A DNA stretch of 44,901 nt, taken from assembly GCA_902782665.1 (NCBI GenBank), contig CACZOA010000024.1, positions 1 through 44,901 of the forward strand. The letters run 5' to 3'. The notes below the pieces were generated by a model. That model ran no database searches and was not told where the DNA came from. It worked only from the letters and a program-made list of their open reading frames with translations. Source of the stretch: an uncultured Bacteroidales bacterium. Lineage in GTDB: Bacteria > Bacteroidota > Bacteroidia > Bacteroidales > Paludibacteraceae. The first letter of the stretch is position 1. Each line of letters opens with the position of its first letter. The position numbers were made by a program, and so were the translations under genes. This document shows positions 1-44,901 of the stretch, piece after piece.

Positions 1-1
1 T

Positions 2-2461
2 GAATTCTCTTTGTCACTAGCAACACCAACAGAGGGTGACTATACATATAATGTATCAACTACATCTCAGACAAGTAATGTGTTCTCTCTTGGCAAGGGC
101 AATTACTCAGCAACAGTGACTGACAAGTATGGCTGTACAAGTGAAGCGAAGACATTCAAAGTTGAAGAGTATTCTGCACCTGTTATCGGTGACGTCACAT
201 TGTCAGCAGTCTGTGTCGGCACTACAGATGTTGAGTTGCCAACTCCTGGCTTGACATGGAATGATGCCGATGCTGGAACTCCTGCACGAGAGCAGGGTTG
301 GTATAATGGAGATGTCGCAGTCACTTCCGACTATATCAAGGATTTGACAGCCAACACTTATACATTCACATATAAAGTGAAGAATGAGTGTGGATTGACA
401 GAAAGCAAGAATTTTGAATTTGTTGTCAATGCAAAACCAGTTATTCCGAATATTGCGGATGTCACTTTGTGTTATGGTGAGACGAAGGAGATCACTGCGA
501 ACATTATAGCGAATACATATTCATGGAAGAAAGCAGGAGAAACTTACGGCAACAATTCAGCGTCAATAACAACAGCTGATGAGCATGGCATCGTTGAGTA
601 TTCATTGACTGTTACTGATGCTAATAATTGTACTTCAGAGCCAGAGACATTCACTGTCACTCAACCTGCTTCAGATCTTACAGTTGTGAAATCAGAGAAT
701 AGTCCATCTGTTTACGGATTGAGTGATGGACGTTATTCTATCACAATTGATGGTGGATTTGGTGATTACAAGTATTGTGAGAAGACTTCCGAATCTGCGT
801 ATTGTACTCCAGAAACAGTTGTCCCTGTGACGGGAGAGGGAAGCAAGATTTCTGTGTCTGATGTCGCTGCCGGAAACTACTATTATACAATAAAAGATAA
901 GCATGGTTGTGAAATTCCAGTTACGGTCACTGTGCCAAGTCCAGATGTGCCAAATGTTAATTGGAACAAAACAGATGCACTATGTAATGGAGTCAATACT
1001 AACGATCCAGCTAAATTGGGTAGCGTTAAGGCAACGTCTCCTTCTGGAGCATTTACTATCAAGATGATAGAGCCTGCGTCAGGTTATTCAGATGTGGTTT
1101 CTTCTGTAGTCGGAGGTGAATATGTCGCTGAATTTACTGGTTTGGAGACTGGTACTTATAAAGTGCTGTATGTTCTTAATGCAAATCCTGACATTAAACA
1201 AGAAAAAACATTTGAGATCACAGAGCCTGATCAGTTGTTGATCTCGATGGATTACGCAACTGGTACTACTCCATGTGCTAAGAATTACAATAAGGTAAAT
1301 ATCAGCAATGTGAGTGGCGGTACTCAAGTTGATAATCTTGATCCATCTAAGCTATACTTCGATGGCAAGTATGAGGTTTCATACTCTGACAATGAGACTG
1401 TCGTTTCTTATGCCGACGGAATATTCACTTTGGCTGATGGTATTTCTACAGCTAAATTGACTGCAACATTGACAGACAAGAACGGATGTGTTGCAACTCA
1501 AACAGTTGAATATATACCTGCGTCTTCAGACTTGAATATCACATGTGGCAATTTGAAGGGAATCGTAGTTCCTCTTGATGAAAATTGTGAGAAAGCAATT
1601 TCGTTGACTGGAATTGCTATGAAAGATAGTGTAGATGCTCTGCTTTGTTCTCCAAATTCAAATGTCAAGGTAGAGTACTCTATTGACAATGGCTCTTCTT
1701 ACAATAATACGCCATTCGAGTATACTTTGACAAACAATGAGAGACAGAAGACTATAATGTGGAAATTCTCTACTGATTATGCAGAGATTGATCCTGTGGT
1801 ATGTGAGCAGACAATAAAGGCTGTTGACGATAAGTCTCCTGTATTTGCGTCTAACAATATAGATGAGACAATCAAATATAGCGACCAAACAAAAACTTGT
1901 GGAGCTAATTACACAAATGATGATGTTGAATCTTTGCTTGGCATTGAGGATTGCTCTTTGAAAGAGGTTTCTTATTGTTTGCGTGAACTTGGCAAGACTG
2001 ATTGCATCTCAACAGGTAAGGTATTTGAGAATGGTTCTTATAAACCAATCGCTACTGAAGATCTTTCTCATGGTCAGTATGAGATTGTCTATACTGCTAC
2101 AGATGGAACAAACGAGTCGGTAGACAAGGTACAGAAAATTACTATTGTTGACGATGTGGATCCAACAATTGAATGTCTTGCTGATTATGAGATCGATGTC
2201 AATCCTGCTGATGGATGTAAGGCAACAGAAATCGCTGCAATAGACTCAATTTATGAGCAGTATGTTGTGAAAAACAATATTGCGACAAAGAATGCCGACG
2301 GCACATTCTCAGTTGTTGATCCAAATAGAATCACATTGAGTGGAGATAGCAAGACAATTGCGTCGATTAAGGATGAGTGTGGTGTCACTCTAAAGGTAGA
2401 AAGTTCATTGAATAACACTTCATTTGATGAGACTGACAAACCGTTTACTCTTGGTGTCTGA
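2..2461 (+). CDS. Giant SprB/HYR-type surface adhesin, upstream part (5' end outside the window, ends at premature TGA)
   Basis: The frame is already open at the left edge (base 2), so the true start lies upstream. The first ~500 residues are SprB-type repeats: beta-rich modules ending in patterns such as YSLTVTDANNC and NYSATVTDKYGC followed by a short linker. From about base 1810 the protein changes to Cys-containing HYR-like modules, for example VDDVDPTIECLADYEI. In Bacteroidetes such proteins are T9SS-exported cell-surface adhesins. The frame stops at TGA 2459-2461, but the same frame resumes at once and runs to 9874 with the same module type. I read this as the N-terminal part of one long protein interrupted by a nonsense codon. 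This piece alone has no sorting domain. Repeat type is recognised by eye; function as an adhesin is inferred from family. Confidence 0.8.
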   Translation, partial: EFSLSLATPTEGDYTYNVSTTSQTSNVFSLGKGNYSATVTDKYGCTSEAKTFKVEEYSAPVIGDVTLSAVCVGTTDVELPTPGLTWNDADAGTPAREQGWYNGDVAVTSDYIKDLTANTYTFTYKVKNECGLTESKNFEFVVNAKPVIPNIADVTLCYGETKEITANIIANTYSWKKAGETYGNNSASITTADEHGIVEYSLTVTDANNCTSEPETFTVTQPASDLTVVKSENSPSVYGLSDGRYSITIDGGFGDYKYCEKTSESAYCTPETVVPVTGEGSKISVSDVAAGNYYYTIKDKHGCEIPVTVTVPSPDVPNVNWNKTDALCNGVNTNDPAKLGSVKATSPSGAFTIKMIEPASGYSDVVSSVVGGEYVAEFTGLETGTYKVLYVLNANPDIKQEKTFEITEPDQLLISMDYATGTTPCAKNYNKVNISNVSGGTQVDNLDPSKLYFDGKYEVSYSDNETVVSYADGIFTLADGISTAKLTATLTDKNGCVATQTVEYIPASSDLNITCGNLKGIVVPLDENCEKAISLTGIAMKDSVDALLCSPNSNVKVEYSIDNGSSYNNTPFEYTLTNNERQKTIMWKFSTDYAEIDPVVCEQTIKAVDDKSPVFASNNIDETIKYSDQTKTCGANYTNDDVESLLGIEDCSLKEVSYCLRELGKTDCISTGKVFENGSYKPIATEDLSHGQYEIVYTATDGTNESVDKVQKITIVDDVDPTIECLADYEIDVNPADGCKATEIAAIDSIYEQYVVKNNIATKNADGTFSVVDPNRITLSGDSKTIASIKDECGVTLKVESSLNNTSFDETDKPFTLGV

Positions 2462-2510
2462 GAAAGTCAGACAATCAATTGGACAATGAGCGATGGCATC
2501 AACAACAAAT
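2163..2510 (+). repeat. Adhesin internal repeat, copy A (carries the TGA)
   Basis: This stretch encodes a HYR-like module starting PTIECLADYEI and containing SIYEQYVVKNNIATKNADG and SIKDECGVTLKVESS. It is nearly the same, in DNA and protein, as the module at 4361-4710, about 2.2 kb downstream. Long runs of bases are identical, which suggests recent duplication or gene conversion. The two copies differ at the TGA/GGT codon. Confidence 0.85.
2459..2461 (+). other. In-frame premature TGA stop inside the adhesin gene
   Basis: The codons around it read GGT GTC TGA GAA AGT. In the near-identical internal repeat near 4660 the matching codons are GGC GTT GGT GAA AGC, so a glycine is expected. GGA to TGA is a single base change. 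No frameshift is involved because both halves share one frame. TGA is an ordinary stop elsewhere in this window, including at the end of this same gene, the GH74-like gene and folC. Confidence 0.85.
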
Positions 2511-5500
2511 CTTGTTCGACTGTTGTCACTGCTGTGGATAATTCTGGTTTGGATTTAAGTGGCGCGACATTGGCTGATGTTAAGGAGAAATATTCTGACA
2601 ATATAGACAAGTGTAGTGCCTCTTATAAGTGGACTGTGGGTGAAATCCAGACTTGGTTAGACAAGATCAAGGATTGTTCAGGTATTAAAGATGTCAACTA
2701 TGTGGTGAAGGATAAGTCAGGCAATCAGATCACATCTGGCTCTATTGTTAGTGATGAATCAGTAAGCGAGATGGATTTGACAAATCTTTCTCATGGTGAT
2801 TATGTGATAGAGTATGAGGTGATAGACCATAAGGGAGATAAGGCTACTATAAATCAGAATCTATCAGTGTCGGATGATATAGCTCCAGAGATAACATGCT
2901 ATAACGACAAGGAGATTCAAGTGCCAGTCGGAGATGATTGTAATGCTACCGTCGACCTTGATATAGAACGCCTTCTTTATGCGTCTCGTGCCGATAACAT
3001 GTTAGGATCTGCTGCTGTTGACAATAATGGCGTTGAGATTGATTATGAATCTTCTGATGATATCGAAAAGTCTATATTCAAGACTAATTACGACTTTACT
3101 GATGATCAGAAGAATGCAATGAGCAATGATTGTGGAGAGCCACTTTCAACTAAGTTTGTGGTATCTACTAAGAACGACGCTGGAGTGTTTGTTCCAGATG
3201 GAGATACTATCGACAACAACGAAAGTATAACTATCAAGTATAAGGAGGAAAAACAGGTCACAATAATTGTTGCTGATGCTTCTGGTAATCCTACTGAATG
3301 TACATATACTTTGGTCGGAGCTCCTCAGATTATAAATTCAAGTGCTCTTGCTGATGAGACAGGTCTTGTTACTGGAAAGGATGCTTCTGGAAAAGAGAAG
3401 TGTTCGGTTGAATACACGAAGACATTTGCAGAAGTATATAAAGAGATTTATGGTAAAGAGTATGTAGAGTGCTCTCCTGTTACTGAATTGCAGTATGAGA
3501 TCAAGAAATCAACAGGTGAGAAGGTTACTGGATCTGTCAAACCAGATGGCTCAACTTCATTCTCTGAGGATCTTGTCCCTGGTGATTATACAATCACTTG
3601 GAATGCGGTCGACTTGAATAATACATCAGAAGTGGTTGATAACCATAAAATCGAAGTGGCTGACAATGTCGCTCCTGAAATCACATGTGCTGATGTGGAA
3701 GTTCCGATGGATGCCAATTGTGAGGCTTCTATAGATATGGATATGCATCAGTTCGCTCTTGGCTATTTGGCTGATAAGATTGTGGTTGACAAGACAACTG
3801 GCGAAATCTCAGCCAAGAATCCTGGAGACGAAGTTTACTTCAAGTTGAGTGCGGACAAGAAGACAATCACAAATATCTATGATGGATGTAATACTGATTT
3901 GTCAATCAAGGTTTCCGAGACTGATGGCGTTGGTTCTGAGGATCATTTGAATGTTTCATTGGATAATGATCATCTTACAAAGGATGTATATTGGACATTG
4001 TCTGATGGCACTAATAATTCAACTCAGTGCAAGTCTACTGTCTCTGCTGTAGATACTATGCGTCCAGTTGTAAGCATACCTGATGCAATCACTGTCCACA
4101 CAAATAGCTCTGCTGACAAGTGTATTGGTGATACATCTATAGCAAATGATGATATCAAGACAGCGTTGAATATCAAGGATTGTTCGTCATATACCGTGAC
4201 ATATTCTGTTGATGGAAATACAAGTGAGCCATTGACTACTAACAATGTGATTGCTAATGGACTTACTATAGGTGAACATGAGATCACATATGTAGTTGAG
4301 GATGCGACAGGCAGGAAGACGACTGTATCCCAGAAGGTTACTGTGGTTGACAACGTGGCTCCTACAATTGAATGTCTTGCTGATTACGACATTTATGTTC
4401 AGCCAAACAATGATTGTAAGGTGATCGAGACTGCTGCTAAAGACTCTATCTACGAACAGTATGTCATAGCGAACAACATCGCGACAAAGAATGCGGACGG
4501 AACATTCTCAGTCGTTGATCCAAATAGAATCTCATTGAGTGGAGATAGTAAGACAATTGAGTCGATTAAGGATGAGTGTGGTGTCACTCTAAAGGTAGAA
4601 AGCTCGTTGGACAACACTTCATTTGATGAGACAGACAAACAGTTTACTCTTGGCGTTGGTGAAAGCCAGACAATCAATTGGACAATGAGTGATGGCTATA
4701 ACATGTCATCTTGTTCAACAGTTGTCACAGCTAAGGATACAACAAGACCGGAGGTGGTTACTCCAGACGCAATCACTATCCACACAAGCAGCTCTGCTGA
4801 CAAGTGTGCTGGAGACACAACAATAACCAACAACTCAATAAAGACAGCGTTGGATATCAAGGAGTGCTCAGATTACACAATAACATACGCTGTTGACGGA
4901 GGAACAAACGTTACATTGTCTTCTGGAGATGTTGTGATAAGTGACCTTACTCCAGGAGAACACGAAATCAAGTATACTGTGACAGATGTGACAGGCAAAA
5001 CTTCAACCGTCACTCAAAAAGTCAATGTGGTTGACAATGTGGCTCCAACTATTGAATGTCTTGCTGACTTTGATGTCTATGTTCAGCCAAACAATGGTTG
5101 TAAGTCGGATTCGACAGTGACAGTTCAGATGTTGAAGGATGCTTATGTTAAGGCAAACGCAGCGTCTGCAACAGAAATCACAACTGCAACTAATGAAAAC
5201 AATATTCCATACGCATATACAAAGGATGGAGATGGCAACGTCGACAAAGTATATGATGAGTGTGGTAAGGAGTTGTCGTTCTTTGTCGGATTGACTAAGG
5301 AAGAGGAAAAATCTTCTGTAGATGTGAGTGTCACACTGGATGATAATGACACATATGTTTATTGGACATTGAAGGATGTGTATGACAATGCTTCAAGATG
5401 TTCTACTCTTGTTTCTCCAAAGGATTCGACTAAGCCGGAAATAGCTCAGTCTCTGGATGTCTTGAAACTTGACGGAACTGATGGCAACAATAAGTGTCAG

Positions 5501-8500
5501 GGAGTGTCAGACCTTTCTTATAATACAATCTCAAATATGCTTAATATAAGTGATTGTAGTAAGACGGAGATCTCTTATGTGATTGTTCATGAAGACGGAA
5601 CAACAACGTCGGCAAAGAAAGTTGAAAATGATGCATTCTATAAGTTCAAAGAGACATTGAATGATGGCGACGTGATTGAGTGGATCGCAACTGATGAATT
5701 CCAGAATGTCAATTCAGTAAGGCAGGAGGTTGAAATCGTTGATAAGAAAGCTCCTCAGGTTGACTGTGATAAATTGGTCAAGAATATCGAGATCACAAGC
5801 AATGAGATAGCTGCTGGTATATGTATAGATAATGATTATCTAATCAACCACAAGAATTTGTTCACAGGATTGAAATCCGGTGATGAGCGTTGGGTTAAGG
5901 ATAATTGTACTGATTTTGAAGACATTGTAGTTACTTCTAAACGTTCGGATGGAAAGAACAATGGAGATCAGGCTGATCTATCTGCTCCATTCGTAGTTGG
6001 CTCTACTACTGTCAACTGGACATTTACAGACAAGGCTGGAAATTCTGATTTCTGTCCACAGATAATCAATATCATTAATAATCCACCAGCAATTGTCTGT
6101 GAACCATCAGTGGTTGAGGTTCCGATCACAAGAGAGAATGACTGCAATACAACTTATAAGATTGAGGCGGATAAGGTGATCGCGGATTTGCGCCGTGGAG
6201 TCTTGATCGATAAGAATTATATCGATGCCGACGGAAATATCTTGAATGGTATGACTGAAGGTGAAATTGACGATTTGCTTCATAAGAGTGATTGTGGAAA
6301 TGATTTGAAACTTGATTCTAATGTTGACGTTCCTCTTAATCCAGATGGATCATTCACATTTGAGATTGGCAAGGAGGTCGTTGTGACATATCGTGTCTAT
6401 GATGACCTAGGAAATGAAAGTTACTGCACTATGACTTATAAGCCTGTAGATAAGGAGAATCCATTTGTCAATAAGAATGAGTTCACAACTACGCTTGAAA
6501 GAGGTGCTAATTGCCAGTACACATACACTAATACGAAGAGTGATTTCTTGAATAGACTTGATGCTGCAGATTGTAGCAGTATGAAAGTTTATTATGAGAT
6601 TGATGGAGAGAAGGCGGAATTGGAAAACAAGATGACGTATCCAGACTTTGACAGTGAGATTGGAGCTGAGACAATCAAGTGGACAATCGAAGATGCGTTT
6701 GGCAATTTCACTGAGGTTGTTGAGACTGTAAATAAGATGGATCATATAGCTCCGTCTGTTGCATGTCCTGCTGAGCCAATCAAGATGCCTATGGATGACG
6801 ATTGTCATGCTAGAATCTCTATGACAGACGAACAGGTTATTGCCATGATGCGTGCCGGCGCTGTACTTCCTGCAATAAATGATGATTCGTTGAAGAAGAT
6901 CATGGGTGTTGATTTGTATGGCATGCTCAACGATGCAGAGAAGGAAGTTGTGACTCATGATTGTGGAGAGACGGTACATCTTCTTGTTAAGGATGACGAA
7001 TCATATGTGGAGAAAGATGAGTTTGTCGTTGATGTACAATATGGAGAGACTGTAACTATGGAGTTTGCAGTGCGTGATTCTTCAGGCAATGAGAATACAT
7101 GTAGCTTGACATTTATGGCTGCTGATACAACAGCTCCTAAGATAACTTCTCAGGATACAGTTAAACTATATTATGAGGAGTCTGAGTGTAAGTGTACATA
7201 TTCTAAGACACGTGAGGAGATTGAGAGAATTCTGAATATCAGAGATTGTGATAAGAATACGACAATATCTTACACTTTGGATGGTGTTACCAGACCTTTG
7301 CCTATGGATGGCAAGATCGAGCTTTCTCTAATAGAAGGAGATTTGAAAGATGTCAAGTGGACAGTGACAGATAGAAGTGGAAACTCTTCATCGGAGATCA
7401 TGACTATAGTGGCATATGATACAATCGCTCCTAAGTTTGATTGTAGTACGTTGACTGAAGATTTGGTTGTCGTCCTTCGTGAGCACGGAGATGTGGCTAC
7501 ATTCGAAAAGTTTGAGGAAGTCGGACTTGATACGTCGATCAAATTTGATGATAGATGTAATGGTATTTTGAAACCAACATTTATCAGAGAGGATGGTAAG
7601 AATTTGTTCAAGGATATCTATCCATCTAACGACACTACAATCTTGTATACTTCGTTTACGGATAAGGCTTCTAATACTCACTATTGTAAGCAGAATTTGA
7701 TCGTGTTGGATTCAATCAAGCCGGTTCTTATCTGTCCTCGTGATTATGATTTGTTTACATGTGCTGATGATCTTCCTTATGTTGCAAAGACATTTGAGGA
7801 GTTTAAGACATACTTGTATGGAAGTGCTTTGGATACGCATAATATGGTTCCAGGTAGATTCTCTCATGTTGATGAGGTTACAGGAAGCCGTTGTAAACAT
7901 ACTATAATTCGTACATACACAATCTACGACGTCTTTGGAGACTCTTCTTCATGTTCGAATACACTTTATGTCCATGATACGGTTCCTCCTGTATGGACGA
8001 AGAGATTGGCAGAGGATACAGCGTACTATGCTTGTGATGCGACTCAAATGCTGAATAGACCAGAAGCAACAGATGAATGTGGCGGATATGCTAGTGTTCA
8101 GCTTATCTCTTCTACAAATAGAGTATATGACGACGTTACAAATTGTAAGTATTATAATTACGAGAGAACGTATGTGTTCTATGCTGTGGATGGATGTGGT
8201 AATGAAACTCCAGAAAAAGATAGAATTACATTTGTTATTTCTGTCCGTGATACCAACAAGCCGAAGTTTGAGGTTCCTGATTGGTTCATAGATGGAGAGG
8301 TTACTGCTAAATCGGATGGCAAGTGTGCGATGTTGGTTCCTGATTTGCAACCGTTTGCTTTGAATTGGGATGATCCTTGTGAGACTCGTACAGCATTGTC
8401 TTTCAGCCAGTATCCTGCTGCAGGAACAGCGATTAAGAACAACACTACGGCTCAGATGATATTGACAGATGCCTGTGGTAATAAGTTCACTTATGAAAAG

Positions 8501-9874
8501 GAGATCACAGTTCCTAAACGTGAGGATATTGTGACTGCTATGGCTAATGATTTTGTCAAGTGTGAAGGTGCTGAACTTGATGTGACTTTGATGTCTGACA
8601 CAATCATCACCGCTACAGGTAAGACTAATACTCTGCAGGAGGATGGCACATACAAAGATGTGGAGTCTAAGATCGTGTTTGATGTTTACAAGGATACTGT
8701 GGCGGTTCCAAATCTTGTGTACAGTAATAATAAGACAACATTCGGTTTGAGATTCTCTTCTGATCCTGAGAAGATAGCTCAGTATACAGCAATAGACAGA
8801 CTTACTCAGACTGGAACATATTATTACGTTGCTCAGGATATGAATACAGGATGTATGGATACAGCATCCGCTTATATCGGCATCCGTCAGCGTCCTCGTG
8901 TCGCTATGTCAAGTGTTGATACAGTTGAGGCTTGTGAATATCAGGCGTTGGCTGTCAACGGAATGGCTGGTGACTATAAGGATATCCTTAATGTATGCGT
9001 TGAGGATATGGGTTCTGAAATCATAGAGGAAGGCTGGATGATAGGTGGAGCTAAGTATAATGGTGAACCTATTTCGCATGTACATAATGGAACTCGTATG
9101 ATATATTACGCTGTCAATGAGTGTGGTATGACATCGTCAGATAGTTCTCCTGCTTGGCGTTGTGACTATGTATACAACCGTGAGAATGGCACATTTGAGT
9201 CTAATCTGACAACAACTCAGATGTTGAACGATACTGTGTCTAATGGAGCTCCAATGAAAGTTCATCAGAAGATCAATCCTGACAGTATGCTGCTTACTGC
9301 AAGATTTGACGGCCGTGCCCGTGTGTGGGTCGGAGAAAGTGTCAGCCTTGACATGAAGTCTATCTATAAGGAAAAGGGAATCGAATACCATTGGTATCAG
9401 GTAGTTGGCGACATGGATGCGTCAAGTCAGATGTTTGATGGCTATGGAAACATCTTGGAGGATTATATCAATCCTCTTGATGACGCCGATGAGTTGTTGG
9501 CTGTGTCGTCTATCTTTGATCCGGACTTCGGTTCATACTTCTATGAGAACTTGTTGGATACTGCATTGTTCTACGTCGTTGTCACTGATAATGTATGTAC
9601 GTCGGCAGCAAGTAATGTGGTTAAAGTAGATACTTATGACTTCATTCCTACTGCAATCACACCTCATAACTCTAAGGGTATGAATGATGTGTTTATGCCT
9701 GGATTCCCAGTTGTGATATTCAACCGTTATGGCAACAAGGTGTTTGAGGGTGAAGATGGATGGGATGGAACGATTCGTGGCGAACTTGCTGACCCTACCG
9801 TCTACTACTATGTTCTTACAATGAAGGATGGTTCGACGAGAAAGGGTACTGTCGAGGTTGTTTACTTTAAGTGA
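2486..9874 (+). CDS. Giant HYR-type surface adhesin, downstream part with T9SS type B sorting domain
   Basis: This is the continuation, in the same frame, of the interrupted gene at 2-2461; the first ATG after the TGA is at 2486 and codes for the middle of a repeat module, so it is not a natural protein start. The 2462 residues hold a dozen or so HYR-like modules marked by D-x-x-A-P-x-I-x-C, alternating with modules holding a DKCxGDT-type motif. The last ~75 residues (from about 9640) match the gliding-motility-associated CHU_C (type B) sorting domain: FIPTAITP, GMNDVF, IFNRYGNKVFE, GWDGT and a final TGTVEVVYF-like strand. Such tails direct export by the T9SS. Without readthrough of the TGA this half would have no signal peptide. 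A strong terminator follows. Confidence 0.82.
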   Translation: MSDGINNKSCSTVVTAVDNSGLDLSGATLADVKEKYSDNIDKCSASYKWTVGEIQTWLDKIKDCSGIKDVNYVVKDKSGNQITSGSIVSDESVSEMDLTNLSHGDYVIEYEVIDHKGDKATINQNLSVSDDIAPEITCYNDKEIQVPVGDDCNATVDLDIERLLYASRADNMLGSAAVDNNGVEIDYESSDDIEKSIFKTNYDFTDDQKNAMSNDCGEPLSTKFVVSTKNDAGVFVPDGDTIDNNESITIKYKEEKQVTIIVADASGNPTECTYTLVGAPQIINSSALADETGLVTGKDASGKEKCSVEYTKTFAEVYKEIYGKEYVECSPVTELQYEIKKSTGEKVTGSVKPDGSTSFSEDLVPGDYTITWNAVDLNNTSEVVDNHKIEVADNVAPEITCADVEVPMDANCEASIDMDMHQFALGYLADKIVVDKTTGEISAKNPGDEVYFKLSADKKTITNIYDGCNTDLSIKVSETDGVGSEDHLNVSLDNDHLTKDVYWTLSDGTNNSTQCKSTVSAVDTMRPVVSIPDAITVHTNSSADKCIGDTSIANDDIKTALNIKDCSSYTVTYSVDGNTSEPLTTNNVIANGLTIGEHEITYVVEDATGRKTTVSQKVTVVDNVAPTIECLADYDIYVQPNNDCKVIETAAKDSIYEQYVIANNIATKNADGTFSVVDPNRISLSGDSKTIESIKDECGVTLKVESSLDNTSFDETDKQFTLGVGESQTINWTMSDGYNMSSCSTVVTAKDTTRPEVVTPDAITIHTSSSADKCAGDTTITNNSIKTALDIKECSDYTITYAVDGGTNVTLSSGDVVISDLTPGEHEIKYTVTDVTGKTSTVTQKVNVVDNVAPTIECLADFDVYVQPNNGCKSDSTVTVQMLKDAYVKANAASATEITTATNENNIPYAYTKDGDGNVDKVYDECGKELSFFVGLTKEEEKSSVDVSVTLDDNDTYVYWTLKDVYDNASRCSTLVSPKDSTKPEIAQSLDVLKLDGTDGNNKCQGVSDLSYNTISNMLNISDCSKTEISYVIVHEDGTTTSAKKVENDAFYKFKETLNDGDVIEWIATDEFQNVNSVRQEVEIVDKKAPQVDCDKLVKNIEITSNEIAAGICIDNDYLINHKNLFTGLKSGDERWVKDNCTDFEDIVVTSKRSDGKNNGDQADLSAPFVVGSTTVNWTFTDKAGNSDFCPQIINIINNPPAIVCEPSVVEVPITRENDCNTTYKIEADKVIADLRRGVLIDKNYIDADGNILNGMTEGEIDDLLHKSDCGNDLKLDSNVDVPLNPDGSFTFEIGKEVVVTYRVYDDLGNESYCTMTYKPVDKENPFVNKNEFTTTLERGANCQYTYTNTKSDFLNRLDAADCSSMKVYYEIDGEKAELENKMTYPDFDSEIGAETIKWTIEDAFGNFTEVVETVNKMDHIAPSVACPAEPIKMPMDDDCHARISMTDEQVIAMMRAGAVLPAINDDSLKKIMGVDLYGMLNDAEKEVVTHDCGETVHLLVKDDESYVEKDEFVVDVQYGETVTMEFAVRDSSGNENTCSLTFMAADTTAPKITSQDTVKLYYEESECKCTYSKTREEIERILNIRDCDKNTTISYTLDGVTRPLPMDGKIELSLIEGDLKDVKWTVTDRSGNSSSEIMTIVAYDTIAPKFDCSTLTEDLVVVLREHGDVATFEKFEEVGLDTSIKFDDRCNGILKPTFIREDGKNLFKDIYPSNDTTILYTSFTDKASNTHYCKQNLIVLDSIKPVLICPRDYDLFTCADDLPYVAKTFEEFKTYLYGSALDTHNMVPGRFSHVDEVTGSRCKHTIIRTYTIYDVFGDSSSCSNTLYVHDTVPPVWTKRLAEDTAYYACDATQMLNRPEATDECGGYASVQLISSTNRVYDDVTNCKYYNYERTYVFYAVDGCGNETPEKDRITFVISVRDTNKPKFEVPDWFIDGEVTAKSDGKCAMLVPDLQPFALNWDDPCETRTALSFSQYPAAGTAIKNNTTAQMILTDACGNKFTYEKEITVPKREDIVTAMANDFVKCEGAELDVTLMSDTIITATGKTNTLQEDGTYKDVESKIVFDVYKDTVAVPNLVYSNNKTTFGLRFSSDPEKIAQYTAIDRLTQTGTYYYVAQDMNTGCMDTASAYIGIRQRPRVAMSSVDTVEACEYQALAVNGMAGDYKDILNVCVEDMGSEIIEEGWMIGGAKYNGEPISHVHNGTRMIYYAVNECGMTSSDSSPAWRCDYVYNRENGTFESNLTTTQMLNDTVSNGAPMKVHQKINPDSMLLTARFDGRARVWVGESVSLDMKSIYKEKGIEYHWYQVVGDMDASSQMFDGYGNILEDYINPLDDADELLAVSSIFDPDFGSYFYENLLDTALFYVVVTDNVCTSAASNVVKVDTYDFIPTAITPHNSKGMNDVFMPGFPVVIFNRYGNKVFEGEDGWDGTIRGELADPTVYYYVLTMKDGSTRKGTVEVVYFK
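4361..4710 (+). repeat. Adhesin internal repeat, copy B (intact glycine codon)
   Basis: Second copy of the module at 2163-2510. It reads PTIECLADYDI, SIYEQYVIANNIATKNADG and SIKDECGVTLKVESS, and has GGT where copy A has TGA. A third, more diverged relative starts near 5048 (PTIECLADFDV). Copy B is the internal reference that shows the TGA replaces a sense codon. Confidence 0.85.
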
Positions 9875-9894
9875 TAATCTATTGAAATTTGTAT

Positions 9895-9935
9895 AAAAAG
9901 AATCGGTGGTCGGCAGATCACCGATTCTTTTTTAT
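9895..9935 (+). terminator. Rho-independent terminator of the adhesin gene
   Basis: A perfect 12-bp stem, AAAGAATCGGTG (9897-9908) with CACCGATTCTTT (9919-9930), 10-base loop, followed by a T-rich run. It lies 21 bases after the stop codon. Confidence 0.9.
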
Positions 9936-10164
9936 TGATTGTCATAGGTCCTGAGAATGCACTAATCTGTGATTGCTGGAAATGTTATGATGTATGTTTC
10001 TTCGGTGAAATGGGTGTTTTAACGTTCAAGGTGTCCGTATAATCAGCCACTTGAAACGATTCTCCATATTTACGAAACGATTTTCAATAGCTCTCTTGTC
10101 TCATAACCCTACTTTTGTTGAAAATTGAACAAGTGGACAAAAGGGTTATTATAAATCTTACGCT
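9936..10164. other. Intergenic region upstream of the GH74-like gene
   Basis: No gene was found here. A Bacteroidetes -7 box, TACTTTTG, is at 10110-10117, about 48 bases before the start codon; I see no good -33 TTTG at the expected distance. A short direct repeat (GAAACGATTCTC and GAAACGATTTTC) lies just upstream of it and could be an operator, but this is only a resemblance. Confidence 0.4.
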
Positions 10165-13137
10165 ATGAGACTAAAACATTTATTTCCGTTTGCCTTTCTC
10201 GCTGCATTTTCCATGGATGCGTTGGCAGATAAGGTTGTGATGGATTTCGAAGACGGCGAGACTACAGGATCAGGATGGAATATGACAGAGTCTATTGTAG
10301 ACAATCCTGTGAAGTGTGGAAACAATTCATCTAAATGTGAGTTGGTAGAACCAGATGAGGCATGGGGTATGACAGGTGTGTGGATCGAGTACAATCGTGG
10401 CACCGAATTCATAGTCGCTGATATCTTCATGAATAAGGATGGCGATATCACTATGCGCGACAACATGCAGAATACTGATGACACCAACAATAATGTGGTT
10501 GTTTCTATCAAGGGTGGTGTGTGGAACAGAGTCGCTTTCGATACGCGTTCTTTTGAGTCTATTTCCGACAATCAGATGGTCTATTTTGGTAGGTCATCGT
10601 CTCCTTTCTATATCGACAATATCAAAGTGACATCTACAATGCCTACTGAGTATGATTGTACAAAGGAAGAGAAAAAGGCTGATGTGGATTACACTTTCGG
10701 TCGTGTTAAGATTGGCGGTGGCGGATTTGTCGCTGGAATCGTGGCTGAAGGATCAACAATGATCGCACGTACAGACGTGGGTGGAGCATACATCCGTAAC
10801 CATGCTGACTGCTCATGGGAACCAATCACTGATTTCATATCTGAGGATGACAAGGGTCTTTATTCGATTGAGGCTGCTGCTATCGATCCGTCAAATCATA
10901 AAAACATCTATCTTCTTGGTGGTTGCCAGTATTTCTCAAGCACCAAGACTGCTATGATGATAAGTAAAGACGGTGGTAAAAACTTTGATATCATCCCTGT
11001 AACTGATCTTATCCGTGTGCATGGAAATGGTAACGGTCGTAACTGTGGCGAGCGAATTGCCGTCGATCCAAACAACAGTGATATCGTTTATGCGGGTGGA
11101 CGTGCTGGCACTCCTTTGATCATGTCAGTCGACGGTGGTAAAAAATGGAGCAAGGTCGCTTCATTCCCTTCTGAAGCATATGGCACAACGGTGAACTGGC
11201 CTTCTTGGGAGAGCACAAAGGTTGCCACAACTGCTGATGAGAATGGTACAACTTGTGTTGTATTTGACAAGAGTTCTGTAAAGAATGGAAAGACTCAACG
11301 TATTTTCGTCGGTATTTCTCGTACTGGTGCTGATAATATATATGTCAGTGAAGACGCAGGATCTACATGGTCGGCTTTGAAGGGAACGGATAACAGTTTC
11401 ATTCCTTGCCGTATGAAGATGAATAAGAGAGGTGAACTTATCATTTGTTGTGCCGACAAGTGTGTGGGTGGTTCTAAAGGTAAGATGTACAAGTATGATA
11501 TCGCTGGTGATAAAATCACAGACATAACTCCGTCTAACGCCCCTGCACTTGGAGGATTTGACATCGCACCGTCGAACCCAGATAAAATGGTGGTCTCTAC
11601 TAACAATACTTGGATTCCTCAGAAATGGGACGGTGGTTTGAGTGCGAATGGAGATATCATTTGGACTACAATTGATGGTGGTAAGACATGGACTTCTCTA
11701 CAGAATAAGATGACACTTTACAATAGTGGTGTCACTTGGGTGAAAGGATATGCTCTTCACTGGTGTGGATCTATCTGCATTGACCCTACTGATGAGAACA
11801 AAGCTTCTTTCACTTCTGGTAACGGAATCTTCACATGTGATCAGATATGGTGTCCAGAACCAAAATTCTATTTTGATGTGAATGGATTAGAGGAGACGGT
11901 GCCTCTTGATATCGTGTCTATCCCTGGCAGAAACACTCTTTCTGTGATCGGAGATTACACTGGATTCATACACAATGATATCCATGAGTTCCCTGCAATC
12001 CATGATCCTGCTCCTGGCACAACAGGTGGAATCTGCTATTATCCGCAGGATCCGGATGTGATGATGCGTGTGGCTAACACAGGTTTTTATATCACAACAT
12101 CAGGAGAGTCAGGTTGGAAACAGGTGTCGAAGACATCCGCTGAATACAACAATCCATACTGCCCGTCATGTGGTCCGATGGCATCAAACGAGGGTAAGTG
12201 TGCTATCACAAAGGTGGATGGAAAATATCGTTTCTTCGTGATTCCAATTCCAGACCCTGACGGTAATGGATCGGGTAGTGGTATTTTCTATTCCGACGAC
12301 GAGGGTAAGACTTGGACTTCAATTGCTGGTACAGAGAAAGCAATCCGTATCGTGACTGATCCTAAAAATGATGCTTATCTATACGCTTCTGGTATGGGTG
12401 TGATTATGGTAAGTGATGATTACGGTAAGACATTCGAAGATGTCGCAATCCAGAACACATTCGGATGGCAGAGTGCATACACACGTCTATGTGTGGTTCC
12501 TGGTCGTGAGGGCTTGATCTATGCTCCATGTGCAGGCAACGGTATAATGGTCTCAACAGATCATGGCTCAACATTCAAGAAATTGTCTGGTATCGAGAGT
12601 TGTGAGGCTGTTGGTTGTGGAAAGGGAAAGAAAGATGGTGAGTTTGCTCTCTATATCTATGGCTCAGCTGGCGACGGTAATGGATTCTTCCGTTCTCTTG
12701 ATGAAGGAAAGACATGGCAGTTGCTAAGTGATTCAAAACATCAGTTTGGAGGCCCAGGTAATGGTCAGTTCCTAGAGGGTGATCAGAACGTGTTCGGACG
12801 TTTCTATATGAGTTCGATCGGTCTTGGAATCATTTACGGAGAGGAGACAGCAACAGCTGTTCCTCACACATGGGAATGCACTTCAGTGGTGAGTGACAAG
12901 TGTGATGCTTCTGATGCAGACAATGTTGAGGCTGAGAATACAATGGTTGTATATCCAAATCCATCAAACTCTGATTTCACATTCGCTGTAGGTGGAGAAT
13001 ATGAGTTGGTTTCTGTGATAGGTCAGACAATCGCGTCGGGCAACGCTGAGTCAGGTCAGACATTCGGTGCTAACCTTCCTTCGGGCATCTACTTCTTGAA
13101 GATGAATGGCGAGGCTTATAAGGTGGTGAAAAAATGA
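10165..13137 (+). CDS. Secreted GH74-like (xyloglucanase-type) beta-propeller protein with T9SS type A tail
   Basis: 990 residues. Residues 1-21 are a signal peptide ending ALA. Residues ~22-157 form a beta-sandwich-like N-terminal domain (starts VVMDFEDGE), possibly carbohydrate-binding. From ~178 to 900 there are BNR/sialidase-type blades (SxDxGxxW: SKDGGKNF, SVDGGKKW, SEDAGSTW, TIDGGKTW, SDDEGKTW, SLDEGKTW). The motif ARTDVGGAY (202-209) is the hallmark of family GH74; its Asp204 aligns with a catalytic acid of xyloglucan hydrolases. I could not assign the second catalytic Asp. The last ~70 residues (VVYPNPSNSDFTF, LPSGIYFLKM, ending VKK) are a T9SS type A sorting domain, so the protein should be surface-attached or released. 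Likely role: attack on beta-glucan or xyloglucan. A non-catalytic BNR protein remains possible. Confidence 0.82.
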   Translation: MRLKHLFPFAFLAAFSMDALADKVVMDFEDGETTGSGWNMTESIVDNPVKCGNNSSKCELVEPDEAWGMTGVWIEYNRGTEFIVADIFMNKDGDITMRDNMQNTDDTNNNVVVSIKGGVWNRVAFDTRSFESISDNQMVYFGRSSSPFYIDNIKVTSTMPTEYDCTKEEKKADVDYTFGRVKIGGGGFVAGIVAEGSTMIARTDVGGAYIRNHADCSWEPITDFISEDDKGLYSIEAAAIDPSNHKNIYLLGGCQYFSSTKTAMMISKDGGKNFDIIPVTDLIRVHGNGNGRNCGERIAVDPNNSDIVYAGGRAGTPLIMSVDGGKKWSKVASFPSEAYGTTVNWPSWESTKVATTADENGTTCVVFDKSSVKNGKTQRIFVGISRTGADNIYVSEDAGSTWSALKGTDNSFIPCRMKMNKRGELIICCADKCVGGSKGKMYKYDIAGDKITDITPSNAPALGGFDIAPSNPDKMVVSTNNTWIPQKWDGGLSANGDIIWTTIDGGKTWTSLQNKMTLYNSGVTWVKGYALHWCGSICIDPTDENKASFTSGNGIFTCDQIWCPEPKFYFDVNGLEETVPLDIVSIPGRNTLSVIGDYTGFIHNDIHEFPAIHDPAPGTTGGICYYPQDPDVMMRVANTGFYITTSGESGWKQVSKTSAEYNNPYCPSCGPMASNEGKCAITKVDGKYRFFVIPIPDPDGNGSGSGIFYSDDEGKTWTSIAGTEKAIRIVTDPKNDAYLYASGMGVIMVSDDYGKTFEDVAIQNTFGWQSAYTRLCVVPGREGLIYAPCAGNGIMVSTDHGSTFKKLSGIESCEAVGCGKGKKDGEFALYIYGSAGDGNGFFRSLDEGKTWQLLSDSKHQFGGPGNGQFLEGDQNVFGRFYMSSIGLGIIYGEETATAVPHTWECTSVVSDKCDASDADNVEAENTMVVYPNPSNSDFTFAVGGEYELVSVIGQTIASGNAESGQTFGANLPSGIYFLKMNGEAYKVVKK

Positions 13138-13176
13138 AATTTATTTTAACTAACTAGACAATATTATATTTTTAGT

Positions 13177-13210
13177 AAGGAGACGTGAGCAATTGCGTCT
13201 CCTTTTTTTT
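13177..13210 (+). terminator. Terminator of the GH74-like gene
   Basis: Stem AAGGAGACG (13177-13185) with CGTCTCCTT (13196-13204), followed by an uninterrupted run of T. It lies 40 bases after the stop codon. Confidence 0.88.
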
Positions 13211-13365
13211 GCTATGAGACGATAGATAATACAGGTACATTTTTTTTCTTTGTTATATGTCTATGATTGAGCTATGTGTTTGCTAATATGGTATATGTTA
13301 GGCTTTTATTGATTAGTTGCGTAGAACTGATATTTCAAAAGTTTTACAAAAAAATCTTCAAATGT

Positions 13366-13396
13366 TTTGTGATTTTAATAAACTTATCTAATTTTG
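13366..13396 (+). promoter_or_regulatory. Promoter of the trpBAEG operon
   Basis: TTTG at 13366-13369, a 19-base spacer, then TAATTTTG at 13389-13396. This is a full match to the Bacteroidetes sigma-ABfr consensus TTTG-N19-21-TAnnTTTG. It places the transcript start at about 13403, just ahead of the leader peptide ATG. Confidence 0.8.
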
Positions 13397-13418
13397 CATT
13401 TGAAAACCATTGAAATTT

Positions 13419-13517
13419 ATGAATTACCAGATAATACATAGGTATTGGCGATGGTGGCTTTCTTCAGAGAAATTAAGAAGTGAAGCAGTCGCCTATTCAA
13501 AAAGCTTACGCAAATGA
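13419..13517 (+). CDS. trpL: trp operon leader peptide (WRWW)
   Basis: A 32-residue open frame beginning MNYQIIHRYWRWWLSSEK and ending SLRK. Three of residues 10-13 are tryptophan (codons 13446-13448 and 13452-13457). It starts ~16 bases after the predicted transcript start and is followed by hairpins and a terminator ahead of trpB, the classic layout for attenuation by ribosome stalling. Codons 20-24, just after the Trp codons, include AAGTGAAGCAG (13478-13488), which can pair with the 5' arm of the terminator. The stop codon sits in the loop of a small hairpin (13509-13524). No Shine-Dalgarno is visible, normal for the phylum. It is too short for usual gene callers. The symbol is by function, not by sequence match. 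Confidence 0.85.
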   Translation: MNYQIIHRYWRWWLSSEKLRSEAVAYSKSLRK

Positions 13518-13640
13518 TTTTGCGGTTCATTGTCGGATTCTTCAAGGCGCGAATCTGATAATGACTTTTTTGTGTTTATGTATAGAGGTAACTGAATGAT
13601 AGCATAAGGCTGTTTCACTTAATGTGAGACAGCCTTTTTT
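13478..13640 (+). promoter_or_regulatory. trp attenuator: antiterminator arm, two hairpins and intrinsic terminator
   Basis: Elements in order: AAGTGAAGCAG (13478-13488); hairpin CGCAAA/TTTGCG (13509-13524); hairpin 13533-13558 (TCGGATTC with GAATCTGA, one G-T pair); terminator stem AAGGCTGTTTCAC (13606-13618) with GTGAGACAGCCTT (13624-13636) followed by TTTT. The first element can form 11 base pairs (one G-U) with CTGTTTCACTT (13610-13620), which removes the terminator's 5' arm. A ribosome stalled on the Trp codons would leave this element free and so favour read-through into trpB; a ribosome that reaches the leader stop would cover or refold it and favour termination. The pairings are visible in the sequence; the mechanism is inferred. 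Confidence 0.8.
13606..13640 (+). terminator. Leader (attenuator) terminator upstream of trpB
   Basis: 13-bp stem with one G-T pair, 5-base loop TTAAT, then T6. It ends 32 bases before the trpB start codon, so it must be bypassed for trpB to be expressed. Confidence 0.88.
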
Positions 13641-13672
13641 AATGTTCGAAAAAATAAAAAAGATTTACATAT

Positions 13673-14863
13673 ATGAAAAATTACGAAGTAAGCAAAGATG
13701 GTTACTACGGAGAATTCGGAGGAAGCTATATTCCAGAGATTCTTCACAAGGTGGTTTATGACCTTCAGGAGCAATATGAGGCGATCATGAACAGCAAGGA
13801 TTTCAAGGAAGAGTTTCATGCTCTTCTAAAAGATTATGTTGGTCGTCCTTCTCCGCTTTACTATGCAAGCCGTTTGAGCGAAAAATACGGTTGCAAGATC
13901 TATCTTAAACGTGAGGATTTGAATCACACCGGAGCTCATAAAATCAACAACTCTCTTGGCCAGATCCTTCTTGCTAAGAAAATGGGAAAGACGCGAATTA
14001 TTTGTGAGACGGGAGCCGGTCAGCATGGTGTGGCTACTGCAACAGCTTGTGCCCTTATGAATCTTCCATGCGTCGTGTATATGGGGGCTACTGATGTTGA
14101 GCGTCAGAAACCTAATGTGGAGAGAATGAAGATGTTGGGTGCGACTGTGGTGCCTGTACAGAGTGGTAACAAGACTCTAAAGGATGCCTGCAACGAGGCT
14201 ATCCGTGACTGGTGTTGCAATCCACGTGACACTTTCTACATCATCGGTAGTACGATGGGTCCTCACCCATATCCTGAGATGGTGGCAAGAATGCAGAGTG
14301 TTATCAGTGAAGAGATTAAGTGGCAGATCAAGGAGAAAGAGGGTAGGGATTATCCAGACTATCTGATGGCTTGCATCGGCGGCGGATCAAATGCTGCGGG
14401 TACTATCTATCATTATAAAGGAGACGAGAGAGTAAACATCGTTCTTGCTGAGGCTGGCGGTCTTGGTGTAGAGACTGGTGAGACTGCAGCGTCTTTGAAT
14501 ATCGGTACTGTTGGAATCCTTCATGGTTCTAAAATGTATGTGATGCAGACTGAGGATGGACAGATCATTGAGCCATATTCAATCTCTGCCGGACTCGATT
14601 ACCCTGGTGTCGGACCTATGCATTGCCAAATGTTCAAGGATGGCAGAAGCAAGGTTCTTCCAATCACAGACCAGGAGGCTCTTGATGCTGCGTTCGAACT
14701 TACTAAACTTGAAGGTATCATCCCTGCTCTTGAGAGTGCTCACGCTTTGGCTCTTCTTCCAAGAATGAAGGATAAGTTCAAGAAAGATGATGTCGTTGTT
14801 TTGACAGTCTCTGGACGTGGCGACAAGGATATGCAGACTTATTTAAAGCATATTAAGAATTAA
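13673..14863 (+). CDS. trpB: Tryptophan synthase beta chain
   Basis: 396 residues, the normal length. It joins indole with serine to make tryptophan, in an alpha2-beta2 complex with TrpA in the cytoplasm. The PLP lysine lies in HTGAHKINN (about residues 83-91), the catalytic Glu in ETGAGQHG, and the phosphate-binding loop is GGGSNAAG. The N-terminus [10 protein letters not shown] is typical of TrpB1. First gene of the operon after the attenuator. A 120-base gap separates it from trpA, unusually wide for this operon, but I see no clear promoter or terminator in it. Confidence 0.97.
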
Positions 14864-14983
14864 TAGTTAAGTGTTAAGAATTGATCGGTTGTCTAATAAA
14901 TGAGGATTGCAAAGGCATAAAGTTATTTTATTTGCTTTTGAATCGCTTGTGAATTAGGTGATTAGATATAAAAATAAATAAAT

Positions 14984-15757
14984 ATGACTAGGATTTCACG
15001 TCTTTTCAAAGAAAAAGGCAAAGATATACTTTCGGTCTACTTTTCATCTGGTTATCCCACAGTAGACTCGGCTCCACGAATCATCAAGGCATTGTCTGAT
15101 GCTGGTGTGGACATGATTGAGATTGGAATTCCATTCTCAGATCCGTTGGCTGACGGTCCTGTTATTCAGCGTAGTAACTCTATCGCTTTAAAGAATGGCA
15201 TTTCGCAGAAACTGCTTTTTGAGCAGATCAAGGATATCCGTAAGGTGACAGACATTCCGTTGATTCTTATGGGTTATATCAATTGCGCTATGCAGTTTGG
15301 CTTTGATAATTTCTGCAAGAAGGCAAAAGAGATCGGTATCGACGGAATTATCCTTCCAGACCTTCCTCTTGATGAATATAATGCGGAGTATCGTCCGATT
15401 GTTGAGAAATATGGTCTTGATTTCATCCATTTGATCACTCCAGAGACAAGTGAGGAGAGAGTGCGTAAGATCGATGAGGCAAGTTCAGGTTTCGTATATA
15501 TGGTTTCGTCTGCCAGCACAACAGGTGCACAGAGCAGTTTCGAGCAGAGCAAGCAGGATTATTTCAAGCGTATCAAGGCTATGAATTTGAAGAATCCTAC
15601 TTTGGTTGGATTCGGAGTTTCAAACCATGAGACATTCCGTGCCGCTGCCGACAATTCCTGCGGTGCTATCGTAGGTAGCCAATTTATCAAGGAACTTGAT
15701 GCAAACCCTACAATTGAGGATGCGGTAAGTTCACTAATCAAGAAAATTAAAGGTTGA
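14984..15757 (+). CDS. trpA: Tryptophan synthase alpha chain
   Basis: 257 residues. It cleaves indole-3-glycerol phosphate to indole and glyceraldehyde 3-phosphate. Both catalytic acids are in recognisable motifs: Glu in MIEIGIPFSDPLADGPVIQ and Asp in IILPDLPLDEY. SSASTTGAQ and GFGVSN match the phosphate-binding region. It is followed after 4 bases by trpE. Its place directly after trpB differs from the Bacteroides order as I remember it, where trpA is last. Confidence 0.97.
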   Translation: MTRISRLFKEKGKDILSVYFSSGYPTVDSAPRIIKALSDAGVDMIEIGIPFSDPLADGPVIQRSNSIALKNGISQKLLFEQIKDIRKVTDIPLILMGYINCAMQFGFDNFCKKAKEIGIDGIILPDLPLDEYNAEYRPIVEKYGLDFIHLITPETSEERVRKIDEASSGFVYMVSSASTTGAQSSFEQSKQDYFKRIKAMNLKNPTLVGFGVSNHETFRAAADNSCGAIVGSQFIKELDANPTIEDAVSSLIKKIKG

Positions 15758-15761
15758 GACT

Positions 15762-17156
15762 ATGTATAAGTTCAAAACAAATGTCGTGACTCTTTTGGGA
15801 GATATGCACACTCCCGTCGAGACATATCTTCGTGTCCGCGACCTATATTCACAAAGTGCATTGATGGAAAGTTCTGATTACCATGGCGGTGAGAACAATC
15901 GTTCATTCATCGGATTGGAGCCTATTGCAAGCGTGTCTATCAGCCATGGAAAATCATATATGAGATTCCCAGATGGAAGCAGACGTGAGCATGTTGTAGA
16001 CCATTCTTATCGTTCTGATCATGCCATCAATGATTTTTTGAAAGAGATTTCTGTAGACGGTGAATGTTCCAACTTCTGTGGATTATATGGATATACTTCA
16101 TTCAACGCTGTCCGCTATTTTGAGGATATCAAGGTTAAGGATGAGGTTAATCCGTTGGCTGACGCTCCAGATATGTTGTATATATTGTATCGTTACATCA
16201 TCGTCTTCAACGATTTCAATAATGAGATGATGATTGTGGAGATGGTTCAGGATGGAGAGAAAAGTGGAATTGAGAGAGTTCGCACAGCGATCCGTGGAGG
16301 TAAGATCAACAATTATGAGTTCCATGCGATCGGTGAGACTTCAAGTCCGTTGACAGACGAGGAGCATAAGGCAAATATCCGCAAGGGTATCGCTCACTGT
16401 ATGCGAGGTGATGTCTTCCAGATTGTGTTGTCGAGACGTTTCATCCAGAAATATGAGGGAGACGATTTCAAGTTGTATCGTGCGTTGAGAAGCATCAACC
16501 CGTCGCCATACCTATTCTATTTTGATTTCGGAGGTTTCAGAATCTTCGGATCAAGTCCTGAGACTCACTGCCGTATCGATGGTGATCAGGCATATATCGA
16601 TCCGATCGCTGGCACAACAAAGCGTACTGGCGACGCAGCACAGGATGCCAAGAATGCCCAGTATCTTCACGATGATCCAAAGGAGAACGCTGAGCACGTG
16701 ATGCTTGTGGATCTTGCCCGTAACGATTTGTCACGCAATTGTCACGACGTGTATGTGGAGAAATACAAGGAGATGCAGTATTACAGCCACGTCATCCACT
16801 TGGTGAGCCGTGTCCGTGGTACACTAGACAAGGATGCTGATCCGATCAAGGCCTTCATCGACACTTTCCCTGCCGGAACACTTTCGGGTGCACCAAAGGT
16901 AAGAGCTATGCAGTTGATTTCTGAGTATGAACCGCACAACCGTGGTGCTTATGGTGGATGTATTGGATTTATCGGCTTGAACAAGTCGTTGAACCAGGCG
17001 ATCACAATCCGTACATTTGTGAGCCGTGGCGGTGAATTATGGTTCCAAGCTGGTGGTGGAATTGTTGCCAAGAGCAACGAGGAGTATGAGTTGCAGGAGG
17101 TGAACAATAAGTTGGGCGCATTGCGTCGTGCCATCACACTTGCTGAGGAAATTTAA
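15762..17156 (+). CDS. trpE: Anthranilate synthase component I
   Basis: 464 residues. With TrpG it converts chorismate and glutamine to anthranilate, the first step of the pathway. The N-terminal regulatory segment has the tryptophan-binding motif as LMESSDY (usual form LLES), so feedback inhibition is likely. The chorismate-binding half holds GDVFQIVLSRRF, GSSPETH, PIAGTTKR, PAGTLSGAPKVRAM and GGCIGFIG, all standard for TrpE rather than PabB. It starts 4 bases after trpA and ends 23 bases before trpG, so the pair are translated together. Confidence 0.96.
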   Translation: MYKFKTNVVTLLGDMHTPVETYLRVRDLYSQSALMESSDYHGGENNRSFIGLEPIASVSISHGKSYMRFPDGSRREHVVDHSYRSDHAINDFLKEISVDGECSNFCGLYGYTSFNAVRYFEDIKVKDEVNPLADAPDMLYILYRYIIVFNDFNNEMMIVEMVQDGEKSGIERVRTAIRGGKINNYEFHAIGETSSPLTDEEHKANIRKGIAHCMRGDVFQIVLSRRFIQKYEGDDFKLYRALRSINPSPYLFYFDFGGFRIFGSSPETHCRIDGDQAYIDPIAGTTKRTGDAAQDAKNAQYLHDDPKENAEHVMLVDLARNDLSRNCHDVYVEKYKEMQYYSHVIHLVSRVRGTLDKDADPIKAFIDTFPAGTLSGAPKVRAMQLISEYEPHNRGAYGGCIGFIGLNKSLNQAITIRTFVSRGGELWFQAGGGIVAKSNEEYELQEVNNKLGALRRAITLAEEI

Positions 17157-17179
17157 GAAGCTGTTTAAATGTAGATTAT

Positions 17180-17743
17180 ATGAAAATAGTAATTATAGAC
17201 AACTACGATTCATTCACATACAACCTCTCGCACTTGGTCAAAGCATTGGGTGCAGACGTTACAGTGTATAGAAACGATCAGTTCAAATTGTCTGATTTGC
17301 AGCAGTTTGATAAAATAATTTTAAGTCCAGGTCCAGGTATCCCTACAGAAGCCGGACTGCTTATGGATGTGATTGCCGAGTACAAGGGTAAAAAGCCAAT
17401 TCTTGGAGTATGTCTTGGACATCAGGCGATCGGAGAAAGTTTTGGAGGCACATTGACGAATCTGTCAGATGTGTTCCATGGAGTACAGACAGATATCGAC
17501 ATCACTGTAGATGATTATGTGTTTGCCGGTTTGAACAGACGAATCCCAGTTGGAAGATACCATTCATGGGTAGTTGACGCTAAAGGATTCCCAGCAGATT
17601 TGGAAATCACAGCTGTGTCTGGAGAAGGACAGGTGATGGCGTTACGTCACAAGACATTTGATATCAGAGGCATTCAGTTCCATCCGGAATCAGTGCTTAC
17701 ACCAGATGGTAAGCAGATGATAAAGAACTGGTTGGAACACTAA
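17180..17743 (+). CDS. trpG: Anthranilate synthase component II (glutamine amidotransferase)
   Basis: 187 residues, a class I glutamine amidotransferase that feeds ammonia to TrpE. Motifs: NYDSFTYNL at the N-terminus, the oxyanion/PGPG segment LSPGPGIP, nucleophile Cys in GVCLGHQAIGE, and His/Glu in IQFHPES. All three catalytic residues are present. It is the last gene of the first trp operon; a strong terminator follows 23 bases after the stop. Many organisms fuse it to trpE or trpD; here it stands alone. A PabA role in folate synthesis as well is possible, as in other bacteria with one such subunit. Confidence 0.95.
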   Translation: MKIVIIDNYDSFTYNLSHLVKALGADVTVYRNDQFKLSDLQQFDKIILSPGPGIPTEAGLLMDVIAEYKGKKPILGVCLGHQAIGESFGGTLTNLSDVFHGVQTDIDITVDDYVFAGLNRRIPVGRYHSWVVDAKGFPADLEITAVSGEGQVMALRHKTFDIRGIQFHPESVLTPDGKQMIKNWLEH

Positions 17744-17766
17744 AACGAACAGTTTATTATTATTGG

Positions 17767-17800
17767 GAGAAGACGGGGGAAACTCCGTCTTCTCTTTTTT
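17767..17800 (+). terminator. Terminator of the trpBAEG operon
   Basis: 12-bp stem (17767-17778 with 17783-17794, one G-T pair) closed by a GAAA tetraloop of the GNRA type, followed by T6. It ends the operon before trpD, trpC and trpF, which are over 10 kb away. Confidence 0.92.
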
Positions 17801-17836
17801 GCCTGTTTTATATAAACTATGTGGAAATAAGCTGAC

Positions 17837-18256
17837 TTAAATGAACTTATTTTTATTGTCGCTAGTTAATCCACTAATGAATTCTTTGAGCTCGCGAATA
17901 GCACATTGCAGTGGAACGAGATCCTCGTCAACCACTTGCCAAATGATATCTTCATCAATATCAAAATATCCATGAGCAATCTGGTCTCTAAGGCCTTTTA
18001 CTTGTTTCCAAGGTATATTGGGTTTTAGTACAAACAATTCTCCATTTGTCAGTTTGTCTATTCTTTTGCATCCTTCTCCAATAGCCTCCAACATCATACT
18101 TGTGGCAGCTAAATTACGTGAGCCATCAACAGATGATAAATAGTCTTCTGCACAACATATTGTTTGATTCCAAACCAGAATATCTGTTATGGCGGAATCA
18201 ATTTGATTGAGTAACCCTATTACCAATTCCTTTACATTCGAAGATATCGATTCCAT
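17837..18256 (-). CDS. hepT: HepT-like HEPN toxin (type VII toxin-antitoxin module)
   Basis: 139 residues, all-helical. It carries RDQIAHGY, an exact RX4HXY motif, the active site of HepT-family HEPN RNases. In characterised MntA/HepT pairs the toxin is silenced by AMP added by the MntA nucleotidyltransferase to the Tyr of this motif; Tyr is present. The start ATG at 18256 lies inside the end of the upstream mntA-like gene (59-base overlap in another frame), so the two are translationally coupled. A slightly later GTG is also possible. It sits directly after the trpG terminator, facing it. Family is clear; activity is inferred. Confidence 0.9.
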   Translation of the reverse strand: MESISSNVKELVIGLLNQIDSAITDILVWNQTICCAEDYLSSVDGSRNLAATSMMLEAIGEGCKRIDKLTNGELFVLKPNIPWKQVKGLRDQIAHGYFDIDEDIIWQVVDEDLVPLQCAIRELKEFISGLTSDNKNKFI

Positions 18257-18530
18257 CTTTTTGAATCTCCTTTAACAATAATTCATTCAGTCGTTTATGA
18301 TTCCTGACAACATCAACTTTTAAGCCTATGATGTCTTCTAGATATTGCTTGACTGCAATTACCAAAAATAATTTGGCAGGCATGGTAACGAAGACATCTA
18401 TGTCGCTTTCTTCTGTTTGTTGGTTTCTTGCAAAGGATCCAAAAAGCACAAGCTTTTCCACTCCAAATTGATTCTGGAGTTCCTCTTTGTTTTTTTCTAA
18501 AACAGATATGACTTCATTTCTTGTTAGCAT
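18198..18530 (-). CDS. mntA: MntA-like minimal nucleotidyltransferase antitoxin
   Basis: 110 residues. The core is LFGSFARNQQ followed by TEESDIDVFV, an intact GSX10DXD motif that binds nucleotide and metal. In known type VII modules this enzyme AMPylates and neutralises HepT. It is the first gene of the pair; hepT overlaps its 3' end. A putative promoter reads upstream on the minus strand: TATGTTTG (18547-18554) with ATTG 20 bases further up. The family is certain from the motif; antitoxin function is by analogy. Confidence 0.9.
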   Translation of the reverse strand: MLTRNEVISVLEKNKEELQNQFGVEKLVLFGSFARNQQTEESDIDVFVTMPAKLFLVIAVKQYLEDIIGLKVDVVRNHKRLNELLLKEIQKDGIDIFECKGIGNRVTQSN

Positions 18531-18546
18531 GCTTATTCTTTTTTTG

Positions 18547-18578
18547 CAAACATAGCAAATTGAATGGAACTTTGCAAT
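18547..18578 (-). promoter_or_regulatory. Putative promoter of mntA-hepT
   Basis: On the minus strand, TATGTTTG (a full TAnnTTTG -7 box) at 18547-18554, with ATTG as an imperfect -33 box 20 bases upstream. The -7 box lies 16 bases before the mntA start codon. Confidence 0.5.
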
Positions 18579-18601
18579 TTCAAATTATACTTAAATCAGA
18601 T

Positions 18602-19183
18602 TTACTCCTTTATTGCCGCAGCACAAACGAAATTCTTTTTGTAGTACGATGAAGACATACTTTCGAATTTCAAACCTTTTGAAGACATTACTACAAAACG
18701 GTTTTCTTTCAAGTAAATACCCATATAGTTCGGTGTCTGATTCGTCTTCCCATCTGTACGGAAGAAAACCAAATCGCCAGACTCTGCGTCTTCCAAATCG
18801 ATTCTTCTTGATTTTTCGTAAATTTTTGAAGTCTGACGTGGTAGACTTATGTTGTATACCTTGTCGTAGACGGCATTCACAAATCCTGAGCAGTCGGCGC
18901 CATCCTTGTCGGCCCCTGAACTCTTATATGGTGTCCCAACCCATGTCGCAACTTCACGGAATAGTTCAACATCATCATCCTGCCCTACAGTGACTCCTAA
19001 TGTGGTGGATAGCCTGTCCAATTCCAAACTTGCGTATCTGACTTTTTTGACTGGTTGGTCAGACGCTTCTACTGTTGTGCTTTCAGATTCTGTTTTTGAT
19101 GGAGATTCAGACGATCCGCTGCATGAATTTGCAGTCAAAGCCAAACCTGAACATACTAAGCCGATAAATAATACCTTTCTCAT
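18602..19183 (-). CDS. NlpC/P60-family lipoprotein lacking the catalytic histidines
   Basis: 193 residues. The N-terminus is a signal peptide with a likely lipid-modified Cys21 (TANSC). The C-terminal half is an NlpC/P60 fold: WVGTPYKSSG, DGADCSGFV with the nucleophile Cys98, LPRQTSKIY, GDLVFFRTDG. In active members a His precedes VGIYL and another lies in the next strand (F-V/I-H-A). Here the first is Tyr153 (PNYMGIYL) and the second is Val165 (FVVMSS). Cys is kept, both His are lost, so normal peptidoglycan endopeptidase activity is doubtful; it may bind peptidoglycan or use other residues. A -7 box (TATCTTTG on the minus strand, 19271-19278) lies ~90 bases upstream. Confidence 0.83.
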   Translation of the reverse strand: MRKVLFIGLVCSGLALTANSCSGSSESPSKTESESTTVEASDQPVKKVRYASLELDRLSTTLGVTVGQDDDVELFREVATWVGTPYKSSGADKDGADCSGFVNAVYDKVYNISLPRQTSKIYEKSRRIDLEDAESGDLVFFRTDGKTNQTPNYMGIYLKENRFVVMSSKGLKFESMSSSYYKKNFVCAAAIKE

Positions 19184-19391
19184 AAATATTCATATTTTAA
19201 TCATTTGTACACTCTCAATTAAGTTGGCTTGGTAAAGAAAACAACCAAATTGATTTTGCTTCTATTTTTACAAAGATAAACTATTATATGAATGAGAAAA
19301 TCACTGTAGTCAGTATTTAATGGCTTTTTATGTTTTATTAACAAGTATAACAGGTGCTTATTCGTTCATTTATGCATTACGCATTATGAAT

Positions 19392-20963
19392 TTATTTGGC
19401 TGTTGGATCGTTGATCAGACCGATGAACAAAATTTCGTGATCCTCTTCGTTTTGAATCGTTATTATAAATGGACGATTGACATCCATATCTACATATTCA
19501 TAAAAATCCTCTCCAATTCTTTCCATAGAGATATTTGTGACAGCGGCTCCTTTTGCACCGTCTTCATCAATTTCCAAGTGTGCATTCTGATTGACATCGG
19601 AGATTATGGCTCCAAGTGTGATATTGTTGTATATTGCAGACATGGCTTTTTCCAATTCCGTCTTTCCCAGAATTTCTTTTAATGGTATTTTTGAGCTTAC
19701 ATTGAATTTTGGCAGTTTGAGATATGCCTTAATTCCGTCGTAATATTCAGACTTCTTGTATTGTATATTCTCCAAATCGATTTCAGCAAGAACTGATAAA
19801 GGAGAAAATCCTTCTTTGGGTAGAATGACATTCATATGGTATGTATTTCTGTTTTCTATGCCGAATTTAAGATTAACTAGCTGATATGTTTCACCTTCTG
19901 TATAAGGACCATAAGTACAATACATTTTGTCTACCTCGATCTCATCTCCTTTTGATGTGACAAACTTGCCTGGCGTTGTATTGGCAGTGTCGAATTTTTT
20001 AGCCCAATTTGATTGGAAACTTAGGGCGTTCGCCAAGACTAAAATCAAATCGAGATTCTTATCGACTCCTATTTCTTTAATCATTCCATTTGTCGACTCC
20101 TCTGCCCACTTATCCATCATTACATAAGTGGAATCTTCTGAAAAATCAACATTAACTGCGGCAGCCTTATAGAATTCGTCTATGTTCTGCATGAAATTTT
20201 TTCCGAAGTGAGATTTTTTATCAGCGAAGACACCATTAACCAAACTTATTTGTGCTATGTTTGGATTGATGTACTGCAATCTGGACAATCTTTTTGAATA
20301 CATTTCATTCAATGAGTCAAGAGGTATCTCTTTTTGACCCAAAGCTGCTGATATTTCAGAATAAGCTTCGTCGTCAGCACCGTTTGCCAACATAGCGAGA
20401 GCAAATTGAAAACTAGTAGGTGAGAAAATGATATTTTTATTTACTTGGGAAGAGTCTTCGCTTATTGCCGCAAAGAGTTGTTTAGTATATTTGTTTGCGG
20501 AGTATTGAATCTCTTTTTCTTTATTTGTTAAATGGAGATTGAGTTCGTAAACCTTTTCTTCAATACAGTTGTTGTAACTATACTGAGCACTAAGCAATTC
20601 CATGTCAATCTCATATTGTTCAGCACCATTCTCTCTCATTTGATGAGCCTTTGTTGTGTCATACACACATCCTTCAATCGACACTTTTGGAATATTCCAA
20701 TTGGTGGCATCTTCTGCCAAGTAAGAAATCTCTTTGTCGAAAGTTACCATTGCTCCTTCAAGAGGATAAAGCGAGTAGGTGCTGTCTGTACGAGTGACTT
20801 TGATGAAATCTTTACCATCTTTGTTGATATGGCTCACATAATCTGTCTTTTCGACCTTCACATCATATACGTTGCCGTTTGGTAAGTTGATGTGCATGTA
20901 TTGAGTTGCCGATGTTGAGTAAATGGCAATCATACCAAGAACTGATAATAGTATCTTCTTCAT
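19392..20963 (-). CDS. Secreted serpin with a long N-terminal extension
   Basis: 523 residues. Signal peptide at 1-19 (ends STSA). Residues ~20-160 are an extension not found in ordinary serpins, with a small beta-rich part (NGNVYDVKVEKTDYV) and a helical part. The serpin domain starts near 165 (KYTKQLFAAI, IFSPTSFQFALAML). The signature regions DVNRPFIITI and EILFIGLINDP close the domain. The reactive loop begins EDGAKGAAVT, a hinge with small residues as in inhibitory serpins; the scissile bond is probably near Arg482-Ile483, with a loop a few residues longer than in alpha-1-antitrypsin. Likely inhibits host or competitor proteases outside the cell; the target is unknown. A -7 box TAAATTTG (minus strand) is at 21048-21055. 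Confidence 0.9.
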   Translation of the reverse strand: MKKILLSVLGMIAIYSTSATQYMHINLPNGNVYDVKVEKTDYVSHINKDGKDFIKVTRTDSTYSLYPLEGAMVTFDKEISYLAEDATNWNIPKVSIEGCVYDTTKAHQMRENGAEQYEIDMELLSAQYSYNNCIEEKVYELNLHLTNKEKEIQYSANKYTKQLFAAISEDSSQVNKNIIFSPTSFQFALAMLANGADDEAYSEISAALGQKEIPLDSLNEMYSKRLSRLQYINPNIAQISLVNGVFADKKSHFGKNFMQNIDEFYKAAAVNVDFSEDSTYVMMDKWAEESTNGMIKEIGVDKNLDLILVLANALSFQSNWAKKFDTANTTPGKFVTSKGDEIEVDKMYCTYGPYTEGETYQLVNLKFGIENRNTYHMNVILPKEGFSPLSVLAEIDLENIQYKKSEYYDGIKAYLKLPKFNVSSKIPLKEILGKTELEKAMSAIYNNITLGAIISDVNQNAHLEIDEDGAKGAAVTNISMERIGEDFYEYVDMDVNRPFIITIQNEEDHEILFIGLINDPTAK

Positions 20964-21099
20964 GACAAATAAGATTTTATTTCGTCATCTAGGCTTATTT
21001 TATTTTTCGCATAAGTGACGATGACCAATTTGTTTTAATAAACGTTGCAAATTTAGTGATTTTTTTCTTGAGAATATTCTTTTATAAAAAAAATATATG

Positions 21100-22914
21100 T
21101 CATCTCATTCCTCTGCTAGCCTTTATGATTTCAAAAGCTTTGTTGATTTCTTGACATTTGGCAGTTGCTTTTTTGATGGCTTCATCTCCTTTGCTTTCCA
21201 TCAGATCCGGATGGTTGACGCGCATCAAGTTTCTCCAGGTTGCACTAAGCTCTTTGTTAGTGGCGTCTTGGGAGATTCCGAGTGCGGCATAAGCTTTTTC
21301 CAACTCACTAGTGTATTTAGGTTGAGAATCGTTTTGTTTGTTATTGCTCTTGGAGTTGTTGTTTTGCTTGTTGCTCTGTTGTTTGCTATTCTGCTTGCTC
21401 TTATTTTTTCTGTTTTCGTATTTCCTCCTCATGAAATCAAAGGCAGACTTTGAAACTTTCAGCCTTTCTGCCACTTTTTTCAGTAGATTTAACTCTACGT
21501 TGGTGCAAGTGTCGTCGGCATAAATGAGATCAATTAGGATTTTTAAGATTTCCTCTCTTATTTGGTCGTTTTGACGGAATTGTTTGTTGATTTTTGTGCA
21601 TGTCCCTTCCACATTCACTTCGATGTACGCATAATTTAGGTGTTTTTTCACCTCCGACACTCGTTTTTGAAAATTCTCCTTGTCATATTTCAAGATGAAA
21701 GCTTTTATGACGTCGAATTCACATATCATCTTCGAACGGTCCACCTTCATAGCCTCCACCAGAAGTTCAAGTGTCAGTGTCACAAATAGACTATTCTGGT
21801 CTTTATTCTTATTGTTATTTTTTCCTTCTTTGTTTTTCTCGTTGCTCGTTTCTGTGTTTTTTGAATATTTCTTTTCGTATTCTTTTCTCTTGTATTCAAA
21901 CCAATATTTGTTTCCAATGTTTTCTGAAATGTCTTTTAGAATATTTGTATGATTCCCCTTTAGATATACAGCTGAAAATAGAATGTCTATAAGTTTTTCT
22001 TGATTCCTTGATTTCAGTAATGTATTGCTGGAAAGATAAAGTTCTTTCCTTATTTTTTTACATAATATAAATAGGTCTAAAATGGAAACATCAGTGTTAG
22101 GTGCAAGGATGATTAATTTGTCAAGTTCTTCTAACCTTGTAGATAGGTTTGCCGGATCATTTTCCTTTATGAATTCTCTGATTTTGATTCTTGTTATAAC
22201 GTCTATACTATTACAACCACAGAACTTCGCGGTATATACGATCAGTTTGGTGCAACATAATAGAAAATCATCATCACTGTCATCTCTTTTGTCTGATTCA
22301 CTTTTTGTTTCTTCTTTTGGCGTTGTCTTATTGGAGTAGCTCTTCTTTGGGGTTGTGTTGGTATTTCTTTTTTTGTGAGTTTGTGAATATGATTCATATA
22401 GTTTGTTGAATCTCCAAACTTCGAAGCCTATTTTGTCGCAAATCTCACGAAGTATTGGATTAAATTCACCAGTTTGGAAAACTGCTGAAAATAGAGCTTC
22501 TTCCAAAAGTATATACTTCCAGTTAATTTTGACTATTTCATCGCACAGAAGCATTATGTCGGATTTGTCGATTACTTTTTGGAATGCAATTTTGAAATAT
22601 TCATTTATCTCTTCTGTTATCTTTTCCGATTTCTTTGCCTTTTCCTTTTTACTTAAAAATATCCCTGATGAAGTAATTTCTTTTAATTTGGATATGGTTT
22701 CTTCTTCAAGTCTCTCATTGCCACAGTAATAAGCAGTGTATACAACAAGTTTTGTGCATAAAGAGATGTATTTTTTTTCTTTTTTCTTTCCTGATTGATC
22801 AACTGTCAATTTAGCGATAAGTATAAAGAATGGAGGTGTTCCCCCTTCAGGTGCAAATGTTATTGCTGGTATTATTACAAAAAGGATCAAAAGGATCCAA
22901 AGGATGATGGTCAT
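21100..22914 (-). CDS. Membrane-anchored TerB-like/J-domain (DjlA-like) protein, long paralogue
   Basis: 604 residues. One hydrophobic helix at 1-20, then three helical TerB-like modules: about 48-170, 218-345 and 370-500, separated by Lys/Ser/Asn-rich linkers. A J domain forms the C-terminus (about 537-604) with intact HPD in VNHPDLM. This is the DjlA plan (membrane anchor, TerB-like, J domain at the C-terminus), expanded. J domains recruit DnaK/Hsp70 and stimulate its ATPase, so this should bring DnaK to the membrane. It is a duplicate of the gene at 23003-24349 but has an extra middle module. The two share near-identical C-terminal sequence and the upstream block GTCTGCAATATYACAAAAAA (22933-22952 here). 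Confidence 0.85.
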   Translation of the reverse strand: MTIILWILLILFVIIPAITFAPEGGTPPFFILIAKLTVDQSGKKKEKKYISLCTKLVVYTAYYCGNERLEEETISKLKEITSSGIFLSKKEKAKKSEKITEEINEYFKIAFQKVIDKSDIMLLCDEIVKINWKYILLEEALFSAVFQTGEFNPILREICDKIGFEVWRFNKLYESYSQTHKKRNTNTTPKKSYSNKTTPKEETKSESDKRDDSDDDFLLCCTKLIVYTAKFCGCNSIDVITRIKIREFIKENDPANLSTRLEELDKLIILAPNTDVSILDLFILCKKIRKELYLSSNTLLKSRNQEKLIDILFSAVYLKGNHTNILKDISENIGNKYWFEYKRKEYEKKYSKNTETSNEKNKEGKNNNKNKDQNSLFVTLTLELLVEAMKVDRSKMICEFDVIKAFILKYDKENFQKRVSEVKKHLNYAYIEVNVEGTCTKINKQFRQNDQIREEILKILIDLIYADDTCTNVELNLLKKVAERLKVSKSAFDFMRRKYENRKNKSKQNSKQQSNKQNNNSKSNNKQNDSQPKYTSELEKAYAALGISQDATNKELSATWRNLMRVNHPDLMESKGDEAIKKATAKCQEINKAFEIIKASRGMR

Positions 22915-22932
22915 ATGAGTTTGATTAAATTT

Positions 22933-22952
22933 GTCTGCAATATTACAAAAAA
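22933..22952. repeat. 20-bp block shared upstream of both TerB-J genes, copy 1
   Basis: GTCTGCAATATTACAAAAAA on the plus strand, lying ~20 bases upstream of the long TerB-J gene. The same block, with one difference, is at 24367-24386 upstream of the short paralogue, so the duplication included the control region. Confidence 0.7.
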
Positions 22953-22971
22953 ATGGAGAAATCCCAGTTTT

Positions 22972-23002
22972 CGTCCATCGTTCATCGTTTATCGTCCATC
23001 GT
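22972..23002. repeat. Heptanucleotide tandem repeat directly after the short TerB-J gene
   Basis: Four and a half 7-base units on the plus strand: CGTCCAT, CGTTCAT, CGTTTAT, CGTCCAT, CGTC. Read in the direction of the gene, the repeat begins right after the TAG stop codon (23003-23005). The unit follows GATRRAC, similar in form to the GATGRTT repeat after folC. Confidence 0.75.
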
Positions 23003-24349
23003 CTACTTCATTCCTCTGCTCGACTTCACAATCTCAAATGCTTTGTTGATTTCTTGGGTTCTCACCGTCGCCTTCATTACAGCCTCCGTACCTTTGCTCT
23101 CCATCAGATCAGGATGATTGACACGAATCAGGTTTCTCCAGCTTGCTCGGATCTCTTTGTCGGATGCGTCTTTGTCGATTCCAAGTGCGGCATACGCTTT
23201 CTCCAATTCACTAGTGTATTTAGGCTGTGAATTGCTTTGATTCTCATCCTCCTGAGAATTACCGTTTTGTCTATTGCTCTGTTGTTTGCTTTCCTGTCTC
23301 TTGTTTTGTTGTTTATTTTTTCTGTTTTCGTATTTCATCCTCATGAAATCAAAGGCAGACTTTGAAACTTTCAGCCTCTCTGCTACCTTTTTCAAGAAAT
23401 TATATTCTGTGTTGGTGCAAGTCTCGTCTGCATATATGAGTTCAAATAAAAGTTTTAATATATCCTCTCTTTTTTGATTGTCTTGACGGAATTGTTTGTA
23501 GATATTGGTGCATATTTCTTCCACATGCACTTCTATATATTCGTAGCTGAGGTAATTTTTCACCTCCAACACTCTTTCCTGGAAATTCTTCTTGTCATGT
23601 TTCAGGATGAACGCTTTTATGACGTCGAGTTCACACACCATTTTCGACCGGTCCACTTTCATCGCCTCCACCAATAGTTCAAGTGTCAGGGTCTCAAATG
23701 AATTGTCTTTATAGTTTTGCTGATTATTATTGTTTCCCGTCTTCTTTTCCCTTTTCTTCTTTTCTTCTTTTTTGTTGGTGGTGTTATTTGACGTATTCTC
23801 TTTTTTGTCGGATTTACGAGAATCCTTTTTTTTGTGTGTTTTTGTATGATTTTTATGAAGATCTTTTATCCTCCAAGGGTATATTCTTAGTTTGTCAAAA
23901 ATCTCAGGAAGTACAGGATTGAATTTGTCTGTTAGGAATGCCGCTGTGGATAGGGCTTTACTTAAATGCAAATTTTTATCAAAGTTGCATTCGACAATTT
24001 TATTGCACAACCGTATTATGTCGGATTTATCGATGACTCTTTCAGCTGCAGTTTTGAAATACTCGTTTATCTCTTCTGTTATCTTTTCTAATTGTTTTGT
24101 TTTCTCTTCCTCACTTTTGTAGACTCTTAATGAAACTAAATTTTTCAGTTCGTGTAAAGTTTCTTTTTCAATACTGTCTTTGCCACTCCAATAAGCAGTG
24201 AAGATAACCAGTTTTATGCATAGCGAGTCGTATTCCATTTCTCTCTTCGCTGACCACTGGTGTAATAGAAGCTCCATCCAGTTAGTTATCTTTACGACAA
24301 GAAAAGGAATCAATATTATTGTGGCGAATAATAAAATAAAGTCGGTCAT
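23003..24349 (-). CDS. Membrane-anchored TerB-like/J-domain (DjlA-like) protein, short paralogue
   Basis: 448 residues. An N-terminal hydrophobic helix (1-20), a first TerB-like module (about 38-165), a Lys/Asn-rich linker, a second TerB-like module (about 218-335, LELLVEAMKVDRSKMVCELDV) and a J domain with HPD (VNHPDLM, about 410-415). Its second module matches the third module of the 604-residue neighbour almost residue for residue; the neighbour's middle module is absent here. Expected role as for the neighbour: a membrane-tethered DnaK co-chaperone. The first module differs more between the two, so they may sense or bind different things. Both genes point the same way, 88 bases apart. Confidence 0.85.
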   Translation of the reverse strand: MTDFILLFATIILIPFLVVKITNWMELLLHQWSAKREMEYDSLCIKLVIFTAYWSGKDSIEKETLHELKNLVSLRVYKSEEEKTKQLEKITEEINEYFKTAAERVIDKSDIIRLCNKIVECNFDKNLHLSKALSTAAFLTDKFNPVLPEIFDKLRIYPWRIKDLHKNHTKTHKKKDSRKSDKKENTSNNTTNKKEEKKKREKKTGNNNNQQNYKDNSFETLTLELLVEAMKVDRSKMVCELDVIKAFILKHDKKNFQERVLEVKNYLSYEYIEVHVEEICTNIYKQFRQDNQKREDILKLLFELIYADETCTNTEYNFLKKVAERLKVSKSAFDFMRMKYENRKNKQQNKRQESKQQSNRQNGNSQEDENQSNSQPKYTSELEKAYAALGIDKDASDKEIRASWRNLIRVNHPDLMESKGTEAVMKATVRTQEINKAFEIVKSSRGMK

Positions 24350-24366
24350 TTCATTTGTTTTGATTC

Positions 24367-24386
24367 GTCTGCAATATCACAAAAAA
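24367..24386. repeat. 20-bp block shared upstream of both TerB-J genes, copy 2
   Basis: GTCTGCAATATCACAAAAAA on the plus strand, ~17 bases upstream of the start of the short paralogue. See the copy at 22933-22952. Confidence 0.7.
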
Positions 24387-24410
24387 GGTGAAGCCATTGG
24401 TTTCACCTTT
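24381..24410 (-). terminator. Second hairpin with U-tract between phoH and the TerB-J genes
   Basis: Stem AAAGGTGAA (24384-24392) with TTCACCTTT (24402-24410); on the minus strand it is followed by a run of T. It lies after the phoH terminator and just before the short TerB-J gene, so it is either a backup terminator or a 5' leader control element for that gene. Confidence 0.6.
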
Positions 24411-24428
24411 ATATTTGTTATTGTTGTT

Positions 24429-24459
24429 AAAAAAAAGAGACGCACGGATGTGCGTCTCT
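24429..24459 (-). terminator. Terminator of phoH
   Basis: Perfect 10-bp stem AGAGACGCAC (24436-24445) with GTGCGTCTCT (24450-24459), GGAT loop. On the minus strand it is followed by T8 (complement of 24429-24436), 6 bases after the phoH stop codon. Confidence 0.9.
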
Positions 24460-24465
24460 ACGTGA

Positions 24466-25782
24466 TTATAACAATTTACTTGCGATCTCGCTCAACTTGC
24501 TTCGCTCACCCTTGACAAGGTTGACGTGCTGGAAGATTTCCTGACCTTTCATCTTGTCGATCATGTAAGCCAGACCGTTGCTCTGCATGTCAAGGTATGG
24601 AGCATCGATCTGCTGAACGTCTCCTGTGAAGACCATCTTACATCCTTCACCTGCACGTGTGATGATTGTTTTGATCTCATGCGGAGTCAAGTTCTGTGCC
24701 TCATCCACGATCACGTATGTGTCGGAAAGGCTTCGTCCACGGATGAATGCCAATGCCTCAATCACCAATCTCTCCTCTTTCTGCATCTCGTCAAGCAACG
24801 CAATCTCTTTGCTGTTTGCTCCAAACTGACGCTTGATGACGTTCAAGTTGTCGAATAGAGGCTGCATGTATGGAGCTACTTTCTGTTTCTGGTCTCCAGG
24901 TAGGAATCCAAGGTCTTTGTTGCTCATCGCTACGATTGGACGTGCCAACAAGATCTGCTTGTAATCCTTGTTCTGCTGCAATGCTGCTGCAAGTGCCAAC
25001 AATGTCTTACCTGTACCTGCCTTACCTGAGATAGCCACAAGCTTGATGTCGTTGTTCAATAGAGCGTCCAAAGCAAACTTCTGCTCTGCGCTTCTTCCGC
25101 TGATTCCGTATGCTTTCAAATCCTCCTTAACTCTTACGACAGACTGAGTGTCTGCATCATAACGAGCCAATATTGTAGCACGGTTGCTCTTTAGTATGAA
25201 GCACTCGTTTGCTGCGAATGTGCGGTTGAGTCCGCTTTCACTTAGCAAAATGCTGTTTGGCGCTGAATATAGCTTGTCTATCAAATCCGCGTCTACCTCA
25301 ATCTCCTCCTGAGCCTTATCGAAGATGTCTACGTTGGTTACCTTGTCGTTCTCGTAATCCTCAACAGGAATGTTGAGAGCTTTTGCCTTCATACGTAGAT
25401 TGACATCCTTTGTCACCAATATTGTAGGAGTCTTCGCGTCTTTCTCTATTAGATTAAGTGCGACTGCCATGATGCGGTGATCAGGGATTCTCTCTGAGAA
25501 TGAGTCTGACAATTTCTTTGGATAGACAGTGTCTGTCACGATGTATAGCTTGCCCAAACCTTCACCCAATGGAATACCTCCCTTGATTCCGTCTGTAGCA
25601 AGTGTGTCCAAATCTCTTACCACTGAGCGCGCATTATAATTGATTTGCTCAGCTCCTTTCTTAAATTTGTCTAGTTCTTCCAATACTGCGATTGGTAGGT
25701 ATATGTCGTTCTCTTGGAATCTATAAATGCTGCCACTGTCGTGCAAAAGCACGTTGGTGTCCAAAACGAAATTCTTTTTCAT
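24466..25782 (-). CDS. phoH: PhoH family protein (PIN domain + PhoH ATPase)
   Basis: 438 residues. The N-terminal PIN domain (about 1-140) begins KNFVLDTNVLLHD, with further acidic residues (VTKDVNLRMKA). The C-terminal PhoH ATPase has Walker A GKAGTGKT, Walker B VIVDEAQNL and a TGDVQQID sensor region. This PIN-PhoH arrangement (PhoH2/YlaK type) has been described as an RNA helicase plus RNase; the cellular role in Bacteroidetes is unsettled. It has a near-consensus promoter at 25831-25860 and, unusually for this phylum, an AAGGAGATA Shine-Dalgarno-like sequence before the ATG. Its own terminator follows. Confidence 0.93.
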   Translation of the reverse strand: MKKNFVLDTNVLLHDSGSIYRFQENDIYLPIAVLEELDKFKKGAEQINYNARSVVRDLDTLATDGIKGGIPLGEGLGKLYIVTDTVYPKKLSDSFSERIPDHRIMAVALNLIEKDAKTPTILVTKDVNLRMKAKALNIPVEDYENDKVTNVDIFDKAQEEIEVDADLIDKLYSAPNSILLSESGLNRTFAANECFILKSNRATILARYDADTQSVVRVKEDLKAYGISGRSAEQKFALDALLNNDIKLVAISGKAGTGKTLLALAAALQQNKDYKQILLARPIVAMSNKDLGFLPGDQKQKVAPYMQPLFDNLNVIKRQFGANSKEIALLDEMQKEERLVIEALAFIRGRSLSDTYVIVDEAQNLTPHEIKTIITRAGEGCKMVFTGDVQQIDAPYLDMQSNGLAYMIDKMKGQEIFQHVNLVKGERSKLSEIASKLL

Positions 25783-25830
25783 ATCAATATCTCCTTATAT
25801 TTTAGTTTCAACTTAATTTTAAGCCTATCT

Positions 25831-25860
25831 CAAAATTAAAACTCTTTTTGATACGACAAA
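25831..25860 (-). promoter_or_regulatory. Promoter of phoH
   Basis: On the minus strand, TTTG (25857-25860), an 18-base spacer and TAATTTTG (25831-25838), close to the Bacteroidetes consensus. The transcript start would be near 25824, about 42 bases before the gene. Confidence 0.6.
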
Positions 25861-25945
25861 AAAAAAAGGGTTAATTCCATGTAAATTTTTTCTCTTTTTT
25901 TACTTTTGTGTGTTAGTTAACATATTTGAATAGAAAAAAGTTGTG

Positions 25946-27154
25946 ATGGACTATAAAGAGTGTGTTGAGTGGCTTTATAAATGTATGCCGCCGTTCCAGA
26001 TGGTAGGGCGTTCGGGCTATAAACCAGGTATGGATTCAATGCGTCTGCTTGACGCTTTTCTTGGCTCTCCACATAAGAATATAAAGACTATCCATGTGGC
26101 AGGAACCAATGGAAAGGGTAGTGTCTGCAATAATCTTTGCAGTATTCTGATGGAAGACGGAAATAAGGTGGGACTGTTCACGTCTCCCCATCTTCGTGAT
26201 TTCCGTGAGCGTATCAAGGTGAATGGAGAGATGATTTCCGAGGCTGAGGTTTGCGAGTTCGTGGAAACATACAGAACGTTCCTTGAAGCGTTGCTCCCAT
26301 CTTTCTTTGAGGTGACCACAGCTATGGCATTCTGGTATTTCTCACGCCAAAAGGTTGATTTTGCGGTGATTGAGGTCGGTCTTGGCGGACGTCTGGATAG
26401 CACTAATGTCATTTCTCCACTTTTGAGTGTGGTGACAAATATCAGTTACGACCACATGAATCTTCTTGGCGACACTCTTGAAAAGATCGCATACGAGAAG
26501 GCAGGAATAATGAAAAAGAATACTCCTTGCGTGATTGGCCGTGCCGACGGTGGTGTGAAGAGGGTGTTCGAGGAGTGTGCGGCTCAGACGGGAGCCAAAG
26601 CTATATTCTGTGATATCAAGGATGCTGTCGACGTGGATATCCCAGACTATCAGATTGAAAACCGCAATACAGTGCGAACTGCGGTCAAAGAGTTGCGGAA
26701 GCTTGGCTACAACGTGTCGGATGAGGCTGTGGAGCGTGGTTTCGCCAATGTGCATCATAACACTAATTTCTCAGGAAGATGGCAGACATTGTCTACCAAT
26801 CCTCTTGTCATAGCTGATTGCGCGCATAATGAGGATGGAATCAAGAAGGCTGTGCATGAGATCGGACGCCAGAAGTATAAGACTTTGCGAATTGTGTTTG
26901 GAGCGTGTGGCGACAAGGATGTGGAGGAGATTCTCAGTCTGCTTCCCAAAGATGCGGTCTACTATTTTGCCGCCGCCACAACGAAGCGAGCCATTCCGTC
27001 GGACCAGATGAAAGAGATGGCCGCTGCTCATGGACTTGTGGGCAAGAGTTGTGGCACTGTGCAGAATGCACTTGCGACAGCGAAAAAAGAGGCCGACGCA
27101 GATGATTTTATTCTCGTTTTCGGCTCATGCTACGTGGTGGGAGAAGTGGTGTGA
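25946..27154 (+). CDS. folC: Folylpolyglutamate synthase / dihydrofolate synthase
   Basis: 402 residues from ATG 25946 (a GTG directly before it, at 25943, is an alternative start). A Mur-ligase family enzyme that adds glutamate to dihydropteroate or folates using ATP. Motifs: the P-loop HVAGTNGKGSVC, LFTSPHLRDFRERI, EVGLGGRLDSTN, YDHMNLLG, and DCAHNEDGI in the C-terminal domain. A -7 box TACTTTTG is at 25901-25908, so it has its own promoter, divergent from phoH. Directly after its TGA stop begins a 12-unit heptanucleotide repeat. Confidence 0.95.
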   Translation: MDYKECVEWLYKCMPPFQMVGRSGYKPGMDSMRLLDAFLGSPHKNIKTIHVAGTNGKGSVCNNLCSILMEDGNKVGLFTSPHLRDFRERIKVNGEMISEAEVCEFVETYRTFLEALLPSFFEVTTAMAFWYFSRQKVDFAVIEVGLGGRLDSTNVISPLLSVVTNISYDHMNLLGDTLEKIAYEKAGIMKKNTPCVIGRADGGVKRVFEECAAQTGAKAIFCDIKDAVDVDIPDYQIENRNTVRTAVKELRKLGYNVSDEAVERGFANVHHNTNFSGRWQTLSTNPLVIADCAHNEDGIKKAVHEIGRQKYKTLRIVFGACGDKDVEEILSLLPKDAVYYFAAATTKRAIPSDQMKEMAAAHGLVGKSCGTVQNALATAKKEADADDFILVFGSCYVVGEVV

Positions 27155-27238
27155 GATGGTTGATGATTGATGGTTGATGGTTGATGATTGATGATTGATG
27201 GTTGATGGTTGATGGTTGATGATTGATGATTGATGGTT
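27155..27238. repeat. Heptanucleotide tandem repeat, 12 units, directly after folC
   Basis: Twelve perfect 7-base units made of only two forms, GATGGTT (seven) and GATGATT (five), starting on the base after the folC stop codon. The forms are not random along the array: blocks of one form alternate with blocks of the other. It is not a CRISPR array, since there are no spacers. It lies between folC and the toxin-antitoxin module. Confidence 0.95.
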
Positions 27239-27374
27239 GAAATGGTCTGATTTCATATTCGCCTGTGGCTTGTATTTTTGCTGGGCAAAACACACTGCCA
27301 TGGGCTTTTTAATGTAGAGATTTTGTACATTAAGGATTTTTTGTGGCTTTGTGTCGAATTTTAACAATGATGTT

Positions 27375-27566
27375 ATGAAATTAGTAATGGAAGAAAAAAC
27401 AAAGACCACAAACAAGAAAGTGTTCGTGGACGAAAATGGTAGAGAAGAGACCTATTATTATCTGATAGATGATATTGGAAATGAAAAACGGACAAACATT
27501 TCAGCATGGGCGATATCAAAATTTCGTGAGAATCATAATGTGAGAATTTCATTGGATTCACTTTGA
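27375..27566 (+). CDS. Putative antitoxin of a PIN-toxin module
   Basis: 63 residues from ATG 27375 (an upstream in-frame GTG at 27351 is less likely). It is small and charged, with a Lys-rich N-terminus, VFVDENGREETYYYLID in the middle and WAISKFRENHN near the end. I do not recognise a known DNA-binding family. Its place, ending 2 bases before a PIN-domain toxin, suggests an antitoxin. A possible promoter is TTTG (27322-27325), 18 bases, TGGCTTTG (27344-27351). Confidence 0.6.
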   Translation: MKLVMEEKTKTTNKKVFVDENGREETYYYLIDDIGNEKRTNISAWAISKFRENHNVRISLDSL

Positions 27567-27568
27567 CC

Positions 27569-27991
27569 ATGAGATATCTTTTAGATACGAATATATTGAT
27601 TTATTACATGTCTGATAAATCAAGTTTAAGCCAGAATGTTTTGTCAGTTTTAGAGGATTACGATTCTATTTTATGTGTCAGTGCAGAAACGTTAAGGGAA
27701 TTGATAGTCGCTTATCGAAATAAACGACTTTTGAAAAAGATTTGGAAATCATCGGAAGACATGATAAAAGATATTGAGGATATGTTTTGTGTGACAGTAC
27801 TTCCTTTGTCTAGAGAGCATTTAATTACCTATTCTCGTTTGCAAATCAATGAATCACAGGAGCATTTTGATCCATCGGATCATGTGATAATATCGCATGC
27901 AATGACAGAAAAAATGTCTTTAATTTCAAGTGATCATAAGTTTTTGTTTTATGTGAGTCAGGGATTAGATCTGATTTATAATAAGAAATAA
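27569..27991 (+). CDS. VapC-like PIN-domain RNase toxin
   Basis: 140 residues from ATG 27569. The PIN fold has its acidic residues in place: Asp6 in YLLDTNILIYYM, Glu in SAETLRELIV, Asp in FDPSDHVIISHA and Asp in LISSDHKF. VapC-type enzymes cut RNA, often tRNA or rRNA, and are held in check by a cognate antitoxin. It follows the small putative antitoxin gene by 2 bases. The module sits between folC and trpD, at the right edge of the block that separates the two trp clusters. Confidence 0.85.
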   Translation: MRYLLDTNILIYYMSDKSSLSQNVLSVLEDYDSILCVSAETLRELIVAYRNKRLLKKIWKSSEDMIKDIEDMFCVTVLPLSREHLITYSRLQINESQEHFDPSDHVIISHAMTEKMSLISSDHKFLFYVSQGLDLIYNKK

Positions 27992-28003
27992 GGTGGTATG
28001 AGA

Positions 28004-28025
28004 TCACTTTTGTAATTAAAGTGAC
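28004..28025. other. Inverted repeat after the PIN toxin gene
   Basis: TCACTTT and AAAGTGA enclose an 8-base loop. No T-run follows on either strand, so I do not call it a terminator; it could be weak termination or an operator. The rest of 27992-28133 holds nothing I recognise. Confidence 0.4.
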
Positions 28026-28133
28026 TTCTGTGTCTAAAATAAAATCATCCGTCTTTTAGATCTACAGTTGCGTATGCTATGTACTATTGGTTGTATTAAT
28101 CCATATCCAAAATTTCAAAAAAGCGGAAAATAA

Positions 28134-28165
28134 TTTCATTAATAGACCAACATTGATTATTTTTG
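28134..28165 (+). promoter_or_regulatory. Putative promoter of the trpDC...F cluster
   Basis: TTTC (28134-28137), a 20-base spacer and TATTTTTG (28158-28165), a full -7 box with a one-off -33 box. The transcript would start near 28171, leaving a ~30-base leader with no Trp codons before the trpD ATG. This supports 28202 rather than the upstream TTG as the trpD start. Confidence 0.55.
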
Positions 28166-28201
28166 GCAAATTTTGGGACAGTCACATTCGACAAAAACGA
28201 T

Positions 28202-29197
28202 ATGAAAGAGATATTAAGTAAACTTTACACCCAATATACATTGACTCAGGAGGAGGCAAAAAATGTGATGTTGGGTATCGCTGAGGGCCGTTATTGCAAC
28301 GAGCAGATTGCAGCGTGTCTGGCTATAATGCAGACAAGAGGAATCACCGTAGACGAGTTGCTCGGTGTTCGTCAGGGTATGTTGGAAACTGGAGTTCCTG
28401 TTGATTTGGGTGGTGTAAGAGTGGTTGATATCGTAGGTACTGGTGGTGATGGCAAAAACACATTCAACATCTCTACTTGTGCTTGTTTCGTTTTGGCGGG
28501 TGCAGGTTTCAAGGTTGCAAAGCATGGTAACTATGCCGCGACATCTGTGTCGGGCGCAAGTAATGTGCTTGAAGGTCATGGTGTGAAATTCACTAATGAC
28601 AGTGCTGATCTACGTCGCAGTTTGGATGGATCAAACTTCTGCTACATGCACGCTCCTTTGTTTGCGAAGGGAATGAAGAACGTTGTGCCTGTAAGAAAAG
28701 CTCTTCAGGTGCCAACTCTTTTCAACCTTCTTGGTCCGATGATCAACCCTTGCCGTCCACAGTGTCAGTGCTTGGGTACTGCTAATCTGGAGCAGATGAG
28801 ATTGTATGCCAATGTCTTCCAGAAGATGAAGATGGATTATGCGATCGTGACAAGTGAGGACGGATATGATGAGATCTCTTTGACATCTGATTTCAAGATC
28901 ACTGCCGCTGGTTTGGAGAAGGTTTACTCTCCAGCAGATTTCGGATTGAAGACAATCAAGCCAGAGGAGATATATGGTGGATCTACAAAAGAGGAGGCAA
29001 AGAAGATTTTTGATGATGTGTTGACAAACAATGCGACAGAAAGTCAGAAGAACGTTGTGCTTATCAACGCTGCTGCTGCTATGCGTGTCTACGACTCATC
29101 TCTTTCTATGGAAGAGTGTCTTGCTTTGGCAAAAGAGAGCGTTGAGAGTGGAAAAGCAAAGAAAGCATTGGAGAATTACATTAGATTAAACTCGTAA
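28202..29197 (+). CDS. trpD: Anthranilate phosphoribosyltransferase
   Basis: 331 residues from ATG 28202; the frame extends upstream to a TTG at 28163, but that lies inside the predicted promoter. It transfers phosphoribose to anthranilate, the second pathway step. Motifs: DIVGTGGDGKNTFNIST (PRPP binding), KHGNYAATSVSGASNVLE, NLLGPMINPC. Free-standing, not fused to trpG. It opens the second trp cluster; trpC follows after 44 bases. No Trp-rich leader peptide is found upstream. Confidence 0.96.
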   Translation: MKEILSKLYTQYTLTQEEAKNVMLGIAEGRYCNEQIAACLAIMQTRGITVDELLGVRQGMLETGVPVDLGGVRVVDIVGTGGDGKNTFNISTCACFVLAGAGFKVAKHGNYAATSVSGASNVLEGHGVKFTNDSADLRRSLDGSNFCYMHAPLFAKGMKNVVPVRKALQVPTLFNLLGPMINPCRPQCQCLGTANLEQMRLYANVFQKMKMDYAIVTSEDGYDEISLTSDFKITAAGLEKVYSPADFGLKTIKPEEIYGGSTKEEAKKIFDDVLTNNATESQKNVVLINAAAAMRVYDSSLSMEECLALAKESVESGKAKKALENYIRLNS

Positions 29198-29241
29198 GAC
29201 ATAAATAAAATATTAGGATTGTATTATTGTAGTAGTATTGT

Positions 29242-30021
29242 ATGTATCTAGACAAAATTATAGCGCGTAAGGAGGAAGAGGTTGCTGAGTTGAAGCGTAC
29301 GATCAGAATGAGTGACTTCATGGAGTCGGAAATCTATACTCGTGTATGTTACTCATTGCGCAGAAGCTTGTTGGCTTCATCTACGGGAATTATTTCGGAG
29401 TTCAAGAGAAAAAGCCCGTCGAAAGGATTTATCAATGAGAATGCCAAGGTAGACGAGGTTGTCCCATTCTACGAGAAGGCTGGAGCGGCAGGCATCTCCG
29501 TCTTGGCTGACACTGATTTCTTCGCAGGCGCTCCAAAAGATATACGTATCGCTCGTGAACTTGTGGAGATTCCGATTTTGTTCAAGGAGTTTGTGATCGA
29601 TGAGATCCAACTTCACTTGGCAAAGAGTTGTGGTGCTGATGTGGTGTTGCTTATCGCTGCTTGTCTCACACCTGAGCGTGTGGCTGAATTGGCTGAGGAG
29701 GCTAAGCGTCTTGGTCTTGAGGTGCTTTTGGAACTTCATTCCGCTGACGAACTTGGCCATATCAATAAGAATGTTGATATCGTAGGTATCAATAATCGTA
29801 ATTTGAAGACTTTTGAGGTTGATTTGCAGGCATCTATCGACTTGATGTCGCAGCTTCCTAATGATATGGTGCGTATCTCTGAGAGTGGAATCTCAAGTCC
29901 CGACACCATAAAGATGCTTCGTGAGAAGGGATTCCAGGGATTCTTGATCGGAGAAAATTTCATGAAGACTCAGAATCCGGGAGCCGCTTTGAAAGAATTC
30001 ATTGATGAGTTGAAAAAATAA
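29242..30021 (+). CDS. trpC: Indole-3-glycerol phosphate synthase
   Basis: 259 residues. It closes the indole ring from carboxyphenylaminodeoxyribulose 5-phosphate. Motifs: IISEFKRKSPSKG with the catalytic Lys, ISVLADTDFF, FKEFVIDEIQL, LLELHS, GINNRNLKTF, ISESGISS, FLIGENFM. Not fused to trpF, which lies four genes downstream. The next gene starts 10 bases after the stop codon. Confidence 0.96.
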   Translation: MYLDKIIARKEEEVAELKRTIRMSDFMESEIYTRVCYSLRRSLLASSTGIISEFKRKSPSKGFINENAKVDEVVPFYEKAGAAGISVLADTDFFAGAPKDIRIARELVEIPILFKEFVIDEIQLHLAKSCGADVVLLIAACLTPERVAELAEEAKRLGLEVLLELHSADELGHINKNVDIVGINNRNLKTFEVDLQASIDLMSQLPNDMVRISESGISSPDTIKMLREKGFQGFLIGENFMKTQNPGAALKEFIDELKK

Positions 30022-30031
30022 AAAAAAGAAT

Positions 30032-30892
30032 ATGAAACCGCTTTTTTTGATTGTTCGAGATTTACTTTGTGAGCACAGTCTGGTGATTGTTCCCGGACTG
30101 GGTGGCTTTGTGTGTAATAAAGCGAGTGCGCGAATTGACAAGAAAAGCGGAAAATTCACTCCGCCGTCTGTGGAGGTGCTGTTCAACCAACGTTTGCAGC
30201 ACAACGATGGTCTCCTTCAGTCTGCTCTTGTGGAGACGGAAGGATTGTCTGCCAATGATGCAGAGCAACTGATTAAAGAAGAGGTTGCGAGAGTGATGTC
30301 GGCGTTGGCAAAGGAACATAAATTTGATCTGTCTGGACTTGGAGTTCTTGAAAAAGATGGCAGAAACATCATCTTCCATTCACAGCCAAGAGTAGTGGAG
30401 AATGTAGACGCATACGGTTTGCAGGAGTTTTATTTCCCAGAATTGGATGAGGCTGAGGTGGAGCGACGCAATGTCTACCGTCCTACTGAGAAGTCGACTG
30501 GTTTCTCTGTGATCGCAGCTGCGGCAGTTCTGCTGTTCTGCTTCTTTGCACAGCCAGTCCACCGTGACAGTATCAATTCATACCAGGCTTCGTTAATACT
30601 TGACACTCCATGCAATTGGGTCAGTTCACAATCGGTGGAGAAAGTGACCAAATACAGTGTTGTCTTATCAAGATTTGAGACAAAGGCTGAGGCTGACTCT
30701 TTTGCTGTGCAGCAGCAGATGATGGTGAACTCGGATACTGTGAAGGTGATAGAGCAGGGTGATGAATACCTTGCAGTCTTCTCAGAAACCGATAATTGGA
30801 AACAGGTGATATCATCTCTTTACACAGTGCGTGACAGCATGACCAACGTTGTGATGCCGTTTGTGTTGTGCAGAGAAGTTGAGGTCGAATAA
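30032..30892 (+). CDS. HU-CCDC81/SPOR-domain membrane protein
   Basis: 286 residues. Residues 1-~135 match the prokaryotic HU-CCDC81 domains common in Bacteroidetes: LLCEHSLVIVPGLGGFVCN, FNQRLQHNDGLL, FDLSGLGVLEKD. One transmembrane helix at about 157-174. The C-terminus (about 205-280) looks like a SPOR domain, which binds denuded peptidoglycan glycan strands, usually at the septum. It is predicted to face the cytoplasm with the HU-like part and the periplasm with SPOR, so it may link envelope and an internal partner. It is packed between trpC (10 bases) and a DMP19-like gene (24 bases), so it is probably co-transcribed with tryptophan genes. Exact function is unknown. Confidence 0.82.
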   Translation: MKPLFLIVRDLLCEHSLVIVPGLGGFVCNKASARIDKKSGKFTPPSVEVLFNQRLQHNDGLLQSALVETEGLSANDAEQLIKEEVARVMSALAKEHKFDLSGLGVLEKDGRNIIFHSQPRVVENVDAYGLQEFYFPELDEAEVERRNVYRPTEKSTGFSVIAAAAVLLFCFFAQPVHRDSINSYQASLILDTPCNWVSSQSVEKVTKYSVVLSRFETKAEADSFAVQQQMMVNSDTVKVIEQGDEYLAVFSETDNWKQVISSLYTVRDSMTNVVMPFVLCREVEVE

Positions 30893-30916
30893 AAAGGTTG
30901 GCAATAGCACAATAAT

Positions 30917-31432
30917 ATGGCTGAAAATTTCGTTAAGATAAAAGACAGTGAGATAAAGGAGGCTTTGAAAGATGGTGACATCTTGGCTTTCTTTGATTTG
31001 TTTGTGTCGCATTACGCACAGGTGTTCAAGGATGGATACACTGCCGAGGCGATGGCGAAGCTTAACGCGTCGCAGCACACTATCTGGGCTTATCATCTTC
31101 TTTTGGAGGAATTGGATGAAGAGGGTTTTGTCGGTTTGATACAGAATGGTTTTGGAGGATACTTTTTTAAGAATCCTGTGGCAAAGATGCTTAAGTCATT
31201 CGGAGCAGTCAGAACATCCAAACTACTTTATAGCGCTCACGACATTTATGCCGCCAACAAAGAGGATCTGGAGAGAGATAAGAGTGATGATGATTTCATA
31301 GCCTCTTTCGAGGAGTATGAAGCGTTTGATCCGATAGAAGAAGAGATAATAGAAATTTCCGAGCAGGAGAAGAAACTCTTGGCTTACTACATTGATGAGC
31401 ATATTGAAGAGTTCGCTGAGATTCTGCCTTAA
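30917..31432 (+). CDS. DMP19-like (DUF4375) protein
   Basis: 171 residues, no signal peptide. The centre, LNASQHTIWAYHLLLEELDEEGFVGLIQNGFGGYFF, has the form of the DMP19/DUF4375 family (a Neisseria member mimics DNA and binds a repressor). The C-terminal third is strongly acidic (DKSDDDF, EEEIIEISEQE), which fits a DNA-mimic or protein-binding surface. It lies 24 bases after the HU-CCDC81/SPOR gene and 18 bases before porT. Family assignment is moderate; function is inferred. Confidence 0.7.
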   Translation: MAENFVKIKDSEIKEALKDGDILAFFDLFVSHYAQVFKDGYTAEAMAKLNASQHTIWAYHLLLEELDEEGFVGLIQNGFGGYFFKNPVAKMLKSFGAVRTSKLLYSAHDIYAANKEDLERDKSDDDFIASFEEYEAFDPIEEEIIEISEQEKKLLAYYIDEHIEEFAEILP

Positions 31433-31450
31433 AAAAGAAAAATAAGTGAT

Positions 31451-32194
31451 ATGATAAAGAGACAAATTTCATTATTAATCTGTTTGTTATTGTCTTTGCT
31501 GACATTGTCTGCTCAAAAGTACAATGTCGGTGAGGTTCCTAATCTTGTCAATTCGGATAATAAGTCATACCATTTTGGATTTATCCTTGGATTGAATACT
31601 CTTGATTTCAACCCATATCAAAGTGGTGAGATTTTGGAAGACGGAAAAATATGGTATGGAGAAGATATCAATTTTGAAGTCGGATTTTCTATCGGTATCA
31701 TCTCCGATTTGCGTCTTGCCGAGCATCTTGACATGCGTTTCTGTCCTGTGTTGTATTTCGGTGAACGCACATTGAGATTCGTCGATAAAGATGGAAATGA
31801 GAGAGATGGTGGAGATGTGTCTGTGAAATCCAATTTGATTTCATTGCCATTGCTGTTCAAAATTCGTGGACAGAGAGCTCGCAACGTCCGCCCATATTTC
31901 ATTGGGGGTTTTGCAGGAACTATCGCTGTCGGACGAGACAAAGAGGCTCCTATCATGTTGAAAACCACAGACTATGGTCCGGAGATAGGTTTCGGATTTG
32001 ATATTTATTTGCCATACTTCAAATTATGTCCTGAGTTTAAGGCATTCTTTGGTTTGAGCGACGTGATAAATCGAGACAGACCTGATATCGCTAATGCGAA
32101 TGATTTGAAATTCTCTGGTGGAGAGGCAGGAGGAAATGGAGTGTTCTCTAAGTTGACTTCACGAATTTTTGCTATCTCATTCAACTTTGAGTAA
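31451..32194 (+). CDS. porT: PorT-like outer-membrane beta-barrel of the type IX secretion system
   Basis: 247 residues. Signal peptide at 1-21 (ends LSAQ). The rest is amphipathic beta-strands: YHFGFILGLNTLDF, GFSIGIISDLRLAEHLDMRF, LISLPLLFKIR, RPYFIGGFAG, YGPEIGFGFDIYLPYF, and a final SRIFAISFNFE strand. This pattern and length fit PorT, needed for T9SS export and first described in Porphyromonas. The adhesin and GH74-like protein in this window carry T9SS tails, so a substrate-machine link is plausible. trpF starts 1 base after its stop codon. Another PorT-family barrel without T9SS function is a weaker alternative. Confidence 0.78.
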   Translation: MIKRQISLLICLLLSLLTLSAQKYNVGEVPNLVNSDNKSYHFGFILGLNTLDFNPYQSGEILEDGKIWYGEDINFEVGFSIGIISDLRLAEHLDMRFCPVLYFGERTLRFVDKDGNERDGGDVSVKSNLISLPLLFKIRGQRARNVRPYFIGGFAGTIAVGRDKEAPIMLKTTDYGPEIGFGFDIYLPYFKLCPEFKAFFGLSDVINRDRPDIANANDLKFSGGEAGGNGVFSKLTSRIFAISFNFE

Positions 32195-32195
32195 T

Positions 32196-32819
32196 ATGAT
32201 AGTCAAGGTATGCGGAATGCGAGACCCTCGTCAGATGCAGGCACTTGAGGATATGGGTGTTGATTTGATGGGGATGATCTTTTTCCCGAAGAGTCCAAGA
32301 TATGTGGAGACGGAAGGATTTTGTCCTTGTAGTCTGCCACAGAAAATAGCCAAAGTGGGAGTGTTTGTTAAGGCGGATATCGACACTGTGGCGTCTTGTG
32401 TGAAGAAATATAATCTTTCGTTTGTCCAGCTGCATGGCGGTGAAGATGTCGATTATGCGCGTCAGCTGATAGAGAAGACGGGAGTCAAGATAATTAAAGT
32501 GGCGAGTGTGTCAGGTGTAGACGACGTGAGGAATATCCCGACAGAGTGGGAGAGTGTCGCCGACTACATGCTTTTCGACTATAAATGTGTAGGCTACGGA
32601 GGTAGCGGACAGCAGTTCGACTGGGCTGTGTTGGATGAATACACATTGAATATACCATTCCTGTTGAGCGGTGGCGTCGGAGCCGATGATGCTGAGGCAG
32701 TGAAAAACATACGTCATCCCAAGTTTGCAGGAGTGGATGTGAACAGTAAGTTTGAAATTTCACCTGCGAATAAAGATATTGAGAAGGTAAAAACATTTTT
32801 AAGCGTAATAAGAGAATAA
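32196..32819 (+). CDS. trpF: Phosphoribosylanthranilate isomerase
   Basis: 207 residues from ATG 32196, chosen because it starts one base after porT's stop and begins with the expected IVKVCGMRDP (catalytic Cys). Other motifs: GMIFFPKSPRYV, FVQLHGGED, LFDYK with the catalytic Asp, FLLSGGV and GVDVNSKFE. It rearranges phosphoribosylanthranilate to the ribulose form used by TrpC. It is separated from trpC by three non-tryptophan genes. dedA begins 1 base after its stop. Confidence 0.95.
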   Translation: MIVKVCGMRDPRQMQALEDMGVDLMGMIFFPKSPRYVETEGFCPCSLPQKIAKVGVFVKADIDTVASCVKKYNLSFVQLHGGEDVDYARQLIEKTGVKIIKVASVSGVDDVRNIPTEWESVADYMLFDYKCVGYGGSGQQFDWAVLDEYTLNIPFLLSGGVGADDAEAVKNIRHPKFAGVDVNSKFEISPANKDIEKVKTFLSVIRE

Positions 32820-32820
32820 A

Positions 32821-33456
32821 ATGATTGCAGAACTATTTCAAGGAGCGTTGGAAAACCTAAACTATTTTTGGGTTACATTTTTCATGATGATCGAGAGCTC
32901 ATTCATTCCTTTCCCATCAGAGGTTGTGGTTATTCCGGCTGCATTTATGGCGGCGGAGGGAACGATGAGTTTGCCATTGGTTATATTGTTTGCCACAATC
33001 GGAGGATTGCTTGGTGCCACAATCAATTACGTGTTGTCGTATACATTGGGCAGAAAGATCATTTATGCTTTCGCTGACAGTAAGTTAGGACATCTATGTT
33101 TGTTGGATAGCGAAAAAGTGGCATACGCCGAGGAGTATTTCCGTAAGAGAGGAGTGTTGGCGACGTTGATAGGACGTCTGATTCCTGCAGTCCGTCAGTT
33201 GATCTCAATTCCAGCCGGACTATCGAAGATGAATTTTGGCAAGTTCGCCTTCTTCACATTCTTGGGAGCTGGAGCCTGGAACATCATTTTGGCATGTATA
33301 GGATATGCATTCCACGGAGTGATGAACAAAGATGAGCTGATAGAGAAAGTCCAGCACTACAGCCATGAGTTTTTGCTTGTGCTGATCATAATATTCGTCG
33401 GATTTGTCGTATATATGATATATAAGAATAAGAAAAAGGGTGCGTCAAAACAGTAG
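32821..33456 (+). CDS. DedA/VTT-family membrane protein
   Basis: 211 residues with several membrane helices. Family motifs: ESSFIPFPSEVVVIPAAFMA at the N-terminal re-entrant region, and FRKRGVLATLIGRLIPAVRQLISIPAGLSKM, with the conserved Gly-Arg-Pro-Arg residues in the second re-entrant loop. DedA proteins are involved in lipid carrier (undecaprenyl phosphate) or phospholipid flipping and envelope stress. It ends in a Lys-rich cytoplasmic tail. It is the last gene of the second trp cluster, and hairpins follow. Confidence 0.9.
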   Translation: MIAELFQGALENLNYFWVTFFMMIESSFIPFPSEVVVIPAAFMAAEGTMSLPLVILFATIGGLLGATINYVLSYTLGRKIIYAFADSKLGHLCLLDSEKVAYAEEYFRKRGVLATLIGRLIPAVRQLISIPAGLSKMNFGKFAFFTFLGAGAWNIILACIGYAFHGVMNKDELIEKVQHYSHEFLLVLIIIFVGFVVYMIYKNKKKGASKQ

Positions 33457-33488
33457 GTTTAATTCGTATTCTTTTGGAAAACATCTGT

Positions 33489-33524
33489 AGTAGAGACGTC
33501 GCATTGTGGCGTCTCTACTTTATA
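33489..33524 (+). terminator. Hairpin after dedA, first of two
   Basis: 10-bp stem AGTAGAGACG (33489-33498) with CGTCTCTACT (33510-33519), then a short T run. Weak as a terminator because the T run is brief. Confidence 0.6.
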
Positions 33525-33554
33525 ATACGACATCCCCACACAAATGATTGGATA

Positions 33555-33588
33555 TTCCAATTACGTCGATAGACGTTTGATATTGGAA
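33555..33588. other. Two-part inverted repeat between dedA and the Dcu transporter
   Basis: Outer arms TTCCAAT (33555-33561) and ATTGGAA (33582-33588); inner arms ACGTC (33563-33567) and GACGT (33572-33576) around a GATA loop. No T run follows. It may be an RNA structure or a binding site; there is no gene here. Confidence 0.5.
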
Positions 33589-33621
33589 GAATATATTTAG
33601 ACGGATCCTCTTCCTAAATAT

Positions 33622-33656
33622 CCTCCGTGATTGAATTTCAGTCACGGAGGTTTTTA
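33622..33656 (+). terminator. Terminator after the second trp cluster
   Basis: Stem CCTCCGTGA (33622-33630) with TCACGGAGG (33642-33650), which can extend further into the loop, followed by T5. Its core closely resembles the terminator after the Dcu gene at 35149-35182. Confidence 0.88.
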
Positions 33657-33707
33657 TTCTTATGCTGATAAAGTTTGTGCCAGACCAATATTTTGTTGTT
33701 GCAAAAT

Positions 33708-33738
33708 TTTGAATTTAAAATTCAATTTATGATATTTG
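33708..33738 (+). promoter_or_regulatory. Putative promoter of the Dcu transporter gene
   Basis: TTTG (33708-33711), a 19-base spacer and GATATTTG (33731-33738), one base off the TAnnTTTG consensus. It lies 27 bases before the ATG. Confidence 0.6.
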
Positions 33739-33765
33739 AGTATGTGAAACCTAAATTCTAATGCT

Positions 33766-35130
33766 ATGATATTAATGATTCTTCAACTATTGGTCGTATT
33801 GATAGCGCTATATGTGGGCTCCAGATACGGCTCTTTGGCACTAGGAGCTATTTCGGGTATAGGCCTGGCGATTCTTGTTTTGGGCTTTAATCTAAAACCT
33901 GGAACTCCTCCTACAGATGTGATCTATATAATTATTGCGGCTGTCACTTGCGCGGGTATGTTGCAAGCTGCTGGAGGTATGGACTGGATGATTCAATTGG
34001 CGGAAAAAGTTTTGCGAAGCCGTCCAAACAGCATCACATTCCTTGCTCCTATCTGTACGTTCTTCCTGACAGTGATGGTTGGAACCGGTCACGTCGTCTA
34101 TACTCTGATGCCGATCATTTGTGATATCTCGTTGAAACAAGGAATCCGTCCGGAACGACCTTGCGGTGTGGCTTCTATCGCGAGTCAGGTTGGTATAACA
34201 TGTTCTCCTATCGCAGCGGCTGTAGCGTCGTTTGTGACTATCTCCCATGCGGCTGGTTTTGAGATCAGCAACCTTGAAGTGATCGCCATCACGATTCCGG
34301 CTTGTCTGTGTGGATTGATGTGCGCAGCAGCAGCGTCTTACAAACGAGGATTGGACCTTGACAAAGATCCTCAATTTCAGGCACGTTGCAAGGATCCTGA
34401 GACCTACAAATACATGTATGGCAACAATGCCACATTGCTCGACAAAGAGATCAGCAAAGAGGCTAAATGGAGCGTATACATCTTCATGGGTGCTCTCGCT
34501 TTGATCGTTTTGTTCTCTGTATGCCAAATCCTAGGTCATGACATTCGTCCATCATTCCCAGTTGTGAAGGATGGGGTAGAGAAGATGGTTCCGATTGGAA
34601 TGAACATCATTATCCAGATTGTGATGATTGCTGCAGCTGCGTTGATGATTCTCGTTGCAAAAGCAGAACCTAAAAAGGCGATGCAGGGTTCAGTATGGCA
34701 GTCTGGAATGGTTGCCGTCGTCGCTATTTATGGAATCGCATGGCTTGCCGACACCTATTTCGGCAATTATATGGGAGAGATGAAGGGAGCTCTGGGCAGT
34801 ATTGTGGAGCAGTATCCATGGGCGATAGCACTTGTGTTCTTTGCGGTATCAGTGCTTATCAATTCGCAGGGAGCTGTGGTTGTGTCGATGCTTCCACTTG
34901 CTTATTCACTCGGAATACCAGGACCTGTATTGCTTGGACTACTTCCGTCAGTCTACGGATATTTCTTTATCCCTAATTATCCGTCGGATATTGCCACGGT
35001 GAATTTCGACCGTTCCGGCACAACTGTCATCGGAAAATATCTGTTAAACCACTCATTCATGATGCCTGGACTAATCAGTGTGACGGTGTCGTGTATTGTG
35101 GGATATGCGTTGACGATGATGATTTATTAA
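33766..35130 (+). CDS. dcuB: Anaerobic C4-dicarboxylate transporter (DcuA/DcuB family)
   Basis: 454 residues, about 10-12 membrane helices. The N-terminus LQLLVVLIALYVGSRYGSLALG and the segments PICTFFLTVMVGTGHVVYTLMP, ASQVGITCSPIAAAVA and GYFFIPNYPSDIATVNFDRSGTT are typical of Dcu carriers, which exchange fumarate, malate or aspartate for succinate during fumarate respiration. It is a single-gene unit with its own promoter and terminator. DcuA and DcuB cannot be told apart from sequence reading alone; I use dcuB because it is common in this phylum. Confidence 0.92.
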   Translation: MILMILQLLVVLIALYVGSRYGSLALGAISGIGLAILVLGFNLKPGTPPTDVIYIIIAAVTCAGMLQAAGGMDWMIQLAEKVLRSRPNSITFLAPICTFFLTVMVGTGHVVYTLMPIICDISLKQGIRPERPCGVASIASQVGITCSPIAAAVASFVTISHAAGFEISNLEVIAITIPACLCGLMCAAAASYKRGLDLDKDPQFQARCKDPETYKYMYGNNATLLDKEISKEAKWSVYIFMGALALIVLFSVCQILGHDIRPSFPVVKDGVEKMVPIGMNIIIQIVMIAAAALMILVAKAEPKKAMQGSVWQSGMVAVVAIYGIAWLADTYFGNYMGEMKGALGSIVEQYPWAIALVFFAVSVLINSQGAVVVSMLPLAYSLGIPGPVLLGLLPSVYGYFFIPNYPSDIATVNFDRSGTTVIGKYLLNHSFMMPGLISVTVSCIVGYALTMMIY

Positions 35131-35148
35131 ATGAGACATTTTAATATG

Positions 35149-35182
35149 AAAGCCGTGACTGAAACTCAGTCACGGCTTTTTT
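35149..35182 (+). terminator. Terminator of the Dcu transporter gene
   Basis: Perfect 12-bp stem AAAGCCGTGACT (35149-35160) with AGTCACGGCTTT (35168-35179), 7-base loop, then more T. Its core is shared with the terminator at 33622-33656. Confidence 0.93.
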
Positions 35183-35254
35183 ATAGATGTCAGACATAAA
35201 TTTTGTCGTCGCTAAATTTAGAGCTTGGATGGATTCTCTTGTATTCGAGGGTTA

Positions 35255-36004
35255 TTATTTTTTCTTGTATTTTCCATCTTTAAACTTCATCAGATAGCTG
35301 TTTTTTTTGCTGGACCCGTCTATTATTTCATTACTCTCTGCATTTATTTGCTCGTGCCATTTGTATTCTGTGACAACGAGGTCAAAATATCCATTGGTTT
35401 TTGTGTCTGATGTCTTGAAGGTTTTGTTTGTGCCTTCACAATCTTCATGATCAGATATATGTTTCCTGCAGGTGTAAAAATTTAGATCGTCAGATAACAC
35501 ATGTCTGATTGAGTTAGGAGAGACTGCGATGAAATCAATTCTACTTTCTGACATGTGGTCTTCGAAACTAAAATTGCTGGCACTGACTTTATGACTGTAT
35601 GCTATAGTAGTGTCATTTAGAATATAACACGTATCTAGCCATTGACAGTCAGGTTTGTCGTTTAGAGGCGACAAATTGAATCCTTCGATTATTGTAGAAT
35701 CTATGAGTCTACTTTCCCCATTCTCGTATTTGTAGAGATATAGGGTTGTTGAATCATGATTCTGTTCTCCTTCGGTGTCTATAGATTCCTTGATATAGAA
35801 AATCTCCCTATTAGGAAGAGTGTCTAAAACACTATATTGTAATGTGTCAAAAAAGAGAGAATCTTTATTTGAAATAAGACCGTCTTTTGTCTCGTTTGTT
35901 ATGATAGAATCATTTTCTGTGTTGACTTCGTTTTTGTTTGTTTTGACGCCTGTACAGGCCGAAAAACAGATTGATAATATAATTCCGTATATGTATTTGT
36001 TCAT
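35255..36004 (-). CDS. Lipoprotein of unknown function
   Basis: 249 residues. A lipoprotein signal peptide, with the lipid Cys in CFSACTG (about residue 17). The mature part begins with an Asn/Thr/Glu-rich linker, then a beta-rich region with repeated Asp-Ser-Thr motifs. It contains Cys residues at several places (CQWLDTC, FYTCRK, HEDCEG), which could form disulfides. I do not recognise a family. It is convergent with the Dcu gene and lies downstream of the papain-TerB gene on the same strand, 246 bases apart. Confidence 0.75.
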   Translation of the reverse strand: MNKYIYGIILSICFSACTGVKTNKNEVNTENDSIITNETKDGLISNKDSLFFDTLQYSVLDTLPNREIFYIKESIDTEGEQNHDSTTLYLYKYENGESRLIDSTIIEGFNLSPLNDKPDCQWLDTCYILNDTTIAYSHKVSASNFSFEDHMSESRIDFIAVSPNSIRHVLSDDLNFYTCRKHISDHEDCEGTNKTFKTSDTKTNGYFDLVVTEYKWHEQINAESNEIIDGSSKKNSYLMKFKDGKYKKK

Positions 36005-36250
36005 GCTTGTAAACTGTCTAATATGTCACAAATTAAAAAATATCTATAGTGATCGCATGCAAATATATGAATGTTTCAACAAAAACAGAAAAGTCTTGGA
36101 GATATTAAGCTATTCGTTGTTCGTAATATTCTATTTTTTATTCGGGTTCGATTTGATCTTTCAATACCCATTCAGCCCCACCTTTTTCAAGATGAGGCTG
36201 ATTCGTTATAGTTGGTTTTGATGACAGATTATCTGTATGGAATCTGCTGT

Positions 36251-37963
36251 TTAATCATCTGATTCGCAATAGTATACAGTGACTTCGATCTCTGCGTCTT
36301 TGCCATCCATCTCACCGTCTTCCACAATGATACGCCCTTCATATCCTGTGTTGGTGACGAATGAATAGTCGCATCCTTTCTTCAATGTCTCAATCTCTGC
36401 TTCGTTCTCATTCTCGGACACAATGTCGTTTTTCGCTTTGCTAGCGGTCACGAATTTAGTTCCTGTAAAGACGATTTCCACATTCTCAAGACAATCGTCG
36501 TCGTCATCTTCCGAATAGGCTTCTTGATCACAGATGGAGAGGTATGACGGCTCATCTGAATTCGGTCCTCCTAAAGTGACGGTGAAGGTCTCGTATTCAT
36601 CAAGATCTTCGTCTTCTTCATCGTCGTCGCACTCGCTTTCCTCGTCGTCATCACAATCACATACTTCCTCATCCTCTTCTTCATCGTCGTCGCCTCCCAT
36701 CCAAGCTGATTCCACAGTGTCGATGAAGTCGGATTCCTCTTCGTCTAGTTCATCCGCACCTGCAATCTCTCGCATCTGCTGAAGGATTGTGGCAAGTGCT
36801 TCTCCTGACAAATACTCTCCAAAAAGTTCGACTGTCTCGTTAAGTATATTCTCGTTTTCATCAATTACCTCAGACGCATATTCAAACACTCCTTCAGGAT
36901 CAAGATCGTCATAGCCAAACAATTCCAATGCGTTGCCTATATGCTCGATCGCCACTTCTTGCTCCTCTTCTGAAAACTCGCCATCCACAATTGCGGCGGC
37001 AGTGAATAGTATTCCAAGACGGTGCGGAAACGGATAATCTCCCATTCTTTCGTTCATCTCTTCCCATGTCTCCTCGTCCATGTTTGCGAACTCTTCGTTA
37101 AGATCGGTCAATACCGACTCGTCATCGTCAATCCAGGAGTCTTCGTTGTCTTCCACCTCTTCCGCATCACGAATGATCCAAGTGTCGCCATGATTATACT
37201 TCTTGTTCATGATGTAGTCGTAAGAAATGTAGCAATATCCTTTGTCTCCCCATCTGTCTCCCCATGAATTGCGGACGATGAAGACCCTGTCGACGTCTGA
37301 ATAACCTACGCAGAGCATTGCGTGGCTGCTATGTGAACCACGTGCGGCTTCTGTCGACGAGGGGTTGGGCACGAAACCTCTTTTCCTCTGATTGTCAAAT
37401 GATTTGAATAGCGATATTCCGAAGATGATAGGGAATCCTTCAGCTAAAGCGCTCTTCCACGCCTGAAGTGTGGTCGGAATGATTTCAGCTTCGGTGATTT
37501 TGTGTCTGCTTGCCTCTTCAAAAGCTTCTTTGCTAGGTTTGGCAAACACCACAGATTTTTGCTCGGAATATGGCCATGTGTATTCTGAACAAGCTCCCGT
37601 CTCCTCCAAAAGAGATACAGCATCGGAAATGGCAGAACCGGAATCTTTCTTCTCATTGCCTTGTTTTGCACGTGCACCATAGTAGATGAACAGGCGGCTT
37701 ACGTCGTAGTCGTCCTCCAATTCCTGATTCTTTTTCACGAGATATTCGTAAGCACCGGCGACGGCATTGGCAGTACAGCTGCCTACTTGACCTTGGTCTT
37801 CGACTCTGGTCATGTAGGGACGCAAATCGACCTTTTTAGGAAGTTGGCTCGCACTATATCGTGTGGAACGGAAGTTTTTTACATTTGCGTTTGGTGCACT
37901 ATAGATGTAACCCGAAATTTCGCGCGTTTTGCCATCAGCGCGTTTGATTTTAAAGTCAGACAT
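36251..37963 (-). CDS. Papain-like cysteine protease fused to a TerB-like domain and acidic tail
   Basis: 570 residues, no signal peptide. Residues ~40-270 are a C1A peptidase: VEDQGQVGSCTANA with nucleophile Cys63, HSSHAMLCVGY with the His, and VRNSWGDRWGDKGY with the Asn, so the catalytic set is complete. Residues ~315-435 look like a TerB domain: RLGILFTAAAIVDGEFSEEEQ near the start and IAGADELDEEE near the end, two acidic metal-binding-like motifs. An Asp/Glu-rich stretch (about 440-470, with a few Cys) follows, then a beta-rich C-terminal domain ending YYCESDD. The absence of any export signal implies a cytoplasmic protease. TerB modules occur also in the two J-proteins of this window. 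Substrate unknown. Start ATG 37963 fits the family; the linker and C-terminal domain are unassigned. Confidence 0.85.
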   Translation of the reverse strand: MSDFKIKRADGKTREISGYIYSAPNANVKNFRSTRYSASQLPKKVDLRPYMTRVEDQGQVGSCTANAVAGAYEYLVKKNQELEDDYDVSRLFIYYGARAKQGNEKKDSGSAISDAVSLLEETGACSEYTWPYSEQKSVVFAKPSKEAFEEASRHKITEAEIIPTTLQAWKSALAEGFPIIFGISLFKSFDNQRKRGFVPNPSSTEAARGSHSSHAMLCVGYSDVDRVFIVRNSWGDRWGDKGYCYISYDYIMNKKYNHGDTWIIRDAEEVEDNEDSWIDDDESVLTDLNEEFANMDEETWEEMNERMGDYPFPHRLGILFTAAAIVDGEFSEEEQEVAIEHIGNALELFGYDDLDPEGVFEYASEVIDENENILNETVELFGEYLSGEALATILQQMREIAGADELDEEESDFIDTVESAWMGGDDDEEEDEEVCDCDDDEESECDDDEEDEDLDEYETFTVTLGGPNSDEPSYLSICDQEAYSEDDDDDCLENVEIVFTGTKFVTASKAKNDIVSENENEAEIETLKKGCDYSFVTNTGYEGRIIVEDGEMDGKDAEIEVTVYYCESDD

Positions 37964-38035
37964 GTAGTTTAAGTTTTATATTAAATTCTTTTGTTTTTTC
38001 AAAAATGATCATCGGTATACAAGTGTGTGGTTTTC

Positions 38036-38196
38036 GCATCTTTGTAAAATAAGGATGACCATTGTCCATTTTGTTAACGGAAAATTATATAAAAGTTTTT
38101 TTATACACAAACGATAATTGAATTTTTCGTTTGGAAGGACGGTGGGGGATAATGGCCCCGCACATACTACGCATCCCCTCACATCCTTCGCATACT
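38036..38196. other. Intergenic region upstream of the papain-TerB gene
   Basis: No gene. I find no clear consensus promoter for the minus-strand papain-TerB gene (CATTTTTG near 38006 is one base off). A short direct repeat, CGCACATACTACGC, occurs at 38159-38172 and 38199-38212, leading into the 88-bp repeats. Confidence 0.35.
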
Positions 38197-38433
38197 CCGC
38201 ACATACTACGCTTCGCTACGTATGTACGGGGGTACAGAGATGGCGTCTTTCAGACGCACGACAGATTCACATGTTTCCATAACCATACACATAATCCGCT
38301 TCACTCTTTATGTGTGTGGTTACGGAGATAGCGTCTTCCAGACGCACGATATATCCACGTTTTTTCATAACCGTACACATAATCCGCTTCGTTCTTTATG
38401 TGCACGGTTACTAATATGGTGTCTTCCAGACGC
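38197..38433. repeat. Three palindromic units with an exact 88-bp period
   Basis: The palindrome GCGTCT-TYC-AGACGC occurs at 38243-38257 and 38331-38345, and with one change at 38419-38433: exactly 88 bases apart each time. Each is preceded by a longer stem-loop: 38197-38229, 38281-38321 (AACCATACACATAA with TTATGTGTGTGGTT, one wobble) and 38369-38409 (AACCGTACACATAA with TTATGTGCACGGTT, one mismatch). No open frame spans it. It resembles REP/BIME-type clusters in layout. It lies between the papain-TerB gene start and the pnp terminator. Confidence 0.85.
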
Positions 38434-38461
38434 ATCTATCAAATGGGTAAACCGCATAAAC

Positions 38462-38493
38462 AAAAAAGGCATCAGATTGCTCTGATGCCTTTT
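38462..38493 (-). terminator. Terminator of pnp
   Basis: Perfect 13-bp stem AAAAGGCATCAGA with TCTGATGCCTTTT, 4-base loop. Read on the minus strand it ends in T-rich sequence, 20 bases after the pnp stop codon. Confidence 0.92.
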
Positions 38494-38512
38494 CTATATT
38501 AGGAAATATCAA

Positions 38513-40738
38513 TTATCCCTGATCTCCGCCACCGTTGTTGTTATTGTGGTGATGGTGGTGAGGACGCTCTGGACGATCACCTCTCTCAGGACGCTCTCCC
38601 TCAACACGCTCTGGACGTGGAAGCAATGCTTTGTGTGAAAGCTTGAACTTGCCACTCTTCTGGTCGATGTCAAGAAGCTTGACTGAGATTGTGTCACCTT
38701 CCTTGATGCCTGTCTGCTCCATTGTCTCGAATCTCTTCCACTCGATCTCTGAGATGTGAAGAAGACCTTCCTTACCTGGCATAAACTCTACGAATGCTCC
38801 GTATGGCATGATGCTCTTAACCTTTGCGTCGTATGTCTCGCCAACCTCTGGAACTGCTACGATAGCCTTGATTCTGCTCAATGCTGCGTCGATAGCTGTC
38901 TTGTTAGAAGCACTTACTTCGATGTGGCCCTTACCGTCTACTTCATCGATAGAAACTACAGCACCAGACTTCTCCTGGATGTCCTGGATAATCTTTCCAC
39001 CAGGTCCGATCACTGCACCGATAAGCTCCTTAGGAATGTCCATAGTGACGATGCGTGGTGCATGCTCCTTAAGATCTGGACGTACCTCTGGAATTGTCTC
39101 AAGAATCTTGCCTAGGATGTGAAGTCTTCCTTCCTTAGCCTGTGCAAGTGCTTTCTCGATAACCTCGTAAGACAATCCGTCTACCTTGATATCCATCTGT
39201 GTCGCTGTGATACCATCCTTAGTACCTGTTACCTTGAAGTCCATATCACCTAGGTGGTCCTCATCTCCAAGGATATCTGAAAGGATAGCGTACTTACCGT
39301 AGCAGTTTCCACCGTCTGCGATAAGTCCCATTGCGATACCTGCAACTGGTTTCTTGATCTTAACACCGGCATCCATCAATGAAAGTGTACCAGCACAAAC
39401 TGTTGCCATTGATGAAGAACCGTTACTCTCCATGATGTCTGAAACTACACGTACGCAGTATGGATAATCTTCAGGAATCATGCCCTTAAGAGCTCTCCAT
39501 GCCAAGTGTCCGTGTCCGATCTCACGACGACCAACGCCTCTCTGTGCCTTAGCCTCTCCTGTTGAGAATGGAGGGAAGTTATAGTGAAGAAGGAATCTTT
39601 CCTTGCCCTGATTCAAAACATCATCGACAAGTTTCTCATCCTGCTTTGTTCCTAGTGTACAAGTTGTCAACGACTGAGTCTCTCCACGAGTGAAGATGGC
39701 TGAACCGTGTGCACCTGGCAAATAGTCAACCTCACACCAGATTGGACGGATCTCAGTAGTCTTACGTCCGTCAAGACGCTTGCCCTCGTCTAGGATAGAA
39801 CGACGCATAGCCTCTTTCTCTACTGCGTGGTAGTATCTGTCGATCATGCCTGCCTTAGCCTCTAGCTCGTCATCTGAAAGGTTAAGAGATGCGATATACT
39901 CCTCCTTTACGCTGCGGAACTTAGCCTCACGGTCGTGCTTGTCTGTATTTGCTGAAGACGCGAATGCGTAAGCCTTGTCATAACACTTAGCCCATACATC
40001 TTTCTTCAAATCCTCATCGTTGTCTTCGTGGTTGTATTCACGCTTAACTGTCTTGCCGACAGCCTCCATCAACTCTTTCTGAACAAGACATGCTGTCTTG
40101 ATTGCTTCGTGAGCTACCTTCAATGCCTCAAGCATTGTGGCCTCTGAAACCTCGTTCATCTCACCCTCAACCATCATGATGTTCTCATATGTTGCGGCTA
40201 CCATGATATCAAGGTCGTTACCCTTCATCTGGTCGAATGTAGGGTTGATGATGAACTTGCCATCCTTCAAGATCACACGAACCTCTGAGATTGGTCCGTT
40301 GAATGGAATGTCTGATACTGCCAATGCTGCAGATGCTGCAAGACCTGCCAAACTGTCTGGCTGGTCAACACCGTCAGCTGAAATCATCAATACATTTACG
40401 AATGTCTCTGCGTGATAATCGTCTGGGAACAATGGACGTAGTGCACGGTCCACCAAACGGGCAGTAAGTATCTCATAGTCGGATGCCTTACCCTCTCTCT
40501 TTGTGAATCCACCAGGGAAACGGCCGTAGGCTCCGTATTTTTCCTTGTATTCTACTGTCAACGGCATAAAATCTGTGCCAGGCACTGCGTCAGATGCTGT
40601 GCAGACTGTCGCTAGCAACATTGTCTTGCCAAGGCGAACTACGACTGCTCCGTCGGCCTGCTTAGCTAATTTGCCTGTCTCGATCGTAATCTCTCTGCCG
40701 TCAGGGAGTTTGACCGATTTTGTAATTACATTTAACAT
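38513..40738 (-). CDS. pnp: Polyribonucleotide nucleotidyltransferase (PNPase)
   Basis: 741 residues from ATG 40738 ([17 protein letters not shown]); a TTG-type start 7 codons upstream is less likely. A 3'-5' exoribonuclease using phosphate, central to RNA decay. Order: first RNase PH domain ([18 protein letters not shown]), helical linker, second RNase PH domain ([39 protein letters not shown]), KH domain ([12 protein letters not shown]) and S1 domain ([22 protein letters not shown]). The C-terminus is an Arg/Glu/Pro-rich tail ending in five His and four Asn. A -7 box TAGATTTG on the minus strand is at 40771-40778. Confidence 0.97.
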
Positions 40739-40799
40739 CTTATCTTCTTTTTTCGTCAAAATATCTGCTACAAATCTACACTTTTTTTATCCAAAAACT

Positions 40800-40819
40800 A
40801 AAATAATGGCAATTATTTT
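40800..40819 (-). terminator. AT-rich hairpin after the ABC exporter gene
   Basis: AAAATAAT (40800-40807) with ATTATTTT (40812-40819), 4-base loop; on the minus strand followed by a broken T run. It is a possible weak terminator between the exporter and pnp. Confidence 0.4.
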
Positions 40820-40844
40820 CGATTTTATTGGATATTTCTGCAAA

Positions 40845-42662
40845 TTACTTTTGCATAGAGTAGAGTTTATTGTACAAACCGCCTTTTTGGATCAGCTCTT
40901 CGTGTGTTCCTTTTTCCACTATTTCTCCTTTCTCGAGCACGCAGATCAGATCTGCTTTCTTGATTGTGGATAGACGGTGGGCAATCACGATTGTTGTGCG
41001 GTTTTTCATCAGCTCCTCAAGCGCGGCCTGCACAAGTTTCTCGCTTTCTGTGTCGAGTGCCGACGTTGCTTCATCGAGAATCAGTATCGACGGATTTTTC
41101 AGAATGGCACGCGCGATGCTCAGTCTCTGTCGCTGTCCGCCGGATAGTCTGCCTCCGTGGTCGCCGATGTTGGTCTGATAGCCGTCTTCCGTCTCCATGA
41201 TGAAGTTGTGGGCGTTGGCTATCTTTGCGGCGTTGATGATGTCCTCTTCCGTCGCATTATCTGTACCAAACTTTATATTGTTGTATATGGTGTCGTTGAA
41301 GAGGATCGGATCCTGGTTCACGTTGCCCATATATCCGCGTAGATCATGCAGTGTGAAATGACGGATGTCTGTTCCGTCGATTGTGATTTCTCCTTTCTGC
41401 ACATCGTAGAATCTTGGCAGTAGGTCTACCATAGTGGATTTTCCAGAACCGGAAGCTCCGACCAATGCGATTGTCTGACCTTTCTTGATGTCGAGGGAGA
41501 TTCCTTTCAGGATCCACTCTTCATCATATTTAAACCACACATCTTTGAATGAGATCTCTTTTTCGAAAGGCTCAGCTTTCACTGGATTGTCGACTACTTT
41601 CAAAGGATTGTTTGCCATCAACACCATGTCTATTCTCGCCAAAGATGCTTTACCTTTTTCGATGCTGTACATGGCTTTCGACAATTCTTTGGCTGGATTG
41701 ATGATGCTGTAGAATATGACAAGGTAGTAGATGAACTCTCCTGCGTTGAGTGTGCTTTGCTCGTTAAGGATAAGGGATCCTCCGAAATACAAAACGATAG
41801 CTATCATTAATGTTCCCAAAAACTCGCTCATCGGGTGGGCCAACATGTAGCGACGGTTGATCTTGTTCGTCGTCTTTCTCAACTGGTTGTTCAACTCTCC
41901 GAATCTGTTGCTGACGTGCTCCTCTGCATTGAACGCTTTGATTATGCGTAATCCGTTGAGCGTCTCTTCGATGATTGATGTCAGACTGCCTTGCTGCTCT
42001 TGTCCGATGACTGATTTCCTTTTCAGACTTCGTCCGATTCGTCCCATCAAAAAGCCTGCTATCGGCAAAACAAAAAGAACGAAAAGTGTTAGCTCCCAAC
42101 TCAGCATAAGCATTACGCCAAGATAGAAGACGATCATTATTGGGTTCTTGCTCAACAGTTCGATTGAACTCATGATGGATGCCTCCACTTCCCCCACGTC
42201 GGATAGCATTCTAGCCATGATATCTCCTTTCTTCTGCTTGTCGTAGAATCCGAGATTAAGGTCGACGATTTTCGCATACATGTCACGACGGATGTCGCGG
42301 ACCAGACCTGTACGCATAGGGATGATAAAGTACGATGCAAGATATGTAGTGCCGGTCTTCAATAGAGTCATGAATATAAGCACTACGGAAAGAAGAAGTA
42401 GTGTGCTTATGCCTCCGTTCTGCTCTATATATTGCTGTACGAAGTAGTAAGCGTTGTTTTTTATACTGTCAAATGACCATGGCTGAAACTCATATACAGT
42501 TTTTTCTGTCTTAAACAGAATCTGCAATATAGGGATCAGTACGGCGAAAGAAAATATTGAGAAAAGTGTCGCCAACACATTGCACAGAATATTCAGTGCA
42601 ATGTGTCCCTTATATCGGACGGCGAATCTTTTTATAAGTAATATAAACTGTGGTGTCTTCAC
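40845..42662 (-). CDS. MsbA-like ABC exporter (permease-ATPase fusion)
   Basis: 605 residues, a half-transporter that works as a dimer. Six membrane helices in the first ~340 residues, then an ATPase domain: Walker A VGASGSGKST, Q-loop VNQDPILFND, signature LSGGQRQRLSIARA, Walker B ILILDEATSALD, H-loop AHRLSTIKKAD. The family includes lipid A-core flippase MsbA and various drug or lipid exporters; cargo cannot be read from sequence. It starts 7 bases after purB on the same strand, so the two form an operon. Confidence 0.93.
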   Translation of the reverse strand: MKTPQFILLIKRFAVRYKGHIALNILCNVLATLFSIFSFAVLIPILQILFKTEKTVYEFQPWSFDSIKNNAYYFVQQYIEQNGGISTLLLLSVVLIFMTLLKTGTTYLASYFIIPMRTGLVRDIRRDMYAKIVDLNLGFYDKQKKGDIMARMLSDVGEVEASIMSSIELLSKNPIMIVFYLGVMLMLSWELTLFVLFVLPIAGFLMGRIGRSLKRKSVIGQEQQGSLTSIIEETLNGLRIIKAFNAEEHVSNRFGELNNQLRKTTNKINRRYMLAHPMSEFLGTLMIAIVLYFGGSLILNEQSTLNAGEFIYYLVIFYSIINPAKELSKAMYSIEKGKASLARIDMVLMANNPLKVVDNPVKAEPFEKEISFKDVWFKYDEEWILKGISLDIKKGQTIALVGASGSGKSTMVDLLPRFYDVQKGEITIDGTDIRHFTLHDLRGYMGNVNQDPILFNDTIYNNIKFGTDNATEEDIINAAKIANAHNFIMETEDGYQTNIGDHGGRLSGGQRQRLSIARAILKNPSILILDEATSALDTESEKLVQAALEELMKNRTTIVIAHRLSTIKKADLICVLEKGEIVEKGTHEELIQKGGLYNKLYSMQK

Positions 42663-42669
42663 GCGCAGA

Positions 42670-44019
42670 TTATTTATAGATACCAGTATAAGTGCTTGGC
42701 TTTATTGCGCGTAGCTCAGCCTTCACCTTCTCGTCTACATTAAGAGTCTCGATGAAATCAGCGATTGTCTTTTCGTTGATCTTCTGGTTAGTACGAGTCA
42801 ACTCTTTCAATGTCTCGTATGGGTTTGGATAGTTTTCACGACGAAGGATTGTCTGGATTCCTTCTGCAACTACAGCCCAGTTCTTCTCCAAATCAGCTGC
42901 GATAGCATCCTCGTTAAGAAGAAGTTTGCCAAGACCTTTCTGGATCGACTTGATAGAGATGATTGAGTGAGCCAAAGGCACACCGATGTTTCTTAAAACA
43001 GTCGAGTCTGTCAAGTCTCTCTGCAAACGAGATACAGGAAGTTTTGCTGACAAATGCTCAAGGATAGCGTTTGCGATTCCAAGGTTACCCTCTGCATTCT
43101 CGTAGTCGATTGGGTTGACTTTGTGAGGCATAGCTGACGAACCAACCTCACCTTTCTTGATCTTCTGCTTGAAATACTCCATCATGATGTACATCCAGAA
43201 GTCACGGCAAAGGTCGATCATGATCACGTTGATTCTCTTGATGCTGTCGAATACGCGGCTCAAATTGTCGTAGTTGGAAATCTGAGTTGTGTAAGCCTCA
43301 CGCTCAACACCTAGTTTCTCAGCTGTGAACTTGTTGCCGAATGCGATCCAGTCAATATTTGGGAATGCCACGTTGTGGGCGTTGAAGTTTCCTGTAGCTC
43401 CACCGAACTTTGCTGGCATCTTCATCGTCTTCAACTCTGCAAGCTGCACCTGTAGACGTGATACGAATACCTTGATCTCTTTTCCAAGACGAGTAGGGGA
43501 TGCTGGCTGACCGTGTGTCTTTGCCAACATTGCGATGTCTTTCCACTCTGTAGCAAACTCATCAAGTTTTGCGATAAGTCCTTCAACCTCAGGAATGAAC
43601 ACATTGTTAAGTGCCTCACGCATTGACATTGGGATCGAAGTGTTGTTGATGTCCTGGCTTGTCAAACCAAAGTGGATATACTCCTTGTCTTCCTTTAGAC
43701 CAAGAGCCTCAAACTTCTCTTTCAAGAAGTACTCTACAGCCTTTACGTCGTGGTTTGTTACGCTTTCGATTTCCTTGATGCGGTTGGCATCCTCAATAGA
43801 GAAGTTTGCGTAGATCTTTCTCAAATCAGCAAACACCTTGCTGTCGATGTTTTTAAGTGCTGGCAATGGAATCTCGCACAATGCGATAAAATACTCCACT
43901 TCTACACGCACTCTATACTTAATTAGAGCGAACTCTGAAAAATATTCTGCTAATGCGTCTGCTTTGCTTCTATATCTTCCGTCTACTGGAGATATAGCGG
44001 TCAATTCCTGTAAATTCAT
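42670..44019 (-). CDS. purB: Adenylosuccinate lyase
   Basis: 449 residues from ATG 44019 (MNLQELTAISPVDGRY, the expected N-terminus); the frame runs 12 codons further upstream without family similarity. It works twice in purine synthesis, cleaving SAICAR and adenylosuccinate to release fumarate. The fumarate-lyase signature GSSAMPHKVNPIDYENAEG is intact, with the catalytic Ser in its loop; THGQPASPTRLGKE and FGLTSQDINNT hold active-site residues. The length and motifs match the E. coli PurB type. A -7 box TATCTTTG (minus strand) is at 44053-44060. Confidence 0.96.
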   Translation of the reverse strand: MNLQELTAISPVDGRYRSKADALAEYFSEFALIKYRVRVEVEYFIALCEIPLPALKNIDSKVFADLRKIYANFSIEDANRIKEIESVTNHDVKAVEYFLKEKFEALGLKEDKEYIHFGLTSQDINNTSIPMSMREALNNVFIPEVEGLIAKLDEFATEWKDIAMLAKTHGQPASPTRLGKEIKVFVSRLQVQLAELKTMKMPAKFGGATGNFNAHNVAFPNIDWIAFGNKFTAEKLGVEREAYTTQISNYDNLSRVFDSIKRINVIMIDLCRDFWMYIMMEYFKQKIKKGEVGSSAMPHKVNPIDYENAEGNLGIANAILEHLSAKLPVSRLQRDLTDSTVLRNIGVPLAHSIISIKSIQKGLGKLLLNEDAIAADLEKNWAVVAEGIQTILRRENYPNPYETLKELTRTNQKINEKTIADFIETLNVDEKVKAELRAIKPSTYTGIYK

Positions 44020-44060
44020 ACTTGACTTTTTATTTGATGTATAAAAACCCTGCAAAGATA

Positions 44061-44466
44061 AGCATTTTATTTGAGTTTGGTTGTATTACGACGATGGACT
44101 TTTGCTATATTTGCCCAAACCGACATAAAAAACGAAGTCGACGACGTAATTTATGAAACATTCTATTTTGACTATATTTGTTTTTGCGACGTTGCAGCTG
44201 AGCAACGCAAATATCTTGCTCAAGATCCAAAGGGTGAGTTTATGATGGTGGCAGATAAAAAATCAAAGTCGACGATAAACTATGCTATCAGATGAAGCAG
44301 TTGACATTTTGGGCAATGGCAGCCAAACGTTTCACGGTTGTGGAATGCGTGCCGATCAACCATGTGAAATTTTTCAATTGGATTTTTCTCCGTTTATTCA
44401 ATTGATGCGATATTTTTACATACTTTTACAAAATTTATGGCTTTTTTTGAAAAAATCTGATTATTT
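44061..44466. other. Intergenic region between purB and the last gene, with a possible gene remnant
   Basis: A plus-strand frame at 44153 reads as a good signal peptide (MKHSILTIFVFATLQLSNA) but stops after 30 codons (TGA 44243-44245). Another frame takes over nearby (QRKYLAQDPKGEFMMVADK). This could be the relic of a small secreted protein with a frameshift, or chance. A later short frame (44293, MKQLTFWAMAAKRF) has no recognisable features. I see no confident gene here. Confidence 0.3.
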
Positions 44467-44901
44467 ATGGACAAAAATGAAATCGTAAGGAAATATAAGT
44501 GGTTTAGAGTGTTACGGGGTATACTTGAGATGTTCTTCTATATGTTATTTTTTTTTATAATCCCTGTCTGCATTTCTATTTTAATGTATATAATAGGTGT
44601 TATAATCTTACGTTTCTTAGATTTAGATGTGTTGGCTGCAGATAAATTTTTAAACATATCATTTTATATCACTTTTGGCATAATATTTTTTTGTGAACTG
44701 AAAAATGAAGAGACAATCGGAAATTTTATTATATCATTATCAAATCACGTTACTTTTTCTCATCATTTTGAAAAAAAATGGGGTATGACAGAGGAGGAAA
44801 TCAAAGAATTTATTTCAAAGCAGGAAGAGCAGGAAGTTTTAAGGCGTAAAGAGCAGGAAGAGCAGGAAGCTTTAAGGCGTAAAGAGCAGGAAGAGCAGGA
44901 A
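44467..44901 (+). CDS. Partial membrane protein with 11-residue charged repeats (3' end outside the window)
   Basis: ATG 44467, 145 codons open to the window edge. After a basic start (MDKNEIVRKYKWFRVLRG) there are two likely membrane helices (about 20-50 and 65-82). The cytoplasmic-looking remainder ends in a repeat, KEQEEQEALRR, coded by a 33-bp DNA repeat from 44818 (first unit one residue shorter) and still running at the edge. The repeat should form a long charged helix or coiled coil. I do not recognise a family. The frame, AT content and hydrophobic pattern look like real coding sequence, but the end cannot be seen. Confidence 0.7.
   Translation, partial: MDKNEIVRKYKWFRVLRGILEMFFYMLFFFIIPVCISILMYIIGVIILRFLDLDVLAADKFLNISFYITFGIIFFCELKNEETIGNFIISLSNHVTFSHHFEKKWGMTEEEIKEFISKQEEQEVLRRKEQEEQEALRRKEQEEQE
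44818..44901 (+). repeat. 33-bp tandem repeat encoding KEQEEQEALRR
   Basis: Units built from GAGCAGGAA doublets followed by TTTTAAGGCGTAAA or CTTTAAGGCGTAAA. One 10-residue unit, one 11-residue unit and the beginning of a third are present. The number of copies is unknown because the window ends within the array. Confidence 0.85.

Follow-up and report, generated by a model that had tools for sequence, protein, structure and literature searches.

The trpBAEG operon of an uncultured gut-type Bacteroidales bacterium of the family Paludibacteraceae is very probably governed by a ribosome-mediated, Trp-sensing transcription attenuator, as judged from its sequence and from comparison with relatives. 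The DNA analyzed, hereafter called the window, comprises the 44,901 nucleotides of contig CACZOA010000024.1 (assembly GCA_902782665.1) and carries in front of trpB a leader peptide gene whose RNA contains four segments with alternative pairings. Segment 2 is the partner of both segment 1 (15 bp) and the terminator 5' arm (13 bp), and since the same segment is used by the 1:2 hairpin and by the antiterminator, we classify the device as a ribosome-stalling attenuator of the 1-2-3-4 type whose 2-3 spacer is long. A sequence-only reading of this DNA had proposed Trp attenuation in which one antiterminator arm lies within the leader gene, and this proposal is well supported by the anatomy, its conservation, and the relatives compared here.

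Organization of the operon and its leader region

The region 13366-13672 is laid out as promoter, leader ORF, and terminator, followed by trpB, trpA, trpE, and trpG (Table 1). The 32-residue leader peptide with a Trp-Arg-Trp-Trp motif, recognized in the sequence-only reading, was borne out; its translation is MNYQIIHRYWRWWLSSEKLRSEAVAYSKSLRK. A promoter before the leader, also noted in that reading, was found as well, and its TTTG and TAATTTTG elements identify it by sequence as Bacteroidetes-type, the consensus of which is given as TTTG/TAnnTTTG in the available text of PMC7366714. A sigma-70 pattern scan of 13100-15100 gave no match at the promoter site (13366-13396). Transcription would start at about 13403. 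The terminator before trpB was recovered independently in a scan of 13100-15100, which also located a terminator-like site at 13177-13204 belonging to the gene upstream of the leader, so that the leader probably begins a separate transcript. The large protein encoded at 10165-13137, ahead of this site, has a C-terminal secretion sorting domain in addition to BNR repeats.

Table 1. Positions of the leader, its RNA segments, and the genes of the trp operon in the window
Feature	Position	Strand	Basis or remark
Promoter	-33 element TTTG 13366-13369; -7 element TAATTTTG 13389-13396; gap 19 nt	+	read from sequence
Leader peptide gene trpL, 32 codons	13419..13517, stop TGA 13515-13517	+	ORF read; kept in genus
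Trp-Arg-Trp-Trp codons TGG CGA TGG TGG	13446..13457	+	read from sequence
Segment 1	13447..13465	+	15 bp with 13477-13493; contains Trp codons
Segment 2	13477..13493 (antiterminator strand 13478-13490)	+	pairs with segment 3
Hairpin h1, 6 bp, stop codon in loop	13509..13524	+	P 0.95-0.97 without ribosome
Hairpin h2, 14 bp, in 2-3 spacer	13527..13564	+	-16.7 kcal/mol; kept in genus
Segment 3	13606..13620 (terminator 5' arm 13606-13618 and first two loop bases)	+	folding, conservation
Segment 4	13624..13640 (terminator 3' arm 13624-13636 and T run 13635-13640)	+	scan, conservation
Terminator, 13 bp	13606-13636, T run 13635-13640	+	found independently in scan of 13100-15100
trpB, first structural gene	13673..14863	+	PF00291
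trpA	14984-15757	+	PF00290
trpE	15762-17156	+	PF04715/PF00425
trpG	17180-17743	+	PF00117

The first structural gene is taken by us to be trpB from its operon context. The trpD, trpC, and trpF genes (28163-29197, 29242-30021, and 32196-32819; the start of trpD is uncertain) lie on the same strand more than 10 kb downstream of trpG, from which unrelated genes separate them. A pattern search of the entire window for a second Trp leader (ATG start, 8-60 codons, three Trp in five; two-Trp leaders escape this pattern), directed above all to the region before trpD, found none near trpD, and the other four matches lay inside or overlapped longer genes. By the pattern used, therefore, attenuation appears limited to trpBAEG. 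Directly after trpG, a toxin-antitoxin-like pair of HepT-like and nucleotidyltransferase (MNT) genes is present on the reverse strand (17837-18530; PF01934, PF18765).

Alternative pairings of the leader RNA

The 2:3 helix joins 13478-13490 to 13608-13620 by 13 bp, including two G-U pairs, at -19.8 kcal/mol. An 11-bp pairing of 13478-13488 with 13610-13620 had been claimed in the sequence-only reading; those pairs, with one G-U among them, are right, and the length was understated. When the leader ORF was dinucleotide-shuffled or synonymously recoded with the terminator held fixed, only 4 of 5000 shuffles and 8 of 5000 recodings, each set against the terminator 5' arm and loop, matched the 2:3 pairing, which is therefore not explained by the peptide sequence or the base composition.

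Segment 1, overlooked in the sequence-only reading, pairs with 13477-13493, as also seen in the minimum-energy fold of 13403-13645 (z = -5.55; 0 of 200 shuffles as low). The contrast with the E. coli 1-2-3-4 design drawn there was consequently overstated, a 1:2 hairpin being present, although the long spacer and the location of segment 2 inside the ORF do set the window apart. Taken alone, the 1:2 hairpin exceeds chance only mildly (matched by 119 of 2000 dinucleotide shuffles and 327 of 2000 synonymous recodings), and its support comes from its position and conservation.

Segment 2 begins 20 nt after the last Trp codon, and the leader stop codon begins 22 nt beyond the 1:2 hairpin and lies 155 nt before trpB. 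The 2-3 spacer, 117 nt in the window, holds hairpins h1 and h2; the pairing had been described as jumping two smaller hairpins, and two are indeed there, but h2 with its 14 bp is not small. GGCG of h2 could additionally pair with CGCC at 13490-13493. A repeat origin of the leader was ruled out, as it occurs at a single place in the genome.

Folding and proposed mechanism

The RNA was folded at successive transcript ends with the ribosome absent or imposed at the stop codon or on the Trp codons. At transcript ends 13500-13612, the 1:2 hairpin reached P 0.55-0.67 without a ribosome or with the ribosome at the stop codon, and P 0 with the ribosome on the Trp codons. The 2:3 helix prevailed at ends 13620-13626 in every ribosome state (P 0.96-0.98; at end 13622 without ribosome, -60.5 kcal/mol versus -54.0 for 1:2) and fell to P 0.02 or less in every state at end 13634, while the terminator dominated at ends 13638 and 13645, again in every state (P 0.94-0.97). 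At full length with a stalled ribosome, 3:4 had -58.1 kcal/mol versus -51.1 for 2:3. In equilibrium folding the imposed ribosome thus alters the 1:2 hairpin and leaves the 2:3/3:4 outcome unaltered, and since this outcome is the same in all ribosome states, the proposed switch would have to be kinetic.

By analogy with the known E. coli mechanism, from which we infer stalling, kinetics, and the Trp response, a ribosome short of Trp would stall at the Trp codons (13446-13457) and cover segment 1, leaving segment 2 free; segment 2 would then capture nascent segment 3, no terminator would form, and transcription would read through into trpB. When Trp is plentiful, the ribosome would reach the stop codon, segment 1 would pair with segment 2, and segment 3 would be free for segment 4, ending transcription near 13640. 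Such a switch would need a formed 1:2 hairpin to persist until segment 4 is made and a formed 2:3 helix to resist displacement; because 2:3 covers two terminator-loop bases, segment 4 would have no loop-side foothold.

Sequence conservation in the closest relatives

The genus comparison comprised 14 rows including the window, corresponding to 7 distinct sequences. By DNA similarity, the leader is present in seven of the nine genus genomes, the window's included; the two genomes in which it was not found also had no trpB match at a strict cut-off (E 1e-205). The closest named records, labeled Bacteroidales, Paludibacteraceae, or Candidatus Scybalocola, carry trpB 97-100% identical to that of the window.

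The anatomy described above and its conservation are evident from these sequences. The Trp-Arg-Trp-Trp codons (0/12 bases variable), segment 1 (0/15), segment 2 (0/17), and segment 3 (0/15) are invariant across the 7 distinct sequences, so that both the WRWW motif and the pairing, whose conservation in close relatives was at stake in the sequence-only reading, are the same in 7 of 7. In segment 4, 3 of 13 sites vary, every exchange preserving a pair, and in the 1:2 loop 6 of 11 sites vary. In the model, segments 1-3 each have two partners and segment 4 has one. Taken together, the paired segments vary at 3 of 60 sites versus 46 of 270 overall (P 0.002). Pair covariation, examined on 6 of the 7 distinct sequences, was not found for 1:2 and 2:3 within the genus because those pairs never vary; h1 shows one compensatory change, C-G to U-A, in L006 (1 of 6 rows). 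The AAGGCGC of the h2 loop is likewise invariant in all 7 distinct sequences.

Leaders of other relatives and their different predicted antiterminator

Relatives were collected as the best 80 trpB loci together with genome samples, an unbalanced sample. After L001, L082, and L095 (the window itself) and L089-L094 (short matches) had been left out, 112 trpB loci were counted; loci L121-L137 are outside all counts. With a permissive pattern, a Trp-rich ORF was found upstream of trpB in 106 of these 112 loci, the other six being L009, L015, L077 (only 106 nt upstream), L099, L105, and L120; the ORF of L008 is probably spurious. Omitting 14 leaders without a terminator by the scan left 92; these comprise 77 distinct combinations of leader segment and terminator (5 from the genus and 72 others). 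The totals of 106 and 92 include near-identical rows and the 14 genus rows.

A six-base element of the form [CTG]G[TC][AG]AG occurs in 82 of the 106 leaders, 12-48 nt from the start of the first Trp codon (near-identical rows included). Of these 82 leaders, 49 have it 22 nt past the last Trp codon and 78 have it 19-23 nt past that codon; in 58 of the 106 leaders, the TRA within the element serves as the stop codon of the leader (44 TAA, 14 TGA). Most leaders outside the genus have a best pairing of another kind than the window's. For 55 of the 72 distinct non-genus leaders, the best contiguous helix joins this GUCGURAG-like element to the terminator loop and mostly the 3' arm, with 6-10 bp that begin 22-30 nt downstream of the first base of the first Trp codon; in the others it is centered on the loop (11/72) or on the 5' arm (2/72), or it lies in the 3' arm without touching the loop (4/72). 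All 5 distinct genus pairs of leader and terminator, in contrast, have their best contiguous helix, of 13-16 bp, with the 5' arm.

Each helix in the 55 relatives is weak by itself, with 0 to 23% of 60 shuffles doing as well. Leaders nevertheless pair better with their own than with permuted terminators, with a mean of 19.6 versus 16.4 for the 77 distinct rows and 19.0 versus 16.8 for the 72 non-genus rows (0 of 2000 permutations in either case), values that ignore relatedness and, because related sequences share history, are no count of independent events. Covariation between leader element and terminator loop is striking by numbers alone, the base pairs in the 44 of 92 rows with both patterns being A-T 26, G-C 15, G-T 3, and A-C 0; on the tree, however, the leader base changed 3 times and the loop base 2 times, too few for a sign test. 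Duplex energies with internal loops allowed were of weak significance for individual relatives: the duplex with loop and 3' arm reached p <= 0.05 in 11 of 92 rows, and that with the 5' arm did so in 25, made up of all 14 genus rows and 11 of the 78 others, so that some leaders outside the genus pair with the 5' arm as well. The count of contiguous helices and the permutation test are clearer than these duplex energies. In L011, L013, L014, and L016, the best helix is centered on the terminator loop, possibly a third or intermediate register.

These comparisons bear on two other readings of the window. An attenuator that uses the loop/3'-arm antiterminator of the relatives, the 13-bp 2:3 helix being secondary, would agree with the prevalence of that pairing outside the genus, the sister lineage L007 (GTCGTGA with TCACGAC, 7 bp) and L098 (8 bp) included. 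We regard it as improbable, since every distinct genus pair has the long 5'-arm helix and the corresponding duplex in the window reaches only -10.2 kcal/mol, compared with -19.8 for the 5' arm, with shuffles as good (p 0.39). It is equally hard to credit that leader and terminator are not Trp-responsive at all, the terminator only lowering basal expression or the peptide acting on trpB translation. The terminator does win in all ribosome states at full length in equilibrium folding, as this reading would have it; against it stand the Trp-codon clusters before trpB in 106 of 112 loci and the fit of leaders to their own terminators, and the 155 nt between stop codon and trpB make translational coupling unlikely. 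A Trp-sensing attenuator working through the 2:3 helix is the reading we retain.

In several other lineages (L044, L047, L098, the L023/L100 group, and L072/L103), leaders extend past the element, so that a stop codon there is not indispensable. The common stop is passed by a frame change or by stop loss in L044, L047, L072, L098, and L100, with the RNA element kept; since it is kept while the peptide ends differ, the constraint appears to act on the RNA and not on the peptide end. Eight residues beyond the last Trp, where the peptides of many relatives terminate in K-S-stop, that of the window reads R-S; GAA occupies the position of the relatives' stop codon, and the ORF is 11 codons longer. 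Segment 2 starts at the same place as the common element. In relatives, the spacer between element and terminator ranges from 27 to 61 nt with 45.5 nt as the median (n 70), and the corresponding spacer of the window, about 115 nt from segment 2 to the terminator, is longer because of hairpins h1 and h2.

Comparison with known attenuators

The trpL gene of E. coli is 14 codons long, with segment 2 beginning just after its stop codon and a short 2-3 spacer. The E. coli trp attenuator (trpL; RF00513) resembles that of the window in its segments 1-2-3-4, with Trp codons in segment 1, a 2:3 antiterminator, and segment 3 as the terminator 5' arm; it differs from the window, in which segment 2 lies inside a 32-codon gene and the 2-3 spacer of 117 nt contains hairpins. 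As in attenuators of the trpL type, the window combines a short leader ORF with clustered product codons (WRWW, in a 32-codon ORF before trpB), an intrinsic terminator (13606-13640) between leader and first structural gene, an antiterminator (13478-13490/13608-13620) that excludes the terminator and is invariant in the genus, and a 1:2 hairpin containing the Trp codons that competes with the antiterminator and is weakly beyond chance and invariant in the genus.

Rfam already contains a relative from which the window's attenuator diverges, the Bacteroid-trp RNA (RF01692), named in Table 1 of Weinberg et al. (2010; PMC2864571). The window's attenuator shares with RF01692 the phylum, the position before Bacteroidetes trp genes (here trpB), the Trp-rich leader ORF, and a long hairpin whose 5' strand carries the Trp codons, and the end of the RF01692 model resembles the first strand of a terminator, as read from its alignment to L027. 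In contrast to the RF01692 group, the window is without the usual stop codon, its leader is 11 codons longer, its spacer has two extra hairpins, and its pairing is with the 5' arm. The window was unmatched at the RF01692 gathering score (49 bits), and the family was also absent among its hits at E up to 10. Across 40 loci, the model matched none of 8 genus loci and 13 of 32 others, the cut-off being reached in 11 of 20 loci of one set and in 2 of 20 of another.

Control of the operon by another RNA device (a T-box, a TRAP-type device, or a riboswitch) is, in our estimate, highly improbable. The Rfam scan of the window gave no family at its cut-off, RF00513 Trp_leader and T-box RF00230 included, and in 13300-13800 none of the 18 matches with E up to 10 was a T-box, a riboswitch, or RF00513. 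A Tetrahymena snoRNA and isrO, which ranked best below the threshold, were taken as chance matches.

Discussion

The principle of attenuation is textbook knowledge, and very likely the window's operon is switched by leader stalling, as its sequence suggests, with an RNA wiring that differs from that of most relatives. Of interest to the specialist are two computed observations: the polarity of the antiterminator is reversed compared with most relatives, and a stop codon is embedded in the common element. We found no prior description of either in the open-licence papers searched. For Trp attenuation in this major gut phylum, the available text of that literature yielded only a predicted motif and no experiment or mechanism; our search did not extend to subscription work, to which the comparative analysis by Lopatovskaya et al. 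(cited in PMC4833913) belongs.

At somewhat less than an even chance, judged from the sequences compared, the common Bacteroidales antiterminator would be the GUCGURAG-like element with the leader's own stop codon, binding the terminator loop and 3' arm and masked by the finishing ribosome, and the window's genus would have been rewired, its stop lost, its leader extended by 11 codons, masking left to the 1:2 hairpin, and the 5' arm captured as in E. coli. The window's form may have originated by stop loss and ORF extension. If this is true, two opposite antiterminator polarities exist within one homologous attenuator family. The compared leaders supply a concrete, testable wiring for a group part of which is missed by the Rfam model, and they suggest that attenuators can switch the terminator strand that is captured while the sensing part, with its Trp codons and element spacing, stays.
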